In this document: piece after piece, positions 1 through 64,000 of the stretch
Layout of the letters: the number at the start of each line of letters is the position of its first letter
Numbering within the stretch: the stretch's first letter is position 1
From: Arenibacter latericius DSM 15913
Lineage (GTDB): Bacteria; Bacteroidota; Bacteroidia; Flavobacteriales; Flavobacteriaceae
Assembly: GCF_000424985.1 (NCBI RefSeq)
Contig: NZ_KE384290.1
Coordinates: forward strand, 1 to 64,000
DNA length: 64,000 nucleotides
Reading direction: 5' to 3'
The notes under the pieces: generated by a model
What the model saw: the letters and a program-made list of their open reading frames with translations, nothing else
What the model was told of the DNA's origin: nothing
Databases searched by the model: none
Position numbers and translations under genes: made by a program

Positions 1-43
1 CCTTTATAAAGTTCAGTATACTTTGCCCTGTAAATTGTTCCAT
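1..43 (-). CDS. 5' fragment of a gene cut by the window edge, possibly an IS1595-type transposase
   Basis: An ATG on the minus strand opens a frame reading MEQFTGQSILNFIK before the window ends. Only 14 codons are visible, so the family cannot be proved. The short N-terminus resembles the start of IS1595/ISXO2-like transposases as I remember them; this is recollection, not a match I can verify. It lies about 50 bp from a sialidase gene that looks shortened at its 3' end, which would fit a mobile element inserted there. It could equally be an ordinary gene. Confidence 0.35.
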   Translation of the reverse strand, partial: MEQFTGQSILNFIK

Positions 44-90
44 AATGCTTAGTTTTATTGGTGACAAGATACAGCATTTAAGTGACTAAC

Positions 91-1149
91 TCAATTTATG
101 TATTTTACCGTTTTCCTATTCCAAGTATATACAATATGAACCATTCCATCATCGGCAAGAAGCATAGTAGGGTAGGAGTACTCTTCCCCTTCTTTATCCG
201 TGTTTTCGCGAAGTGGTTCTAAATCTAGTGCCCTATTCCATTTTTTGCCATCCGTAGATAATGCCAAACTTAAAGGTACTCGGTCGCCCCAGTTTTTCCC
301 TGTAGGGTTATATATCAATAATTGTCGGCCATCTTTTAAGCTTACTCCATCAATGCCCGAGTTTGGATTGGGGAGTTCCGTAGCGGTCATTTTGTTCCAG
401 GTCTTGCCATAGTCATTAGACCAGTTTTGGGAGATTACCTCGTTTTCGGTGCGACTCAATAACTGTAGTTTTCCATTCCCATAATTTAATACTACCGGCT
501 GTATGGCGCCAAACTCTTTTCCATCATTTAGAGATTCTGTACGGTGCCATGTTTTACCCGAGTCCGAACTATGTTCTAAATGTATCTGCCATCCGTCCTC
601 ATCACTTTCTGTACTAGAAGGAGATATTATCTCTCCATTAGCCATTTGTATAGGCTGATTTTTAATTGGTCCCAAGACGCCATCAGGGAGCTTTGTAGGG
701 GTAGACCATGTTTTTCCATCATCATTGGAAGTCATATAAAGACCCCACCATTCTTTGGGATCGGGACCTACTTTGTAAAATAACATTAGGGGTTGCCCTT
801 TTGGCTTAAATAGCACAGGGTTCCAACACGGAAATCTAGAGCCATCGTCTTGTATTCCATTCGCCACCTCTACAGGGGTAGACCAAGTATCACCTGTTTT
901 TCGGGATAACCAAATTCCAACGTCGTCATTCTTTTCTTTAGTGCCTCCAAACCAAGAAGCAACTACAGTGCCGTTACTTACTTCTACAGTAGAGGCATGG
1001 CACTCTGGTGTAAGTGCCTTATCTAAGTTGTATATAAATTCTTGTTCTATAATAGCAGGATGGTCTAAGGGAATAACTTCTGGTAATTTTTCCATTTTTC
1101 CTTTACAAGATACGAGTATCAAAGAACATAAAAAGAATAGTGATTTCAT
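91..1149 (-). CDS. BNR-repeat sialidase-like lipoprotein, C-terminus apparently shortened
   Basis: This is a probable surface or periplasmic glycoside hydrolase of the BNR/sialidase beta-propeller superfamily (BNR_2 type). Counting from the upstream ATG at 1209, Asp boxes (S-x-D-x-G-x-T-W type) lie near residues 161-168, 214-221, 264-271 and 318-324, and a motif around residues 70-100 (HASTVEV, WFGGTKE) is typical of the family. I prefer the ATG at 1149, because it begins directly with a lipoprotein signal ending LVSC. The longer form adds 20 polar and basic residues. The protein ends at KTVKYIN, whereas the related protein at 14940 continues about 10 residues past the equivalent point, so the C-terminus looks truncated. 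It is last in the leftward run after the MFS transporter. True sialic acid specificity is unproven. Confidence 0.8.
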   Translation of the reverse strand: MKSLFFLCSLILVSCKGKMEKLPEVIPLDHPAIIEQEFIYNLDKALTPECHASTVEVSNGTVVASWFGGTKEKNDDVGIWLSRKTGDTWSTPVEVANGIQDDGSRFPCWNPVLFKPKGQPLMLFYKVGPDPKEWWGLYMTSNDDGKTWSTPTKLPDGVLGPIKNQPIQMANGEIISPSSTESDEDGWQIHLEHSSDSGKTWHRTESLNDGKEFGAIQPVVLNYGNGKLQLLSRTENEVISQNWSNDYGKTWNKMTATELPNPNSGIDGVSLKDGRQLLIYNPTGKNWGDRVPLSLALSTDGKKWNRALDLEPLRENTDKEGEEYSYPTMLLADDGMVHIVYTWNRKTVKYIN

Positions 1150-1224
1150 CCCAATGTACTTTTTAATTTGATGTTGAGGTTTAGCATGAATTATAGTTTG
1201 CCTTTTCATATTTTAATAAATTGG

Positions 1225-2532
1225 TTAGTGAATAGTGTTTTTATGGTTATTAAAGGGTTTAGGGGGAGTTTGTGCTCCAAATAGATCCTTTAGTTTAATG
1301 GTTTCATTCTTAATCAGCGGGTTGGCCCAATATCCAATACTAAATATAAAGCTTAGGGTTAAGTATAAAAAAAGCATTCCGACTCGGAGATTTATAGCAT
1401 CTCCAATTGTGCCTACAATCAGAGGTATTATTGCACCGCCAATAATTCCCGTACAGAGAATACCAGATAATGCCCCATGATTGTTTTGAAAGGAATTTAA
1501 TGCTAGCGAAATAATTAAGGACCACATCACAGAAGCAAAAAAACCAACCATAGGAAATGCAATTAGTGCTATTTGTGCCGATCCAAATAATGCAGCGGTA
1601 AGACTCAGGATAGTAGCTCCCGAAAAAAGTTTTAATACTAATTTGCTATTCATTAGCTTTAGTAAGATAAGACCTAAGATACAGCCTATAGTTAAAAATC
1701 CCCAAAAAAGAGAAATAGTGCTCGCTCCTTCTAATCGCGGATCCAATCCATGGTATTCATATAAAAATTGAGGTGTCCAATTTGCTATAGCCTGCTCGGT
1801 GCCAACATAAGCAAACACGGCAAAAAAATAAAGAATTACCTTTTTATTTGTTAATAGCTTTTTGTTTGTATCCCAGTTCTCTGCTTTTTCTTCATCGTTT
1901 CGTTCTGCTTTAGTAAGTTTTATAGGTGAGATCAGGATTAACATCAGTAAACAAACTATAGCAAAGATCCAGTATAAGGAGACCCAAGGAATTTCGGCAG
2001 GTACCAAATTATGGAAGAGAGTGATAATAAAATTACTATTATTTGTTCCGGAAAAGCTCTCTAAATTTAAAACCATATAGGAAAAAAGCATAGGGCTCAC
2101 AAAGGAGGCTGCTCCAAAGACTAATTGTCCCAATACAGAATTGAAAGCAAAATTTTCTCCTCCTCCTGCAATCCTTAATAATGGGTTAATTGCAACTTGT
2201 AACATGGCCATGCCAGAGCCAATTAAGAACAGGGAAAGTAAAGCTATGGAAAAAGTAGGGACTAAAGAGAACAATATTGCACCTAAAAAGGCAATAAAAA
2301 AAGCACCTAAAATGGAGGCCTTTTCTCCATATCTATCTACAGCTAACCCAGATGGGATAGAAAATAATCCATAAGCGACAAAGAAAGCAAAGGGTAATAA
2401 TGCTGCCATGGTAAGGCTCACCTTAAAGTCCGTAATAAGATCTGGAATTAATGGCTCTATAATATTGGTCAGAAAAGAAATCACGAAATAGATGAATAGA
2501 ATAATAACTACAATCAGATGGCGTTTTTTCAT
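1225..2532 (-). CDS. MFS sugar transporter of the FHS (FucP/GluP/NagP-like) family
   Basis: This 435-residue inner-membrane protein has about 12 hydrophobic segments. The N-terminal half carries the sequence MLQVAINPLLR followed by a Gly-Gly-Glu turn and FAFN, a pattern typical of the fucose-galactose-glucose:H+ symporter family. The DRYGEK loop after the second segment is the usual MFS signature. A soluble insert around residues 205-225 separates the two halves. It lies 35 bp after the BASS transporter gene and just before the sialidase-like gene, so it probably imports the monosaccharide released by the locus. The actual sugar (sialic acid, N-acetyl sugar, fucose or other) cannot be read from the sequence. 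Confidence 0.85.
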   Translation of the reverse strand: MKKRHLIVVIILFIYFVISFLTNIIEPLIPDLITDFKVSLTMAALLPFAFFVAYGLFSIPSGLAVDRYGEKASILGAFFIAFLGAILFSLVPTFSIALLSLFLIGSGMAMLQVAINPLLRIAGGGENFAFNSVLGQLVFGAASFVSPMLFSYMVLNLESFSGTNNSNFIITLFHNLVPAEIPWVSLYWIFAIVCLLMLILISPIKLTKAERNDEEKAENWDTNKKLLTNKKVILYFFAVFAYVGTEQAIANWTPQFLYEYHGLDPRLEGASTISLFWGFLTIGCILGLILLKLMNSKLVLKLFSGATILSLTAALFGSAQIALIAFPMVGFFASVMWSLIISLALNSFQNNHGALSGILCTGIIGGAIIPLIVGTIGDAINLRVGMLFLYLTLSFIFSIGYWANPLIKNETIKLKDLFGAQTPPKPFNNHKNTIH

Positions 2533-2567
2533 AAACTGGGGTGAGGGGAGTTAAAATAGAGTTGCTT

Positions 2568-3440
2568 CTAGGCGCTTATTTCGTTTTTTACACCAAGTGG
2601 CTTTCTGATAAATATGATGACCGAGGCAGTTACGAACATAAGAAGGCCATAAATTGCAGGTACTATGGAATACTCAGCATTATTAAGAGCTATGGTTGCT
2701 AAAGTTATGGCCAATGTCCCATTCTGAATTCCAGTTTCTATAGATATACTTATAGCCTGTGGTCTGGATAATTTAAATAAAACAGCCAAAAGAAACCCTA
2801 GGGTCATAGTGCTTATATTAAGCAGTATTGCTGGCAGTCCAGCCTCTTGTAAGTAACTCATAAATACATCTTTAATACTAATAGTTACCCCTACAATTAC
2901 TAGAACAAATATTATGGCTGAAGCAATTTTTACAGGCTTGTCCATCTTATGAGCAAAAAGTGGGTACTGTCCTTTTACCAACATCCCTAGACCTACTGGG
3001 ATTAAGACGATAATAAATAATTGCTTTACCATAGTAAGGGCATCTACAGAAACTGCTAGACTTTGGTTAGCAAATTCTACTAACGCAAATTGTACAATAA
3101 TTGGTATGGTAATAATGGTGAGTAAACTTGATACTGCCGTTAGAGAAACGGACAACGCCAGATCGCCCTTTGCTAAGTAAGACAACATATTGGAGGTGGG
3201 GCCTCCAGGACATGCAGCCAATAACATCACGCCAACGGCGGTGGTAGGGGACAGGTTTAAATATACGGTTATAAGATATCCAATTAAAGGTAATAAGATT
3301 ATTTGGCAAGAAAGTCCCACAATCATTGCTTTTGGATAAATCAATACTCTTTTAAAATCTGAAAGGGTAAGGGATAATCCCATTCCAAACATGATAATGA
3401 TAAGTGAAATAGCGAGGATAATTCCAGAGGTAGTATTCAT
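2568..3440 (-). CDS. Bile acid:sodium symporter (BASS/SBF) family transporter
   Basis: This is a 290-residue polytopic membrane protein with 9-10 hydrophobic helices. The segment AACPGGPTSNMLSYLAKGD and the later EsGIQNGTLA-like stretch (here ETGIQNGTLAITLA) are the two crossover motifs that bind sodium and substrate in the SBF/BASS family. The family moves organic anions such as bile acids, pyruvate or pantothenate with sodium. Here it sits between a deacetylase and an FHS transporter, so it may carry an organic-acid product of the locus. It is preceded by an unusually structured 253-bp leader. Confidence 0.88.
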   Translation of the reverse strand: MNTTSGIILAISLIIIMFGMGLSLTLSDFKRVLIYPKAMIVGLSCQIILLPLIGYLITVYLNLSPTTAVGVMLLAACPGGPTSNMLSYLAKGDLALSVSLTAVSSLLTIITIPIIVQFALVEFANQSLAVSVDALTMVKQLFIIVLIPVGLGMLVKGQYPLFAHKMDKPVKIASAIIFVLVIVGVTISIKDVFMSYLQEAGLPAILLNISTMTLGFLLAVLFKLSRPQAISISIETGIQNGTLAITLATIALNNAEYSIVPAIYGLLMFVTASVIIFIRKPLGVKNEISA

Positions 3441-3480
3441 AAATAATTATAATATCTTAATTATTAATCCTAAATCTTCA

Positions 3481-3598
3481 GGATGGTAGTCCATCCACGA
3501 CTAACAAATAAAGCATATAGCAAGTACAATTGCTTCGTATATATTATGCTATATGCATCATATATTGACTCAGCTTAATTAGATGTTTTAGATCTAAT
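3481..3598 (-). promoter_or_regulatory. Three inverted repeats in the leader of the BASS transporter gene
   Basis: The 253-bp gap between the deacetylase stop and the BASS start holds three inverted repeats. The first is GGATGG/CCATCC (3481-3496, 4-nt loop). The second is GCATATAGC/GCTATATGC (3513-3521 with 3548-3556, 26-nt loop). The third is ATTAGAT/ATCTAAT (3578-3598, 7-nt loop). None is followed by a T-run on the minus strand, so these are not obvious intrinsic terminators. They may be processing signals, operators or a structured leader. No TAnnTTTG promoter was found. Confidence 0.45.
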
Positions 3599-3693
3599 CT
3601 AACTAACCAATACTACCTGATAATAGATTTAAGAACTTCTTGTGGCTTCTTTCTATGGAATGATTCGTAGCGTATCAATATTGCTATTTGCTA

Positions 3694-4725
3694 CTATATT
3701 TTCATCTCCTTAAATCGTTTCATTATCTCTCTCCAATTGGTAAAGATAACATCCTCTTTTTTAAAGAATTCTATTAGCTCTGGATCTCCAAACATCTTAG
3801 CTTCCCAAACCCTTTCTTGCCATGAATTGGTTATGCCTTTTAAATTCTCTGTTTCCACGGAGGGATGGAAAATAATCTCGGTTAGTCCTGGTTCTAATCC
3901 TAAGATTAATGCTTTAAAGTTTTCTACTTTTTCTTCGTAGGATTTCGCCTTAGGCGCACTAGTGAAAAAGTCTAATTTGGGGAGGGTGTAGTCCGCAATC
4001 ATGTTCACTACCGAATCATCTAACGGATATCCTTGCTCCTTAAATATAGCTAATACTTTTGGATTAGAAATATCAATAATATTGGCTGGGATGCCATATT
4101 CTTGTGCTACTTTTATATAAGCTTTTACAAAACTGGGATCGCCGTAAAGCGTTCCCATATGGGTATCTATATGATGTGGAGTATAGCCCCAAGCTATGGA
4201 CTGTTCTATTTGAGCACGTATCTCTTTTTCCACTTCTTGGGCAGTGGCGTGTTGTACCACTTCGGGAACGCTTCGCCATAATTTAGCTTCAGGGTCTATT
4301 AAGCCCGGAACTTCGGTTTTATCGGTAATCGGTCCCCACCGATAGTCTTTCCATTCGCTAGTTAGGGTAAGGTGGAGGCCTATATCCATTGTTGGGTTTT
4401 CTATGGCCCAGCTAATAAATTCTTCTGCATTTGGACAAGGAATCATAACTGCTGCAGACTGAATTTGACCTGAGGTTAGTTGTGCTTTTGCCGCAATATT
4501 GGCTTCTGGACACATACCAATATCATCGGCATGGAGCATAATAACTTTTTTTCCTGCCGGCCAACCTAATTTTTCTGCCCATGTAGTGGGGATTTCTACA
4601 CGTTTTTCTACGGTATCTTTTGAGGTTGTTGTAGCCTGATTATTCTTTTTCTTTTCTCCGCATCCCGTTAAGAATATAGATAGGCAAATGCCTAGGATAA
4701 TTTTAGGTTTGTGTGATTTTATCAT
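3694..4725 (-). CDS. ChbG/YdjC-family carbohydrate deacetylase lipoprotein
   Basis: The signal ends in FLTGC (Cys22), so this is a lipoprotein. The YdjC fold follows, with metal-binding HADDIG (65-70), GLHLT (116-120) and HIDTH (185-189). These residues bind divalent metal in ChbG, which removes N-acetyl groups from chito-oligosaccharides. Most bacterial ChbG proteins are cytoplasmic, so an exported lipid-anchored version suggests deacetylation of a surface or periplasmic glycan. It lies 18 bp after the alpha/beta hydrolase gene in the same leftward run. The substrate is not determined. Confidence 0.85.
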   Translation of the reverse strand: MIKSHKPKIILGICLSIFLTGCGEKKKNNQATTTSKDTVEKRVEIPTTWAEKLGWPAGKKVIMLHADDIGMCPEANIAAKAQLTSGQIQSAAVMIPCPNAEEFISWAIENPTMDIGLHLTLTSEWKDYRWGPITDKTEVPGLIDPEAKLWRSVPEVVQHATAQEVEKEIRAQIEQSIAWGYTPHHIDTHMGTLYGDPSFVKAYIKVAQEYGIPANIIDISNPKVLAIFKEQGYPLDDSVVNMIADYTLPKLDFFTSAPKAKSYEEKVENFKALILGLEPGLTEIIFHPSVETENLKGITNSWQERVWEAKMFGDPELIEFFKKEDVIFTNWREIMKRFKEMKI

Positions 4726-4743
4726 GGTTATATTTTTTGTTGA

Positions 4744-5664
4744 TTATAAATGTTTAATAAACCAGTTTAGGCCATCTCCATAAATTTTTTCCAAAGGAGC
4801 ATCCCTATGTTTGGCATTGTACCATATTATTTCTTTAGGTTGCTTTGCCTTCTTGTAAAGTAATTTGGACATCATTGGCGGGACTACTTCATCATTTTTG
4901 GCATTTAACATTAAAAAAGGGCGTGGGCTAATTTGTTTTACAAAGTTTAGCGGTTCAATAATACTGGTAAATTCCTTCGCTTTCTGGGAAAAGGCAGCCT
5001 TTCCATAAAGTAAATTTAATTGGCCTCCCGCCAATGCCACAATAGGTACTTTTACTCGCTTTTCTACTCCGCAAAATATAGTGCCTGTAATTCCACCTAA
5101 GCTAATCCCATAATAACCAATTCTTGTTGGGTCCAATTCGCTATGGGTTTCAATAAAATCTACAGCACGTCTTAAATCAAAAACAGTCTGGGATACAATC
5201 TCCCTAGTCCAATATTTATAGTCTCCTGTAAGGTTAAAATCATAAAACTTGTCTTTTCTTTCCCCATGGTTGCTCATATCTAATCGTAAGACAGCATATC
5301 CATTTTTAGTGAAGAGGGAATTACCGTATGTAACATAATCTACCTCTTTATGGTCTCCGAGACCATGCATTAGGATGATTACAGGGTAAGGCGCTTTTTC
5401 ATTTTTAGGAATACTCAATAAACCGGTTACCATTTTGTTGTGTACACTAGTATACTTTAAATGATATAATTTAAAAACATCAGTTTCTTCAAGTAGGGCT
5501 AAAGTGTCTTTTAGGGGGATTACCTTATCATATTCATAGTAACTAGTTACGGCTATAGTTTGCTTAGTATTAAATATGGATAGCCACAAAAAAAGTGAGC
5601 TTAATAGCAATAGGGCGGTAAAGCTCGCTACCCAAATCCTGCTTTTTTTATTAAAGAACTTCAT
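4744..5664 (-). CDS. Membrane-anchored alpha/beta hydrolase (acyl esterase/dienelactone hydrolase type)
   Basis: The protein has one N-terminal hydrophobic segment (about residues 11-30), serving as signal or anchor, then an alpha/beta hydrolase fold. The oxyanion motif is MHGLGDH (99-105). The nucleophile elbow GISLG places Ser188. Asp258 in NAKNDE and His286 in NAKHRD complete a likely triad. The family contains acetyl-esterases and other acyl hydrolases. The start codon overlaps the 3' end of the PqaA-like gene by 14 bp, which indicates translational coupling. It probably removes acyl groups from the conjugate handled by the locus. Confidence 0.8.
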   Translation of the reverse strand: MKFFNKKSRIWVASFTALLLLSSLFLWLSIFNTKQTIAVTSYYEYDKVIPLKDTLALLEETDVFKLYHLKYTSVHNKMVTGLLSIPKNEKAPYPVIILMHGLGDHKEVDYVTYGNSLFTKNGYAVLRLDMSNHGERKDKFYDFNLTGDYKYWTREIVSQTVFDLRRAVDFIETHSELDPTRIGYYGISLGGITGTIFCGVEKRVKVPIVALAGGQLNLLYGKAAFSQKAKEFTSIIEPLNFVKQISPRPFLMLNAKNDEVVPPMMSKLLYKKAKQPKEIIWYNAKHRDAPLEKIYGDGLNWFIKHL

Positions 5665-7033
5665 TGGTATCCGTTACATACATTCTAGTGCTCTTTGTGT
5701 ATAGCTCTCCATTGGAATCGGTATATTCCAAATCGATATAAAAGGCCTTATATCCTTTCTCAGGGAAGGGTATATTGTAAATAATACTTTCCGGATCTGT
5801 GATGTCAATTTTTATAGGTGACCACTCCTCATCCCTAAAGTCTCGATCTTCGGAATCTGCGGACCATAAATAGGCGTTTTGTAGTTCTTTTGCCGTGGTA
5901 TGTACAGTAAGGGTAGCCAATTCTGTGTTCGTGGATATATTATAGGTTAAAGGGGATAGGGGTTCCTCGTTCAATGATTTCCCCCAGAAAGCACTTAGTG
6001 CCCTAAGGGCTTGTTCTCCTCCTCCAAGGTCATGGCCAGCATTGGGGACATAATGAAGGTAGTTTTCTCCCGGAATATCATCTATGTAATTTTTAACGGC
6101 ATCTACTGGCCAATATTCGTCATTAGTACCAATAAATATCAATTTAGGCATAGTAAGTTGATCCCTATATGAGTAAGGGTCTATCATTTGGGTTAGGGCA
6201 TTTCCGTCTGCAGAGCGTACAGTTTGCGGAATTTCTAATTTTATATAATCGTTAATCTGCACGCTGTATTCATTCCAAGCAGTAATGTGATAATCTAAGC
6301 TTACAGGCATGTTAAGCACATCTATAACCATAGGAGCAATTGCGGTAACCCTATTATCACTAGCACCAGTAAGCCAAGTGGTCCACCCTCTTTTAGAGGC
6401 TCCGGAAACAGTGAAACGTGTAATTGGTTGTTTTAATTCTTTATCGCTAAACTCCTGTATGGCGTCCATAGCCCTTACCGCACTCTTTACCATAGGGAAA
6501 AGGAGAGGCCAAGTTAAATCTTTGTCATTTTTATAATTGTGTAGGGTATAGGATATGAGTTCATCCTCTACCATCCCATCATAGAGAGGCTGATTAGGAA
6601 CTTGTTTTATAATCGCTACAATTGCTTGGTTTTTATCTGCGATATGATTAAAACTTTGTGCTCTTTTATTTTCTTTATTGGACGACCAATTGGGAGAGCC
6701 ATCCTTTATGCTTCCCCCCGTAATAAATAATAAGGCGCCATCATGAGATACTATTTTTGGCACCAATACGGTTAGTTGGTGTTTCCAAGTAAATTCGCGC
6801 CATTTTTGGGAGGTAAGTAATATTTCGTAAACAGTGGATTCTCCAAGGTTATAAGTTTCCTTAATTTCCCACTCATAATGAGAGTCATTGTTGTGCAAAT
6901 AACTTTTTAATGCAGTTTCGGGAGTTATAGGGTCCAAAACACGCTTATTATCTGCTAATTTGGTTGGACCTTCCTTACAGGCCGAAACTAGTACTAAGAA
7001 TACTAGTGTAAAAAGTGATAGGTGTTTTTTCAT
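5651..7033 (-). CDS. PhoPQ-activated pathogenicity-related (PqaA-family) hydrolase lipoprotein
   Basis: A signal ending VSAC (Cys19) is followed by the PhoPQ_related domain (PF10142 type). The core signature GASKRGWTTWLTGASD near residues 211-226 holds the presumed nucleophile Ser213 in an alpha/beta hydrolase fold, and a late GHD (PNAGHDLGG) supplies the likely histidine. The family was named from Salmonella PqaA, but its enzymatic substrate is poorly known. It lies 11 bp after the ceramidase-like gene and overlaps the next hydrolase, placing three hydrolases in one transcription unit. Confidence 0.85.
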   Translation of the reverse strand: MKKHLSLFTLVFLVLVSACKEGPTKLADNKRVLDPITPETALKSYLHNNDSHYEWEIKETYNLGESTVYEILLTSQKWREFTWKHQLTVLVPKIVSHDGALLFITGGSIKDGSPNWSSNKENKRAQSFNHIADKNQAIVAIIKQVPNQPLYDGMVEDELISYTLHNYKNDKDLTWPLLFPMVKSAVRAMDAIQEFSDKELKQPITRFTVSGASKRGWTTWLTGASDNRVTAIAPMVIDVLNMPVSLDYHITAWNEYSVQINDYIKLEIPQTVRSADGNALTQMIDPYSYRDQLTMPKLIFIGTNDEYWPVDAVKNYIDDIPGENYLHYVPNAGHDLGGGEQALRALSAFWGKSLNEEPLSPLTYNISTNTELATLTVHTTAKELQNAYLWSADSEDRDFRDEEWSPIKIDITDPESIIYNIPFPEKGYKAFYIDLEYTDSNGELYTKSTRMYVTDTNEVL

Positions 7034-7044
7034 TGCTATTTGTT

Positions 7045-8346
7045 TTAATTGGATGAGTATGTTTTAATGCTGTCTGGTATTGGACTTTTATTAATGAGTT
7101 CTAGTAATTCCGTAACTAAGATTTCACCGGTCATTTCTCCTAAACTAGTCTTGGTAATATATTCGTATCGCTTAAAGCTGTTATAATCTTCTTTGGTTAA
7201 GATATAACCAAAAGCATCATTAGTCAACCCAAACAAGAAAGAATGATCTGTAGGCATCTTTCGCTTTAGATAATAACCAATATTGGGTAGGGCTTCGCCG
7301 GGGATGGTTAGAACCTGGGCAGTACCTATATTTAAAAGTGTAATTGTGGTAGAAATTTTGTTTTTATCAGAAGTTCCGATGCTTAATGGAGAGTTGTTTA
7401 GTATAAAACGCATCATTTCAGATTCAATTGGAAAAATAACTTGTTTGCTTTGTGCAAATATTTGTGGATCGCGTTGAGGTTTTGCATCGGCTAGTAAGCG
7501 TAGGGCTTCGTCTGCTAATAAATTACCTATTCTATTACATTCTTCCCAATCGTTTGCCTCATTGCCTTTATCTAGTCTATTATCTGCCGTTACCATACCT
7601 CCTTGCGCTCCGTTCATAAAAACAGCCAATCCTTTGGTCTTAGAGGTTATGCGGTTATATAGTGGTCCTATAAGATCTGGACTTAATATTCCTTGATTGC
7701 TGCCTATCACTTCTGGATGAATGGCATAATTTATCAAGGTAACAATAGGTTTGTCTTTATTTTTTCCATTAGAGCCTAGGGCTTGTATTATTCCACATCT
7801 AGGGTCGTAGAGCTGAGGAGCATAATAGTTATAGGCAATTTTACCCTTAGCCTCTCCAACTGCAATCTTTAAATAAGCTGGCTCTAAATTTTCAATAGCT
7901 TCATTTACCGCATTTGCCGTTTGTACAACACACCAATCTAAATAAGCCATATCTGCGGCAGATTTCCCAGATTTATCAGGGAAGGCATAGGCATCTGGTG
8001 CACTATGGGTATGGGTTGCTCCAATTACAATGTTTTCTGGTGAAATACCTTTAATCATTGCCTTTGATCTGTTTCCTAGGACAGCGGGCCAACCTAGGTT
8101 ATCTATGTTGACAATGGCAATGCGCTCTCCAGCTTTTTCTAAAACCATTGCCCTAACGGTAAGTTCACCTTTTTTGACATTTGCGGGTTTGGGAGTATCT
8201 ACTCCGCCAGAAACAGCAATTAGTGGGTCTGGAGTAATATTGCGCATAGCTGCTCCCACCTTCAATTGTTGCGACTGTATTCCTAGGGAAAAACAGAATA
8301 AAAGAAGGCTAAATGGCAGTGTGAAAGATTGAGAGGAATCTAGCAT
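7045..8346 (-). CDS. Neutral/alkaline ceramidase N-terminal-domain hydrolase
   Basis: This 433-residue exported protein has a signal peptide of about 26 residues ending IQSQ. It carries the neutral/alkaline non-lysosomal ceramidase N-terminal fold, including the zinc-binding GATHTHSAPD (109-118, His112 and His114) and NYAIHPEV downstream. True neutral ceramidases are longer (650-780 residues) and have a C-terminal Ig-like domain that this protein lacks. Short forms are common in marine Bacteroidota and Planctomycetes and are mostly uncharacterised. It is the first gene of the leftward run from the divergent promoter region. Amide hydrolysis of a lipid or amino sugar is plausible but unproven. 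Confidence 0.8.
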   Translation of the reverse strand: MLDSSQSFTLPFSLLLFCFSLGIQSQQLKVGAAMRNITPDPLIAVSGGVDTPKPANVKKGELTVRAMVLEKAGERIAIVNIDNLGWPAVLGNRSKAMIKGISPENIVIGATHTHSAPDAYAFPDKSGKSAADMAYLDWCVVQTANAVNEAIENLEPAYLKIAVGEAKGKIAYNYYAPQLYDPRCGIIQALGSNGKNKDKPIVTLINYAIHPEVIGSNQGILSPDLIGPLYNRITSKTKGLAVFMNGAQGGMVTADNRLDKGNEANDWEECNRIGNLLADEALRLLADAKPQRDPQIFAQSKQVIFPIESEMMRFILNNSPLSIGTSDKNKISTTITLLNIGTAQVLTIPGEALPNIGYYLKRKMPTDHSFLFGLTNDAFGYILTKEDYNSFKRYEYITKTSLGEMTGEILVTELLELINKSPIPDSIKTYSSN

Positions 8347-8654
8347 TTCATCGAGTTATTTAACAGTACACCCCTGAAAAGTTATAATTTTCTAAACAGA
8401 TGTTATGATAAGAATATTGACTTTTTTAGTAAAATTATATTTAATTAATTAAATCGAGGGGTAATTTTTAATGCATATTTAATAAAATAGCTGAATCATA
8501 ATGAAAAAATTAAAATTAAGTTTGGTAAATAAATGATATCTTATAATTAGAAGTCAACATTATAAAGTGCGGAATTGTAGGGGGAAGATTACGAGCCTCT
8601 AAATAATTGTAATGGAATTTTAACCAACCAAACATTAAATCTAAAGCCAAACCT
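8347..8654. promoter_or_regulatory. Divergent promoter region of the sugar locus
   Basis: This 308-bp AT-rich region separates the leftward hydrolase run from the rightward PKD-SusC-SusD run and must hold promoters for both. It contains a perfect 14-bp palindrome, TTTAATTAATTAAA (8440-8453), immediately after AATTATATT. That 9-mer also occurs in the inverted repeat next to the AraC regulator (20327-20362). TTTG at 8521 followed 17 bp later by TATAATTA is a poor promoter match. No full TAnnTTTG box is seen. Confidence 0.5.
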
Positions 8655-9605
8655 ATGATGAAAAAAAATATAACAGTAATTTTTGGAGTGCTGTTTTCTG
8701 TTTTATTGTTTTTATCCTCTTGTAGCTCAGACGATTCGGATAAAGAAAGTATACAGCTTTCTGCGGATATCTTTAACAGTGTAAAGGGAAAGAAGGTAGC
8801 CTTTCAAGGATTAACAAATAGTGCAGTCTCTTGGACGTGGGATTTTGGAGACGGCAATACAAGCACTGAGAAAAATCCCGTACATACTTACGATACCGGG
8901 GGTTATTATAATGTAGCATTAAATGCTACTGGAGTAGATGGAAGTACGGTAAGTAAAGAAATTCAGCTGGCCGTAGATTTAACTCCATATATACTTCTTA
9001 CTGGCGGCCCAACAGCAACTAATGGAAAGACCTGGAGATTAGCTAGTAGTCACTCAGCTTCAGATTATTTTGCCAATGCCGATGGATCCCTGTCACCCTT
9101 CGCTGGTGCTCCAAACCCATTGCCTGCAGGAATTTTAGGAGCTGGGTTAGGCCTTGGTGAGGTCTATGAAGATGAGTATACCTTTCATTTTGATGGTAAG
9201 TACGAACATGATGTTAAAGCAGACGGTGCTGCTTTTAGCGGTCTAGTTTATCAATTTGTTACTACTGGTGGGGCGGGTATTGTAAACCCTAGTGCAGATC
9301 AAAGTTTTGGATTGTGTACAGGGGCTTATACCCCAGATGATTCCGCAACATTTACCTATGTGGAGAGTGAAGACTTTACCGTCTCTTCAGTATATGGCCC
9401 AGGAATGTCCTTAACCTATGAAGGGGTTAGTACCCTTGATTTTTCGGGAACCGAGTTTTTGGGATTTATGGATTTCCAACGAAAAGTAATCGTAAAGGAA
9501 ATAAATGATAATACAATGCGAATTGCAATGTTCATGGCTGCTTCCACAGATGCCATCGGTATTAATACCCATGCATTGGTGTTAACTTTTGAAGTTGTGA
9601 AATAA
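8655..9605 (+). CDS. PKD-domain surface lipoprotein
   Basis: The lipobox is LSSC (Cys23), followed by a Ser/Asp-rich SSDDSD stretch like a lipoprotein export signal. A PKD domain spans about residues 35-107, with the hallmark WTWDFGDG at 60-67. The remaining 200 residues begin LLTGGPTATNGKTWRL, which resembles SusE/F-like or glycan-binding proteins found next to flavobacterial SusCD pairs. It probably binds glycan at the cell surface. Its position before susC is unusual, since such accessory binding proteins normally follow susD. A start one codon later is equally possible. Confidence 0.8.
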   Translation: MMKKNITVIFGVLFSVLLFLSSCSSDDSDKESIQLSADIFNSVKGKKVAFQGLTNSAVSWTWDFGDGNTSTEKNPVHTYDTGGYYNVALNATGVDGSTVSKEIQLAVDLTPYILLTGGPTATNGKTWRLASSHSASDYFANADGSLSPFAGAPNPLPAGILGAGLGLGEVYEDEYTFHFDGKYEHDVKADGAAFSGLVYQFVTTGGAGIVNPSADQSFGLCTGAYTPDDSATFTYVESEDFTVSSVYGPGMSLTYEGVSTLDFSGTEFLGFMDFQRKVIVKEINDNTMRIAMFMAASTDAIGINTHALVLTFEVVK

Positions 9606-9666
9606 ACCGTTAGATCAGTATATGCTGAAGTATTCAGAATAAATTAACCAACCACAAAATAATTTT

Positions 9667-12600
9667 ATGAACAAGTACATAAATAATCTAAAACCGATAG
9701 GTGAACAATTATGTTCGTTGCTGTTGTTCTTTTGTACGGCTTTCTTAGCGGCACAGACAGTACAACATACGGTATCTGGGAGTGTTACGTCCTTAGATGA
9801 CGGCATGCCTTTGCCAGGTGTAACTATACTAATAAAAGGTACCAACCAAGGGGGAGTGACCGACTTTGATGGTAATTATAATATTATCATGTCTAATTCC
9901 AATGGGACCTTGGTATTTTCATACTTAGGATTTAAAACTACCGAGGTAGCGGTAAACGGAAGGACAAATATTAATGTGCCACTTGCAACTAGTGAAGAAG
10001 CATTAGATGAGGTAGTTGTTACTGCGCTTGGTATTAGAAGGGCCGAAAAATCTCTAGGATATTCAGTAGAAAATGTTGCTGGGGAGGAACTTACCCGTGT
10101 TGCTCAGGAGAATGTACTAAACTCCCTTTCCGGGAAAGTGGCAGGGGTAACCCTAAATGCTACTGGAGGTACTGGTTCTTCTGTAAGTATGGTGATAAGA
10201 GGCGCTATTTCGTTAAGTTCGGATAACCAACCTCTCTTTGTGATAGATGGAGTGCCTATTGCTAACTCTGTTAATAATGTAGGCGGATTTGGAAGGGACA
10301 ACCGAGTAGATTATGGGAATGCTATATCGGATTTAGACCCCGAAAGTATTGAAGATGTAAGTATATTAAAAGGACCTAGTGCAGCAGCGCTTTACGGTTC
10401 CCGTGCTGGTAACGGGGTGGTATTAATCACTACAAAAAAAGCAAAGGATAAGGAAAAAATGAAGGTTTCCTTTTCCTCTAGTACCGTTTTTGACGTTCCT
10501 TACAAGTATCTAAAACAACAAACAAGATTTGCATCGGGGTACTTTTCTTTCTCTCCGGAATCTCAGGGAGGAAGCAATATTATGCCCGAGATATCACTGT
10601 CTGGAGGTAATTCTGGTCCAGAGTTAGACAAAGGTTATTTTGCGGTACAATGGGACTCTCCAAGGGATGCTAACGGAGTTCGTATTCCAACAGAACTAAA
10701 GTCGTACCCCAACAATGTCAAGAATTTTTTACAAACTGGAATTACTACCTCCAATAGCCTTACCGTGACTAATAGTAGTGATGTGCTTAATTATAGATTG
10801 GGGGTAACCAATATGGAAAATAGAGGACTTGTTCCCAATTCTGATATTAATAGAAATAGTTTTTCCCTTTCGGCATCATCAAATTTAAATCAAAAACTAA
10901 CTATAAGTACTAATGTAAATGTAGTGCATAGTTATTCAGATAATAGGCCTGCTTCCAATAGAGGGGCTAATCCTTTACAATGGGCGTATTACTTCCCAGC
11001 TAACATCGATTTACGAAAGTTGAGGGATTATGATCTTCCGGGTACAGAGGTGCTCAGTATCTCCGAAGATTATAACAATCCCTATTTTCTAGCATATGGG
11101 ATAAATAACAGTAATTCTCGTTACCGTATATATGGTAATCTAGCCTTAGATTGGCAATTATCACCGGAATTCAACATCAGAACAAGTTATAACCTAAATA
11201 GTTATAACCAGACGCAAGAAACCAAAATGTCCCCAGGATATAATAATGAACCTAACAATGGGACTTATGGTATTGCTAAATCCGATGGTCTAGAAACTAA
11301 TGTGGATATATTAGCCACCTACGCCAAGGATTATAATAATTTCGATTTCAGCATCTCTGCCGGTGGTAACTTAATGTATCAGAAAAGTGATGGAATCAGT
11401 AATTCTGCTGCTTCTAGAGTGGGGCTAATTGTTCCAGATTTGTTTACGGTTAAAAATATAGCGCCTACAGCTTTAGTGTATTCTAGTTTTTTAAGTGAAA
11501 GAGCTATCAATAGTGTGTACGGACTTGCCAATTTTGGGTATAAGGATTTGCTATATTTAGATGTTACCGCTAGGAACGATTGGTCTAGTACCCTACCTGT
11601 AGATAACCGCTCTTATTTTTACCCATCGGCTTCTCTTAGTTTTTTACTTAGTGAAGTAGTCAAGATTCCCAAGGTAAATCTGTTTAAATTAAGAGGGGGC
11701 TGGGCCCGAGTAGGAAATGATACTAGTCCATATCAGCTAGGAGCTTATTACAACAACGCTGGGCAGTGGGATAATGCTGTGCTTTATAGTGCTTCAGGTG
11801 GATTAAGTACTCCAAGTCTAGAGCCAGAGGAGGCCACTTCCAAGGAATTTGGATTAGACCTTGCCCTATTTAATAATAGGCTGCGTTTTGAAGGTACTTA
11901 TTACACGGTAGAAAATAGAAATCAAATTGTTCCCAGTGTACCAATTCCAGGTTCATCAGGATATAGCAGTGTAAGTATAAATGCAGGAGTTCTAGAGAGT
12001 AAAGGCTACGAATTTTCCCTAGGACTTACTCCTGTTCAAAATGAAAATTTTAATTGGGATCTAAACTTAAACTTCACTACCAACGAATCTAAGATAAAAG
12101 CGCTTGCCGAAGGGATAGAGTATATTGAATTCTGGAGTGATAATAAAAGTGTCTCTAGGGGGTATGTCGCTAATCCTGCCACTGGAGAAGATGGCCTAGT
12201 AGGTAATCTTTATTCACCTAAGATAAAACGAGTAACCGATACTAGTTCTCCATACTTTGGATATCCCTTGCTAGGGGAAGGTGAAGACGCAGAATGGCTA
12301 GCAGAAGATGAGCGTGTAAAGGTAGGGAATTATAACCCCGACTTTATTATGGGACTGCAAAGTAGCCTATCTTATAAAAACTTCACCTTGAATCTGACTT
12401 TTGATTGGCGTTCAGGAGGGCAATATATGTCCCAGACTTCTCGGTATATGACCGAGGATGGATTTAGTCAGCAATTAATAGATAATTTAATAAATCCGGG
12501 AATTTCTTCCACGGGACAGGAATTAAAGGATTGGGTACTAGACAATGCAGATTTATTAATTCATGGGGAGAATTTTATCTCTATTGGAGGACCTCCAGGA

Positions 12601-13068
12601 GATGGTGGATTTCCAGAAGCCTTAGGGGGTAGCGTTGTCTATGATGGGGTCTTTAATGCTGGAGTAGTAGGGTATCATGATGAAAATGGCAAGTTTATAT
12701 TGGAAAGAGAGAACCTAGGCTTAGAAGGAACAAGTTTTATCCCTTTCTCCGTTGCTAATGCATGGGATTTTGGAACCCCTCATATGTTCGATGCGGACTT
12801 CATAAAGCTGAGAGAAATATCCTTGGGGTATGACCTTCCCCGTAAATTTGTGGATAGGGCGGGACTTCACAATGTAACGCTATCGGTATATAGTAGGAAC
12901 ATTATGTTGTGGACCAAAGATTCGGCTTTCGGAATTGATCCAGAAAGGGCGTATCAGGCAGAATCTGGACGAGACAAACGCGGTACACAATTTAAACAAG
13001 GTATTGAGCGCTATAACGTAGATCCATGGGTGATCCCGGTAGGGTTTAAAATTGGTATCACATTTTAA
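9667..13068 (+). CDS. SusC/RagA-family TonB-dependent outer-membrane transporter
   Basis: This 1133-residue protein has a signal peptide ending near FLAAQ (residue 30). A CarboxypepD_reg-like domain covers about residues 34-115 (VSGSV, GTNQGGVTDFDG). The segment DEVVVTALGIRR is typical just before the plug, and the plug carries RGAISL and DNQPLFVIDGVPI. A long TonB-dependent beta-barrel completes the protein. It imports oligosaccharide or another nutrient with its SusD partner encoded 11 bp downstream. It is intact and of normal length for the family. Confidence 0.97.
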   Translation: MNKYINNLKPIGEQLCSLLLFFCTAFLAAQTVQHTVSGSVTSLDDGMPLPGVTILIKGTNQGGVTDFDGNYNIIMSNSNGTLVFSYLGFKTTEVAVNGRTNINVPLATSEEALDEVVVTALGIRRAEKSLGYSVENVAGEELTRVAQENVLNSLSGKVAGVTLNATGGTGSSVSMVIRGAISLSSDNQPLFVIDGVPIANSVNNVGGFGRDNRVDYGNAISDLDPESIEDVSILKGPSAAALYGSRAGNGVVLITTKKAKDKEKMKVSFSSSTVFDVPYKYLKQQTRFASGYFSFSPESQGGSNIMPEISLSGGNSGPELDKGYFAVQWDSPRDANGVRIPTELKSYPNNVKNFLQTGITTSNSLTVTNSSDVLNYRLGVTNMENRGLVPNSDINRNSFSLSASSNLNQKLTISTNVNVVHSYSDNRPASNRGANPLQWAYYFPANIDLRKLRDYDLPGTEVLSISEDYNNPYFLAYGINNSNSRYRIYGNLALDWQLSPEFNIRTSYNLNSYNQTQETKMSPGYNNEPNNGTYGIAKSDGLETNVDILATYAKDYNNFDFSISAGGNLMYQKSDGISNSAASRVGLIVPDLFTVKNIAPTALVYSSFLSERAINSVYGLANFGYKDLLYLDVTARNDWSSTLPVDNRSYFYPSASLSFLLSEVVKIPKVNLFKLRGGWARVGNDTSPYQLGAYYNNAGQWDNAVLYSASGGLSTPSLEPEEATSKEFGLDLALFNNRLRFEGTYYTVENRNQIVPSVPIPGSSGYSSVSINAGVLESKGYEFSLGLTPVQNENFNWDLNLNFTTNESKIKALAEGIEYIEFWSDNKSVSRGYVANPATGEDGLVGNLYSPKIKRVTDTSSPYFGYPLLGEGEDAEWLAEDERVKVGNYNPDFIMGLQSSLSYKNFTLNLTFDWRSGGQYMSQTSRYMTEDGFSQQLIDNLINPGISSTGQELKDWVLDNADLLIHGENFISIGGPPGDGGFPEALGGSVVYDGVFNAGVVGYHDENGKFILERENLGLEGTSFIPFSVANAWDFGTPHMFDADFIKLREISLGYDLPRKFVDRAGLHNVTLSVYSRNIMLWTKDSAFGIDPERAYQAESGRDKRGTQFKQGIERYNVDPWVIPVGFKIGITF

Positions 13069-13079
13069 ATTATAAAACT

Positions 13080-14741
13080 ATGATCATGATGTATCAGATA
13101 AGAAATAAAGTTGCTGTAATGTTAATTGGCCTTACCTTTTTGGTGTCTTGCCATGGGTTGGAAGAGTTAAATGAAAATCCAAATCAGATAAGCGCAGAAA
13201 CTGTGGAGCCTAATTTATTGGTTCCAACAGTTATTACAGGTGCAGCAAAAAATACCCTGGATCTAGGGTTTGGTGACCTCGCTGGAGTAATGCAACACAC
13301 CCAAAAAGACGGATGGTCTGGAGGGCATAACACCTATGACTGGGGTAATGACTCTCACAGTTGGAACGGGTTGTATAGTATTTTGACCAATAATAAAACC
13401 TTAATTCAAAAGGCAGAGAGTGAGAATTTAGAATTCCATCTTGGAGTAGGCTTGGTTATGAGAGCTTATTTATTTGGGATGATAACCGACCTCTGGGGAG
13501 ATGCCCCGTATTCAGAAGCCCTTAGAGGAGATGAAGGAGCAGAATTTTTTAATGCTGCCTTTGACAATCAAAAAGATATCTACTTGGGAATTCTAGACGA
13601 CTTAGCTAGGGCAAATACGCTGCTATCCAAAGATCAGAATGCTTATCTAGGTATTAAACCATCCCAAGATGTACTTTTTAAGGGTAACGCTTCTAAATGG
13701 AGAAAGTTTGCTAATTCCTTGGCTTTGAGATATTATATGAGATTGTCTGAAAAAGAGCCAGGTTTGGCAGAAGATGGTATTAAAAGGATAGCATCCAATC
13801 CAGGGCAGTTTCCTTTAATTTTAAATGCTGCAGATGATGCGGCTATGGACTATATAGGTACTACCGGAAACGACTCTTGGCCTACCAACACTAAATTCGA
13901 CACCGATTCTCAAGGCGCGTATTTTAGAATTAAAATGGCAGAAACCTTGGTAGAAGTTTTAAAATCTTTGGAGGACCCCAGATTAGGGGTTTGGGCTAAT
14001 AAAGTAGGAGTCCCCTTAGTATTAGACGCAGGGGCGCCAGATGGTACAGATTATATGGAAGATGGGGAAAGACACGTTTCTCAAGATATAGTAGATGCCT
14101 ATGAAGAAGTTGTGGGAGAACCTGTAAATTTCGCTAAGGATTATATAGGGTTACCAACTGCTATCACCTTGGGACCTGCTTACAACTTAAAAAAGGAGTT
14201 TAAGCAAGGCTCATATAATCCACATGTTTCACAGTTGAATGATATCTATAAAGAAGCTAGCGGGCCTCTTTTAAAAGCACGGTTACTTTCTGCTGCTGAA
14301 GTTCATTTTGTATTGGCAGAAGCAGCACTTAAGGGTTGGGTGTCTGGTGGTCCAGAACCCCATTATAACGAGGGGGTTAAACAGTCATTAGAAACTTGGG
14401 GAGTAGGCGGTAGTTTTAATGGCTATATAGCAGGGGCACCCTATGGAGGTTTGGAAGATATTATGCAACAAAAATGGATTGCTAACTGGACGTCAGCCGC
14501 AGAAGCCTGGTTCGATTATAGAAGAACTGGTTTGCCAAATTTACAGACTGGAGAGGCTTCTAAACGAGATGCACTACCCCTGAGGTTTTATTATCATATA
14601 AATGAAATAGATACCAATGCTGATAATGCCGATGCTGCTATAAGTAGGTTAGAGGCCACTCAGTTTAAAGGAGAAGATACTAGTAATAACAGTGCCTGGT
14701 CCAAAATGTGGGTCCTACAAGGTACAGGTAAACCCTATTAA
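13080..14741 (+). CDS. SusD/RagB-family nutrient-binding lipoprotein (SusD-like_2 type)
   Basis: The lipobox LVSC (Cys24) is followed by LEELNENPNQ, the typical N-terminal motif of the SusD-like_2 subgroup. The 553-residue length and the late WIANWTSAAEAWFDYRRTGLP segment are also typical of this subgroup. It forms the lid on the SusC barrel and binds substrate outside the cell. Several in-frame ATGs lie within the first four codons (MIMMYQ), so the exact start is uncertain by a few residues. Confidence 0.95.
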   Translation: MIMMYQIRNKVAVMLIGLTFLVSCHGLEELNENPNQISAETVEPNLLVPTVITGAAKNTLDLGFGDLAGVMQHTQKDGWSGGHNTYDWGNDSHSWNGLYSILTNNKTLIQKAESENLEFHLGVGLVMRAYLFGMITDLWGDAPYSEALRGDEGAEFFNAAFDNQKDIYLGILDDLARANTLLSKDQNAYLGIKPSQDVLFKGNASKWRKFANSLALRYYMRLSEKEPGLAEDGIKRIASNPGQFPLILNAADDAAMDYIGTTGNDSWPTNTKFDTDSQGAYFRIKMAETLVEVLKSLEDPRLGVWANKVGVPLVLDAGAPDGTDYMEDGERHVSQDIVDAYEEVVGEPVNFAKDYIGLPTAITLGPAYNLKKEFKQGSYNPHVSQLNDIYKEASGPLLKARLLSAAEVHFVLAEAALKGWVSGGPEPHYNEGVKQSLETWGVGGSFNGYIAGAPYGGLEDIMQQKWIANWTSAAEAWFDYRRTGLPNLQTGEASKRDALPLRFYYHINEIDTNADNADAAISRLEATQFKGEDTSNNSAWSKMWVLQGTGKPY

Positions 14742-14756
14742 TATTTTTTCAAAAAC

Positions 14757-14885
14757 AAAAGAGGAAATTTAAAAGTAGGTTTTGATGTTCGTTTAGCGCA
14801 AAAGGAAACTTGTAAAGGCTAAATGTCTGTGAGGATACCATTTTGCTCGGCATGATAATCAGGCTGTTTTTAAATAACCTCTTTT
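14757..14885 (+). promoter_or_regulatory. Long-range inverted repeat between susD and the second sialidase gene
   Basis: AAAAGAGG-AA-ATTTAAAA at 14757-14774 is complementary to TTTTAAAT-AA-CCTCTTTT at 14868-14885: two 8-bp perfect blocks interrupted by a 2x2 mismatch, enclosing 93 nt. This would fold the 198-bp spacer into a single closed domain in the transcript. It is not a classical terminator, because no GC-rich stem with a T-run is present. It may be a processing or stability element that separates susCD expression from the downstream enzymes, or a small RNA. Confidence 0.4.
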
Positions 14886-14939
14886 TCATTGCATTTCATT
14901 AAAACCATTGAATCAATTTTCAATTTCTAATTTTTTAAA

Positions 14940-16151
14940 ATGAAGCTATTTAGTGCTATCCAAAATTTGCCAGGAACCTTCCTATATTTTGTAGGGGTAT
15001 TTTTTATCTCTGTTAGTCTGTTTGCTCAAAAACAGCAGTATGGGGAAGAATATATTTTTCCCTTTCAAGGGCAGCATGTGCATGCAAGTTCTATTGTGGA
15101 ACTACCTAATGGAGACCTCTTATCATGTTGGTTTCAAGGTTCAGGGGAACGTAAATCCAATGATGTTGTAATAAATGGTTCTAAATTAAAAAAAGGAAGT
15201 AATAAATGGAGTGAGCCATTTTTATTGGCGGATACTCCCGGTCAACCCGATTGTAACCCGGTGCTTTTTTTGGATGCGAAAGGTAAATTATACCTTTTTT
15301 GGATTGTAGTTCAGGCGAATAGATGGGAACGATCTATTTTAAAATATAAGGTAGCTACGGATTATATGAAAGCAGATATTCCAAAATGGGAATGGCAAGA
15401 TGTTATTTTATTAAAACCCGATGAAGCTTTTGAAAAGACTATAGAAGCGCAATTTAAGGCGATGCCTTCCCGAGGTTTAACATGGGCAGAATATGCACCT
15501 AAATATGAAAGCATGATTATAGAATCTGCTAAGGATAAGACCAAAAAAGAAACGGGGTGGATGACGCGAATTCATCCCACAGTACTTCCTTCTGGTCGTA
15601 TTCTCTTACCACTTTACTCGGATGGCTATAATCTTTCCCTCATTGGTATTTCTGATGATAATGGTGCCACTTGGGAACCGAGTTTGCCTATAGTGGGCTA
15701 TGGAAATATTCAGCCTAGTTTAGTGCAAAAGAAAGATGGAAGTCTAATAGCTTATATGCGTGATAATGGGGATGCTCCCGGACGAATTTTGGAAAGTATT
15801 TCTAAGGATGATGGGTATTCTTGGACCCCTGCTAGCGAATCTAATATTCCTAATCCAGGTACTAGTGTAGAGACCATTGTGCTTAAGAATGGGAATTGGA
15901 TTATGGTCTATAATGATATTGAATCAGGAAGATATAGTTTGGCAGTAAGTGTTTCCGATGATGAAGGAAAAACGTGGAAGTGGACCCGAAATCTAGAAAA
16001 TGAGATTAACAAAGAAGGCTCTTTTTCTTACCCCTCTATGATTCAATCCAAAGATGATTTAATCCATATTACGTATTCCTATCACCTCAAAGGAAATAAA
16101 ACCATTAAACATGTGGCGTTTCCGCTAGAATGGGTAAAAGAAAATAAATGA
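14940..16151 (+). CDS. BNR-repeat sialidase-like exported hydrolase
   Basis: A signal peptide ends near SLFAQ (residue 30), with no lipobox cysteine. The sialidase beta-propeller shows Asp boxes at about 238-245 (SDDNGATW), 288-295 (SKDDGYSW) and 339-346 (SDDEGKTW). The family motif VHASSIVELPNGDLLSCWFQGSGE lies around 47-70. An insert at about 130-205 (including MTRIHP) is absent from the paralogue at the left end, so the two enzymes likely differ in substrate. It follows SusD by 198 bp in the rightward run. It is annotated sialidase-like by fold; sialic acid cleavage is not proven. Confidence 0.82.
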   Translation: MKLFSAIQNLPGTFLYFVGVFFISVSLFAQKQQYGEEYIFPFQGQHVHASSIVELPNGDLLSCWFQGSGERKSNDVVINGSKLKKGSNKWSEPFLLADTPGQPDCNPVLFLDAKGKLYLFWIVVQANRWERSILKYKVATDYMKADIPKWEWQDVILLKPDEAFEKTIEAQFKAMPSRGLTWAEYAPKYESMIIESAKDKTKKETGWMTRIHPTVLPSGRILLPLYSDGYNLSLIGISDDNGATWEPSLPIVGYGNIQPSLVQKKDGSLIAYMRDNGDAPGRILESISKDDGYSWTPASESNIPNPGTSVETIVLKNGNWIMVYNDIESGRYSLAVSVSDDEGKTWKWTRNLENEINKEGSFSYPSMIQSKDDLIHITYSYHLKGNKTIKHVAFPLEWVKENK

Positions 16152-16206
16152 TGTAAAAAGGAAAAGTATCATAGAAAAGAAAAAACATTAAAATTTAAAA
16201 TTGTAA

Positions 16207-17331
16207 ATGATGAAAAAAGTTTTGCTCTTATTATGCTTATTAATCAGTGGTTATGGAATAGCACAAAAAGACCGTAAAATTGCATTCGGACCTTATATTC
16301 AACAAATGGGAACCAAGGATGCTACTATATGCTGGTCTACTAAAGTAAGTGAGCCTACCATCACGGATCCCGAAGGAAATGTAAAGATAGTTAGTGAATA
16401 TAAACACCATAAAATTCATTTAGGTAGATTAAAGCCCAATACGGAATACACCTATGACGTACTTAATGATGGTACAGATGAAGGGAAAGGTACATTAACC
16501 ACTTACCCTGAGGAAATAGCCCCGTTTAATTTTGTGGTAACTGGTGATTCTAGAAGTAGGCATGATGTACACGCTAAGGTGGTGGCTAAAATAATGGAAA
16601 CCAATCCTAGGTTTATTGTTAATTCTGGGGATTTGGTATCCAATGGAAGATCGATAGAAGATTGGGAAGCATTTTTTGAGGTGAATAAAGAATTGATGCG
16701 CAATACACCTTACTATCCAGTACTAGGAAATCATGAAAAGGATTCTCCCTACTATTATGATCTTTTTGATCTTCCCAATAATGAGAAATACTACTACTTT
16801 ACGGTTGGTGATGCCCTTATGATTGTTTTGGATAGTGAAGGAAAACAAATCTCTCAACCCGAATTTGTAACCGATAAAAATAGCGACGCCTTTTGGCAAG
16901 AAGCATTCTCAGATTATTTTAATACTCAGAAGAAGTGGTTAGAAAAAGTTTTAGAACTTAATAAAGAAGCTGGCTTTGTTTTTATTTTTCAACATAAACC
17001 CCTGTATAGTGTAATGAAAAATAGAAAAGCAGAAGCTGAGAGGACCAGAAAATTCTGGGGAGATATTTTTGAAAAACACAAGGTTCAGGTATTTTTTAAC
17101 GGACATGATCATCATTACCATAGGGCCTATAAAAACGGAGTTCATTATGTGACTTCTGCCGGAGCTGGAGCCCCATTATATGATATAGACTTTAAACTTC
17201 CTGAAACAAAGAAATCTAGTAAAATAGAGCATTTCGTAAACGTAAAGGTAGAAAAAGACAAAGCCATTTTACTGGTGACCGATATAAACGGCAACGAAAT
17301 AGAAACGGTAGAAGTTAAGAGACGAAAGTAA
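16207..17331 (+). CDS. Purple-acid-phosphatase-like metallophosphoesterase, exported
   Basis: A signal peptide (about residues 1-20) precedes a short N-terminal fibronectin/PAP-like domain to about residue 105. The calcineurin-type metallophosphoesterase domain follows, with metal ligands in GDSRSRHD (113-120), NSGDL (139-143), GNHE (174-177), FQHKP (261-265) and GHDHHYH (299-305). All five motif blocks are present, so it should be active. It lies 55 bp after the sialidase-like gene. It may remove phosphate or cleave a phosphodiester from the imported or surface-bound conjugate. Confidence 0.87.
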   Translation: MMKKVLLLLCLLISGYGIAQKDRKIAFGPYIQQMGTKDATICWSTKVSEPTITDPEGNVKIVSEYKHHKIHLGRLKPNTEYTYDVLNDGTDEGKGTLTTYPEEIAPFNFVVTGDSRSRHDVHAKVVAKIMETNPRFIVNSGDLVSNGRSIEDWEAFFEVNKELMRNTPYYPVLGNHEKDSPYYYDLFDLPNNEKYYYFTVGDALMIVLDSEGKQISQPEFVTDKNSDAFWQEAFSDYFNTQKKWLEKVLELNKEAGFVFIFQHKPLYSVMKNRKAEAERTRKFWGDIFEKHKVQVFFNGHDHHYHRAYKNGVHYVTSAGAGAPLYDIDFKLPETKKSSKIEHFVNVKVEKDKAILLVTDINGNEIETVEVKRRK

Positions 17332-17520
17332 ATTGTACTAATCACCAAACTCTGCTGATTAGACTGTTGAATTGTTCTATAGGCTACTTCCTAAGTGTAA
17401 CCAATGACATCGGAACCAAATACTCTAAGAATATAATTTGGATTAGTGATGCCATGGGATCTGGGTTAATAAGTAGAAAAAACGTGTGAATAATATAGAA
17501 AGTAACCATAAAGAAATATT

Positions 17521-18792
17521 ATGAAAACAGGCGCTTGGCGAGTCCCAATGCTATTTGTTGCCATGTCCTTAGCAACCGCATGGGCCATTCGGGGACAGTT
17601 TGGTCATGAGCAGGGTGCCGCATGGGCTGGTGCTATTGGGGGAGTTGCCTTGGTACTAGTCTCCCAACGCCAAGATTGGTATCGTAAAATAATGGTTATT
17701 GCCTTAGCTTCTGCAGTAGGTTGGGGAGCAGGTGGCATGATTAGCTACGGGATGATAGTGGGCTATGGCAAAGCAGATAATTTTATTAATGCCTACTACG
17801 GATTGGGGATGTTGTTCGTTATAGGCGGACTTTTTGGATTGTTGGGTGGTGGCTTAGTAGGTCTCGCTCTAGATTCCACTAAAGAAAAAAGAGTGAATTG
17901 GGGAGTCTTAATGGCTGAAATGACGGCAGGCGGACTCCTATCTTATTATCTCTTAGTAGAGCAAATAGGAATTAAAATGACTCCGCCAAGATCAGAAGCT
18001 TGGGCAGTATGTCTAGGAGCAGCACTAGCAATGCTATGGCATATGGCTAGGGAGGAAAGACATTCCCCAATGAGAGTAGCATTTTTCTCTATGTTAGGCG
18101 CAGGTATTGGTTTTGGTTTCGGTAATTTTTTACAAGTAATAGGGATCACAGCTAATGTGTCCTTTAATATGTGGAACGTTATGGAATATAGCATTGGATT
18201 TTTTGGAGGATTAGGGATGGCTTATGGTGTCTTCATTTCCAAATGGCCATTAGATATCCCCGAGCCTAAAAAGTGGGAAAAGTGGAGCGCATGGGGAGTA
18301 ATAGCTGTATGTATACCCCTAATAGTTTATAGAGAATCCCTAAGCTATGAGCATCTGTCTAGACGATTAAAAGATTTACCTAACTTGGAGTCTCTTGCTA
18401 CTACAAGTGCGGTGGTGGCAGCTGGGGTGCTTATAACAATGATGTTTTTACTGTATTGGCAATTGAAAAAAAACCGATTAGGGCAGAAAGAGGTTTTACA
18501 TATCCTGTTCACTCTGTTGGTTCCCTATATGTTGGTAAGCTATATCGTGAAAGGGCTTTTTGGAGGCCTAATGGAACCTACCCATCATCTGTATTTGTTG
18601 AATATTTTAATACTGTTAATATTATTTCGTTTTGTTAAGGCACCTATTCCTTTTGGGAATCAAGAAAGGGTGTCTATAAAAATATGGATGTTCTATTTAT
18701 TGGCTGCTATTGCATTTATGGCTTTGCTGGCATTCATGGCTATTAATGTACATGGCGATATAGGTGGACATAATAGATTTCTGTTAGACTAG
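17521..18792 (+). CDS. Conserved polytopic membrane protein of unknown function
   Basis: I do not recognise a characterised family. The 423-residue protein has about 10-11 hydrophobic segments and a Gly/Ala-rich N-terminal half with the striking motif WAIRGQFGHEQGAAWAGA near residues 21-38. Short loops are rich in Arg/Lys/Glu (for example REERHSP). I recall similar proteins beside sialidase-like genes in Bacteroidota and Planctomycetes, which would make it a transporter or sensor tied to that function; this is recollection plus inference. It is followed after 4 bp by another membrane protein gene, so the two are almost certainly co-translated. Confidence 0.75.
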   Translation: MKTGAWRVPMLFVAMSLATAWAIRGQFGHEQGAAWAGAIGGVALVLVSQRQDWYRKIMVIALASAVGWGAGGMISYGMIVGYGKADNFINAYYGLGMLFVIGGLFGLLGGGLVGLALDSTKEKRVNWGVLMAEMTAGGLLSYYLLVEQIGIKMTPPRSEAWAVCLGAALAMLWHMAREERHSPMRVAFFSMLGAGIGFGFGNFLQVIGITANVSFNMWNVMEYSIGFFGGLGMAYGVFISKWPLDIPEPKKWEKWSAWGVIAVCIPLIVYRESLSYEHLSRRLKDLPNLESLATTSAVVAAGVLITMMFLLYWQLKKNRLGQKEVLHILFTLLVPYMLVSYIVKGLFGGLMEPTHHLYLLNILILLILFRFVKAPIPFGNQERVSIKIWMFYLLAAIAFMALLAFMAINVHGDIGGHNRFLLD

Positions 18793-18796
18793 GTTT

Positions 18797-19435
18797 ATGA
18801 CTAAAAAAAATAAAGGAAATAGCCTTGGTTTTATTATCCTTATCGTAATATTAGCCACGGCATATGCTGTTTTAAGATATCATATAATGGGTGGGATTCC
18901 TTGGAAGGATTTTCCCGTATTTGTATTAAATAAGGGAGTGTCCTTAGCCGCTATAACACTTCTTACTTTAAGTATTTCCATTAGACCCCTATCCACATTA
19001 GGCATTTCTATTTATGCTACAAGATCAGGGAAAAAGCTATTGGGAGTTGCCGGACTACTGCTGACTATCCTCCATGTTTTATTGAGCTTTTTGATTCTAA
19101 ATCCTAATTATTTCCAAGTATTTTTTGAGGAAGACGGTACGTTGTCTGGTAGGGGATCAATAAGTTTATTGGCCGGAGGCCTTAGTTTTATAATGTTGGT
19201 AGTTTATCATCAATGTTTTAATAATGGGGGAGTAGGAAAGGAGCAATTAGTACAGTTTTTAATCTCCAAGAAGTTTATATTGAGTTTGTTATTTTTGTTT
19301 GGGGTGCATCTATTTTATTTGGGATATCATAATTGGTTCAGCACTGCCAATTGGAAAGGGGGTTTGCCTCCTATCACTTTAGTTTCTTTTGTAGTGGTTT
19401 TATTAGGCCTATTACTTAATTTATTTAGGAGGTAA
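18797..19435 (+). CDS. Small membrane protein resembling ferric-reductase/MsrQ-type transmembrane domains
   Basis: This 212-residue protein has about 6 hydrophobic helices. The stretch SGKKLLGVAGLLLTILHVLLSF resembles the heme-binding helix start of MsrQ/ferric-reductase-like proteins (basic pair, then LG, then an in-helix His). Further histidines occur in VYHQCF and VHLFYLGYHNWF. Binding of heme b is therefore possible but weakly supported, and no soluble flavin domain is present. It starts 4 bp after the 423-residue membrane protein, suggesting a complex of the two. It is the last gene of the rightward run. Confidence 0.6.
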   Translation: MTKKNKGNSLGFIILIVILATAYAVLRYHIMGGIPWKDFPVFVLNKGVSLAAITLLTLSISIRPLSTLGISIYATRSGKKLLGVAGLLLTILHVLLSFLILNPNYFQVFFEEDGTLSGRGSISLLAGGLSFIMLVVYHQCFNNGGVGKEQLVQFLISKKFILSLLFLFGVHLFYLGYHNWFSTANWKGGLPPITLVSFVVVLLGLLLNLFRR

Positions 19436-19475
19436 AAACTTACTTTAAAAGTGCTTAGTACAATAGAGGGTAGGA

Positions 19476-20324
19476 TTATCTAAAGGTTTTACGGTATTCG
19501 GAAGGGGTCTTTCCCATTATAAATTTAAAATAGTGATTAAAATTTGCGAGGTTGTTATAGCCGCTTTCAAAGCAAATTTGTGTAATCTGCTTATCGGTCT
19601 CTGCTAGTAACTTGGCAGCTATCCCTACTCTAACACTTTTTACGTACTCCATAAAGGTAAGGCTGGTCTTTTTCTTAAAGTATCTACAAAAACTACTAGG
19701 AGCCATATTTAAAACAGATGCGGCTTCTTCCAATTTTACTCCATCTTGTATATTTTGGAAAACATATTCATACACCTTGTTTATCTTATCTAGATTTTTC
19801 GAGAATATGGGGGTATTGCTGTTAGGGTTAGATAAGTTTTCCCTGTCTTCTTCTTGGATGAGATAGTTAAATATAGATAATAATTGAATATAATATTCTA
19901 AGCCGGTTAATAGGGTCATTTTTTCTAGAATAGACCGTATATAGGAGTCATCTTCTAGTTTAAAACGTAATCCTGTGTTCGATTGTTTTAATAAGTCTAC
20001 CACTTGTTCTAATTCGGGCATTTTAAAAAAATCCGAATTTATGATGTCCTCTGAAAAATGGGTGACTATGCAAAAAGGATCTCTCCCTTTTTCCACGTCT
20101 AACACTTCCCAGCAATGTGGTAAATTAGGTCCCAAGAGTACCAAGTCTCCTTTTTCAAATCCAGAAATATTATCACCTACAATTCTCCTTCCAGAACCAG
20201 AAGTAATAAAATTTAATTCAAAGTTTTTATGAGAGTGAATTCTTGCATTAGATGCTAATGGCAATTTTCTTGAAATAAAGGAATGTTTGGTTGGGACATA
20301 GATATTCTCAAAAATAAATTCCAT
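19476..20324 (-). CDS. AraC-family transcriptional regulator with cupin sensor domain
   Basis: The 282-residue protein has an N-terminal cupin-like sensing domain (SHKNFELNFITSGSG near residues 30-45, and GDLVLLGPNLPHCW). The C-terminal AraC double helix-turn-helix (about residues 180-282) ends with the conserved CFESGYNNLANFNHYFKFIMGKTPSEYRK signature region. It is transcribed away from the aldolase gene and is the only transcription factor in the sugar locus, so it is the likely activator of the aldolase and perhaps the SusCD run. A perfect 12-bp inverted repeat sits 2 bp upstream of its start codon. Confidence 0.9.
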   Translation of the reverse strand: MEFIFENIYVPTKHSFISRKLPLASNARIHSHKNFELNFITSGSGRRIVGDNISGFEKGDLVLLGPNLPHCWEVLDVEKGRDPFCIVTHFSEDIINSDFFKMPELEQVVDLLKQSNTGLRFKLEDDSYIRSILEKMTLLTGLEYYIQLLSIFNYLIQEEDRENLSNPNSNTPIFSKNLDKINKVYEYVFQNIQDGVKLEEAASVLNMAPSSFCRYFKKKTSLTFMEYVKSVRVGIAAKLLAETDKQITQICFESGYNNLANFNHYFKFIMGKTPSEYRKTFR

Positions 20325-20326
20325 AT

Positions 20327-20362
20327 TTAATTATATTGACATTATTGATACAATATAATTAA
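20327..20362. promoter_or_regulatory. 12-bp inverted-repeat operator candidate upstream of the AraC gene
   Basis: TTAATTATATTG (20327-20338) and CAATATAATTAA (20351-20362) are perfect inverted repeats separated by 12 bp, about one more DNA turn. They lie against the AraC start codon, a position that suits autoregulation. A related palindrome, ACAATATTGT, occurs at 20401-20410 in the same divergent region and again at 21484-21493 after the aldolase gene. The shared core is CAATAT/ATATTG. The function is inferred from symmetry and position only. Confidence 0.5.
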
Positions 20363-20552
20363 TTAATTTGGAATAAAGGGTAAGATATAATGTAATTAGA
20401 ACAATATTGTAGTGGTGTAAGGATTTAAATTCGGTTTAATTTGTGTAAGCCCTAATATGGTTAAAATGAAGATGTTAATAGGCTGTACTGTTTAAGCTTT
20501 ATGGTTGCTATTAATTTTTGCCAGTTAACGGAGGACTTTTAAATATAAGCAA

Positions 20553-21476
20553 ATGAATTTACCTATAAAAGGGGTTATCCCACCAATGGTTACTCCGCTC
20601 CAAGAGAATCTAGAACTAGACATTAATGGGTTAAATAATTTAGTACGTCATTTATTAAGTGGTGGTGTACACGGGATTTTTCTATTGGGGACATCGGGAG
20701 AGGGTCCTAGCTTAAGCTATGGAATTCGTAAGAAATTAATAACAGAAACGTGTAGGTTGGTAAATAATAAGGTTCCTATTCTTGTTGGGGTTACAGATAC
20801 TTCCTTTGAAGAGACAATAGAACTTGCAACCCATGCTAAAAAAGCTGGAGCCGACGCCTTGGTGATAGCACCTCCCTTTTATCTTCCTATTTCGGAAAAA
20901 GAAATGATGGATTATTTAGAAAACTTAGCGCCGCAATTACCCTTGCCTTTTATGTTATATAATATGCCTAGCTGTACAAAACTTAACTTGACTATGAAAA
21001 TAGTGAAGAAAGCCTGGGAGGTAGGAGCCATAGGAATAAAAGATAGTTCTGGTGATTTGTCATTTCTTTATATGTTGATTGAGGAGTTTAAAAAGGATCC
21101 CTCATTCTCCATTATGACGGGGACCGAATTATTCTTGCCAGAAACGATAATGAATGGAGGTCATGGTACGGTAGCTGGTGGTGCCAATTTTTTCCCTAGG
21201 CTGTTTGTAGAACTTTATGAAGCCACTCTGGAGAATGACTGTGAAAGGGTGAAGGCCCTACGCCAAGAAGTTATCAAGGTCCAAAATACCATTTATGAAG
21301 TGGGTAAATATTCCTCTAGACATATTAAGGGAATTAAAACGGCCTTGTCTGCTATGAACATTTGTCAAGATTATGTGGCAGAACCGCTGCAACGATTTAA
21401 TGAGGAACAACAACATCAAATTAAAGAGTACGTGTTAGCATTTAAGAATTATAATACGGCAAATACTACACAATAA
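20553..21476 (+). CDS. DapA/NanA-superfamily aldolase (dihydrodipicolinate synthase family)
   Basis: This is a class I aldolase TIM barrel of 307 residues with the Schiff-base lysine Lys163 in GIKDSSGD and the catalytic tyrosine Tyr136 in YNMPS. The carboxylate-binding motif is GTSGEGPS (46-53). This GT-S-GEGPS version differs from typical lysine-pathway DapA (TTGE) and fits catabolic members such as N-acetylneuraminate lyase, KDG aldolase or relatives. Beside an AraC regulator and near sialidase-like enzymes it probably splits a sugar acid to pyruvate plus an aldehyde. Which sugar acid is unknown. It is preceded by GGAGG about 18 nt from the start codon. Confidence 0.85.
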   Translation: MNLPIKGVIPPMVTPLQENLELDINGLNNLVRHLLSGGVHGIFLLGTSGEGPSLSYGIRKKLITETCRLVNNKVPILVGVTDTSFEETIELATHAKKAGADALVIAPPFYLPISEKEMMDYLENLAPQLPLPFMLYNMPSCTKLNLTMKIVKKAWEVGAIGIKDSSGDLSFLYMLIEEFKKDPSFSIMTGTELFLPETIMNGGHGTVAGGANFFPRLFVELYEATLENDCERVKALRQEVIKVQNTIYEVGKYSSRHIKGIKTALSAMNICQDYVAEPLQRFNEEQQHQIKEYVLAFKNYNTANTTQ

Positions 21477-21483
21477 CATCTAA

Positions 21484-21493
21484 ACAATATTGT
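21484..21493. repeat. Second copy of the ACAATATTGT palindrome
   Basis: The 14-mer AACAATATTGTAGT occurs before the aldolase (20400-20413) and again just after its stop codon (21483-21496). The 250-bp spacer that follows also carries CCCGTA/TACGGG (21571-21595) and ACTTTC/GAAAGT (21695-21714), the latter 12 nt before the next start codon. These could be regulator sites or a leader hairpin; chance cannot be excluded for so short a palindrome. Confidence 0.35.
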
Positions 21494-21726
21494 AGTTGTT
21501 TACTAGTGAGATTCTTATGTAAGTTATAATTATTTCCATACTTTTAAGTATCCTGAACTTCCCAGATAAGCCCGTAAGACAATCTTTGGTACGGGAGTGT
21601 TTGTTAAGATTGCAGTAGGTGCCGGTATAAATTAAGGCAAGGCGTAATCGGCAGGGTGAATTAATGGAGTTTTAGTCGTTGTATAAATGAGCGGACTTTC
21701 CTTCTGCAGAAAGTAATTTTTTAAAC

Positions 21727-23169
21727 ATGGAAAATAAATTTAGGCAGGTGAAATTATCTGGAGTTGCTCTTGCTTTTTTCATTCTATTTTTAGTCTTGTT
21801 TTTTCCTTTTCCAATAGAAATTATAGATGCGTTAACATTACAGCCTGTTGCTGACTACAGTATTCATATTTCGCTATGGAGAATGGTTTTTGAGCCATTC
21901 CTAGGGCCATTACTCTTTTTTAATCGTGCTGTAGATCCCTTAGGTGAAATACCAGCTGCCATTCTATGGGTTTTAATCCTGTATTGTATTTATAGGTTAA
22001 TACAATTAAAAAGCCTACCCTCTAAATTTTTAAAAAGGAAAGAAATATTAGGCATGTTTGGAAACCTTCCCATATTGGTAGGGATAGGGTTTGCTTTTTT
22101 TCTTATCATTTTATTTATCCCTTTGCCAAGTAATACCATAGTAAATAATTCCGAGAATGATATTTTGGTGACCACTCATTCTCATACAGAATACAGTCAT
22201 GACGGACTTACCACACAAATGAACATGTGGAAGTGGCATAAAAGAAATGGATTTGACGCTTTTTTTATTACTGATCATGCTAATTATAATAAAACGCTAG
22301 AATTTTCCCAGCAACAGCGGGATAACAAATTTCCATTAAAGCCATTAGTTATGGTGGGGCAAGAACATTCCGGTTCTAACCACATGAGCCTTTTGGGGCT
22401 CGATGGAAGTTTCCAAACCCAAGGGCAACCAGACTCCAGCATTGTTAAGCTAACACATAAAAATGGCGGTGCCGTTATTATTAATCATTGGTTTGATGGT
22501 AAGGGAAAAGAAAAGGAGTTTTATAAAGCGTTGGGTGTAGATGGATTTGAAATTGAAAATGTAGGTAAGGAGTTATATTATAAGCGCACATTATTTCAGG
22601 AGCTTAAACAATATTGTGAAGATAATGGCCTCATTATGGTAGGTGGGTTGGACTATCACGGCTATGGAAGGAAATGCGCCATTTGGAATGCCCTTGCTAT
22701 TCCTAATTGGCATAATATGGATATAGCCTCTAAAGAGAGCTCTATACTCAAGATCTTACGAGATAGGGATCAGAGTAAGCTAAGGGTGCTTATGTACCGG
22801 GATCGACCGCTCTACGAGGAAATGCCCCTATTAATCGGTCCGCCTGTAACTGTTATTAATTATTTTAGAACGCTAAAAGGGTATCAAGTAGCATCTTGGA
22901 TAATATGGTGGGCTATTTTTCAGATGGTCCTAAAGTTTAGAATAGGACGGGATATGGCTAGTAATAATGCTTTACCAATTTGGGGAGCAATTAGCGCTTT
23001 GTTTATGTTGCTTTTGGGATTATTTTATTTTACAAGAGGCCTAGCCATAGAAGGACATACCAAGTTATATGGGGAGTACAGTACACTCCTATTTATTATA
23101 GGAGGTGCTTTTATACTATATTCTGCCACTATGATATATAGAAGATTCTTCCGGAAGGCTGAAAACTAA
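21727..23169 (+). CDS. Membrane-anchored PHP-domain phosphoesterase-like protein
   Basis: N-terminal hydrophobic segments (about 12-30, 76-95 and 112-132) are followed by a PHP domain (about 145-345) and three C-terminal helices (about 385-405, 408-435 and 445-465). PHP metal-binding motifs are intact: HSHTEYSHDG (151-160), ITDHAN (181-186), GQEHSGSNH (211-219), INHWF (252-256) and GGLDYHGYG (306-314). PHP enzymes hydrolyse phosphate esters, for example histidinol phosphate or nucleotides. Embedding in the membrane is uncommon. The topology and substrate are unknown, and the gene may belong to the adjoining sugar locus. Confidence 0.78.
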   Translation: MENKFRQVKLSGVALAFFILFLVLFFPFPIEIIDALTLQPVADYSIHISLWRMVFEPFLGPLLFFNRAVDPLGEIPAAILWVLILYCIYRLIQLKSLPSKFLKRKEILGMFGNLPILVGIGFAFFLIILFIPLPSNTIVNNSENDILVTTHSHTEYSHDGLTTQMNMWKWHKRNGFDAFFITDHANYNKTLEFSQQQRDNKFPLKPLVMVGQEHSGSNHMSLLGLDGSFQTQGQPDSSIVKLTHKNGGAVIINHWFDGKGKEKEFYKALGVDGFEIENVGKELYYKRTLFQELKQYCEDNGLIMVGGLDYHGYGRKCAIWNALAIPNWHNMDIASKESSILKILRDRDQSKLRVLMYRDRPLYEEMPLLIGPPVTVINYFRTLKGYQVASWIIWWAIFQMVLKFRIGRDMASNNALPIWGAISALFMLLLGLFYFTRGLAIEGHTKLYGEYSTLLFIIGGAFILYSATMIYRRFFRKAEN

Positions 23170-23230
23170 GAGTGAAATTACCAAACCTCTGCGTTATAGC
23201 ATTAGCTATTAAATAATTAATAAGGTGTAT

Positions 23231-24106
23231 TTATCTATGGAGGTTACGTGCTCTCAGGTACTTTAAAAGTGCCTCTGGTAAATCGGTTTGTATTACATTA
23301 ACATACTTTTTGCTCAATAAAGCATCAAATCCAGCATTTTTTTTCACTCCTTCCATAGTGTCATATTTTCCTAACGCATTAATCCAAACTCTTGCCCCGG
23401 AGTCTATTATTTTACGCATTGCTCGATCTTTATAATAGCTTTCATCTATATGAATAATATCTATATCATTCATTTTTAGAATCCTTCTAACATCTTTTCT
23501 AGAATAGGCTCTTGGCATTACTCGGATCTTGCGATTCAGGCTTTGTAGGGTAGGAGTTTCATTATAATCATAAAGGAAGAATAGAATCTGGTTCTCCATT
23601 CCATAATGTTGAATTAGCGAATAGGTTTTCTCAATGGAAGCCATGTCTTCCAATTTGAAATCGATATCGATAAGTACTTTTCCTTTGGTCAATTGCAACA
23701 CCTCCTCAAAGGTAGGAATACGCTCCAGGGTAAGACTATCCATATGTATTAAACGTAGTTTTTTTAGTTCTTCTAAAGTATAGTCACCTACTTTTCCACT
23801 TCCGTTGGTAGTCCTATCTAAAGTGCGATCGTGCAAAATAACGAGCTCACCATCTTTACTTTTTCTAATATCCAATTCAATTATATCTACACCTATGCGG
23901 ATGCTTTCCTTAATTGCTGCCAAAGAGTTTTCTGGATAATACTCATTTGTGGCTCTATGGGCAGCCACTAAAACGCGATCGGGTTTGTTGTGAAAGTCGA
24001 ATAGTATGCTATCTAAATTAGCTTCTTGAGCATATAATCCAAGAGATAGAAAAAGAAATAGAAGAACCGGAATTCTTTTGGTTATTAAAGAGGAGCAATT
24101 TTTCAT
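23231..24106 (-). CDS. Glycerophosphodiester phosphodiesterase family protein, exported
   Basis: A signal peptide (about residues 10-27, ending LYAQ) is followed by a GDPD TIM barrel. The catalytic and metal motifs are AAHRATNE (His50, Arg51), PENS (58-61), ELDIRKSKDG (Glu77, Asp79) and LHDRTLDRTTNG (His92, Asp93). All residues expected for activity are present. It hydrolyses glycerophosphodiesters to glycerol-3-phosphate and an alcohol, probably in the periplasm. It is convergent with the PHP gene and separated from it by 61 bp with no clear terminator. Confidence 0.9.
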   Translation of the reverse strand: MKNCSSLITKRIPVLLFLFLSLGLYAQEANLDSILFDFHNKPDRVLVAAHRATNEYYPENSLAAIKESIRIGVDIIELDIRKSKDGELVILHDRTLDRTTNGSGKVGDYTLEELKKLRLIHMDSLTLERIPTFEEVLQLTKGKVLIDIDFKLEDMASIEKTYSLIQHYGMENQILFFLYDYNETPTLQSLNRKIRVMPRAYSRKDVRRILKMNDIDIIHIDESYYKDRAMRKIIDSGARVWINALGKYDTMEGVKKNAGFDALLSKKYVNVIQTDLPEALLKYLRARNLHR

Positions 24107-24415
24107 TTAAGGTTAAAATTTGTTGGTTTTATTGCTATCAAACTGAGGTAAGCCTTAGAACAATAGATTTACGATGTTAATATTTAATAGGGCTTATCAT
24201 TGAATAGGGTTTACTAATATAGCTAATCTTTAATTGTATGAGTAATAGGATATTGCTGTTTTTTTGTTGTTTTTATGCCTGTTTTTGGGTAAAATATAAA
24301 GAGGGTAAGGATTTGCTGTTTACGGGATAAAGCAAGGGGCTTTTTAATAGCATCAATATAATTAGTGTCCGAGTTCATCAGTTATAAAATACTCCTATAT
24401 TTTTATAAGTAAAAA
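24107..24415. other. Intergenic region between divergent gdpD-like and GH3 genes
   Basis: This 309-bp AT-rich stretch lies between two divergent genes and must hold both promoters. TCAGTTTG read on the minus strand near 24139-24146 has one mismatch to the TAnnTTTG consensus. I see no RNA gene, repeat or strong hairpin. Confidence 0.4.
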
Positions 24416-25945
24416 ATGGCGATAGTAGGCAGTATAGTTAAGGGATTCCTAGATTTAAGAGATCAATTGGTTAGTGAAAAGAATCCTGTGGATTCGCAAA
24501 AAGAGGTGCTAAGCAAGCTTTTAGAGACGGCAAAGGAAACCGATTTTGGAAAGCATTATAAGTTCGATGAAATTTTACAATCCCCAGATCTAGAAAGAAC
24601 CTTCGCAGATAAAGTGCCTTATTTTGACTATAATAAGATGAACTCGGAGTGGTGGTTTAAAATCCACGAGGGAGCAAAAGATGTAAGTTGGCCAGGGAAG
24701 CCAGACTATTTTGCGTTGAGTTCTGGAACAACGGGAAAAACTAGCAAACGTATTCCGGTTACTAATGATATGATTAAAGCCATTAAGGATGCTGGTATAA
24801 AGCAAGTATATGCTTTGGCCAATTTTGATCTTCCTGCCGATTTCTATGAAAAAGATATAATGATGCTGGGGAGTTCTACTGATTTGGATAATGTAGATGA
24901 ACATTTAGAAGGAGAAATCAGTGGAATTAGTGCGAGTAAAATTCCTGGATGGTTTAGAGGGTATTATAAGCCAGGAGAGGAAATTGCAGAAATAGACGAT
25001 TGGGACGAACGCGTAAATAAGATTGCAGAAAAAGCGACCGAATGGGACATAGGAGCGTTAAGCGGTATTCCATCATGGATGGAGCTAATGCTAAAGGAGG
25101 TTATTAAGAAGCACAATCTTAATAATATCCACGAGCTGTGGCCAAACCTACAAGTATACACCTCCGGAGGAGTGGCATTTTCGCCTTATGAAAAAAGTTT
25201 TAATGCCTTATTAGGCAAACCAATCACTGTTATTGATACTTATTTGGCTTCCGAAGGGTTTATAGCATTTCAGGCTAGACCAGAAACAAACGCTATGCAA
25301 TTAGTGACTGATGGGGGAATTTATTTTGAGTTTGTTCCATTTAAACCAGAATATATTGATCAAAATGGTGCCTTAGTAAAAGATGCTCCTTGTATTCCCT
25401 TGTCTGACGTAGAATTGAATCAGGATTACGTGTTAATTATAAGTACTGTTTCTGGTGCTTGGCGTTATGTCATTGGAGATACTATAGAGTTCACAGATGT
25501 AGAGCGCGCAGAAATAAAGATAACTGGTCGGACTAAGTTTTTTCTTAATGTAGTGGGGTCTCAGCTATCTGTGAATAAAATGGATGATGCTGTGAACCAC
25601 CTGGAGGATCAGTTTTCTATAAAAATACCAGAGTACACCATCTGCGCTAAAAAGATTGATGGAGAGTTTCACCATTGTTGGTATCTAGGTGTGGATGCAC
25701 AAATAGATGAGCAGGAAACAGCAGAAAGCTTAGATAATTTTCTTAAAGAAGCCAATAAAAATTATAAAGTGGCCCGTTCAAAAGCATTAAAGGGTGTAAA
25801 AGTAACTGGGGTGCCAGTTTCAATGTTCCATGAATGGAATGCTGCCAATAAAAAGAAAGGCGGACAGGTTAAAATGGAACGTGTAATGGGAGAAGAGAAG
25901 TTTGTAGAATGGGAAAAGTTTGTTGAAAAAAATAGACACTCCTAA
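24416..25945 (+). CDS. GH3-family protein (acyl-acid amido synthetase superfamily)
   Basis: The 509-residue protein matches the GH3 auxin-responsive-promoter family, adenylate-forming enzymes that in plants conjugate hormones such as auxin or jasmonate to amino acids. The ATP-binding signature LSSGTTGKTSKRIPVT lies near residues 101-116. The YTSGG and IGDTIEFTD segments correspond to the second and third nucleotide-binding motifs. Bacterial members are uncharacterised. It stands alone, divergent from the GDPD gene, so context gives no substrate. Formation of an acyl amide is an inference from the family. Confidence 0.88.
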   Translation: MAIVGSIVKGFLDLRDQLVSEKNPVDSQKEVLSKLLETAKETDFGKHYKFDEILQSPDLERTFADKVPYFDYNKMNSEWWFKIHEGAKDVSWPGKPDYFALSSGTTGKTSKRIPVTNDMIKAIKDAGIKQVYALANFDLPADFYEKDIMMLGSSTDLDNVDEHLEGEISGISASKIPGWFRGYYKPGEEIAEIDDWDERVNKIAEKATEWDIGALSGIPSWMELMLKEVIKKHNLNNIHELWPNLQVYTSGGVAFSPYEKSFNALLGKPITVIDTYLASEGFIAFQARPETNAMQLVTDGGIYFEFVPFKPEYIDQNGALVKDAPCIPLSDVELNQDYVLIISTVSGAWRYVIGDTIEFTDVERAEIKITGRTKFFLNVVGSQLSVNKMDDAVNHLEDQFSIKIPEYTICAKKIDGEFHHCWYLGVDAQIDEQETAESLDNFLKEANKNYKVARSKALKGVKVTGVPVSMFHEWNAANKKKGGQVKMERVMGEEKFVEWEKFVEKNRHS

Positions 25946-26002
25946 CTAACTTAAACTATTTTTTAGGAGCACTTACTCAGTTGTTTTAATGGCAACATCA
26001 GA

Positions 26003-26599
26003 TTATTTGTCCTCCATTTCTGCTACTAAAATCATAATTTCCTCAGGAGATAAATAATATTTTTTTATTCGATCTTTATAATCCTGTTCAATATCGGCGT
26101 GGTCTAATATAAAATTTTTAGTATCTAAAATATAGTCGCCCATTCCGTGGGATACCGCATAGGTGTCCGCAGCACGTTCCGCTTCTTTTATATAGGAACC
26201 AGAGAGGAAGTATTTAATTCCAAACCAGAATAAATTAAGACTGCTGCGATTCTTGTAATCTATAATATGTCCTAACTCGTGTCCAAGCCACCCAATCATG
26301 ATATTTGGGTCAATGGATTTAGTGTGGAATTCTTTCCCCGAAATTTTAAATTTTTCACTTATTAGGATAACATATTTTCTCTTCTTCCTAGACCCAAAAA
26401 GACTCCAGAATTTAGGTTGGGCCATCATGGTAGATTTTTTGATGTTTTTTTTAAACTTTACGGTAATTGGAGTATCTGCCAATTCGGGATAATAAGTAAG
26501 AGCAGTAGCTACTTCATTTTTTATGGATTGGGGTACAATATGTTGTGCATTTAAAGAAACTAAAGTCATAAAAAAAGTAAATGTTAATAGAATTCTCAT
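26003..26599 (-). CDS. Exported HELGH-motif putative zinc metalloprotease
   Basis: Counting from the ATG at 26599, a signal peptide ends near SLNAQ (residue 19). The mature protein has the zinc-binding motif HELGH (107-111) and a downstream EAERAAD (about 140-146), the gluzincin-like third ligand region. No other domain is visible. I chose the ATG at 26599 because the frame otherwise starts at a GTG 60 bp upstream and would push the signal peptide inside. It is convergent with the GH3 gene. The substrate is unknown; it may be a housekeeping envelope peptidase. Confidence 0.65.
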   Translation of the reverse strand: MRILLTFTFFMTLVSLNAQHIVPQSIKNEVATALTYYPELADTPITVKFKKNIKKSTMMAQPKFWSLFGSRKKRKYVILISEKFKISGKEFHTKSIDPNIMIGWLGHELGHIIDYKNRSSLNLFWFGIKYFLSGSYIKEAERAADTYAVSHGMGDYILDTKNFILDHADIEQDYKDRIKKYYLSPEEIMILVAEMEDK

Positions 26600-26747
26600 C
26601 TGGATTCTCAATGATTTCTCGTTAGATGTAGTATAAGATAAAGAAAAAAAAATGCGCACAGAATAGCATTTGCTATCGCATTAATAAATATTGGAAACGG
26701 GTTAAGGAAAGGGTAGTGAAGGGGTGTTCTTAACTCCTGAGGGGTAA

Positions 26748-26781
26748 TATCCCCTGTTTGTAAAATAAAAAACAGGGGATA
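26748..26781 (-). terminator. Hairpin downstream of the ypdA-like gene
   Basis: TATCCCCTGTTT (26748-26759) pairs perfectly with AAACAGGGGATA (26770-26781) over 12 bp with a 10-nt loop, 16 bp past the stop codon. The T-run after the stem is poor, so termination may be partial. Confidence 0.65.
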
Positions 26782-26796
26782 ATAATCTTAAAATAA

Positions 26797-27789
26797 TTAA
26801 TTAGCTACAGTTGTCTTTTGCGCTTTTATTTTGTTTTCAATATGGTTTATAATCATAGGAGCATGAATTCTAGAATTTTCTATAAACCATTTGTGAGTTT
26901 CCATTCCGCCACATATTACTCCAGCTAAATAGATGCCAGGAACATTGGTTTCCATAGTTTCAGGATTGTAACTTGGTAGTTTCTTATAGTCTTCAGATAA
27001 ATGAATTCCCAATTTTTCTAAGAAACTGAAATTTGGCATATATCCCGTCAAGGCCAATACATAATCGTTCTCTATAGCTATGTTGCCTTCTGGAGTTTCT
27101 ATATGTATTTCATCGTCGGTAATTTCCTTTACATTGCTGTTGTAATAGGCTTTTATACTCCCTTCGCTAATCCTGTTTACAATATCTGGTCTCACCCAAT
27201 ATTTAACACGTTCTCCAATTTCTGGTCCACGTATAATCATAGTAACATCGGCACCTTTTCGGTAGCATTCTAAAGCAGCATCCACAGAGGAGTTACTGGC
27301 TCCAATTACCGCTACTTTCTGACTGGAATAGTAGTGTGGATCTTTATAGTAATGAGAAACTTTTTCCAAATCTTCTCCAGGGACATTCATCTTATTAGGA
27401 ATATCATAAAATCCGGTAGCTACAATAATATTATCCGTTCTATAAGTGTCTTTTGTGGTGTTTACAAGGAACAGATCATTGGATTCATCAATAGCGTTTA
27501 CCTTCTCAAATAATTGAATGTTCAACTGATTAGAGGTTACTATTCTTCGATAATATTCTAGGGCTTCATTCCTCTTAGGCTTAGCCTCTATACTGATAAA
27601 AGGGATATTATCTATTTCTAGTTTTTCCGAAGAGGAAAAAAACTGCATGTTTAGAGGGTAGTTGTAAAGTGAGTTAACGATACATCCTTTCTCTATAATT
27701 ACATAGGAGAGCCCTTTCTTCTGAGCTTCCAATCCACATGCTATTCCTATTGGTCCTCCACCGATAATAATAATATCAAAATCCTTCAT
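26797..27789 (-). CDS. ypdA: YpdA-family putative bacillithiol disulfide reductase
   Basis: This 330-residue flavoprotein has an N-terminal FAD-binding GGGPIG (10-15) and a second dinucleotide-binding VIGASNSSVDAALE in the middle. The C-terminal segment VPGIYLAGVICGG is the usual FAD-binding end. It has no redox-active CxxC as thioredoxin reductase does, which is characteristic of YpdA. YpdA uses NADPH to reduce bacillithiol disulfide in Firmicutes and is widespread in Bacteroidota that make bacillithiol. It overlaps the rpe stop by one base (TAATG), so the two are translationally coupled. Confidence 0.85.
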   Translation of the reverse strand: MKDFDIIIIGGGPIGIACGLEAQKKGLSYVIIEKGCIVNSLYNYPLNMQFFSSSEKLEIDNIPFISIEAKPKRNEALEYYRRIVTSNQLNIQLFEKVNAIDESNDLFLVNTTKDTYRTDNIIVATGFYDIPNKMNVPGEDLEKVSHYYKDPHYYSSQKVAVIGASNSSVDAALECYRKGADVTMIIRGPEIGERVKYWVRPDIVNRISEGSIKAYYNSNVKEITDDEIHIETPEGNIAIENDYVLALTGYMPNFSFLEKLGIHLSEDYKKLPSYNPETMETNVPGIYLAGVICGGMETHKWFIENSRIHAPMIINHIENKIKAQKTTVAN

Positions 27790-28448
27790 TATCCTACTAA
27801 TTCTTTTAATTCTGTAATTGTTTTTGAGGGGTTGTCGCTTTTAAAAATAAAACTACCTGCAACTAGAACATCTGCTCCGGCATCTATAAGCTGCTTAGCA
27901 TTTTCTGAGGTTACTCCGCCATCTATTTCTATTATGGTATGTGCCTTCTTACGGTTAATTAAGGCCTTTAAATCCCTAATTTTATTATAGGTGTTTTCTA
28001 TAAAAGTTTGCCCTCCAAATCCTGGGTTTACACTCATAATCAATACCAAGTCAATATCTTCAATAGTATCTTCTAAAAGGCTAATATTGGTATGTGGATT
28101 AATAGCTACCCCAGCGGTCATACCCTCATTTTTTATTGCTTGTAGGGTTCTGTGTAAATGTGTGCAAGCCTCATAGTGGACGGTAAGGTTATTTGCCCCT
28201 AATTGTGCAAATGTTTTTATATACCTGTCCGGATCTACGATCATTAGATGTACATCTATGGTTTTTGTGGCATGGGCGGTAATAGCTTTTAAAACCGGCA
28301 TGCCAAAGGAAATGTTAGGTACAAAGACCCCATCCATTATATCTATATGGAACCAATCTGCGTCACTACTATTCACCATTTCTATGTCTTTCTGTAGATT
28401 GGCGAAATCGGCTGCTAATATGGAAGGAGCAATAAGTTTTTTATCCAT
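27789..28448 (-). CDS. rpe: Ribulose-phosphate 3-epimerase
   Basis: This 219-residue TIM barrel interconverts ribulose-5-phosphate and xylulose-5-phosphate in the pentose phosphate pathway. Family motifs are all present: APSILAADFANL, WFHIDIMDG, FVPNISFGMPV, VDVHLMI-like (IDVHLMIV), MSVNPGFGGQ and EIDGGVTSENA. Length is normal. It is the upstream partner of the ypdA-like gene. Confidence 0.97.
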   Translation of the reverse strand: MDKKLIAPSILAADFANLQKDIEMVNSSDADWFHIDIMDGVFVPNISFGMPVLKAITAHATKTIDVHLMIVDPDRYIKTFAQLGANNLTVHYEACTHLHRTLQAIKNEGMTAGVAINPHTNISLLEDTIEDIDLVLIMSVNPGFGGQTFIENTYNKIRDLKALINRKKAHTIIEIDGGVTSENAKQLIDAGADVLVAGSFIFKSDNPSKTITELKELVG

Positions 28449-28587
28449 TCTTAATCGTCTGATATTTTATTATATAAAGATAGTGAATTTGCTAGGTTCT
28501 ACTAAATCGACCTATATTTTTGGATTGGGAAATCTAATTGTGAATACCCGTAATATTAGTATTATCTAGCTCATAGGCAGGGAAATA

Positions 28588-29823
28588 TTAATACCAGCGT
28601 TTCTTTTTCTTTTTAGATGCTATAGATTTTCTTCCCTTTCTGTGTTTACTACCCTTGCGTTTATGTACTTCTGGCTTGGCGTTGGGGGCTAATGGGAAGG
28701 GGTTGTCCTCTACCACGTCTATATGTTTTTGCATTAGCTTTTGTATGCTAATCAGATATTCCTTTTCTTCTGCAGAGCAAAAAGAATATGACGTTCCGCT
28801 TTGTCCTGCTCTTCCCGTTCTCCCAATACGGTGAACATAGGTTTCAGGAATATTAGGTAGATCAAAATTCAATACGTTGTCTAAATGATCTATATCTATC
28901 CCTCTAGCAGCTACATCGGTTGCAATAAAGATATTGACTTCCTTATTCTTAAATCGTTTTAGTGCTTCCTGCCTATCTATCTGGGACATATCCCCGTGTA
29001 AAGTTTCTACTTTGTAATTGTTATCAAGCAGTCTTTGTTCTAGTTTATCTACTCCAAATTTGGTCCTTCTAAAGATGAGAATATTGCCTTTTATGGTATT
29101 TTCTAAAAGGTGTAGGCATAATTCTATCTTCTTAGATTTTGGTGTGTAATACAGTAACTGGTGTACTCTTGCAGCAGCCAAGGAAGTGGGAGTGATAGCA
29201 ACTTCTGTAGGGTCTTTTAAAATGCTGTTCGCCAATTGAACCACTTTGTAGGGAATGGTAGCCGAAAAGAGAAGGGTCTGCTTTCCCGAAGGACAGAGTC
29301 GCTCTATCTTATTAACATCGTCTATAAAACCCATATCTAACATTAGGTCGGCTTCATCCAAGACAAGGGTTCTTACGTAATCTAAATTTACTAATCCTTG
29401 TTTATGCAAATCTAAAAGTCTACCTGGGGTAGCAACAAGAATATCTACGCCTTTTTTTAGTTCCGCAATCTGTGGTTCCATAGCGGTACCTCCATAGACA
29501 ACAGTGGAAACAAGATCACTGTATTTGCCGTAATCTTTAAAGCTTTCTTGAATCTGGACTGCCAACTCTCTAGTAGGGCTTACAATTAAAGCTTTTATTT
29601 TCTTCCCCTTTTTAGCGCCTTCCTGGTTGTTGAATAACAGTTGTAAGGTGGGTAGTGCATAAGCAGCGGTTTTCCCAGTTCCTGTTTGTGCCGAAACAAT
29701 TACGTCTTTCCCTTCTAAAATTAAGGGAATAGCCTTTTCCTGTACTGGAGTTGGGACATTGTAGTGTTTCTCAGCAACGGCTCTTAAAAGTGGTTTGTTA
29801 AGCTTTAATTCCTTGAAATTCAT
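28588..29823 (-). CDS. DEAD-box ATP-dependent RNA helicase (RhlE/DeaD-like)
   Basis: This 411-residue helicase shows motif I AQTGTGKT (45-52), motif II DEAD (156-159), SAT (187-189) and the late HRIGRTGR. The C-terminus is a lysine/arginine-rich tail (KHRKGRKSIASKKKKKRWY) likely to bind RNA. It is probably involved in ribosome assembly or RNA decay; flavobacterial genomes carry several such paralogues, so I do not assign a specific symbol. It is transcribed alone. Confidence 0.93.
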   Translation of the reverse strand: MNFKELKLNKPLLRAVAEKHYNVPTPVQEKAIPLILEGKDVIVSAQTGTGKTAAYALPTLQLLFNNQEGAKKGKKIKALIVSPTRELAVQIQESFKDYGKYSDLVSTVVYGGTAMEPQIAELKKGVDILVATPGRLLDLHKQGLVNLDYVRTLVLDEADLMLDMGFIDDVNKIERLCPSGKQTLLFSATIPYKVVQLANSILKDPTEVAITPTSLAAARVHQLLYYTPKSKKIELCLHLLENTIKGNILIFRRTKFGVDKLEQRLLDNNYKVETLHGDMSQIDRQEALKRFKNKEVNIFIATDVAARGIDIDHLDNVLNFDLPNIPETYVHRIGRTGRAGQSGTSYSFCSAEEKEYLISIQKLMQKHIDVVEDNPFPLAPNAKPEVHKRKGSKHRKGRKSIASKKKKKRWY

Positions 29824-29849
29824 GCATTTTATTTATAATAATATGGATG

Positions 29850-29857
29850 CAAAGATA
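29850..29857 (-). promoter_or_regulatory. Bacteroidota -7 promoter element of the helicase gene
   Basis: The minus strand reads TATCTTTG, a perfect TAnnTTTG, 27 bp before the start codon. No good -33 TTTG is seen. Confidence 0.45.
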
Positions 29858-29964
29858 CATCTTAATCCTTGTATTTTAGGGGTAACCGATACTTTTTGAT
29901 TTAAAAGAGTATAGCATTATTCACTATATTTAGAAAGAGTAATAACCAAGAAAACTATAAGATT

Positions 29965-30918
29965 ATGGATAGAAGAAAATTTATGCAAGGAGCTGCTTTG
30001 GTGAGCGCAGGTACAGCCTTTAGTAGTTTTAGTCCTATTCGCGGGGCAACAGATTTAAAAAACACCAAAAAAATTAAGCATAATCCTATTGGGGTATCTT
30101 CCTATTCTTTTTGGCAATTTAATGGGCCTAAGGAAGACGTATCTATGGAGTATTGTATAGATAAGGCTGCAGCAATGGGTTTTGATGGGATAGAGCTTTT
30201 ATTGGTTCAGATGAGTTCTGAAGAGAATAGCTATTTGCAAAAGCTTAAAAAACGCGCTTTTCATGCAGGGTTAGACCTAATGGGGTTTTCTACCCACCAG
30301 GGATATGTTAGCCCCGAAAAAAGTGCTCGTGATGAAAATGTGGCAAAGACTATCCATCAAATTGAGTTGGCTTATAAGTTGGGGATTCCCACGATGCGAT
30401 TAAATACGGGGCGCTGGGGAACATCTGGTTCTTTTAATGAACTTATGGCTAATAAAGGTATAGAATCGCCTATAGAAGGTTATACAGATGAGGATGCCTT
30501 TGTTTGGGTGATTGATGCTATAGAGCAATGTTTGCCTGTAGCAGAGAAATGCGGAGTAGTGTTAGGCTTAGAAAACCATTGGGGGCTGGGGAGGACCGCA
30601 GAGGGCGTAAAGCGAATTGTAGATAGTATAGACAGTCCTTGGTTGCAGGTGACTTTAGATACTGGTAATTTTTTAGAAAATAGAGAGGAACAGCTAAAAT
30701 TACTCGCACCGCAGGCGTTTTTAGTACAAGCTAAAACCTATTATGGAGGTGGTAAATGGTATACCTTAGACATAGACTACCCTAAAATTGGACAGATAAT
30801 GCGCGATAATAATTATCGTGGATATATTTCTCTAGAATTTGAGGGGAATGAGTCTCCAGAAACAGCAGTTCCAAAAAGTTTAGAAGTGTTGAGAGATTCT
30901 TTTTATTATGAATTATAA
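29965..30918 (+). CDS. Sugar phosphate isomerase/epimerase-like TIM-barrel protein with Tat-like signal
   Basis: The N-terminus MDRRKFMQGAALVSAGTAF is a twin-arginine-type signal, so the protein is probably exported or was historically. The rest is a xylose-isomerase-like (AP endonuclease 2) TIM barrel with likely metal ligands in GIELLLV, VVLGLENHWG, VTLDTGNF and ISLEFEGNES. Such proteins isomerise or epimerise sugars or cyclitols. It is a single gene convergent with rpoD. The substrate is unknown. Confidence 0.82.
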   Translation: MDRRKFMQGAALVSAGTAFSSFSPIRGATDLKNTKKIKHNPIGVSSYSFWQFNGPKEDVSMEYCIDKAAAMGFDGIELLLVQMSSEENSYLQKLKKRAFHAGLDLMGFSTHQGYVSPEKSARDENVAKTIHQIELAYKLGIPTMRLNTGRWGTSGSFNELMANKGIESPIEGYTDEDAFVWVIDAIEQCLPVAEKCGVVLGLENHWGLGRTAEGVKRIVDSIDSPWLQVTLDTGNFLENREEQLKLLAPQAFLVQAKTYYGGGKWYTLDIDYPKIGQIMRDNNYRGYISLEFEGNESPETAVPKSLEVLRDSFYYEL

Positions 30919-30942
30919 TATTCCATAATGCAATTAAATGAA

Positions 30943-30967
30943 AAACTCCGGTAATCAGCCGGAGTTT
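30943..30967. terminator. Bidirectional terminator between the isomerase-like gene and rpoD
   Basis: AAACTCCGG and CCGGAGTTT form a perfect 9-bp stem with a 7-nt loop between two convergent genes. The minus strand has a TTTTT run after the stem. Confidence 0.85.
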
Positions 30968-31085
30968 ATTCATCAATCAAAAAACGAACAGTCATGATAA
31001 CTGTTGTTAACGGTACAATTTACGATTTTTACTACATATTTCCAATTATGGTGTTGAAATGAGTAAAAATTTAAATTGATTGGAG

Positions 31086-31949
31086 TTACCCAAGGTATGT
31101 TTTAAGAATCTTGCTTCTAGAGGTATGTTTTAACCTTCTAATTGCTTTCTCTTTTATTTGACGTACTCTTTCTCTAGTAAGGTCAAATGTTTCTCCTATT
31201 TCCTCTAAAGTCATTGAATGTTGACCAGCTAGGCCAAAATATAAACGGATTACATCTGCTTCCCTAGGGGTTAAGGTTTCTAAGGCTCTTTCTATTTCTG
31301 TCCTTAATGATTCGTGCAATAGTTCTTTATCCGGATTAGGAGATTCCCCACTACGCAATACGTCATAAAGGTTAGAATCTTCACCGTCTATTAAGGGAGC
31401 ATCCATGGATACATGGCGACCCGAGTTTTTAAGGGATTGCTTTACGTCATCAACGGTCATATCCAATTCCTTAGCAATTTCTTCTGGAGAAGGCTGTCTT
31501 TCATGTGCTTGCTCCAAGAAGGCAAAAGTCTTGTTTATTTTGTTGATAGATCCAATTTTGTTTAATGGCAATCTTACAATTCTAGATTGTTCTGCCAAAG
31601 CTTGTAAAATGGACTGACGAATCCACCAAACTGCATAAGAGATAAATTTAAATCCCCTAGTTTCATCAAAACGCTGGGCAGCCTTTATCAGGCCAAGGTT
31701 ACCTTCATTAATTAAATCGGGAAGTGTTAAACCTTGATTTTGATATTGTTTTGCAACGGATACCACAAATCGTAAGTTGGCCTTGGTGAGTTTTTCAAGT
31801 GCAATCTGATCACCTGCCTTGATTCTTTGCGCCAATTCCACTTCCTCATCTGCAGTAATCAGGTCTACCTTTCCAATTTCTTGTAGGTATTTGTCCAAAG
31901 AAGCAGTTTCCCTATTGGTAACTTGTTTTGTAATTTTAAGCTGTCTCAT
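31086..31949 (-). CDS. rpoD: Primary RNA polymerase sigma factor (sigma-70 family, short Bacteroidota form)
   Basis: The 287-residue protein has region 1.2 ([16 protein letters not shown]), region 2 ([21 protein letters not shown], then [15 protein letters not shown]), region 3 and region 4 ([28 protein letters not shown]-type, here [19 protein letters not shown]). Like other Bacteroidota housekeeping sigma factors it lacks the long region 1.1 and non-conserved insert of E. coli RpoD. This factor recognises TTTG/TAnnTTTG promoters, of which several are seen in the window. Confidence 0.95.
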
Positions 31950-32070
31950 CGAAATTTTTTCCTTTCTAAATTAAGTGCACTAATCATAAGCTGCAATAGT
32001 TATACGTAGGAAAGTTAGAAATGTTACAATTAGTCTGTATTATTTTTGAATTTTGTCCGTTCAACATGAA

Positions 32071-32112
32071 AAAAGCCCCGTTTTCACAAAATATTTGGAA
32101 AACGGGGCTTTT
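32071..32112 (-). terminator. Intrinsic terminator of pnp
   Basis: AAAAGCCCCGTTTTC (32071-32085) and its perfect complement (32098-32112) form a 15-bp stem with a 12-nt loop, followed by a T-run on the minus strand, 22 bp past the pnp stop. Confidence 0.92.
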
Positions 32113-32133
32113 AGTATGGTGACTATTTTTTAA

Positions 32134-34353
32134 TTAGTCTCTTCTAGGTTTGCGATCTCTATCTCTATTTCTATCGTTTCCCCTGTCATTTCTACCGCGA
32201 TCTTCGCGTGGTGGTCTTGCCACATATCCTTCAGGTTTTGGTAAAATAGCTTTTCTAGATACCTTTTCCTTTCTAGTTCTTGGATCTACACCAAAGTATT
32301 TAACATCAAAAACATCTCCCATGTTTACCACATCGGAAACATTTTCGGTGCGTTCCCATGCCAATTCAGAAACGTGAAGCAATACTTCGTTGCCTGGGGC
32401 ATCTGTGTATTCTACTACCGCTCCAAAATCTAGCATTTTGATCACTTTTACTTCGTATACACTACCAACTTCTGGCTTAAATAGTAAAGAATCTATTTTT
32501 GCTAATACAGCATCAATACCCTCACTACCTACACCTAAAATTTCAACAATTCCCTCTTCAGTAACAGGGTCTTCATTGATAACGATAGTAGTATCAGTTT
32601 CTTTTTGTAATTCTTGAATTACTTTTCCACCAGGTCCAATTAAAGCACCAATAAACTCGTTAGGTATACGTCTTGTAATCATTTTAGGAGCATGAGCCTT
32701 AACATCTGCAGCTGGAGTGGAGATAGTTTCGGTCAATTTCTCTAGGATATGTAAACGACCATTACGTGCTTGCTTCAACGCATTCACTAATATTTCGTAA
32801 GACAATCCTTTTACTTTAATGTCCATCTGACATGCAGTAATACCGTCTGCGGTTCCAGTAACTTTAAAGTCCATATCTCCTAAGTGATCTTCATCACCTA
32901 AAATATCAGACAATACAGCGTACTTTCCAGATTCGCTATCAGAAATTAATCCCATAGCAATACCAGAAACAGGCTTCTTTAGCTGAATACCAGCATCCAT
33001 AAGTGCCATTGTACCAGCACAAACTGTAGCCATAGAAGAGGAACCGTTAGATTCTAATACTTCAGATACTACCCTTACGGTATAAGCACACTCATCAGGA
33101 ACCATTCCTTTTAATGCACGTTGTGCCAGGTTACCGTGTCCTATCTCTCTACGAGATGTTCCGCGAATAGGTCTTGCTTCCCCAGTTGAAAATGGAGGGA
33201 AGTTATAATGTAAATAGAAACGCTCTTCACCTTCATAAGATGGCATATCTATCTGGTTAGCTTCTCTAGAAGTACCTAAGGTAACTGTTGCCAAGGCTTG
33301 AGTTTCTCCTCGTGTAAAGATTGCAGAACCGTGTGTAGAAGGTAAATAATCTACCTCACACCAGATAGGTCTAATCTCGTCAGTCTTACGACCATCTAAA
33401 CGAAGACCTTCATTTAAAGTAAGGTCTCTTACCGCTTCTTTCTCTGCTTGGTTGTAATATTTGGAAATCATTGATCCGTAATCTTCAACTTCCTCTTCAG
33501 AGAAACTAGCTTTAACTTCTTCCTTTATAGCTTCAAAGGCAGCAGTTCTTTCTTGTTTAGAAGAACCTGCTTTTGCAACAGCATATACCTTATCATAAGC
33601 CATATCGTGGATCTTCTTGGCTAGGTCAGCATCTTCTCTTTCTCCTTCGTACTCACGAACTTCTTTCTTTCCAAATGCCTCTGCCAATCTTACTTGTGCA
33701 GCACATTGTACTTTAATAGCTTCATGAGCAAACTTAATAGCCTCAGCCATTTCTTCTTCAGAAATCTCATCCATTTCACCTTCCACCATCATTACAGAAT
33801 CGGCAGAAGCACCAATCATCATATCGATGTCGGACTCTGCTAATTGTGCGCGAGTTGGATTAATGATAAATTCGCCGTTAACGCGACCAACTCTAGCTTC
33901 AGAGATTGGACATTCAAACGGGAAATCTGATAACTGAATAGCAGCAGAAGCAGCTAATCCAGCCATAGCATCTGGCATAACATCTTCATCATGAGACATT
34001 AATTGGATCATTACCTGAGTTTCAGCATGATAATCCTTTGGGAAAAGTGGACGCAATACGCGGTCTACCAATCTCATGGTTAATACTTCCCCATCACTAG
34101 GTCTTGCTTCTCTCTTAAAAAAGCCACCTGGATAACGTCCTGATGCTGCAAATTTTTCACGGTAATCTACTGTAAGTGGAAGGAAATCCACATCACCTTG
34201 TTTGTAATTGGAAACAACTGTACATAACAACATACATTTTCCTGACTGAACAACAACAGAACCATGTGCCTGTTTTGCTAATTTTCCGGTTTCGATAGAA
34301 ATTTCCCTACCGTCCCCGAGGTCGATGACCTCTTTAAATACTTTTGGTATCAT
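32134..34353 (-). CDS. pnp: Polyribonucleotide nucleotidyltransferase (PNPase)
   Basis: The 739-residue enzyme degrades RNA 3'-5' phosphorolytically. Two RNase PH domains are visible ([23 protein letters not shown] in the first, and [26 protein letters not shown] in the second). A KH domain (about 555-615, [12 protein letters not shown]) and an S1 domain (about 625-695, [19 protein letters not shown]) follow. It ends with a short Arg/Asp/Asn-rich tail ([16 protein letters not shown]) that is an unusual extension and may bind RNA or partners. It follows rpsO, the classic bacterial order. Confidence 0.97.
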
Positions 34354-34398
34354 AAATACGAATTAAAACCTACCTCTTTGTAGGCCTGTTAAACAATG

Positions 34399-34537
34399 GT
34401 CTTTCGTCTGTAAAGACGATGTTGTTGTGTTGTAGTTGTTGTTGACCAATGAAAAACTGTGTGTAAGCTTTTTATTTTGCCCTTAAAAATAAACCAAGGG
34501 ACTTTGTAAAAAAAATAATACTATAAAAATTATAGTA
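34399..34537 (-). promoter_or_regulatory. Inverted repeats in the rpsO-pnp spacer (pnp leader)
   Basis: The 231-bp spacer contains GTCTTT/AAAGAC (34399-34417, 7-nt loop) and TACTATAA/TTATAGTA (34519-34537, 3-nt loop), plus CCTAC/GTAGG next to the pnp start. In enterobacteria the pnp leader folds into a hairpin processed by RNase III, through which PNPase autoregulates. A similar role here is inference from position only. Confidence 0.4.
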
Positions 34538-34548
34538 TAGTAATATGA

Positions 34549-34580
34549 AAAAAGGGGAAAGTTAAACGTTTCCCCTTTTT
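34549..34580 (-). terminator. Intrinsic terminator of rpsO
   Basis: AAAAAGGGGAAA pairs with TTTCCCCTTTTT over 12 bp with an 8-nt loop, immediately after the rpsO stop, with a T-run on the minus strand. Read-through or a separate promoter must serve pnp. Confidence 0.9.
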
Positions 34581-34584
34581 CAAT

Positions 34585-34854
34585 TTATTTTCTAATTCCT
34601 AATTCTTTAATTATCTCACGGTATCTAACGATATCAGTCTTAATTAAATAATCTAAAAGAGATCTTCTCTTACCTACCAATTTTACCAATGAACGCTCAG
34701 TGTTAAAATCTTTACGATTTTTCTTCAAGTGTTGAGATAGGTGTTCAATTCTGTAAGTGAACAAAGCTATTTGTCCTTCAGTAGAACCTGTGTTCTTTGC
34801 GTCACCGCCGTGTTTTTTAAAAATTTCGGCCTTTACTTCTTTACTTAAATACAT
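34585..34854 (-). CDS. rpsO: 30S ribosomal protein S15
   Basis: This 89-residue protein has standard S15 motifs: the GSTEGQIALFTYRIEHLSQHLK helix and the LVGKRRSLLDYL segment, both of which contact 16S rRNA. Length is normal. It is upstream of pnp and has its own promoter and terminator. Confidence 0.98.
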   Translation of the reverse strand: MYLSKEVKAEIFKKHGGDAKNTGSTEGQIALFTYRIEHLSQHLKKNRKDFNTERSLVKLVGKRRSLLDYLIKTDIVRYREIIKELGIRK

Positions 34855-34907
34855 TCCAATATTTGTTTAATGATTTTTATGTATGTGATTGTTTTTCAAT
34901 CAGGGCG

Positions 34908-34915
34908 CAAAGATA
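34908..34915 (-). promoter_or_regulatory. Bacteroidota -7 promoter element of rpsO
   Basis: The minus strand reads TATCTTTG, a perfect TAnnTTTG, 54 bp before the start codon. A TTG lies about 16 bp further upstream as a weak -33 element. Confidence 0.5.
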
Positions 34916-34995
34916 GGTTATTTTTTACATCCAACGGGTATTAATAATCTTTTTTCGTTGGTTATAATGCCTATTGCCTAGGTGTATAACTAAAA

Positions 34996-35023
34996 AAGGC
35001 CTTGATTTTGTAGTCAAGGCCTT
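34996..35023 (-). terminator. Intrinsic terminator of accD
   Basis: AAGGCCTTGA and TCAAGGCCTT form a perfect 10-bp stem with an 8-nt loop 5 bp beyond the accD stop, followed by TTTTTT on the minus strand. Confidence 0.92.
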
Positions 35024-35027
35024 ATCT

Positions 35028-35888
35028 TTATTTCCTTACGGGATTGTTTTCTATTAAATCTATATAGAGGTTAATTTTCTTTTTAAGGTCTCTTCTGTGG
35101 ACAATAAAATCTAGAAAACCGTGCTCTTGAAGGAATTCTGCTGTCTGGAAACCTTCTGGTAATTCCTTACCAGTAGCTTCTTTAACTACACGTGGTCCTG
35201 CAAAACCTATCAAAGCTCCTGGTTCAGAAATATTGATATCTCCTAGCATAGCGTATGATGCGGTTGTACCTCCAGTTGTAGGATCCGTACATAATGAAAT
35301 GTAAGGAATACCTGCCTCTGCAAGTTGTGCTAATTTAGCTGATGTTTTGGCAAGCTGCATAAGCGATAGAGCGGCCTCCATCATTCTAGCACCTCCAGAT
35401 TTGGAGATCATTAGAAAGGGAATCTTCTTCTTTATAGAATAGTCTATTGCTCTTGCGATTTTTTCTCCAACCACACTACCCATAGAACCTCCAATAAAAC
35501 TGAAGTCCATACAAGCGATTACTAAATTCTTCCCTTGCGATTTACCTACTGCGGTTTTAACAGCATCTTTTAAACCTGTTTTTTTCTCTGCAGCAGCTAA
35601 ACGATCTACATACTTTTTAGTGTCCTCGAACTTTAGAGGGTCTTTGGAGGATAGCTTAGCATCTAACTCTTTGTATTTGTTGTCGTCAAATAAGATTTCA
35701 AAGTACTCCTTGCTGCCAATTCGTACGTGATAATCATCCTCAGGACTAACATAAAAGTTTTTTGCTAATTCGTCAGATTCAACAATCTTTCCTGTAGGCG
35801 ATTTGTACCAAAGGCCTTTAGGCGTATCTTTCTTCTGATCCGTAGCGGTCTGAATTCCTTTTTCCTTTCTCTTAAACCAAGATGACAT
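35028..35888 (-). CDS. accD: Acetyl-CoA carboxylase carboxyltransferase subunit beta, zinc ribbon lost
   Basis: This is the carboxyltransferase beta subunit that moves carboxyl from biotin to acetyl-CoA in fatty-acid synthesis. The catalytic core is clear ([59 protein letters not shown]). The N-terminal zinc ribbon of E. coli AccD (four cysteines) is recognisable in spacing and flanking residues, but the cysteines are replaced by Ser30, Thr32, Ser48 and Asp51. Zinc cannot bind there. I believe this is shared by other Flavobacteriia, so it is a lineage trait and not decay. It lies 24 bp after fbaA. Confidence 0.95.
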
Positions 35889-35912
35889 AAGTTTCTTTTT
35901 AAGGTTAGGGGG

Positions 35913-36980
35913 TTATAGGGTATTCACATTATTAAGGTCCTCAAAGGCCTTTTTTAAACGCGTAACGAAAGTTTTCTCACCTTCTCTTAACCAAACACGT
36001 GGGTCGTAATGCTTTTTGTTTGGCTCATCTGCTCCCTCTGGATTTCCAATCTGCGATTGTAAATAGTCTTTCTTGTCTTGGATATAGTTTCTGATCCCTT
36101 CCATAAAAGCATATTGTAGGTCAGTATCTATGTTCATTTTAATTACTCCGTATCCAATAGCTTCGCGAATTTCTTCTAATGAAGAACCTGATCCACCGTG
36201 GAAAACAAAATCGATGTGATTGTGCTCAACACCATATTTTTTAGTAATAAACTCCTGTGAGTCTCTTAAAATTGTAGGTGTTAATTTTACGTTTCCTGGC
36301 TTGTAAACTCCGTGTACGTTTCCAAAGGCAGCTGCAATGGTAAACTTAGGACTCACCTTAGATAATTCTTCGTAAGCATAAGCTACTTCTTCTGGCTGAG
36401 TGTAAAGCTTAGAAACGTCAACGTCGGAATTATCTACACCATCTTCTTCACCACCGGTAATACCTAACTCAATTTCTAAAGTCATTCCCATCTTGCTCAT
36501 TCTAGCAAGATATTTTTTACAGATTTCAATATTTTCTTCTATCGGCTCCTCCGATAAGTCAATCATATGAGAACTGTATAACGGCTTTCCTGTTTCTTCA
36601 AAGTGCTTTTCACTAGCATCTAATAGGCCGTCTATCCAAGGTAAAAGTTTTTTGGCACAATGGTCTGTGTGTAATATAACAGTAGCACCATAAGCTTCTG
36701 CCAATGCATGTACGTGCTTAGCACCTGCAACGGCTCCTAATATAGCAGCTTGTTGGTTCTCATTAGACAGGCCTTTACCTGCGTTAAATTGTGCGCCTCC
36801 GTTAGAGAACTGTATAATTACCGGAGCGTTTAGACTTGCCGCTGTTTCTAAAACTCCATTTATTGTGTCAGAACCAATAACATTAACAGCAGGTAGTGCA
36901 AACCCATTTTCTTTTGCATAATTGAATATCTTCTGAACGTCATCTCCAGTTGCAACTCCTGGCTTAATATTGTGTGCCAT
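35913..36980 (-). CDS. fbaA: Class II fructose-bisphosphate aldolase
   Basis: This 355-residue zinc aldolase splits fructose-1,6-bisphosphate in glycolysis. It shows the zinc/catalytic HTDHCAKK (104-111), the GITGGEEDGVDN loop, AAAFGNVHGVY and FHGGSGSSLEEI motifs of the type A (E. coli FbaA-like) enzymes. It is co-transcribed with accD, linking glycolysis to fatty-acid synthesis. A good promoter lies 36 bp upstream. Confidence 0.97.
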   Translation of the reverse strand: MAHNIKPGVATGDDVQKIFNYAKENGFALPAVNVIGSDTINGVLETAASLNAPVIIQFSNGGAQFNAGKGLSNENQQAAILGAVAGAKHVHALAEAYGATVILHTDHCAKKLLPWIDGLLDASEKHFEETGKPLYSSHMIDLSEEPIEENIEICKKYLARMSKMGMTLEIELGITGGEEDGVDNSDVDVSKLYTQPEEVAYAYEELSKVSPKFTIAAAFGNVHGVYKPGNVKLTPTILRDSQEFITKKYGVEHNHIDFVFHGGSGSSLEEIREAIGYGVIKMNIDTDLQYAFMEGIRNYIQDKKDYLQSQIGNPEGADEPNKKHYDPRVWLREGEKTFVTRLKKAFEDLNNVNTL

Positions 36981-37016
36981 AATCTTAATTTATTGTAAAT
37001 GATTAAATAGATGTGA

Positions 37017-37024
37017 CAAAAGTA
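37017..37024 (-). promoter_or_regulatory. Promoter -7 element of fbaA-accD
   Basis: The minus strand reads TACTTTTG, a perfect TAnnTTTG, with TTTT 19 bp upstream as a near -33 box. Start-codon distance is 36 bp. Confidence 0.6.
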
Positions 37025-37040
37025 ATTAAAAATATTAGGC

Positions 37041-39617
37041 TTAAAAAGGATAATTAATACCTATGTTGAATACCCCGTTAGCCAAATTATAATCTCTGAA
37101 CCATCTTTTTGAATTTTCTTCTGCCGGATTATAGGTCTTAAAGCCCATATCTAGCCGGAATACAAAATATGAAAAATCGTACCGAATCCCTAGTCCTGTT
37201 CCTAAAGCGATATCAGCAAGGGAGTCAAAATTATTAAAGGTAGCTGCTTCATCCTGAACATTATCTAGAACATTCCAAATGTTGCCCGCATCAGCAAATA
37301 AGGCTCCTTTAATATTTCCTGCTATAGGGAATCGGTATTCTAAATTTAAAGCTATTTTTAAGTTCGCCTCGTTAAAATCGTTTACATCTTGGGTGCGTCC
37401 TGGTCCTAAAGAATAAGGGAGCCAGGCTCGGTTATCGTTAGACCCTCCTGCAAAATAACTCCTTGCAAAAGGAATGTTGTCCGAATTTCCATAAGGTATA
37501 GCTATCCCAAAAAAGCTTCTAAAAGCAAGTACCTCGTCGCTAGAAATACTCCAGTGTTGTATATAATCGAATTCCGTTTTTATATATTGGGAATAGGGAA
37601 CTCCAAATACCAACTTTTTATTGTTCTCGCTTTTATCAAATGAGATAAGGTTAGAAATTCCGGAGAGTAAATTCCCAGCACTTTCTAATTTAAAACGGAA
37701 CTGATAAAAGTCGTTGTCAGTGAGACTTATTTTGTTATTCTTGTTATAAGTATAATTGCTAGCGAAAATCAGGTTGTTTTCAGAAAGTCGCTTTCTTCGT
37801 TCTTCAATACTGCTTACTTCGTTGAAATGTATAAGGGGTGCATTCACTTCTTTGTTTAAAATAGCTTTGGTGAAACCAGAAGCTCCCTCAGGGATAATTA
37901 GTCGCGGCTCTGTGCTGCCCTCAGGGGTTTCATAAAACTCGGACAGAGAAGGATTGTTTTGATAGCTATTCGCTATCCTATCCAATTTATTAAAAGTATT
38001 TTGGTAAACAGAGAAGAATCTATCCGGGTTAACATTGCGAACAAACTGAACGTTTAATAATTCTATAGTATTCTTTTTATGATCTGTAGGAGACCAGTTA
38101 TACCCCAAGATGGCATTAAACGTTTCTTTGTCTAAACCAATGTTTTGTTGAAAGCTAGTACCCAAAGATATTTTAGTCTGTGGAACCATATAGTTTGGAA
38201 TCAGCTTGGTAGTGTTAAATAAAGGCATCCATATCCTAGGTATATTTAGATTGATGTCTCCTCCAAACTCTAGAATGTTGAAAAACCGATTGTCTACTAT
38301 GCTAGGATCCTTGGAAGCACCCATATTGATCCTTCCCGAAATGCTGAGATTTTCTGCCCCTTTAAACAAATTTCTTGCCTGTAAGGATGGACTAAATCCA
38401 AGGCCAAGGAATTGAATGTTAGAATGGGTTACATCAAAATCGATTCCCAACGAATATCTAGGTCGTGGGGATAGATGTATGTTTGCTGTTAATTTCGCTT
38501 CGGTACTATCCTCTACAAATTCAATATTGGGATATTTAAAGGTATTTAAATTGGAGATTTGTCTGTGAGTTCTAATTCGGTCTATCTCCTTATAAATACT
38601 ATCCTTCTTTATAAAAATTGCATCGGTTAAGGCCTTGGGTTTATAACGTAGCCTATCCTTATAATATATAGTAAAGTCGTTATAGTCTATAGATTGTAAA
38701 CTATCTGTTAACCCATTAAAGGAGTAATCTGTATAAATGTTAATCTTTTTAAAGGTGTGTACTTTGTATTCCGAAGAGGTAAGGGCATTGTCTGTTCTCT
38801 TGTTTAGATCTTCGATATTGAGCAGTATGTCTAATTTTTGATTAGTCCCTATTTTGGTGGTATCTCCTACCAGATCAAATGATATGGAGCTTTCTTGGAA
38901 ATTATAGACACCGGTATTTCTGAAGAGCTCGGTAAGCCTTTCCCTTTCATTGCTTAAATCTTCTAGATTAATCTGGTTTCCCGATTTTAAATAAGAATCT
39001 GTTACGTTTAATAGGTGGATAGAATCTAGTTGGGGAGAACTTATACTTCTTTGTAGGGAGTCAATTTTATAAGGTTCTCCTAGGGTGATGTTATAATCGA
39101 TTGCTGCTCTTTGCTTGCGTCTACTACTGTCTAAAACAAAGGAGGTGTTGTTGTTAAAATATCCTTTGCTTTTGTAGTATGCGCTTAGTCTTTGGAGCGA
39201 TCTCCTTGCTCTACTAGTATCTATTACAACGGGAGCTTCCCCAATATTTTTTAGCCAAACACTATATCCTTTAACTAAAAAGGACTCACCTAATCTTTCT
39301 ACTTGCTTTTTAGACAGAAGATTAATAAGTCGTTGTTCTCGTTTTTCTTTTTTATGAAGCCATGCCTTATAAGAGGAGTCGGGATCTTTTTTTGCTAAAT
39401 TGTATAAGTTTAATCTAAGGGGGTATCCTAATACGGTGCTATTGGGTTTTTGGAAAATGAGGCTATGTACATCTTCATTATTGACCTTAACGCTATCGGT
39501 GTAGATTGTGTTTTTGGTTAATAGTAACTCATTGTCGCCAACCCTCTTTAATGCGTTGCACGAGGTCATTGCAATTACTAGCAATAATAAGCTTATTTTC
39601 GTAGCGTTAAAATTCAT
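37041..39617 (-). CDS. tamL: TamL-type BamA/TamA-family outer-membrane assembly lipoprotein
   Basis: With the ATG at 39617, the signal ends IAMTSC (Cys20), so the protein is lipid-anchored, the feature that distinguishes Bacteroidota TamL from TamA. A long POTRA-like N-terminal half is followed by a surface-antigen/Omp85 barrel with a typical end (GLGIRYDFSYFVFRLDMGFKTYNP, then NIGINYPF). It works with TamB in outer-membrane biogenesis. ATGs at 39635 and 39629 are alternatives. The TTG at 39677 would overlap the divergent methyltransferase gene and is unlikely. Confidence 0.9.
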   Translation of the reverse strand: MNFNATKISLLLLVIAMTSCNALKRVGDNELLLTKNTIYTDSVKVNNEDVHSLIFQKPNSTVLGYPLRLNLYNLAKKDPDSSYKAWLHKKEKREQRLINLLSKKQVERLGESFLVKGYSVWLKNIGEAPVVIDTSRARRSLQRLSAYYKSKGYFNNNTSFVLDSSRRKQRAAIDYNITLGEPYKIDSLQRSISSPQLDSIHLLNVTDSYLKSGNQINLEDLSNERERLTELFRNTGVYNFQESSISFDLVGDTTKIGTNQKLDILLNIEDLNKRTDNALTSSEYKVHTFKKINIYTDYSFNGLTDSLQSIDYNDFTIYYKDRLRYKPKALTDAIFIKKDSIYKEIDRIRTHRQISNLNTFKYPNIEFVEDSTEAKLTANIHLSPRPRYSLGIDFDVTHSNIQFLGLGFSPSLQARNLFKGAENLSISGRINMGASKDPSIVDNRFFNILEFGGDINLNIPRIWMPLFNTTKLIPNYMVPQTKISLGTSFQQNIGLDKETFNAILGYNWSPTDHKKNTIELLNVQFVRNVNPDRFFSVYQNTFNKLDRIANSYQNNPSLSEFYETPEGSTEPRLIIPEGASGFTKAILNKEVNAPLIHFNEVSSIEERRKRLSENNLIFASNYTYNKNNKISLTDNDFYQFRFKLESAGNLLSGISNLISFDKSENNKKLVFGVPYSQYIKTEFDYIQHWSISSDEVLAFRSFFGIAIPYGNSDNIPFARSYFAGGSNDNRAWLPYSLGPGRTQDVNDFNEANLKIALNLEYRFPIAGNIKGALFADAGNIWNVLDNVQDEAATFNNFDSLADIALGTGLGIRYDFSYFVFRLDMGFKTYNPAEENSKRWFRDYNLANGVFNIGINYPF

Positions 39618-39641
39618 AAACGATCGCATCCTCATGGAGGT

Positions 39642-39649
39642 CAAAAATA
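39642..39649 (-). promoter_or_regulatory. Putative -7 promoter element of tamL
   Basis: The minus strand reads TATTTTTG, a perfect TAnnTTTG. It would start transcription close to 39635, giving a leader of under 20 nt before the ATG at 39617 and supporting that start. Confidence 0.45.
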
Positions 39650-39659
39650 CATTATTTGT

Positions 39660-40379
39660 ATGGTTGTTAAAAGCCAAATAAAGTTTATAAAAAGTTTACA
39701 GCAGAAAAAGTACCGTTTACAGAATCGCTTATTTGTAGTAGAGGGTATAAAAACAGTGAGAGAATTGCTAGCTTCTTCCTTAAAACCTTATAAGGTATAT
39801 GTTACAGATGCTTCAATAATAAAGGGGAATTCTAGGGATATAGAAGTGATAAGCGAAGCGGATCTAAAAAAGATGAGTGGCTTGGCCACTCCTAACAAGG
39901 TTTTAGGAGTCTTTCACTTTCCAACACCTAAGCCAGTAGATTACTCTGGGTGGGTAATTGCGTTAGACGATGTCCGTGATCCTGGAAATTTAGGGACTAT
40001 TATTAGGCTGTGTGATTGGTTCGGAATATCGGATCTTATCTGTTCTCCAAAGACCGTAGATTGTTACAATCCTAAAACACTACAAGCTACTATGGGGTCT
40101 ATAAGCAGGGTAAATATTGTTTATAAGGAGCTTCAGTCTGTTATAGAGGATGGGACAATGGTTCTGGGGGCTTTTATGGACGGAGAGGAAGTGTATAAAT
40201 CGTCCTTGCCTAAAGCGGGTGTTTTGGTAATGGGAAATGAGGCCAATGGGATATCTAAAGAAATAGAGGGGTTGGTAAGTAAAAGAATAAGTATCCCTCA
40301 GTTTGGACCTAAAACTGCAGAGAGTTTAAACGTAGCTACAGCTACAGCTATTTTATTAAGTGAAATTAGAAGGTCTTAG
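39660..40379 (+). CDS. TrmH/SpoU-family RNA 2'-O-methyltransferase
   Basis: The 239-residue protein has an N-terminal substrate-binding subdomain (RLQNRLFVVEGIKTVRELL) and the SPOUT knot with motif 1 LDDVRDPGNLGTIIRLCDW, motif 2 VLVMGNEANGIS and motif 3 SLNVATATAILLSEI. It methylates ribose in rRNA or tRNA; the target is not predictable here. Divergent from tamL with only a 42-bp gap between starts, so the promoters overlap. Confidence 0.93.
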   Translation: MVVKSQIKFIKSLQQKKYRLQNRLFVVEGIKTVRELLASSLKPYKVYVTDASIIKGNSRDIEVISEADLKKMSGLATPNKVLGVFHFPTPKPVDYSGWVIALDDVRDPGNLGTIIRLCDWFGISDLICSPKTVDCYNPKTLQATMGSISRVNIVYKELQSVIEDGTMVLGAFMDGEEVYKSSLPKAGVLVMGNEANGISKEIEGLVSKRISIPQFGPKTAESLNVATATAILLSEIRRS

Positions 40380-40383
40380 TAGC

Positions 40384-41112
40384 CTACTCAAAGGTAAAGT
40401 TTACAAATATGCCTCTGGTTTTCATAGCGTCAATATTGCCTGTCCACGGACTATCTGCGTCAATGTCTCGTACCAGCTCATCACTAATAGCAAAAATGCC
40501 TCTTATAGAAGGGGAGAACTTAAAGTATTCTAAGTAAAAATCTATTCCAAAACCCATTTCATAATAGTAGGTGTTTTTTTTCATTCTAAATTTATTACTA
40601 GAATTGTCTTCCTGACTGTCTTCATTACTACTTAGATTTAAGGAGGTAGAGACGCCACCAGTAATAAATGGTTTCCAATTCCCCAATCGCTTGGTGCTTA
40701 CTTTTAGGAGTAAGGGGAAATGTAGATAGGTAGATTTTACTTCTCTAAGTGCATCTTTTTCATCATCAAAAACAGGAAGTCCATTCTTTTCTTTATTAGG
40801 GAATCCTAAGACTCTTTTGTTGTAGTGTAGGCCAGGTTCAAATCTAAGGTCTAAGTGGTTGTTAATTCGCAGTTCGCCAATCAAGCCCACATTAAACCCT
40901 AAGGATTTATCCACTAATATATCGGTTTTGTCTCCCTCATCTTCTAGGTACTCAAACTTAAAGTCGTATTGATTAAAGCCTAAAAAATACCCCCAATTCA
41001 GCGGGTGTTTGTCTTCGTTTTGTAAGTTTAGGACCGGTCTTTCATTAAATTGTGCAGATATAGTAGTGCCTAAAAGGATACAGCACACCATTAAGATTGT
41101 GTTTTTTTTCAT
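40384..41112 (-). CDS. porT: Type IX secretion/gliding protein PorT/SprT (outer-membrane beta-barrel)
   Basis: With the ATG at 41112 the protein starts with a signal peptide ending TTISAQ. The mature protein contains HPLNWGYFLGFNQYDFKFEY, characteristic of PorT/SprT, and alternating beta-strands ending in a terminal aromatic (VNFTFE). PorT is needed for type IX secretion of adhesins and enzymes and for gliding. Its position downstream of ubiE is one I recall as conserved in flavobacteria. The upstream ATG at 41163 adds 17 residues without a better signal. Confidence 0.85.
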   Translation of the reverse strand: MKKNTILMVCCILLGTTISAQFNERPVLNLQNEDKHPLNWGYFLGFNQYDFKFEYLEDEGDKTDILVDKSLGFNVGLIGELRINNHLDLRFEPGLHYNKRVLGFPNKEKNGLPVFDDEKDALREVKSTYLHFPLLLKVSTKRLGNWKPFITGGVSTSLNLSSNEDSQEDNSSNKFRMKKNTYYYEMGFGIDFYLEYFKFSPSIRGIFAISDELVRDIDADSPWTGNIDAMKTRGIFVNFTFE

Positions 41113-41203
41113 CAGCCTGGGAATGTATGCTTTTATTAAATTAACCATAATTTGCATATCCATACTACGTTAGCATAAAGAACGGCCCTGTTCCCGACTT
41201 TAT

Positions 41204-41935
41204 TTATTTTTTGGTGGCAACATAAATAGATGCTACGCCAAAAGTCTGGGGCTTGTTCTCTACATCTATAAACCCTATTTTTTTTAAAATATTGTTGAAG
41301 GCAGTCCCATGAGGGAAAACTGCAGCTGATTCTGAAAGATACTTGTAGGCGCTACGGTCTTTAGAAAATAGTTTTCCAATAGTTGGTAAAATATATTTCG
41401 TGTAAAAATTATAGCCTTGCTTATAGGGGAATTTTGTAGGATTAGAAGTTTCTAATACCACAAAAGTGCCATTTTTCTTTAATACCCTGTAAATCTCTGA
41501 GAGTCCTTTTTCTAGATTTTCAAAATTTCTAACCCCAAAAGCAACAGTAATAGCGTCGAAAGTATTGTCTTCAAAAGGTAGGTTTTCACTATCTCCTACT
41601 ACCATTTGTATGGTTTTGTCCAATTTTTTGGCTGCAATTTTCTTGCGACCTACCTCTAGCATACCAGGGGAGATGTCTAGACCTGTAATTTTTTTAGCTC
41701 CAGTTTGTACCATATTTATAGCCAAGTCTCCGGTTCCAGTTGCTATATCTAAAATAGATTCAGGTTTATTTTTGCCTACAATGGCTACTACCCGTTTCCT
41801 CCACTTAATGTCGATCCCAAAAGAAATAACCCTATTTAATCCGTCATACTTACCGGATATAGTATCGAACATTTTTGTTACCTGCTCTTTCTTTCCAAGA
41901 TTGGAATCTTTGTATGGGGTAACTTTCTTACTCAT
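41204..41935 (-). CDS. ubiE: Demethylmenaquinone methyltransferase
   Basis: This is a SAM-dependent methyltransferase of the UbiE/MenG family for the last step of menaquinone synthesis. Motifs: [21 protein letters not shown], the SAM loop [13 protein letters not shown], and [24 protein letters not shown] chose the ATG at 41935 ([10 protein letters not shown]) because the longer frame starts at a TTG and adds a non-conserved stretch. It is the first gene of the ubiE-porT unit. Menaquinone is the electron acceptor for the NQR complex encoded further on. Confidence 0.95.
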
Positions 41936-42367
41936 ATGCGTGAAATTTTTGGTAAATATACTATATAGTGAAAGAGTTATTGGTTTGTTTTTTGTTTTAT
42001 CGGTGCGCAAATGTCTTTTTTAAGTTAAAAAATGTAGAAGTCAAACAGATATATTTATGTAGTTTTGCGTCTGTATAAGGAGTAATTTAACTTATACTTT
42101 AAAAAATAGTAGCTAACTTTAATTATAGGAAATTCAGTTGTACCTCATAAGTTTTGGGTAGATTAGAATATTGCACTTGTTAAAAAAAGTTATTTAAGCT
42201 CAATGATTTTAATTTCTAAAGTCAGTCTTTTTGGAAATCTTCATATTATCTGGTTTGCTAGAAAAGATTTATACATATATAATATAACTAGAGCAGTAGC
42301 AAGTTAAATGGAACTGGATAGAAAATATACATTACTTTTAATTGCTTGTAATCAATTTTAAATACCA
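41936..42367. other. Divergent intergenic region ubiE / trkA
   Basis: These 432 bp are AT-rich and hold no gene I can support. TAGTTTTG at 42060-42067 is a perfect plus-strand -7 element but lies 300 bp from trkA and lacks a -33 box. TATATTTA on the minus strand near 41956-41963 is one mismatch from a -7 element for ubiE. No RNA gene is recognised. Confidence 0.4.
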
Positions 42368-43717
42368 ATGAAAATAATTATTGCAGGGGCAGGTGAAGTG
42401 GGTTTTCATTTGGCTAAGTTGCTTTCTTATGAAGCTCAGGATATTACGCTAATTGACTGTAATAAGGATAGTCTTTCTTATGCTGATAGTCATTTAGATA
42501 TTAGGGTAATAAAGGGAGATGCTACTTCAATTGCTATTTTAAAGGAGGCTCAAATAGAGGGGTCCGATCTTATGATTGGGGTGACTTCTTCTGAGACTAC
42601 TAATATAACCTTATGTATGTTGGCGAAGCAATTAGGTTGTAAACGTACTATTGCTCGTATTTCTAACGCAGAATTTATTCATAATAAGGACCTTATTAAA
42701 TTTGATGAATTAGGGATTGATGAACTAATTTCTCCCGAGGCGCTTGCAGCTGCAGAAATTCAGTTGTTAATAAATCAATCTGCTTTTAATAATACCTATG
42801 AGTTTGAGGAGGGACTGTTAATTATGGTAGGGGTTTCTCTTCCTAATTCGGCACCCTTTGTGGGTAAATCGGTACAGGAAGCTGCAAATATATTTCCCGA
42901 ATTACATTTTATGCCTATTGCTATTCAGAGAATGGGTACTCAATATACTATTGTTCCTCGTGGAGGAACAGTCTTTAAGGAGAAAGATCAAGTCTATTTT
43001 ATTATCAATAGAGATGGTCTCAATGATCTTTACAAGCTAACAGGAAAGGTTAAGAGGGAGATAAAGAATGTAATGATTCTGGGGGGTAGTAATGTTGGGT
43101 TTAAAACGGCAAGGGACCTTTGTGGAAAAAAATTCAATGTTAAGCTGATTGAAAAAAATAAGGAAAGGGCTTTTGAACTTGCTGATGAGTTGCCAGATGC
43201 GCTGATAATAAATGGAGATGGAAGAAATGTAGAATTGCTAGAGGAGGAAAATTTAGAAGCTATGGATGCCTTTATTGCCGTAACCGGAAATTCTGAAACC
43301 AATATTATGTCTTGTTTGGTGGCTAAATCCAAGAATGTTAGGAAAACTATGGCTTTAGTAGAGAACATGGATTATTTTCAATTATCACATTCTATAGGAA
43401 TAGACACCTTACTAAATAAAAAGCTACTTGCCGCTAATCATATTTTTAGGCATATACGGAAAGGAGAGGTAGTAGCTATGACAAGGCTGAATAATTTAAA
43501 TGCGGAGATTTTAGAGTTCATTGTGAAGCCTAGTTCTCTTGTAACCGGTAAATATATTAGGGATTTAAACTTCCCTAAAGAGGCAACTATTGGTGGCGTA
43601 ATTAGGAATAATGAAGGAATAATTGCCTTGGGTGGCTTTAAGATTGCCGCGGGTGATAGGGTAGTGGTTTGTTGCTTGCCAAGTGCTATCCGTAAAATAG
43701 AAAAGCTTTTCCTATAA
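42368..43717 (+). CDS. trkA: Trk potassium uptake system NAD-binding protein TrkA
   Basis: The 449-residue protein has two RCK_N/RCK_C units. The first Rossmann motif is IIAGAGEVGFHLA (4-16), and the second begins at NVMILGGSNVGFKTA (about 236-250). RCK_C regulatory domains follow each. TrkA binds NAD(H) or nucleotides and gates the TrkH channel. It is followed after 1 bp by trkH, the usual two-gene potassium transporter operon. Confidence 0.96.
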   Translation: MKIIIAGAGEVGFHLAKLLSYEAQDITLIDCNKDSLSYADSHLDIRVIKGDATSIAILKEAQIEGSDLMIGVTSSETTNITLCMLAKQLGCKRTIARISNAEFIHNKDLIKFDELGIDELISPEALAAAEIQLLINQSAFNNTYEFEEGLLIMVGVSLPNSAPFVGKSVQEAANIFPELHFMPIAIQRMGTQYTIVPRGGTVFKEKDQVYFIINRDGLNDLYKLTGKVKREIKNVMILGGSNVGFKTARDLCGKKFNVKLIEKNKERAFELADELPDALIINGDGRNVELLEEENLEAMDAFIAVTGNSETNIMSCLVAKSKNVRKTMALVENMDYFQLSHSIGIDTLLNKKLLAANHIFRHIRKGEVVAMTRLNNLNAEILEFIVKPSSLVTGKYIRDLNFPKEATIGGVIRNNEGIIALGGFKIAAGDRVVVCCLPSAIRKIEKLFL

Positions 43718-43718
43718 A

Positions 43719-45209
43719 ATGGCGCTAAATAAAAAAATAATCTTTCATTTGATGGGGCTACTGTTGCTGTGCAACGGTGGATTTATGGTTTTAGCGGCTA
43801 TTGTTAGTGGTGTTTATGAAGATGGTGTAACCTTAGATATTGCTCTTGCGGCTATCGTTACTATGTTGGTGGGAGTTTTATCTATGTTTTATACTCGGGA
43901 GCATGATAAAGAGGTTAAACGGCATGAGGGGTATATCATTGTTACCTTTGGGTGGTTGGTTATGTCTATCTCGGGAATGCTGCCCTATCTCTTCTCTGAA
44001 AGTATCCCAGGTGTAACCAATGCTTTTTTTGAAACTATTTCTGGTTATACTACTACCGGCGCGTCTATTGTAGATGATATTGAGGCGCTTCCCAAAGGCA
44101 TTCTTTTCTGGAGAAGTCTAACGCATTGGATTGGCGGGATGGGAATTATAGTGCTGGCTATTGCTATTTTGCCACTTTTAGGAATTGGAGGGATGCAGTT
44201 ATTTGCCGCAGAAGCACCAGGTCCTAGTGGAGATAAGTTACACCCTAGGATAACCGATACGGCCAAAAGGTTATGGTTAATCTATCTTACGTATACCATT
44301 GCCGAAACAATCTTATTGAAATTGGCAGGAATGAGCTTTTTTGATGCTATTAACCATTCTTTAGCTACCTTATCTACTGGAGGATTTTCTACGAAAAATG
44401 CAAGTATGGCGTATTGGAATGATCAGCCATTGATACAGTATATAGTGATTTTGTTTATGTTCCTAGCAGGTAGCAATTTTGTATTGAGTTATTATGCTTT
44501 TAAAGGGAAGGTGCAAAAAGTTATTAAAGATGAAGAGTTTAAATTTTATTCTATTTTAATAGGATGCTTTACGGTCCTTGCTGCTTTGGTAGTGTATTTA
44601 AAAGCCAATATACCGGTATCAGATTTTCATCCAATGGTATTTGGGGAGGCTGAAAGTGCCTTTAGGCATTCGCTATTTCAAGTAGTCTCCGTGATTACCA
44701 CTACCGGATTTGTAACGGCAGATTTTACCGCATGGACGCCCTTTGTAACCATACTTTTCTTTATTCTTATGTTTATTGGGGGATCTGCAGGATCTACCTC
44801 TGGAGGTATAAAAGTGATGAGGCATGTGTTAATTATAAAAAATGGAATGCTAGAGTTTAAGCGAACCTTGCACACCAATGCTATTATCCCCGTACGGTAT
44901 AATAATAAAACGGTTCAGGAGCATATTGTATATAATATTATAGCCTTCTTTGTGCTTTATATGTTGTGTTTTATAGTAGGTTCCTTGGTTTTAGGGGCGC
45001 TTGGGCTCGACTTTATAAGTGCTATTGGTGGTGCTGCATCTTCTCTTGGTAATGTAGGTCCTGCATTTGGGGAGTTAAATCCTGTTAGTAATTTTAATAG
45101 CTTGCCCGCTTTTGGAAAATGGTGGTGCGGAATCTTAATGTTGTTGGGGAGATTGGAGCTCTTTACAGTATTAATACTATTAACTCCCTACTTTTGGAAA
45201 AGAACCTAG
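43719..45209 (+). CDS. trkH: Trk potassium uptake membrane protein TrkH
   Basis: This 496-residue membrane protein has repeated M1-P-M2 units. Selectivity-filter glycines appear in TTTGAS, LSTGGFST, TTTGFV and the last SSLGNVGPAFG, and the GSTSGGIK-type motif (here SAGSTSGGIKVMR) is the gating loop. It forms the potassium channel regulated by TrkA, encoded just upstream. Confidence 0.96.
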   Translation: MALNKKIIFHLMGLLLLCNGGFMVLAAIVSGVYEDGVTLDIALAAIVTMLVGVLSMFYTREHDKEVKRHEGYIIVTFGWLVMSISGMLPYLFSESIPGVTNAFFETISGYTTTGASIVDDIEALPKGILFWRSLTHWIGGMGIIVLAIAILPLLGIGGMQLFAAEAPGPSGDKLHPRITDTAKRLWLIYLTYTIAETILLKLAGMSFFDAINHSLATLSTGGFSTKNASMAYWNDQPLIQYIVILFMFLAGSNFVLSYYAFKGKVQKVIKDEEFKFYSILIGCFTVLAALVVYLKANIPVSDFHPMVFGEAESAFRHSLFQVVSVITTTGFVTADFTAWTPFVTILFFILMFIGGSAGSTSGGIKVMRHVLIIKNGMLEFKRTLHTNAIIPVRYNNKTVQEHIVYNIIAFFVLYMLCFIVGSLVLGALGLDFISAIGGAASSLGNVGPAFGELNPVSNFNSLPAFGKWWCGILMLLGRLELFTVLILLTPYFWKRT

Positions 45210-45281
45210 GGTTTTGTGGAGTACAATAATAAGGTGCTTTAAGGATCTTATTTTTTGATAGAAATTAAAATAAGGGTAAAT

Positions 45282-45315
45282 AAAAAATGGACATCGGTTA
45301 GGATGTCCATTTTTT
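45282..45315. terminator. Bidirectional terminator between trkH and the aminotransferase gene
   Basis: AAAAAATGGACATC and GATGTCCATTTTTT form a perfect 14-bp stem with a 6-nt loop; T-runs occur on both strands. Confidence 0.93.
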
Positions 45316-45338
45316 GTTTTACTGAATTTGAATACGTT

Positions 45339-46523
45339 TTATAAAACCGCTTTTATTCTTGCTATAGCTTCTCTTAATTCCTTTTCGGAGGCTGCATAAG
45401 AAATTCTGATGCAATTTTTATTTCCAAATGCTTCACCGGTTACGGTAGCTACATTGGCATGTTCCAAAAGGTATAATGAGAAATCAGAAGCGTTGTTAAT
45501 TGTGGTTCCATTAAGTGTTTTTCCAAAGAAGCTAGAAATGTCTGGGAACACATAAAAAGCACCTTCTGGTACGTTTAAGTTGAAACCTTCTATTTCACCT
45601 AGTAATTCTAATACGATGTCACGTCTCTTGTGAAACTCATCAATCATAAATTTTATGGAAGATACAGGTGCATCTAAAGCAGCAATGGTTGCACGTTGTG
45701 CTATGGCATTAGCGCCACTAGTATTTTGTCCCTGAAACTTGGTACAAGCTTTAGCAATCCATTCTGGTCCGCCAATATATCCAATACGCCATCCCGTCAT
45801 AGCAAAGGCTTTGGATACTCCGTTAACGGTAACCGTACGGTCATACATACCATCTATGTTAGCAATACTTACGTGGTTCCCTTTAAAATTGATATGCTCA
45901 TATATTTCGTCAGAAACTACAAAAATATTTGGATGCTTGCGCAATACTTCTGCTAGGCCTTCTAACTCTTCTTTGCTGTATACCGATCCACTTGGGTTAC
46001 AAGGGGAGCTAAACCAAATCATTTTTGTTTTTGGGGTGATGGCCTTTTCTAATTGAGCAGGGGTCATCTTAAAATCGGTGTCTATACTCGTCGGTACTTC
46101 TACAGGAACCCCTTCGGCTAGTTTTACTATATCACTATAGCTTACCCAATAAGGAGCAGGAAGGATTACTTCGTCTCCGTGGTTTAGCATAACCATAGCA
46201 ATATTAGCCAAAGACTGCTTAGCACCGGTAGAAACTACTATCTGATTAAGACCATAGGTAAGGTTGTTGTCCCTTTTAAATTTATTGGCTATCGCTTGTT
46301 TAAGGTCTGCGTACCCGTCAACTGGGGAGTAGCTGCTATAGTTTTGGTCTATAGCTTCCTTAGCTGCCTCTTTAATAAATTCAGGAATGTTAAAATCTGG
46401 CTCTCCTAAACTAAGGCCGATGATATCTTTACCTTCACTTTTTAATTCTCTTGCTTTCGCGGCCATAGCTAATGTGGCCGAAGTGGACATTGAGTTAATC
46501 CTATCGGATAAATGGTTCTTCAT
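45339..46523 (-). CDS. Class I/II PLP-dependent aminotransferase (aspartate aminotransferase type)
   Basis: The 394-residue fold-type I aminotransferase has the PLP lysine Lys238 in VSKAFAMTGWRIGY, the PLP-ring stacking YWVSY region (125-129), SPCNPSG (173-179) and SDEIYE (204-209). These match the subgroup Ib aspartate aminotransferases common in Bacteroidota. It lies 13 bp after the desaturase gene and is probably co-transcribed, although the two functions are unrelated. Confidence 0.92.
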   Translation of the reverse strand: MKNHLSDRINSMSTSATLAMAAKARELKSEGKDIIGLSLGEPDFNIPEFIKEAAKEAIDQNYSSYSPVDGYADLKQAIANKFKRDNNLTYGLNQIVVSTGAKQSLANIAMVMLNHGDEVILPAPYWVSYSDIVKLAEGVPVEVPTSIDTDFKMTPAQLEKAITPKTKMIWFSSPCNPSGSVYSKEELEGLAEVLRKHPNIFVVSDEIYEHINFKGNHVSIANIDGMYDRTVTVNGVSKAFAMTGWRIGYIGGPEWIAKACTKFQGQNTSGANAIAQRATIAALDAPVSSIKFMIDEFHKRRDIVLELLGEIEGFNLNVPEGAFYVFPDISSFFGKTLNGTTINNASDFSLYLLEHANVATVTGEAFGNKNCIRISYAASEKELREAIARIKAVL

Positions 46524-46536
46524 TTTTGTATTAGGT

Positions 46537-47640
46537 TTACTGATATTGTATTTCTGGATTTTTGCCCAATTCTTTCAAATGTTTGAAATGCGAAATTATA
46601 GCTTTTCTTGTAGTTTCATATTCGTTGTAAGGCAAATTAAATTCATTTGCAGTCTCTTTAACAATTTTGGCAATTTTTGTGTAATGTATATGACTTATGT
46701 TCGGGAAGATGTGGTGTTCTACCTGATGATTAAGTCCGCCTGTAAACCAGTTAACAATTCTGTTATTGGTGCCAAAATTTACCGTAGTAAATAGTTGATG
46801 AATTGCCCAAGTATTTTTCATGCTACCGTCTTCTGAAGGAAGTGGGGTGTCTGCATGATCTACAACATGTGCTAATTGGAATACCACACTTAAGATAACT
46901 CCCGCAACATAGTGCATAATAAAGAATCCTAATAAGATTTTCCACCAAGCGATATCAAGGAATAGCATGGGGATAAGAATCCAAATTGTTAGGTAGATAA
47001 GTTTAGTAACCACTAGTAGGCTCCAGTTTAATACTGGGCTAGGGAACTTACCATAAGACAATTTTCTTTTGGTGTATCGGTACATTTGCTGGAAATCAGT
47101 AGTGATTGCCCAGTTAAACGTTAGTAGTCCATATAGTAAAATAGAGTAATAATGCTGAAACTTGTGAAATCTATGCCATTTAGCATGCTTAGAGAATCTT
47201 AAGATTCGCCCTGCTTCAAGGTCTTCATCATGTTCGTGAATATTGGTGTAAGTGTGGTGTAGTACGTTATGTTGTACTTGCCAGTTATAAACGTTTCCTG
47301 CCAATATATAAATACTGCCGCCCATAATCTTATTCACCCATTTTTTATTGGAGTAAGCACCGTGATTACCATCGTGCATAACGTTCATTCCAACACCTGC
47401 CATGCCTATTCCCATAACAATGGTTAGGAGTAGGTTGGCCCAATTAGGTAGGCCTAGTGTTAATATAGAGAAGTAAGGGGCTAAAAACAGCGTGAACATA
47501 ATAGCTGTTTTTAAATGGAGTTTCCAGTTGCCTGTTTTTTTAATGTTATTTTCCTTAAAGTAATCGTTAACTCTTTTATTTAATGTTCTGAAAAACTGAG
47601 CTGAATCTTTTCTAGAAAATCGAATGGTTTTATTTTCCAT
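46537..47640 (-). CDS. Membrane fatty-acid (acyl-CoA/acyl-lipid) desaturase
   Basis: The 367-residue protein has the three histidine boxes of membrane di-iron desaturases: HDGNH (89-93), HNVLHH (124-129) and HQVEHH (305-310), plus transmembrane helices around 48-85 and 205-260. The HQVEHH form is typical of front-end/linoleoyl-type desaturases. It inserts double bonds into fatty acyl chains, which suits control of membrane fluidity in the cold. It is divergent from rsmG. Confidence 0.92.
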   Translation of the reverse strand: MENKTIRFSRKDSAQFFRTLNKRVNDYFKENNIKKTGNWKLHLKTAIMFTLFLAPYFSILTLGLPNWANLLLTIVMGIGMAGVGMNVMHDGNHGAYSNKKWVNKIMGGSIYILAGNVYNWQVQHNVLHHTYTNIHEHDEDLEAGRILRFSKHAKWHRFHKFQHYYSILLYGLLTFNWAITTDFQQMYRYTKRKLSYGKFPSPVLNWSLLVVTKLIYLTIWILIPMLFLDIAWWKILLGFFIMHYVAGVILSVVFQLAHVVDHADTPLPSEDGSMKNTWAIHQLFTTVNFGTNNRIVNWFTGGLNHQVEHHIFPNISHIHYTKIAKIVKETANEFNLPYNEYETTRKAIISHFKHLKELGKNPEIQYQ

Positions 47641-47726
47641 GATTTAATTTTTTGTAAATATACGGTAAATGTAAAAAAAATGTTATTTAGGTGTCGTTAA
47701 AACGAAGCCAATGGTTAGTAAATTAT

Positions 47727-47734
47727 TATTTTTG
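47727..47734 (+). promoter_or_regulatory. Putative -7 promoter element of rsmG
   Basis: TATTTTTG is a perfect TAnnTTTG 19 bp before the start codon, implying a short leader. No -33 TTTG is seen at the expected distance. Confidence 0.4.
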
Positions 47735-47753
47735 GCACTAATTTATTAAATAT

Positions 47754-48389
47754 ATGGATCTTACTATTATCTATAAATATTTTCCCAATCTAACGGAGCA
47801 TCAAAAAGAACAATTTACCAAGTTGCAAGATGTATACCAGGATTGGAATGTGAAAATTAATGTGGTCTCTAGAAAGGACATAGATGAGCTTTATATTCGC
47901 CACGTTTTACATTCATTGGCAATTGCTAAATTTCAGCAATTTGCTCCAAATACCCATGTCTTAGATGTTGGTACTGGAGGTGGATTTCCTGGTATTCCCT
48001 TAGCAATTTTATTTCCAGAAACCCAATTTGTTTTGGTAGATGCTATCGGTAAGAAGATTAAAGTAGTACAAGAGGTAATAGATAATTTAGATATCACTAA
48101 TGTTACCGCTATTCATTCTCGAGTAGAGGAGTTGGATCGGCAGTTCGATTTTATCGTTAGTCGCGCCGTAGCAGCTATGCCAACATTTGTGCATTGGGTG
48201 AAAGGAAAAATAAAAAAGGACTCTGTCCATGATCGTAAAAACGGTATCCTTTACCTTAAAGGTGGGGATTTAGAAGAAGAACTAAAAGAATATCGAACCG
48301 TAGAAGTATACCCGATATCGGATTATTTTGAGGAGGAGTTTTTTGAAACTAAAAAATTGGTTTACCTCCCTATGAAGTATAAAGGCTAA
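47754..48389 (+). CDS. rsmG: 16S rRNA (guanine(527)-N7)-methyltransferase
   Basis: The 211-residue GidB-family enzyme has the SAM-binding loop VLDVGTGGGFPGIPLAI and the motif QFDFIVSRAVAAMPTF. The N-terminal WNVKINVVSRKDIDELYIRHVLHSLA is also diagnostic. It methylates G527 of 16S rRNA. Length is normal. It is a single gene convergent with pruA. Confidence 0.96.
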   Translation: MDLTIIYKYFPNLTEHQKEQFTKLQDVYQDWNVKINVVSRKDIDELYIRHVLHSLAIAKFQQFAPNTHVLDVGTGGGFPGIPLAILFPETQFVLVDAIGKKIKVVQEVIDNLDITNVTAIHSRVEELDRQFDFIVSRAVAAMPTFVHWVKGKIKKDSVHDRKNGILYLKGGDLEEELKEYRTVEVYPISDYFEEEFFETKKLVYLPMKYKG

Positions 48390-48615
48390 AGTTTTAGCAT
48401 TAATTGATACGAATCTCTACAGCGTTTAGCATATTCTTTAAGGAGTTTGGGGAAGTTTGTTGCCCAAGAAGAAATTTCTAAGTTTGTTCTGTTATGGGTT
48501 GTTGGTTTGTACATGATGTTACTGTTTTAGGTTGCCTGCATATAGGCTCCTTACTGTAACGTGAAATTTTAAAAGATATTGTGTTTTAAAGAGAGTTATT
48601 TTCTTCTGTTTAATA

Positions 48616-48662
48616 AAAATAAAATACCCGTAGCGCTATGAGCACTACGGGTATTTTATTTT
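48616..48662. terminator. Bidirectional terminator between rsmG and pruA
   Basis: An 18-bp perfect stem (AAAATAAAATACCCGTAG with its complement at 48645-48662) encloses an 11-nt loop, with A- and T-rich flanks on both strands. It sits 13 bp past the pruA stop, so it mainly serves pruA. Confidence 0.93.
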
Positions 48663-48675
48663 AATGCGATTTGTA

Positions 48676-50304
48676 TTATCCTAGGAACGGATATCTATAA
48701 TCTGTTGGTGTTACAAAAGTCTCCTTAATTAATCTTGGAGATACCCATCGCAATAAGTTTTGTGCAGATCCGGCTTTATCATTAGTTCCAGAAGCTCTTG
48801 CACCGCCAAAAGGTTGCTGTCCTACTACAGCACCGGTAGGCTTGTCATTAATATAGAAGTTACCTGCGCAGTTCTGTAAGGCTTTAGTGGCCTCTTCTAT
48901 GGAGTAACGATCGGCAGAGATAACGGCTCCTGTAAGCGCGTATTCAGAAGTGCTGTCTACTAATTTTAAAGTTTCAGACCAGTCTTTATCCTCGTAAACG
49001 TAAATGGTTACTACCGGCCCAAAAAGCTCAGTTTCCATTGTAGTGTAGTTAGGATCTGTAGTAACGATTACTGTAGGTTCTATAAAGTAACCTTTGGATT
49101 TATCGTAATTACCACCTGAAACAATAGTAGCCTTTTTATCTTTTTTTGCTTGGTCTATGTACTTGGCCAGTTTGTCAAAAGAGGCTTCGTGGATAACTGC
49201 AGTTATAAAATTCCCCATATTTTCTGGAGAACCTGGTTTGTTCATAGAATTTAAATCTTCTTTTACCAACTCTAAGATTTCGTTGGAAATAGATTTAGGA
49301 AGGTATACTCTAGAAGCGGCGCTACATTTTTGTCCTTGAAATTCAAAGGCACCTCTAACAATAGCAGTAGCAACTTGTTTTGTATTGGCTGTAGGATGCG
49401 CAATTATAAAGTCTTTTCCTCCTGTTTCACCAACAATTCTTGGGTAGGTTTTGTAGGTGTCAATGTTGTTTCCAATCTGCTTCCATAGCGATTTAAATAC
49501 CTGGGTAGATCCTGTATAGTGAAGGCCAGCAAAGTCTGGACTATCTAAAGCAACTTTGGTAATCATAACTGGATCACCATATACAACATTAATTACTCCG
49601 TCTGGTACTCCAGCTTCCTTAAAAATGTCTACAATTACTTTTGCAGAATAGATTTGGCTGTCGCTAGGTTTCCATAATACTACGTTCCCCATCATGGCAG
49701 CACTGGCAGGAAGGTTTCCTGCAATGGCGGTAAAGTTAAACGGGGTAATGGCGTAAACAAAACCTTCTAGTGGTCTGTATTCTACACGGTTCCAAATGCC
49801 TTCTGAAGATTCTGGTTGATCTCCATAAATCTGAGACATATACTCCACATTAAAACGAAGGAAATCTATTAGCTCACATGCCGAATCAATTTCTGCCTGA
49901 TGAATGGTCTTTGATTGAGCAATCATAGTTGCTGCATTAATCTTTGCTCTATAAGGTCCTGCAATTAATTCTGCAGCTTTCAAGAAAATAGAGGCTCGTT
50001 GCTCCCAAGGAAGGTTGGCCCATTTCTCGCGGGCTTCCAAGGCGTTTTCAATGGCTTCGGAAACATGTTTCTTTTCTGCAAGGTGATATTGCCCTACAAT
50101 GTGTTGGTGGTCATGTGGAGGAGACATCGGCTTGGTGTTGCCGGTTCTTACCTCTTTGTTTCCAATATACATTGGGACATCTACAGTAGTGTTAAAGTAG
50201 CTGTTGTATTGTATTAATACTTCTTCCCGCTCTGGAGATCCGGGTTTGTAGCTCTTTATTGGCTCATTATATGCTGTAGGTACTTGAAAAAAACCTTTAC
50301 CCAT
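48676..50304 (-). CDS. pruA: L-glutamate gamma-semialdehyde (P5C) dehydrogenase
   Basis: The 542-residue NAD-dependent aldehyde dehydrogenase oxidises P5C/glutamate semialdehyde to glutamate in proline catabolism. Cys327 (FQGQKCSAASR) is the nucleophile and Glu293 (GETGGKD) the general base. N-terminal HDH and ITPFNFTAI motifs match single-function P5CDH of the RocA/ALDH4A1 type. No proline dehydrogenase gene is adjacent. The promoter carries a palindrome that suggests specific control. Confidence 0.95.
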   Translation of the reverse strand: MGKGFFQVPTAYNEPIKSYKPGSPEREEVLIQYNSYFNTTVDVPMYIGNKEVRTGNTKPMSPPHDHQHIVGQYHLAEKKHVSEAIENALEAREKWANLPWEQRASIFLKAAELIAGPYRAKINAATMIAQSKTIHQAEIDSACELIDFLRFNVEYMSQIYGDQPESSEGIWNRVEYRPLEGFVYAITPFNFTAIAGNLPASAAMMGNVVLWKPSDSQIYSAKVIVDIFKEAGVPDGVINVVYGDPVMITKVALDSPDFAGLHYTGSTQVFKSLWKQIGNNIDTYKTYPRIVGETGGKDFIIAHPTANTKQVATAIVRGAFEFQGQKCSAASRVYLPKSISNEILELVKEDLNSMNKPGSPENMGNFITAVIHEASFDKLAKYIDQAKKDKKATIVSGGNYDKSKGYFIEPTVIVTTDPNYTTMETELFGPVVTIYVYEDKDWSETLKLVDSTSEYALTGAVISADRYSIEEATKALQNCAGNFYINDKPTGAVVGQQPFGGARASGTNDKAGSAQNLLRWVSPRLIKETFVTPTDYRYPFLG

Positions 50305-50333
50305 AATTATGATTTTATATATTAATTTTCAAG

Positions 50334-50353
50334 CAAAGGTACTAAAAGTACCT
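50334..50353 (-). promoter_or_regulatory. pruA promoter overlapped by a perfect palindrome
   Basis: The minus strand reads TACCTTTG (50334-50341), a perfect TAnnTTTG, with GGTTTT ending 20 bp upstream as a -33 region. Overlapping it is AGGTACT-AAA-AGTACCT (50337-50353), a perfect 7-bp inverted repeat. A protein bound there would cover the promoter, so this is a likely operator. The regulator is unknown. Confidence 0.55.
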
Positions 50354-50530
50354 ACGATATTAAAACCTGATAACATGGTATTACAAGTTTTAATAGGGGG
50401 AGTTTTTAGAGGGTATTTCGGATTATGACCAATTGTTCTGTTTATGCAAACAATGTATCTTAAATAATTTTCGAATAGTAAATTTTTTCTATAAATGTTT
50501 ATCTGAGTCTTACCCAAGTATATTTTTTCA

Positions 50531-50877
50531 TTTTCTTTGCTTGTCCAAAGAAAACGAACAGGGCCTTAAAGCGAAGGTACTGTGTACCTTTGATTTAAGG
50601 AGCCAGCTGTAGCGATGGCCCGCGCGCCAACTGGCCCCTCTCTACAAATGCAAATCGTTGCATTTTCCGATCGGTCCTGATGAATTTTTTAGATGGAATC
50701 TAAAAAACGGATTCAAAACTCCGCGCTTTTTTGGATATAAAAAAGCTGAATCTCGGAGCTTTTGAATCCTATTCTGCGGATAAGGAAAATAAATCAAGAA
50801 GCCTTATAGCAAAGGTTTTCGGCTTACTTTCTTTTTTAGTCGAAAATCTGTAGATTTAAGGAAAGAAGAATTAAGCC
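50531..50877. repeat. Hairpin-rich intergenic element of unknown type
   Basis: Successive inverted repeats, all read directly: TTTTCTTTG/CAAAGAAAA (50531-50554, 9 bp, 6-nt loop); CCTTAAA+AAGGTAC with complements (50564-50600, 14 bp, 3x3 internal loop); GCCAG/CTGGC (50602-50635); AAATGCAA/TTGCATTT (50646-50665, 8 bp); TTTTTTAGA/TCTAAAAAA (50685-50707, 9 bp); a nested palindrome at 50711-50767 (ATTCAAAA and CTCCG arms around GCTTTTTT/AAAAAAGC); ATAAGG/CCTTAT (50780-50807); GGCTTA/TAAGCC (50821-50877) enclosing AAATCT/AGATTT. It has no coding frame, and its local GC around 50600-50640 is much higher than its surroundings. I recall intergenic elements opening with a similar CTTTG/CAAAG hairpin in other Bacteroidota but cannot confirm it. 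Confidence 0.65.
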
Positions 50878-51157
50878 TAGTTTTGTTTAAATACTTTTTT
50901 ATTCATCTCCTTCTTTATTGCTTTTTAAAGGAATTCATGAATGCTGAGCATTTCATTAATGGAAAAGTATTGATATGTCAATAAAGGAAGATTCTTGCCA
51001 TTGCTCCTTCCTGTTAATTTAAGTCTTACACAATTTTTGAGCTTGGCCCAGTATTTCTAGAAGTAGATGTGTTTAAAATAGTGGTGTAGAGATAAAGCAT
51101 AGCAAAACCTTGCACTAACAAGCTAAGTTTGCTAATAAATCTGATTTCCTGGGATGT

Positions 51158-51544
51158 TTAATTCAGTGCGAAAGGTGCGCTAAATTTAAAAGTAGGGATA
51201 TATACTCTAAATATTTCAGAAGTAGCTAGGGTTACCATATTGTAATGCCCTTTCATAGCGCCAACAGTTGAAGCTAATAGGCAGCCAGAAGTGTATGTGT
51301 GAGATTCACCTGGGTTAATAACAGGTTTTTGTCCAATGACTCCTTCCCCGTCTAAAATTTCTAATTCATTTAATGAATCATAAATACGCCAATGACGAGA
51401 GGTAAGTTGTACTGGTTTTTTACTTTGGTTTTCAATGGTTATCGTATACCCAAAGGCGTAGTGCATTTTATAATTCTTAAAAAATGTACCTTCGAAAGAA
51501 GTGCTAACTGAAATTTTTATGCCTTTGGTTACCTGTGTAATCAT
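51158..51544 (-). CDS. apaG: ApaG-domain protein
   Basis: The 128-residue protein is a single ApaG/FxA-like immunoglobulin fold, with the motif YTITIENQSKKPVQLTSRHW, the loop VIGQKPVINPGESHTYTSGC and the segment AMKGHYNMV. Bacterial ApaG was linked to Co2+/Mg2+ efflux and nucleotide polyphosphate levels in enterobacteria, but the molecular function is not settled. It stands downstream of the T9SS plug gene. Confidence 0.95.
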   Translation of the reverse strand: MITQVTKGIKISVSTSFEGTFFKNYKMHYAFGYTITIENQSKKPVQLTSRHWRIYDSLNELEILDGEGVIGQKPVINPGESHTYTSGCLLASTVGAMKGHYNMVTLATSEIFRVYIPTFKFSAPFALN

Positions 51545-51910
51545 AAGATTCTCATCTAAACTAATTAATAAATAAGCTAATTCTATCGGTAATACTAATC
51601 GGTGTCTGGCTTAAACTAAATAAACCCTTTGATGTAAACTTATTTCTATTGAAATGTTCCATCATTAGGACTAGCAATAAAAAAAACCGTCGACTTAATA
51701 AAGGAATTTTCAAAAATACAAAGAATTATTCCTATGCTATTAACTTTAACGACGGGGATTGTTAATCTGTTATCAGACAGCAAGATATAGAAGAATAAAT
51801 AAAGAGAGAAAATAATTAACATATAATCGGTGTAATAGCTTCAATCTTAGGTCTTCTTCACCACGATAATGTGTCGATGTGGTGTATGGGTTTTTATATT
51901 TGCTCTAATT
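51545..51910. other. 366-bp intergenic region plug gene to apaG
   Basis: It holds a terminator-like structure at 51679-51755 and, close to the plug gene stop, CACCAC/GTGGTG (51859-51884, 14-nt loop). No gene or RNA family is recognised. An apaG promoter must lie between 51545 and 51680, but no perfect -7 box was found. Confidence 0.45.
51679..51755 (-). terminator. Branched terminator-like structure downstream of the plug gene
   Basis: CCGTCG (51687-51692) pairs with CGACGG (51750-51755), closing a 57-nt region that contains the nested AGGAAT/ATTCCT pair (51702-51733). On the minus strand the outer stem is followed by eight T residues (51679-51686), as in an intrinsic terminator, but the large branched loop is unusual. 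Confidence 0.6.
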
Positions 51911-53155
51911 TTAGTTGGTAATGCTTCTGGAGTTTGCTGATCCAATACCTATGAGGCTGTCATGTTGTTCTCCAAATTGCCTGTAATAAACTAGGATTAA
52001 GTACTTGTTTTCCGTAAAATGAAAGTTTCCAGATATGGTATTTTTGTCTAAGGTGCCGTCTTGGCGTAGCATCACATATTTGTAATTGTAAAATCCCTGC
52101 TTCATTTTGAGGGTGGCTTCCATATTTCCTGTCGCTTCATTATAGGTCATTAGATTCTCCTCGTTTAGATCGTAATTATTAAATTTTCCATAGACGTAAA
52201 CGTCATTCAAGCCAATTTTTTCTGTATACGGCAATTTAAAATGTACATAAGTGTACTCTGCTTCTCTAGATGCTTCTGGTCCTTGAAGTGTCCTGATTAC
52301 AAAATCTCCATTAATATCTGGGTAATAGGTATAGGGTCTGTCGTCTCTAAAATAATCTGTAAACAGAAAATGGTTGTAAAGGTCGGTTAGTGCTATTCTA
52401 GAAATAGAAGAGCTAGGGGCTCGTAAGTCCTTAGTGTCAAAATTAAAATACTCATTACCGCCAAAAAAGCTAGTTTCTTTATCGTATTTGTACACCAGTT
52501 CATTGCCTAAAATAAACTGAGGAGGTAGGTTGTTTATAGCGGTGGCCCACTGATCATTTTGTATGATAGTTATTTTAACCTCTTTTTTAGGATTTGTAAG
52601 AGGGGAGTTTTGGGTGTTGATGTTGAACTGAACTACTTGTTTTTCGTTTATGTAGTTAAAGTCTTTAGATCGTTTAACTACGCCGCCTACCTTTACTCTA
52701 TCTTCATATACCAGAAATCTGCGAGAAAACTGAATTTCATCATAACTGTTATAAATTTCTAAAATATAATTGCCACTAACCTTTAGTTGGGTATACTCAT
52801 TGGGGATGCTGAGCTTATAGTTAGAATAGGGTTGTAAGGTAGAATAGCTGTTCTGGTAATCGGTTATACGTTCATTGTCCATCCCTTGAATGTATTGTGA
52901 TTTTAACAGGGATGAGGTGGTCCAATCATAATTGCAGTGAACAATTTTATAGTAGTAATCTTGTTCGCTAGCAAGGAGGTCGTCAAATTCTAGAAATATA
53001 GATTCTCCAAGGGGAACTATTGGGAATTGGTCATCCGTACTCCCTTTAAAAATGATGGATTTTATATGGTTGGGTGCGTTTATTTCTTCCAGTACCTGTG
53101 CGTGATTAGAAATACTGAAAACTAAGAAGAAAGCAACGCTAATTATTCTGTGCAT
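51911..53155 (-). CDS. Type IX secretion system plug protein (DUF5103)
   Basis: With the ATG at 53155 the protein has a signal peptide ending NHAQ. The mature protein begins with the DUF5103/T9SS_plug N-terminal domain (IVPLGESIFLEFDDLLASEQDYYYKIVHCNYDW region) and ends with the second domain (YVYGKFNNYDLNEENLM). In the Flavobacterium translocon structure this protein plugs the periplasmic side of the SprA pore. The longer frame starts at a TTG and is not supported. I recall the pairing with apaG in other flavobacteria. Confidence 0.87.
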   Translation of the reverse strand: MHRIISVAFFLVFSISNHAQVLEEINAPNHIKSIIFKGSTDDQFPIVPLGESIFLEFDDLLASEQDYYYKIVHCNYDWTTSSLLKSQYIQGMDNERITDYQNSYSTLQPYSNYKLSIPNEYTQLKVSGNYILEIYNSYDEIQFSRRFLVYEDRVKVGGVVKRSKDFNYINEKQVVQFNINTQNSPLTNPKKEVKITIIQNDQWATAINNLPPQFILGNELVYKYDKETSFFGGNEYFNFDTKDLRAPSSSISRIALTDLYNHFLFTDYFRDDRPYTYYPDINGDFVIRTLQGPEASREAEYTYVHFKLPYTEKIGLNDVYVYGKFNNYDLNEENLMTYNEATGNMEATLKMKQGFYNYKYVMLRQDGTLDKNTISGNFHFTENKYLILVYYRQFGEQHDSLIGIGSANSRSITN

Positions 53156-53263
53156 CTGGCCAAATTTTAGGGTAAAGGTAAGCAAAAAGGGTGCCTAATG
53201 ACCATTGGCGCGACCAAACACCAAATTTATCGACATTTATTATGAAAACTTTTTATTAAGTGC

Positions 53264-53271
53264 TAAATTTG
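53264..53271 (+). promoter_or_regulatory. Promoter -7 element of the nqr operon
   Basis: TAAATTTG followed by C is a perfect TAnnTTTGC match, 33 bp before the nqrA start codon. The -33 region is TTTA-like about 23 bp upstream. Confidence 0.55.
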
Positions 53272-53304
53272 CACGAAATTTTGATAACCTAAGGTCTACT
53301 AAAT

Positions 53305-54654
53305 ATGTCAAAAGACATTCGAATTAAGAAAGGCTTGAACATTAATCTTGTTGGTGAAGCGGAAAAGTCAGTTTCCAAGGCAGTAGCGAGTAATGTTTAC
53401 GCGATCAATCTTCTAGAATTTCACGGAGTTACTCCCAAAATGTTAGTTAAGCAAGGTGCTGAGGTGAAGGCAGGTGAGCCACTGTTTTTTAATAAAGACG
53501 TGGAAAACATGCAATTTGTCTCACCAGTTAGTGGAGAACTAATTGAAGTGGAGAGAGGTGCGAGAAGAAGAATATTGTCGCTAAAAATTTTAGCTGATAA
53601 GAATCAGGAATCAATTGAGCACACCCCAATTTCCTCAGGCAGTAGTACGGAGGAAATAAAGGCTTTGCTATTAAAATCGGGTTGTTGGCCGTTTGTTAAA
53701 CAACGTCCATACGATATTATAGCAAATCCGGAAGTGACTCCTAAAGCCATTTTTGTTTCGGCTTATGTAACCAGTCCTTTAGCAGCGAGCTTAGAGTTTT
53801 CGCTAAAAGGAAAGGATAAGGAGATTCAAGCAGCATTGAATGCCTTGGGGAAACTTACTCCAGGGAAGGTTCATGTGTCTGTAGGTAAAGGTTCTGATTC
53901 TATCTTCTCTAAAATGGAGGGGGTTGAGTTACATAAAGTGTCTGGGCCGCATCCAGCAGGATTGGTAGGGACTCAGATCAATAAGATAGATCCTATCAAT
54001 AAAGGAGAGACGGTGTGGACTGTTGCTCCTCAAGACCTTGTGATTATAGGGGAGTTGTTGCTTACTGGGAAATTTAATCCTGAGCGAGTGATTGCTTTAG
54101 TAGGTTCTTCTGTAAAAGCACCAAAATACTATACTACTAAAATTGGAGCTGAGGTTTCTACTTTCCTTTATGCAAGTGGTGTAAACTCAGAGAATTTTAG
54201 GGTTATTAATGGAGATGTGCTTACTGGTGGTAAATCCCAACCAGACGGTCATCTAGGATTTTATAACAATACCGTAAGTGTTATTCCAGAAGGAGATGAT
54301 TACGAATTCTTCGGTTGGAATAAGCCTGTATTCGATAAGATATCATCTACCAGATCACTTACTTTTTCTTGGTTGCAGCCAAATAAAAAATACGATTTAG
54401 ATACCAATACTAACGGGGAGTACAGAAATTTTGTGCTTACTGGTTTTTATGAGGAGGTTTTCCCAATGGATATTTATCCTTTACAGCTTTTAAAGGCGTG
54501 TATGGTGAAAGATATTGATGAGATGGAACAACTAGGTCTGTATGAGGTGGCTCCAGAAGATTTTGCACTTACTGAATTTATTTGTGTCTCTAAACAGCCC
54601 CATCAGCAGATTATTAGGGAAGGGTTGGATTTATTATATAAAGAAATAGGATAA
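53305..54654 (+). CDS. nqrA: Na+-translocating NADH:quinone reductase subunit A
   Basis: The 449-residue cytoplasmic-side subunit has NqrA signatures IRIKKGLNINLVGEAEK, VSGPHPAGLVGTQINKIDPINKGETVW and PMDIYPLQLLKACMVKDIDEMEQLGLYEV. It takes part in quinone binding in the six-subunit sodium pump that oxidises NADH and reduces menaquinone. It is first in the nqrABCDEF operon, with a good promoter upstream. Confidence 0.97.
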   Translation: MSKDIRIKKGLNINLVGEAEKSVSKAVASNVYAINLLEFHGVTPKMLVKQGAEVKAGEPLFFNKDVENMQFVSPVSGELIEVERGARRRILSLKILADKNQESIEHTPISSGSSTEEIKALLLKSGCWPFVKQRPYDIIANPEVTPKAIFVSAYVTSPLAASLEFSLKGKDKEIQAALNALGKLTPGKVHVSVGKGSDSIFSKMEGVELHKVSGPHPAGLVGTQINKIDPINKGETVWTVAPQDLVIIGELLLTGKFNPERVIALVGSSVKAPKYYTTKIGAEVSTFLYASGVNSENFRVINGDVLTGGKSQPDGHLGFYNNTVSVIPEGDDYEFFGWNKPVFDKISSTRSLTFSWLQPNKKYDLDTNTNGEYRNFVLTGFYEEVFPMDIYPLQLLKACMVKDIDEMEQLGLYEVAPEDFALTEFICVSKQPHQQIIREGLDLLYKEIG

Positions 54655-54656
54655 AG

Positions 54657-55925
54657 ATGAGCTTAAAAAATAATTTACATCAGCTAAAAGAAAAGTATAG
54701 GGGTAAAAAAATGGCTCCGGCATTTAATGCCTTGCATACTTTCTTGTACTCGCCTAATGAAACAACCCATTCTGGATCTCATATTCGCGCCGTAGACGAT
54801 TTAAAGCGTACTATGAATACGGTGATTATGGCATTGGTTCCGGTTTTAATATTCGGAATCTTTAATGCAGGTTACCAGCATTATGCTGCTGTTGATGCAG
54901 CAAATGGAGTTATTAGACAAGCTTCTCTTTTTGGGAACTTCCTTACTTGGGACAACTTCCTTATGGGGGCGTGGACAGTATTGCCTCTGGTAATTGTATC
55001 CTATGGAGTAGGTCTTGCAATAGAATTCCTTTTTGCCGTTATGAAAGGTCATGAGGTAGAAGAAGGGTACTTGGTTACTGGAATGCTAGTGCCATTAATT
55101 ATTCCTGTAGATACCCCATTATGGATGTTGGCAGTTGCTGTTGCATTTGGTGTGGTAATCGGGAAAGAAGTGTTTGGGGGAACAGGAATGAATATTCTAA
55201 ACCCTGCATTAACAATTAGAGCCTTTTTATTCTTTGCTTATCCTACATGGATGAGTGGTGATAAAGTATGGGTACACCAAGCAGTTGATTTAGCAGGTGG
55301 TCCAGATGCAATTTCTGGAGAAACAGTATTAGGATTCTTAGCACAAGGAAGAGCTACAGAGATGTCTTATTCTGTTGCTGATATGTTTTATGGTTTTATA
55401 CCTGGTTCTATTGGTGAGACTTCTACCTTGTTAATTCTTTTAGGAGGTTTATTTTTGATATTTAGTAAAATAGCTAGCTGGAGAATTATGGTGAGTGCCG
55501 TTGCAGGTTCCTTAGTTATGGGACTTATTTTTAACGGTGCCGTATCAGCAGGTTGGATAACTGAAACAAGTACTTTTTACGGATTAATGAGTTTTGAGTA
55601 CTGGAAGCATCTACTAGTGGGTGGATTGGCCTTCGGTATTGTATATATGGCTACAGATCCAGTAACAGGAGCACAGACTAATCGTGGGAAGTGGATTTAT
55701 GGATTCTTAATCGGATTGATCTCTGTTTTAATTAGAGTTTTCAACCCAGCTTATCCAGAAGGTGTTTTCTTGGCAATCTTGTTAATGAACGTATTTGCTC
55801 CTACAATTGATCACTATGTGGTGAAAGGAAATATAAATAGAAGGTTGAAACGTGCAAAGAACGCTGTAGTTTTACCTGGAGAAGGTGAAGGTAAAGCAGA
55901 TAAATTAAAAGCAGAAACAGTATAG
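54657..55925 (+). CDS. nqrB: Na+-translocating NADH:quinone reductase subunit B
   Basis: This 422-residue membrane subunit has about 10 helices. The covalent FMN site in DAISGETVLG puts Thr223 as the modified residue, with Glu in place of the usual Ala of SGAT. Conserved GKEVFGGTGMNILNPAL and DPVTGAQTNRGKW motifs are present. It is part of the sodium channel and quinone reduction site and lies 2 bp after nqrA. Confidence 0.97.
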   Translation: MSLKNNLHQLKEKYRGKKMAPAFNALHTFLYSPNETTHSGSHIRAVDDLKRTMNTVIMALVPVLIFGIFNAGYQHYAAVDAANGVIRQASLFGNFLTWDNFLMGAWTVLPLVIVSYGVGLAIEFLFAVMKGHEVEEGYLVTGMLVPLIIPVDTPLWMLAVAVAFGVVIGKEVFGGTGMNILNPALTIRAFLFFAYPTWMSGDKVWVHQAVDLAGGPDAISGETVLGFLAQGRATEMSYSVADMFYGFIPGSIGETSTLLILLGGLFLIFSKIASWRIMVSAVAGSLVMGLIFNGAVSAGWITETSTFYGLMSFEYWKHLLVGGLAFGIVYMATDPVTGAQTNRGKWIYGFLIGLISVLIRVFNPAYPEGVFLAILLMNVFAPTIDHYVVKGNINRRLKRAKNAVVLPGEGEGKADKLKAETV

Positions 55926-55927
55926 AC

Positions 55928-56683
55928 ATGGCAGTTAATACAGAGAAGAATAGTTATACGGTTATTTTTGCCACTGTTATGGTGGTTATCGTTGGATCGG
56001 TTTTAGCTTTTTTAGCTTCATCACTTAGTGGTAAGATCAGTGAAAACGAGAGATTGGAGAAACAACAGAACATTCTTTATGCCATGGGGGTAAATGAGAA
56101 TGGTGATGATGAAGGTAGTGTAAACTTTATTTCTACCAGTGAAGTAGCAGCTGAGTTTGATAAGTACATTAAGGAGCAGTTGGTTATTCAAGGTGATGAT
56201 ATTACTAAGGATGATAAGGCTTACTTAATTGATCTTAAAAAAGAAGAATCTTTAGCGAAAGCAGGTGAGGTAAGAAGGTTACCTTTATTTGTTGGAGAAA
56301 AGGACGGTAAGGAATACTATATTATCCCGATGAGAGGTAAAGGACTTTGGGATGCTATTTGGGGATTTATGTCCTTAGATGCTAATATGGTAGTTCAAGG
56401 CGTTTTCTTTGATCACGCTGGTGAAACTCCTGGTCTTGGTGCTAATATTAATCAGCGTTATTTTATGGACGACTTTATAGGAGAGTCTGTACTAGACAAT
56501 GGTAGATATGCAGGTATTGAGGTTGCTAAGGGGAATAATGATCCTACCAATGAGAGAAAAGATGATAATGCAGTAGATGCATTGGCTGGTTCTACGATCA
56601 CTGGTAACGGAGTTACCGCAATGATCAGAGAGACTTTAAATTTATATAAACCCTATTTGGAAACCATAAGAGTTAAAAAATAA
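55928..56683 (+). CDS. nqrC: Na+-translocating NADH:quinone reductase subunit C
   Basis: This 251-residue protein has one N-terminal membrane helix (about 11-31) and a periplasmic FMN-binding domain. The ApbE flavinylation motif is DALAGSTIT with Thr223. GETPGLG is the other conserved FMN-domain motif. It passes electrons between NqrB/D/E cofactors. It lies 2 bp after nqrB. Confidence 0.97.
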   Translation: MAVNTEKNSYTVIFATVMVVIVGSVLAFLASSLSGKISENERLEKQQNILYAMGVNENGDDEGSVNFISTSEVAAEFDKYIKEQLVIQGDDITKDDKAYLIDLKKEESLAKAGEVRRLPLFVGEKDGKEYYIIPMRGKGLWDAIWGFMSLDANMVVQGVFFDHAGETPGLGANINQRYFMDDFIGESVLDNGRYAGIEVAKGNNDPTNERKDDNAVDALAGSTITGNGVTAMIRETLNLYKPYLETIRVKK

Positions 56684-56686
56684 ACT

Positions 56687-57334
56687 ATGGCACTACTTTC
56701 AAAAAAAGATGCAAATCTAATATTAGATCCGCTATCGGATAACAACCCTATTACCATTCAGGTATTGGGTATATGTTCCGCTCTAGCAATTACAGCCGAA
56801 TTAAAAGCGTCTATTGTGATGTCCGTTTCGGTACTGTTTGTAATGGGAATGGGGAACGTTGTAATTTCCTTGATGCGAAATATTATCCCATCAAAAATTA
56901 GAATTATTGTGCAATTGGTCGTTGTAGCGACTCTTGTGATTATAGTGGATCAGGTTTTAAAGGCGTTTGCCTATGAGCTTAGTAAGACCCTATCAGTTTT
57001 TGTGGGGTTAATTATTACCAACTGTATCATTATGGGACGTTTTGAGGCTTTTGCCTTGGCCAATGGAACTTGGAGATCTTTCCTAGATGGTATTGGAAAT
57101 GCCGCGGGATATGGAATAATTCTAGTAATCATTGGTTTCTTTAGAGAGCTTTTAGGCTCTGGGACCTTGCTAGGTTATAAAGTCTTAGGAGATCCTATTG
57201 CAAAAACAGGACTATATGCAATAGGCTATGAGAACAACGGATTTATGTTGTTGTCACCAATGGCATTGATTGTGGTTGGACTCATTATTTGGGTACAGCG
57301 TTCTAGAAACAAAGACTTAATTGAAGAAAACTAG
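56687..57334 (+). CDS. nqrD: Na+-translocating NADH:quinone reductase subunit D
   Basis: This 215-residue, six-helix RnfE/NqrD-type membrane protein shows QVLGICSALAIT near residue 26 and TNCIIMGRFEAFA in the middle. These include one of the paired cysteines (GICSA and NCIIMGR) that hold the intramembrane iron centre with NqrE. Confidence 0.97.
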   Translation: MALLSKKDANLILDPLSDNNPITIQVLGICSALAITAELKASIVMSVSVLFVMGMGNVVISLMRNIIPSKIRIIVQLVVVATLVIIVDQVLKAFAYELSKTLSVFVGLIITNCIIMGRFEAFALANGTWRSFLDGIGNAAGYGIILVIIGFFRELLGSGTLLGYKVLGDPIAKTGLYAIGYENNGFMLLSPMALIVVGLIIWVQRSRNKDLIEEN

Positions 57335-57358
57335 TAGTTACCAATATAATAGAATGTT

Positions 57359-58099
57359 ATGTTAGAACATGTAGAGTTATTTTTTAAATCCATATTTATA
57401 GATAATATGGTATTTGCGACCTTCTTAGGAATGTGTTCCTATCTGGCGGTATCCAAAAGGGTAGCTACAGCAGTAGGTCTTGGAGCTGCGGTAATCTTCG
57501 TATTGGCCGTAACCGTTCCTCTTAACTGGTTGTTAGATCAGTATCTTCTTAGAGATGGAGCATTAGCATGGTTAGGACCAGAATACGCCGATTATAATCT
57601 TGGATTCTTATCCTTTATCTTGTTTATCGCTACTATCGCAACTATGGTGCAATTGGTAGAGATTGTAGTGGAGAAATTCTCTCCTGCATTATATAATTCC
57701 TTAGGGATATTCTTACCACTTATCGCGGTAAACTGTGCCATCTTAGGAGGATCATTATTTATGCAATCTAGAGATATTCAAACACTAGGATTGGCCTTTA
57801 ATTATGGTCTTAGTTCTGGTATTGGTTGGTTCCTTGCTATCTTGGCAATTGCTGCTATTAGAGAGAAAATTAGATATTCTAATGTACCTGCACCTTTAAG
57901 AGGTCTTGGTATTACTTTCATTATAACCGGATTAATGGCTATTGGCTTTATGAGCTTTGGTGGTATGTTAACCGGTGGAGATGAAGCTGCACAGGAAGAA
58001 GTTCCTACTACCGCTCAAAAAGAGAAAGAGGATAAAATTTCGGAAGAGGCAAATGAAAACACCGTTTCCTTTAACAACGCTATAAAAAACAAAAACTAG
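57359..58099 (+). CDS. nqrE: Na+-translocating NADH:quinone reductase subunit E
   Basis: The six-helix partner of NqrD has FLGMCSYLAVS and VNCAILGGSLFMQSR, with the cysteines of the shared iron centre. It is 246 residues, longer than the about 200 of Vibrio NqrE, because of a polar C-terminal extension (about 205-246, EEVPTTAQKEKEDKISEEAN) that is probably disordered. A 24-bp gap separates it from nqrD. Confidence 0.97.
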   Translation: MLEHVELFFKSIFIDNMVFATFLGMCSYLAVSKRVATAVGLGAAVIFVLAVTVPLNWLLDQYLLRDGALAWLGPEYADYNLGFLSFILFIATIATMVQLVEIVVEKFSPALYNSLGIFLPLIAVNCAILGGSLFMQSRDIQTLGLAFNYGLSSGIGWFLAILAIAAIREKIRYSNVPAPLRGLGITFIITGLMAIGFMSFGGMLTGGDEAAQEEVPTTAQKEKEDKISEEANENTVSFNNAIKNKN

Positions 58100-58101
58100 A
58101 G

Positions 58102-59409
58102 ATGATATTAGCTACAAGCACACTTGGAACTATACTGATAACAGTAATCGCGTTTTTAATACTGTTGTTATTGTTGGTGGCACTTTTGCTGTTCACCAAA
58201 GAAAAATTATCCCCATCCGGACCAGTAACTATTACTATTAATGGAGAAAGAAAGGTTGAAGTTGGATCTGGAGATACTTTATTAACAACCCTAGGAAATC
58301 AAAAGATTTTTCTTCCTTCTGCCTGTGGTGGAGGTGGTACTTGTATTCAGTGCGAATGCCACGTTCTTGAAGGTGGTGGAGAAGCTTTGCCTACAGAAAC
58401 CCCACACTTCTCTAGAAGAGAATTGAGTGAAGGGATGCGTTTGGCTTGTCAGGTAAAGGTGAAGCAGGATATGGATATTACCATTCCTGAAGAAGTATTT
58501 GGTATTAAGAAATGGGAGGCTACTGTAGTAAGAAACTATAACGTGGCATCCTTTATTAAGGAATTTGTAGTAGAGATTCCTGAAGACATGGGCTATAAGG
58601 CTGGTGGTTATATTCAGATTGAGATTCCGCCATGTGAGGTTAAATATTCTGAAATGGATATTACTGCGCATCCAGAAGAGCACGAAACACCAGATAAGTT
58701 TCAGGCAGAATGGGATAAGTTTAATCTGTGGCCTTTGGTTATGAAGAATACAGAAACGGAAGAAAGAGCCTATTCAATGGCTTCTTACCCTGCTGAAGGA
58801 AGAGAGATTATGCTGAACGTTCGTATTGCTACTCCGCCATGGGATAGAAATAAAAACGGTTGGATGGATGTAAACCCAGGTATTGCATCGTCTTATATTT
58901 TTAACCTTAAGAAAGGTGATAAATGTATTATTTCCGGACCTTATGGTGAATTCTTTATCAACGAATCTGAGTCAGAAATGCTTTACGTTGGTGGAGGTGC
59001 AGGGATGGCTCCAATGAGATCGCATCTTTATCACCTATTCCATACCCTAAAAACCAATAGAAAGGTGACTTATTGGTATGGTGGTAGATCTAAGCGTGAG
59101 TTGTTCTATATAGATCACTTTAAAAAATTAGAGGAAGAATTCCCTAACTTTAAATTCTATATGGCTCTTTCAGAACCATTGGAAGAAGATAACTGGAAAG
59201 TAAAAGAGAATATAGATGCTCCTGGAGATGGGTTCGTAGGATTTATTCACAACTGTGTAATAGAAAACTACCTTAACCATCACGAAACTCCAGAAGATAT
59301 TGAATTGTACTTCTGTGGACCTCCATTGATGAACAAGGCGGTACAGAAAATGGGAGAAGATTTTGGTATCCCAGATGAGCATATTAGATTCGATGATTTT
59401 GGTGGATAA
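58102..59409 (+). CDS. nqrF: Na+-translocating NADH:quinone reductase subunit F
   Basis: An N-terminal helix (about 9-31) is followed by a 2Fe-2S ferredoxin domain with Cys75, Cys81, Cys84 and Cys116 (SACGGGGTCIQC, LACQ). An FAD/NADH reductase domain follows (ERAYSMASYP, GPYGEFF, GGGAGMAPMRSH, CGPPLM). It is the NADH entry point of the pump. It ends the six-gene operon, followed by a strong terminator. Confidence 0.97.
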   Translation: MILATSTLGTILITVIAFLILLLLLVALLLFTKEKLSPSGPVTITINGERKVEVGSGDTLLTTLGNQKIFLPSACGGGGTCIQCECHVLEGGGEALPTETPHFSRRELSEGMRLACQVKVKQDMDITIPEEVFGIKKWEATVVRNYNVASFIKEFVVEIPEDMGYKAGGYIQIEIPPCEVKYSEMDITAHPEEHETPDKFQAEWDKFNLWPLVMKNTETEERAYSMASYPAEGREIMLNVRIATPPWDRNKNGWMDVNPGIASSYIFNLKKGDKCIISGPYGEFFINESESEMLYVGGGAGMAPMRSHLYHLFHTLKTNRKVTYWYGGRSKRELFYIDHFKKLEEEFPNFKFYMALSEPLEEDNWKVKENIDAPGDGFVGFIHNCVIENYLNHHETPEDIELYFCGPPLMNKAVQKMGEDFGIPDEHIRFDDFGG

Positions 59410-59439
59410 GCCAAGGTTAATTTTAATCTAAATGAACTT

Positions 59440-59480
59440 ATAGACCTGTCCTGTTTCTAAAACAAGACAGGTCTATTTTT
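59440..59480 (+). terminator. Intrinsic terminator after nqrF
   Basis: ATAGACCTGTC and GACAGGTCTAT form an 11-bp stem extended by TGTTT/AAACA after a single mismatch, followed by a T-run on the plus strand. The downstream apbE unit therefore probably has its own promoter or relies on read-through. Confidence 0.92.
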
Positions 59481-59509
59481 TATAACCCATTTTATTTAAG
59501 GAATTAAAA

Positions 59510-59869
59510 ATGAGTAAAGAACTTAGCAGTCAGGAATTGCATAATCTTGCGATGAATATTGTTGGAAAGGAGTTAGAGGCACAAGGGTACGAATTTATGG
59601 GGGTGAATAGTGAACCAAAGAAAAACCCTCAATTCGTATGTTTAAAAGATAAGAAACTACACTTTATAGTGGTTAGGAATGTTCCCCATCCCTTAGATCC
59701 TAAAGCCTATGATAAGGTGTTTATGCAGAAAATGAAGGATCATGCCGCTAAACATGAAGCCGATGCTTATTATGCGGGAGTTGGACTTTACAATGCTACA
59801 GACAGAAGCCTGCCTGTTTATTTAAATGAAGATTATATATTAGAATATGAAGGACTTATTAAAATTTAA
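59510..59869 (+). CDS. Small conserved protein of the NQR/ApbE locus, function unknown
   Basis: This 119-residue soluble protein has no signal peptide and no cysteine pattern for a cofactor. It is mostly mixed alpha/beta with the stretch FVCLKDKKLHFIVVRNV and a later ADAYYAGVGLYNATD. I recall close relatives in flavobacteria, often mislabelled NQR subunit F because of their location. Its stop overlaps the apbE start by 23 bp, so its role is likely linked to ApbE or NQR assembly; that link is inferred from position. Confidence 0.8.
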   Translation: MSKELSSQELHNLAMNIVGKELEAQGYEFMGVNSEPKKNPQFVCLKDKKLHFIVVRNVPHPLDPKAYDKVFMQKMKDHAAKHEADAYYAGVGLYNATDRSLPVYLNEDYILEYEGLIKI

Positions 59870-60878
59870 TTATTCGTGGCTTATTGCTGTTCCATTCCTT
59901 ATTATCCTTGTGGGGTGCGGACAGAAAAATGGAGGGTTGGTAAAAAACGTATCCGTGGGAGAGGCCTTAGGGACCACTTATAGTCTTATCTATATAGCCG
60001 ATGAGGAATTGGATTATCAGACGGAAATAGATTCGATCTTTAAGGTGATTAATCAATCCATGTCTACCTATATCCCCAGTTCGGATATCTCTAAGATTAA
60101 CCGTGGTGATACTACTGTGGTAGTAGATCATATGTTTAGAGAAGTGTTTAACCTGTCTAGAGAGATATATAATGCCACTGAGGGCTATTTTGACCCTACT
60201 GTGGGGGCTTTGGTTAATGCGTGGGGCTTTGGTCCTGGAAAGGAGTTAGAAATGAATAGAGAGCGTGTAGATAGCCTTTTGCAATATGTTGGATTTAATA
60301 AAGTGAATTTAACTCCGGAGCATAAAATTACTAAAACCAATCCCAATATTTATTTCGATTTTAACGCTATTGCTAAAGGGTATTCTGTAGATAGAATAGC
60401 GGTGTTCTTAGATTCCAAAGGGATAGAAAACTATTTGCTAGAAGTTGGTGGGGAATTGGTGGCCAAAGGGGAAAATACAATTAAGAAAAAACAATGGGTA
60501 GTGGCTATAGACGATCCGCAAATGGGTTGGGAACGTACGTCTAAGCAAACCGTTAATTTGAAGGATAATGCCATGGCATCTTCTGGAAATTATAGGAAGT
60601 TTAAGATAGACCCAGAAACGGGGGATAAATATGTACACACCATTGATCCTTTAACCGGATTTACTAAAAACTCTAATATTTTAGCAGTTACTGTAGTTGC
60701 TAATGACTGTGCTACGGCAGATGCCTATGCTACCGCTTTTATGGCGATGGATTTGAAGCACTCCAAAGACATATTAAATTCCGACGAAGTCTTAGATGGG
60801 TATATTATTTATTTGGATGATGCCGGAGAAGTGGTAGAGTATATGACGGATGGCTTTAAAGCTATGTTGATAAAATAA
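59847..60878 (+). CDS. apbE: FAD:protein FMN transferase
   Basis: The lipobox LVGC (Cys24) gives a lipoprotein on the periplasmic side. The 343-residue ApbE fold shows ALGTTYSL, STYIPSSDISKIN, GYFDPTVGALVNAWGFG, FDFNAIAKGYSVD and a late Asp-Cys-Ala-Thr-Ala-Asp-Ala motif. It attaches FMN to threonine in NqrB and NqrC (both Thr223 here). The position right after nqr fits that role. Confidence 0.96.
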   Translation: MKDLLKFNYSWLIAVPFLIILVGCGQKNGGLVKNVSVGEALGTTYSLIYIADEELDYQTEIDSIFKVINQSMSTYIPSSDISKINRGDTTVVVDHMFREVFNLSREIYNATEGYFDPTVGALVNAWGFGPGKELEMNRERVDSLLQYVGFNKVNLTPEHKITKTNPNIYFDFNAIAKGYSVDRIAVFLDSKGIENYLLEVGGELVAKGENTIKKKQWVVAIDDPQMGWERTSKQTVNLKDNAMASSGNYRKFKIDPETGDKYVHTIDPLTGFTKNSNILAVTVVANDCATADAYATAFMAMDLKHSKDILNSDEVLDGYIIYLDDAGEVVEYMTDGFKAMLIK

Positions 60879-61652
60879 TTACTTGGTCACCAGTGGGATA
60901 ATTTCCCCTGGGGCCAATCGGTATCTTTCTACTTCTTCGGGAGATAACTTAGTATTGGTGTAATCTACTTCGGTTACTTTAAAACCTATACTTCTTAGTT
61001 TGTCAAAATAATCTCTTCCATAAATACGAACATGGTCATACTGTCCAAATATTTTGGCTCGTTCTTTTCTATCTATAATGGTATTATCTTCAAAAGTTTC
61101 AGCTCTGTTTAAATCTTGTGGGATCTGAAAGATTCCCCATCCTCCAGGTTTTAAAATTCTATAAAGCTCTTTCATTGCCTGTGTATCGTCTTGGATATGT
61201 TCTAAAACGTGATTACAAAGGATTACATCATAGGTGTTATCCTGAAAAGGAAGATCGCATATGTCTGCTGTAATATCTGCTAAGGGAGAATCTAAATCGG
61301 TAGTGGTGTAATCTAAGTTTTCTAGTTTTCTAAAGCGTTTAAAAAATGCCTGTTCTGGGGCAAAGTGCAACACCTTTAATCGCTTGTCAAAAAAATCGGT
61401 TTCGTTTTTTAAATATAACCACAATAGTCGGTGTCGTTCTAAAGATAGGGTAGAAGGGGACAATACATTTTCTCTCGGACTCTCATATCCGTAGGGCAAA
61501 AACTTCCTAAAGGTTTTACCGTCTATGGGATCGGTGTACCTATTACCACGCATGGTCATTGCTAAGATGGGTCTGGCCACATAGCTTAAATTGATAAGTA
61601 TTGGTCTAGGGACCGAGTTAAGGACTAGTTTGAATATTTTTTTCAATGCCAT
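60879..61652 (-). CDS. Class I SAM-dependent methyltransferase
   Basis: The 257-residue protein carries a Methyltransf_11-type domain: LHFAPEQAFF region, DLPFQDNTYDVILCNHVLEHIQDD and YRILKPGGWGIFQIP. A basic N-terminal third (about 1-50) precedes it. The glycine-rich SAM loop is replaced by an AP-rich version, as in related sugar/lipid methyltransferases. The target is unknown. It is convergent with apbE with no spacer. Confidence 0.85.
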   Translation of the reverse strand: MALKKIFKLVLNSVPRPILINLSYVARPILAMTMRGNRYTDPIDGKTFRKFLPYGYESPRENVLSPSTLSLERHRLLWLYLKNETDFFDKRLKVLHFAPEQAFFKRFRKLENLDYTTTDLDSPLADITADICDLPFQDNTYDVILCNHVLEHIQDDTQAMKELYRILKPGGWGIFQIPQDLNRAETFEDNTIIDRKERAKIFGQYDHVRIYGRDYFDKLRSIGFKVTEVDYTNTKLSPEEVERYRLAPGEIIPLVTK

Positions 61653-61780
61653 CGTATAAAGTTGGGGTAGCTATTGTGTGCCTAAGTTTATTTTCTTCCT
61701 GTTAGCTCAATATAGTTTGATGGATGGAACTATCCCTGAAGTGAATAAAAAGAGCAGCAAAATCAAAATCTATAGGATAC

Positions 61781-61815
61781 AAAAACTCCTGTTTCAATTT
61801 TGAACAGGAGTTTTT
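61781..61815. terminator. Terminator downstream of map
   Basis: AAAAACTCCTGTT and AACAGGAGTTTTT form a 13-bp stem, with T-runs on both strands, 11 bp past the map stop. Confidence 0.88.
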
Positions 61816-61825
61816 AATATTCTTA

Positions 61826-62644
61826 TTATAATACTAATGCCTTTTGGCGGAATTCGTCTTCTTCATCGCTAGTGATGCCCAAAGCTTCATAGATATAAGC
61901 AAAAGTAGAGAGGATCTCTGGTTTGCCATCTACAATAGCTACATTGTGTTCAAAATGGGCGCTAGGCTTACCATCACGTGTTAAGATAGTCCACCCGTCA
62001 CTTAATTGCTTTATATGACGTGTTCCTAAGTTGGTCATAGGCTCTATAGCAACTACCATTCCTTCCGTAAATTTCTTTCCACGGCCTCGTTTCCCATAAT
62101 TGGGCATTTCGGGGTCTTCGTGCATTTTACGGCCTATCCCATGACCTACTAATTCTCTTACTACTCCGTAACCTTGGTCTTCGGTAAATTTTTGAATGGC
62201 ATATCCCACATCGCCAACGCGATTACCAATCTTAAACTCTCTAATTCCCACATAAAGAGATTCCTTGGTTACCTCTAATAGCTTTTTTACTTCTGGGGAA
62301 ACTTCTCCCACTTCAAAAGTATAGGCATGGTCTCCGTAAAAATCATTTTTCAAAGCTCCACAGTCAATAGATATGATATCGCCTTCTTCAAGTGGAGTAT
62401 CATTAGGGATACCGTGTACCACCTGAGCGTTTGGACTCATACATAGTGAATTGGGAAAATCATACAATCCAAGAAATCCTGGAATTGCTCCGTGATCGCG
62501 AATAAAGGTTTCTGCCAGCTTATCCAATTGTAGGGTAGTTACTCCAGGCTTCACTTCACTGGCCAACATTCCCAAGGTTTTACTAACGATTAATGCACTT
62601 TCGCGCATTAATTCTATCTCTTCCGGTGTTTTTGTTGTTATCAT
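61826..62644 (-). CDS. map: Methionine aminopeptidase, type I
   Basis: This removes N-terminal methionine from new proteins. Metal ligands are in DIISIDCGAL and FYGDHAYTF, HGIGRKMHEDPEMPNYG, and AIEPMTNLGTRH. I chose the ATG at 62644. The frame could also open at a TTG 9 bp upstream, but a -7 promoter box ends there. Length (272) is normal for this lineage. Confidence 0.95.
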   Translation of the reverse strand: MITTKTPEEIELMRESALIVSKTLGMLASEVKPGVTTLQLDKLAETFIRDHGAIPGFLGLYDFPNSLCMSPNAQVVHGIPNDTPLEEGDIISIDCGALKNDFYGDHAYTFEVGEVSPEVKKLLEVTKESLYVGIREFKIGNRVGDVGYAIQKFTEDQGYGVVRELVGHGIGRKMHEDPEMPNYGKRGRGKKFTEGMVVAIEPMTNLGTRHIKQLSDGWTILTRDGKPSAHFEHNVAIVDGKPEILSTFAYIYEALGITSDEEDEFRQKALVL

Positions 62645-62650
62645 AGACTG

Positions 62651-62658
62651 CAAAGGTA
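62651..62658 (-). promoter_or_regulatory. Putative -7 promoter element of map, very close to the start codon
   Basis: The minus strand reads TACCTTTG, a perfect TAnnTTTG, ending only 6 bp before the ATG. Transcription would begin within a few bases of the start codon, implying a nearly leaderless mRNA. No clear -33 box is seen. Confidence 0.4.
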
Positions 62659-62670
62659 AAACATTACTAT

Positions 62671-62709
62671 TAGAACTGGAAGCCTAAAGAATTGTGGCTT
62701 CCAATTCTA
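62671..62709 (-). terminator. Hairpin between gpmI and map
   Basis: TAGAACTGGAAGCC and GGCTTCCAATTCTA form a 14-bp stem with one mismatch and an 11-nt loop, 13 bp beyond the gpmI stop. The T-run is weak, so it may attenuate transcription without fully stopping it. Confidence 0.6.
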
Positions 62710-62721
62710 ATTTCATTTTTC

Positions 62722-64000
62722 TTACAATAAGCTCTTCCCTGTCATTGCCTTGGGTTGTGGTACCCCCAGAAGCGTAAGAATAGTAGGAGCAATATCGCCT
62801 AAAACTCCGTCTTGTATCGCTTTTAATTCCTTATCTACTAAGATTAGAGGAACAGGATTAGTAGTATGTGCTGTATTTGGACTACCATCTGGGTTTATCA
62901 TAGTTTCACAATTCCCGTGATCTGCAATTACCAAAGTAGTGTACCCATTATTGAGTCCGGCAGTAATAACCGAATTAGCACAACTGTCTACTACCTCACA
63001 GGCTTTTATAGCGGCTTGCATATCTCCAGTATGGCCCACCATATCTGGGTTAGCAAAGTTTAGACATACAAAATCTACTTCCCCTTTATCTAGTTCAGGG
63101 ATAATGGCATCCCTAATTTCGTATGCACTCATCTCTGGCTTTAAATCGTAAGTAGCTACTTTTGGTGATGGGCAAAGGATTCTCTCCTCTCCATCAAAAG
63201 GAACTTCCCTACCTCCATTAAAGAAGAAAGTAACGTGAGGGTATTTTTCGGTCTCCGCAATACGGATCTGCTTCTTATTAGCATTAGACAAGGTCTCGCC
63301 TAAAGTATCTTCTATATTGTCTTTGTCATAAATTACATTTACACCAACATAAGAGTCGTCGTAATTAGTCATAGTAACAAAGTAAAGGTCTAGTTTATGC
63401 ATATTTTGCTCGTGCATGTCTACCTGACTCAATACCTGGGTAAGTTCTCTACCACGATCGGTTCTAAAGTTATAGAATATCACTACGTCTCCATCTTTAA
63501 TAGTGGTAAGTGGATCGTTATTTTCATTAGTGATTACCAAAGGTTTTAAGAACTCATCAGTTACTCCTTCTTCATAGCTCTTTAAAACAGATGCTTCGAT
63601 GTCTTTTGTTTTGGTTCCAGTACCATTAACCAACAGGTCGTAAGCCATTTTTAAGCGCTCCCATCTTTTATCACGATCCATAGCATAGTAACGTCCTATA
63701 ACGCTTGCTAGTTTTACGTTTTTATCTGCACAGTATTCGTTAATATCATTTAGATAGCCCACCCCGCTATTAGGGTCTACATCTCTACCGTCTGTAAAGG
63801 CGTGAATATAACTGTTTTTAATACCGTAGCTTTCACAGGCATCGATAAGTCCTTTTAAGTGGGAAGTATGACTGTGTACTCCGCCATCACTCAACAGGCC
63901 TAAGAAATGAACTGTTTTATTTTGGTCTTTGGCATGTAATAATGCTTCTTTTAAAACAACCTCGTCCTTTAAAGTGTTTTGCTCTATAGCAAGATTAATT
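62722..64000 (-). CDS. gpmI: 2,3-bisphosphoglycerate-independent phosphoglycerate mutase, N-terminus outside the window
   Basis: This is the glycolytic enzyme converting 3- to 2-phosphoglycerate with manganese. The open frame runs off the right edge, with about 425 C-terminal residues present out of about 510. Visible motifs include GLLSDGGVHSHTSHL, AFTDGRDVDPNSG, YNFRTDRGREL, NFANPDMVGHTGD and IADHGNCE, which cover the substrate- and metal-binding sites. The beginning, with the nucleophilic serine, is missing from this window only because it lies beyond base 64000. Confidence 0.96.
   Translation of the reverse strand, partial: INLAIEQNTLKDEVVLKEALLHAKDQNKTVHFLGLLSDGGVHSHTSHLKGLIDACESYGIKNSYIHAFTDGRDVDPNSGVGYLNDINEYCADKNVKLASVIGRYYAMDRDKRWERLKMAYDLLVNGTGTKTKDIEASVLKSYEEGVTDEFLKPLVITNENNDPLTTIKDGDVVIFYNFRTDRGRELTQVLSQVDMHEQNMHKLDLYFVTMTNYDDSYVGVNVIYDKDNIEDTLGETLSNANKKQIRIAETEKYPHVTFFFNGGREVPFDGEERILCPSPKVATYDLKPEMSAYEIRDAIIPELDKGEVDFVCLNFANPDMVGHTGDMQAAIKACEVVDSCANSVITAGLNNGYTTLVIADHGNCETMINPDGSPNTAHTTNPVPLILVDKELKAIQDGVLGDIAPTILTLLGVPQPKAMTGKSLL

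Follow-up and report, generated by a model that had tools for sequence, protein, structure and literature searches.

A folded non-coding passenger cassette in an ISAon1/ISL3-type mini-transposon upstream of pruA in Arenibacter latericius

The dense island of hairpins upstream of pruA in Arenibacter latericius DSM 15913 is part of a mini-transposon. The element occupies positions 50420-51049 (630 bp) of the window, by which we mean the whole 64,000-nucleotide stretch of DNA that was analysed, and it is a MITE-like member of the ISAon1/ISL3 family. We consider it highly probable (about 0.88) that it is a non-autonomous ISAon1 mini-transposon with a folded non-coding passenger cassette, most likely moved in trans. 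In place of transposase genes the element has a cassette in which an opening hairpin (HP1) is followed by a three-way junction and a long stem, and which closes with a terminal hairpin (HP2). Further hairpin modules have been inserted or swapped into this cassette, and the resulting packing is what the initial annotation had noticed at 50531-50877. The hairpin island described there is real; its limits were drawn too narrowly, the unit being 50420-51049 plus the direct repeats.

The element lies in the spacer between two minus-strand genes of the ORF list, pruA (48676-50304) and apaG (51158-51544). We take over the name pruA from the initial annotation, and apaG is a presumed identity based on its protein sequence. 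The spacer is 853-856 nt long in the window, with the hairpin island inside it. The element inserted into this AT-rich spacer, some 115 bp ahead of the start codon of pruA, with 8 bp of target copied, and left the likely core promoter of pruA in place. What we take to be a promoter-like -7 element (TACCTTTG, 50334-50341, minus strand; motif TAnnTTTG) is intact between the insertion and pruA, and 18 of 18 genomes have CAAAGnTA at a distance of 24-31 bases from the pruA side of the spacer. One copy of the element now stands between pruA and its ancestral upstream region. The earlier statement that no open frame covers the island agrees with our finding of no ORF of at least 60 amino acids in 50518-51157; a 62-residue ORF with a TTG start (50329-50517, minus strand) extends into the left end of the element. 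By ORF scan the element has no transposase coding capacity.

Comparison of copies defines the ends sharply. The left end is GGATCATGACCAATTGTTG and the right end CAACTTTTGAGCTTGATCC, and the two form an imperfect inverted repeat (GGATTATGACC...GAGCTTGGCCC). The left terminal inverted repeat (TIR; 50420-50457, plus strand, GGATTATGACCAATTGTTCTGTTTATG...) is also present at nine other places of the same genome, and is 89% identical over 38 nt to the end of an ISAon1-family insertion sequence (IS) in locus L189. The right TIR (51015-51049, minus strand) reads GGGCCAAGCTCAAAAATTGTGTAAG on the minus strand. Outward of these ends stand the flanking 8-mers GGTATTTC (50412-50419) and AGTATTTC (51050-51057), a target-site duplication that is imperfect in the window's own element, with seven of eight positions matching. 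The TIR pattern occurs at 26 sites in the A. latericius genome, where the reversed pattern used as a control has none, and it was found in 18 of 18 Arenibacter genomes (controls 0-3). We identified 29 distinct mini-elements that run from TIR to TIR and contain HP1. Their flanking 8-mers agree at 8/8 positions in 13, at 7/8 in five (window included) and at 6/8 or fewer in 11, the best-matching left end being kept where several were possible.

Of the other Arenibacter species searched, 17 of 17 have an apaG-pruA spacer of 86-449 nt, and a search of these relatives' spacers for the element gave nothing beyond 12-22 nt at E 0.33. With the spacers of relatives short and free of such a match, the insertion is specific to the species or strain of the window. 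The orthologous spacer has diverged, so the empty-site junction can be aligned only approximately.

A partner transposase is present in the genus. Elements of 1416-1417 bp bounded by the TIRs are found in three loci (L189, L190 and L191) and contain two overlapping ORFs. In a family scan that covered L189 and L191, the ORFs of the 1416-bp L189 element were identified as ISAon1 transposase (NF049917, E 7.7e-158; NF049916, E 1.4e-44), the second of them also matching the Pfam domain DDE_Tnp_ISL3 (PF01610, E 2.9e-54), and the second ORF of L191 matched the NCBIfam ISAon1 transposase model. Exact 8-bp duplications flank the IS copies in L189 (GTATTAAG) and L191; none was found in L190, L174 or L185. 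L191 (478-3364) contains a tandem pair of ISAon1-family copies, which at one end has three terminal repeats spaced by 46 bp. Where mini-elements were compared with the IS, the common sequence amounted to 22-38 nt per end, extending in two cases to as much as 71 nt at 79% identity, and the interior of the window element (~570 bp) is unrelated to the IS. This interior is not transposon-derived.

Because its TIRs are those of the 1.4-kb ISAon1-family IS, the mini-transposon was most likely mobilised in trans by an ISAon1-family DDE transposase of the genus. The A. latericius genome itself has seven transposase matches, the longest with three stops and the others partial, some at contig ends, and no intact ISAon1 transposase was seen in its assembly. 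With these copies broken or partial, and some of them at contig ends, the strain may have no intact gene, or the assembly may lack it. One of the 29 mini-elements, that of Maribacter polysaccharolyticus (L252), has a perfect duplication (ATAGTATA), and the genome of that species gave no match to ISAon1 transposase. There was no sign of present activity among our results.

The sequence of the island is repeated in the genome. A BLAST search of the A. latericius genome with 50500-50910 gave 61 matches including the query, the best other one with 91% identity over query bases 1-349 of 411. An all-against-all comparison of regions fetched from this genome shows repeat blocks of about 0.1-1.8 kb at more than 25 places. 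The copies are mosaics, in which parts present in some are missing in others; three of them (C33, C47:9871 and C59:12796) are without the counterpart of window positions 50560-50680. Several copies lie at contig ends, and such copies can give rise to spurious small ORFs and assembly breaks. In three loci of other Arenibacter (L147, L151 and L153) the repeat modules form dense clusters in both orientations around genes that, judged by their sequences, seem to concern cell-surface polysaccharide.

A single-strand DNA fold of 50525-50885 contains ten helices: 50527-50558; 50560-50639, which has 4 bp and encloses the next two; 50564-50600; 50602-50635; 50646-50665; 50670-50681; 50685-50707; the nested 50709-50769; 50775-50811; and 50821-50877. 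A further inverted repeat (50890-50971) lies beyond the folded stretch. The eight or more consecutive inverted repeats that had been noticed from the sequence are therefore borne out, and so is the nested hairpin among them. Against dinucleotide shuffles the island has a folding z of -7.0 on the plus strand and -8.3 on the minus strand, with 0 of 100 shuffles folding as well on either strand. After correction for GC content, 50501-50850 is the most foldable of 510 segments of 350 nt in the 64 kb (z -5.4, against -4.2 for the runner-up), so that the spacer is, as had been claimed, unlike any other in the window, by a margin that is not huge. The runner-up, 48501-48850, overlaps the spacer between a 211-aa ORF (47754-48389) and the end of pruA. 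AT-rich spacers do hold many short inverted repeats, and the island might be read as ordinary terminators together with chance inverted repeats. Chance accumulation is refuted by copies of up to 91% identity across the genome, by the empty sites in relatives and by fold z values of -7 to -8, and we give this reading practically no weight.

The cassette opens with HP1 (50526-50559, plus strand), a near-invariant hairpin TTTCATTTTCTTTGCTTGTCCAAAGAAAACGAAC whose 22-nt core is found exactly at 10 places of the A. latericius genome, this one included (control 0). Behind HP1 the normal linker is replaced by M2 (50560-50639, plus strand), a module of GC-rich hairpins, which is the GC-rich patch pointed out in the initial annotation (50602-50640). 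M2 is absent from the three copies named above, is present elsewhere without the rest of the cassette, and has stand-alone matches in other Arenibacter. The next module, M3 (50640-50680, plus strand), comprises AAATGCAAATCGTTGCATTTT and a short second hairpin, and occurs with or without M2 among the copies. It is followed by P3 (50685-50707, plus strand), a hairpin of the three-way junction with perfect arms of 10 bp, whose homologous stem covaries across genera. P4 (50709-50769, plus strand) is a long nested hairpin of type B (AAAACTCCGCG...CTGAATCTCGGAGC), and has the same form in several genera.

Comparison with intact copies, for example C33 and L282, shows that 50770-50785 (plus strand) is a remnant 3' strand of stem P2 (TATTCTGCGGATAAGG); the 5' partner of this strand has been lost together with the linker in the window copy. 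Stem P5 (50821-50877, plus strand; GGCTTACTTTCTTTTT / AAAGAAGAATTAAGCC) is recognised as an inverted repeat and in the fold, and has a shortened apex. By eye, a domain homologous to P5 is present in C22, C33 and the Leeuwenhoekiella locus L295. The terminal hairpin HP2 (50890-50971, plus strand) is an inverted repeat (AATACTTTTTT...GGAAAAGTATT) with module M6 in its loop, and has a short form in C33, AATACTTTTTT-CATCAATGG-AAAAAAGTATT. In the window the covariance model R1 finds the HP1 part only (E 4.5e-9), since the linker and one side of P2 are replaced there by M2 and M3. In the HP1 region of L112 the P3-P4 hairpins lie, by eye, inside the loop of the M2/M3 module, as hairpins nested in hairpins. 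A module deletion was considered for L112 and L126 and rejected, the length difference lying outside the unit.

The fold of the cassette is kept by compensatory changes. Across 27 sequences of one subtype, in which preselection raises the values for helix 1, for some of helix 2 and for the invariant pairs of helix 6 and leaves helices 3-5 unaffected, 23 of 40 pairs have changes on both sides, and standard pairs make up 96.5% of cells against 82.2% in shuffles. The covariation score is 0.396 (0.127 in shuffles, none of 500 reaching it), and falls to 0.13 or less when the partner is shifted by one base. Four of five covariation measures lie above every shuffle; the count of further pair types does not (44 vs 41.8; 127/500). 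The alignment holds 27 of 33 representatives of 44 type-A units, found by an exact 27-mer search and preselected for the loop motif and a stem of at least seven standard pairs, so the selection itself accounts for the invariance of HP1 and of the first pairs of helix 6, and for some of the pairing of helix 2. As RNAalifold missed the outer stem on the mixed alignment A1, we worked with an alignment of a single type. The covariance model gave 104 matches at E <=0.001 in 79 fetched loci, of which the weakest may be chance. Similar sequences elsewhere and compensatory changes in the arms, whose absence was to count against the initial annotation, are thus both present.

Strong covariation, stems conserved in shape around an almost invariant hairpin, and the rank of the island as the most foldable part of the window would suit one or more genes for structured RNAs that have a function in the cell, the transposon ends being incidental. 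The kinds of pairs found in the helices argue against this. The helices of the 62 best model hits contain 2199 Watson-Crick, 15 G-T, 33 A-C and 45 other pairs in 2292 cells, against 27 G-U and 2 A-C in 308 cells of the tRNA acceptor stems used as a benchmark (44 of 46 tRNAs, from the fetched loci), so that wobble pairing in the cassette is below RNA-like frequency on either strand. As wobble is rare on both strands, constraint or repair as a DNA hairpin fits better than RNA, and this one benchmark suggests that the fold is most likely maintained at the level of the DNA hairpin. No Rfam match was found on the island, nor any at the gathering threshold on the cassettes of 18 other loci; on loci of free units the above-threshold hits were known RNAs at other positions. 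Units are oriented to their neighbouring genes in a mixed manner (26/25/22/15), which does not fit a role as leader or terminator. A scan for sigma-70-type sites found promoter-like sites in the window spacer at shuffle level (4 vs 3.1), and there is one terminator-like site, with 0.6 expected.

Folding energy was also rejected as a means of choosing the strand. Of 61 units, 60 fold better when read on the reverse strand, and so do 49 of 61 bodies stripped of HP1, yet mononucleotide-shuffled bodies show about the same difference (4.5 vs 4.7 kcal/mol), so folding energy is uninformative on strand and lends nothing to an RNA. The G-T and A-C counts (5 vs 22 in A2, 3 vs 24 in the 32 best model hits and 12 vs 9 in the next 30) come from related sequences and give a strand bias that is only suggestive. 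A structured RNA is in our judgement unlikely: of the earlier proposal of one, the compensatory changes in the arms stand, and the lack of an Rfam match and the near absence of wobble pairing weigh against the remainder. In L257 (2973-3081, minus strand) a Flavo-1 RNA (RF01705) adjoins the end of an HP1 cassette; it lies elsewhere in the locus in L303, L275 and L276, so the adjacency is not general. L257 also has a Trp_leader match just below threshold (39.5 of 41 bits, E 0.00011), which overlaps a unit and was taken as a generic hairpin. The sole Rfam match in the window at the gathering threshold is an S15-Flavobacteria ribosomal protein leader (RF03161; 34852-34915, minus strand).

The folded passenger cassette is common to several genera. 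HP1 with the covarying fold is found outside ISAon1 ends in many Bacteroidota, and HP1 occurs in the gammaproteobacterium Kangiella as well. Among GTDB species genomes, at least 111 stretches have an exact match to a 27-mer of HP1, and the 80 matches listed are mostly from Flavobacteriaceae, with Saprospiraceae and Cyclobacteriaceae MAGs also among them; the initial annotation was correct in linking the opening CTTTG/CAAAG hairpin to other Bacteroidota. Outside Bacteroidota, the 27-mer matches listed include Kangiella shandongensis and MAGs labelled Kangiellaceae, Lysobacterales, Gammaproteobacteria, Desulfobulbaceae and Desulfobacterales, MAG labels that may reflect contamination. The match of the covariance model in Kangiella is weak (41.4 bits), HP1 and the linker being shared and the stems behind them not clearly alignable.

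The distribution of HP1 is patchy. With up to two mismatches it was found in two of 395 genomes drawn evenly over the phylum, one of them A. latericius itself. All 18 genomes picked for known related loci contain it with up to three mismatches, in 1-14 copies (nine in Kangiella), and the control gave 0 in every genome. Of 199 genomes drawn evenly over the family at least 48, the A. latericius genome included, match the window element at E <=0.001, mostly in HP1 or M6; this is a lower bound, with two candidates scored per genome. A plasmid or phage origin was rejected, as a distant BLAST search with 50419-51056 gave no match in plasmids or phages, and the exact HP1 27-mer was not found in IMG/VR. 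DNA uptake sequences are present as hundreds or more short exact copies per genome. HP1 has 10 exact copies in the A. latericius genome, and 12 with up to two mismatches, too few for the uptake site that had been suggested, which is unlikely. Integron attC sites have GTTRRRY core sites at their ends.

HP2 also recurs beyond Arenibacter. By eye, the cassette of Leeuwenhoekiella L295 runs into the long stem P5 and ends in HP2. We found 26 distinct HP2-type hairpins 280-685 nt from HP1, including Kangiella, Poritiphilus and Saprospiraceae loci; in the L295 array, two of these hairpins prove to be the HP1 of the following unit. The Arenibacter form of HP2, GTTCGTTTTTTGGGCGATGCAAAAAATGAAC, resembles HP1 read backwards. 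A hairpin of this type lies 230-720 nt downstream at 28 of 100 HP1 sites, against five of 100 upstream and one of 300 block-shuffled segments. This downstream excess over the controls indicates that HP2 is real as a class, though undetected at most HP1 sites (72/100).

Interspersed palindromes in a mosaic arrangement, together with Y1 genes in 15 of 18 Arenibacter genomes, recall REP/BIME-type repeats spread by a RAYT (Y1) transposase. The units here are hundreds of bases long, and in Arenibacter are bounded by ends with 8-bp duplications. Y1 is absent from five of 11 HP1-bearing genomes, and a module match lies near seven of 30 scanned Y1 loci, the strongest of which, L213, is flanked by a different palindrome. 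These Y1 absences and the differing palindrome of L213 largely refute a RAYT/REP origin, which we regard as very improbable. In L213 (1300-1930) the Y1 transposase gene is flanked by its own palindrome CGCCCCGCTGGGGC, likely a separate REP system. The initial annotation had offered a MITE/REP-like element: a mobile, non-autonomous, MITE-like one agrees with the copies, conserved ends, 8-bp target duplications, empty sites and partner transposase, and the REP-like part is dropped, no link to Y1/RAYT having been found.

Ten of 12 non-Arenibacter genomes with HP1 are without an ISAon1 transposase match; a match above the cut-off was found in Aquimarina intermedia, and a weak fragment in Dokdonia pacifica. 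The ISAon1 and Y1 transposases are each missing from HP1-bearing genomes, and the cassette therefore persists without them. It is conceivable, at somewhat under even odds, that the cassette from HP1 to HP2 is itself mobile, for example handled as single-stranded DNA by some enzyme, and that after an ancient insertion into an ISAon1 element it has spread both with that carrier and by itself. The free copies outside ISAon1 ends in many genera, HP1 in Kangiella and the second end hairpin downstream of HP1 speak for such movement. In Leeuwenhoekiella blandensis (L295:3158-5064) four HP1 units stand in one orientation within 2 kb, with no ORF of at least 60 aa between them. In Dokdonia (L300:1801-2500 and L258:3073-3233) the HP1 unit in one and the same spacer is oriented oppositely in two genomes; the P4 stems of the two units differ, and one has an additional hairpin. 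Against movement of the cassette, no enzyme was found beside the units: an all-against-all comparison of 513 neighbouring ORFs gave a single cluster present in more than two loci (5 loci, 3 of them Arenibacter). Y1 does not fill this place, being absent from the genomes counted above and having its own, different palindromes where it lies near such repeats. By eye there is no target duplication beside the free units listed, no empty site for a free unit appeared among the matches listed, with none clear on further comparison, and the frequent failure to detect HP2 also tells against it.

We tentatively suggest, again with less than an even chance of being right, that the HP1...HP2 cassette represents an unnamed family of folded non-coding mobile DNA, moved by some hairpin-recognising enzyme and captured as cargo by the ISAon1-type mini-transposons of Arenibacter. 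As proposed, and sharing the same doubtful standing, the family would have members of a few hundred nucleotides (HP1 to HP2 280-685) in Bacteroidota and at least one gammaproteobacterium, with a near-invariant end hairpin, arms that covary through Watson-Crick pairs only, and an inverted partner hairpin.

MITEs are usually regarded as transposons that have been emptied. In the present case a passenger whose fold is under selection travels between the ends of a known family, and it is also found in other genera where those ends are absent; its key hairpin extends even to another phylum. This recurrence of the passenger without ISAon1 ends suggests a hairpin element, so far undescribed, that has a partner protein or a function of its own. 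Easy handles in the search for a partner are provided by the covariance model, by the near-invariant 27-mer and by the pairing of HP1 with HP2. No published description of the cassette was found in literature searches, and a term search in a review of MITEs gave no mention of ISL3 or Bacteroid- (PMC10969869).

The window element resembles the ISAon1 group of the ISL3 family in its terminal repeats GGATCA...TGATCC and its 8-bp duplication, as in L189 and L191, and differs from it in having no transposase and an interior unrelated to the IS. REP/BIME repeats with RAYTs are likewise intergenic palindromes in mosaic combinations; unlike them, the units described here have no Y1 partner that we could find, are hundreds of bases long and have transposon ends in Arenibacter. 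REPs are 20-40 bp in length (PMC3733652). The minisatellite-containing MITE of Porphyromonas gingivalis is similarly a non-coding, dispersed, non-autonomous element with inverted ends in Bacteroidota (PMC4596501); the window element has as its interior no minisatellite but a conserved covarying fold, which in other genera is also found without a MITE around it. TIMEs are inverted-repeat miniature elements derived from Tn3, which give rise to mosaic non-autonomous transposons (PMC4133298). The window element shares with them its non-autonomous inverted-repeat nature and mosaic make-up; unlike the Tn3-derived ends of TIMEs, its own ends are of ISL3 type, and they enclose a folded non-coding passenger.
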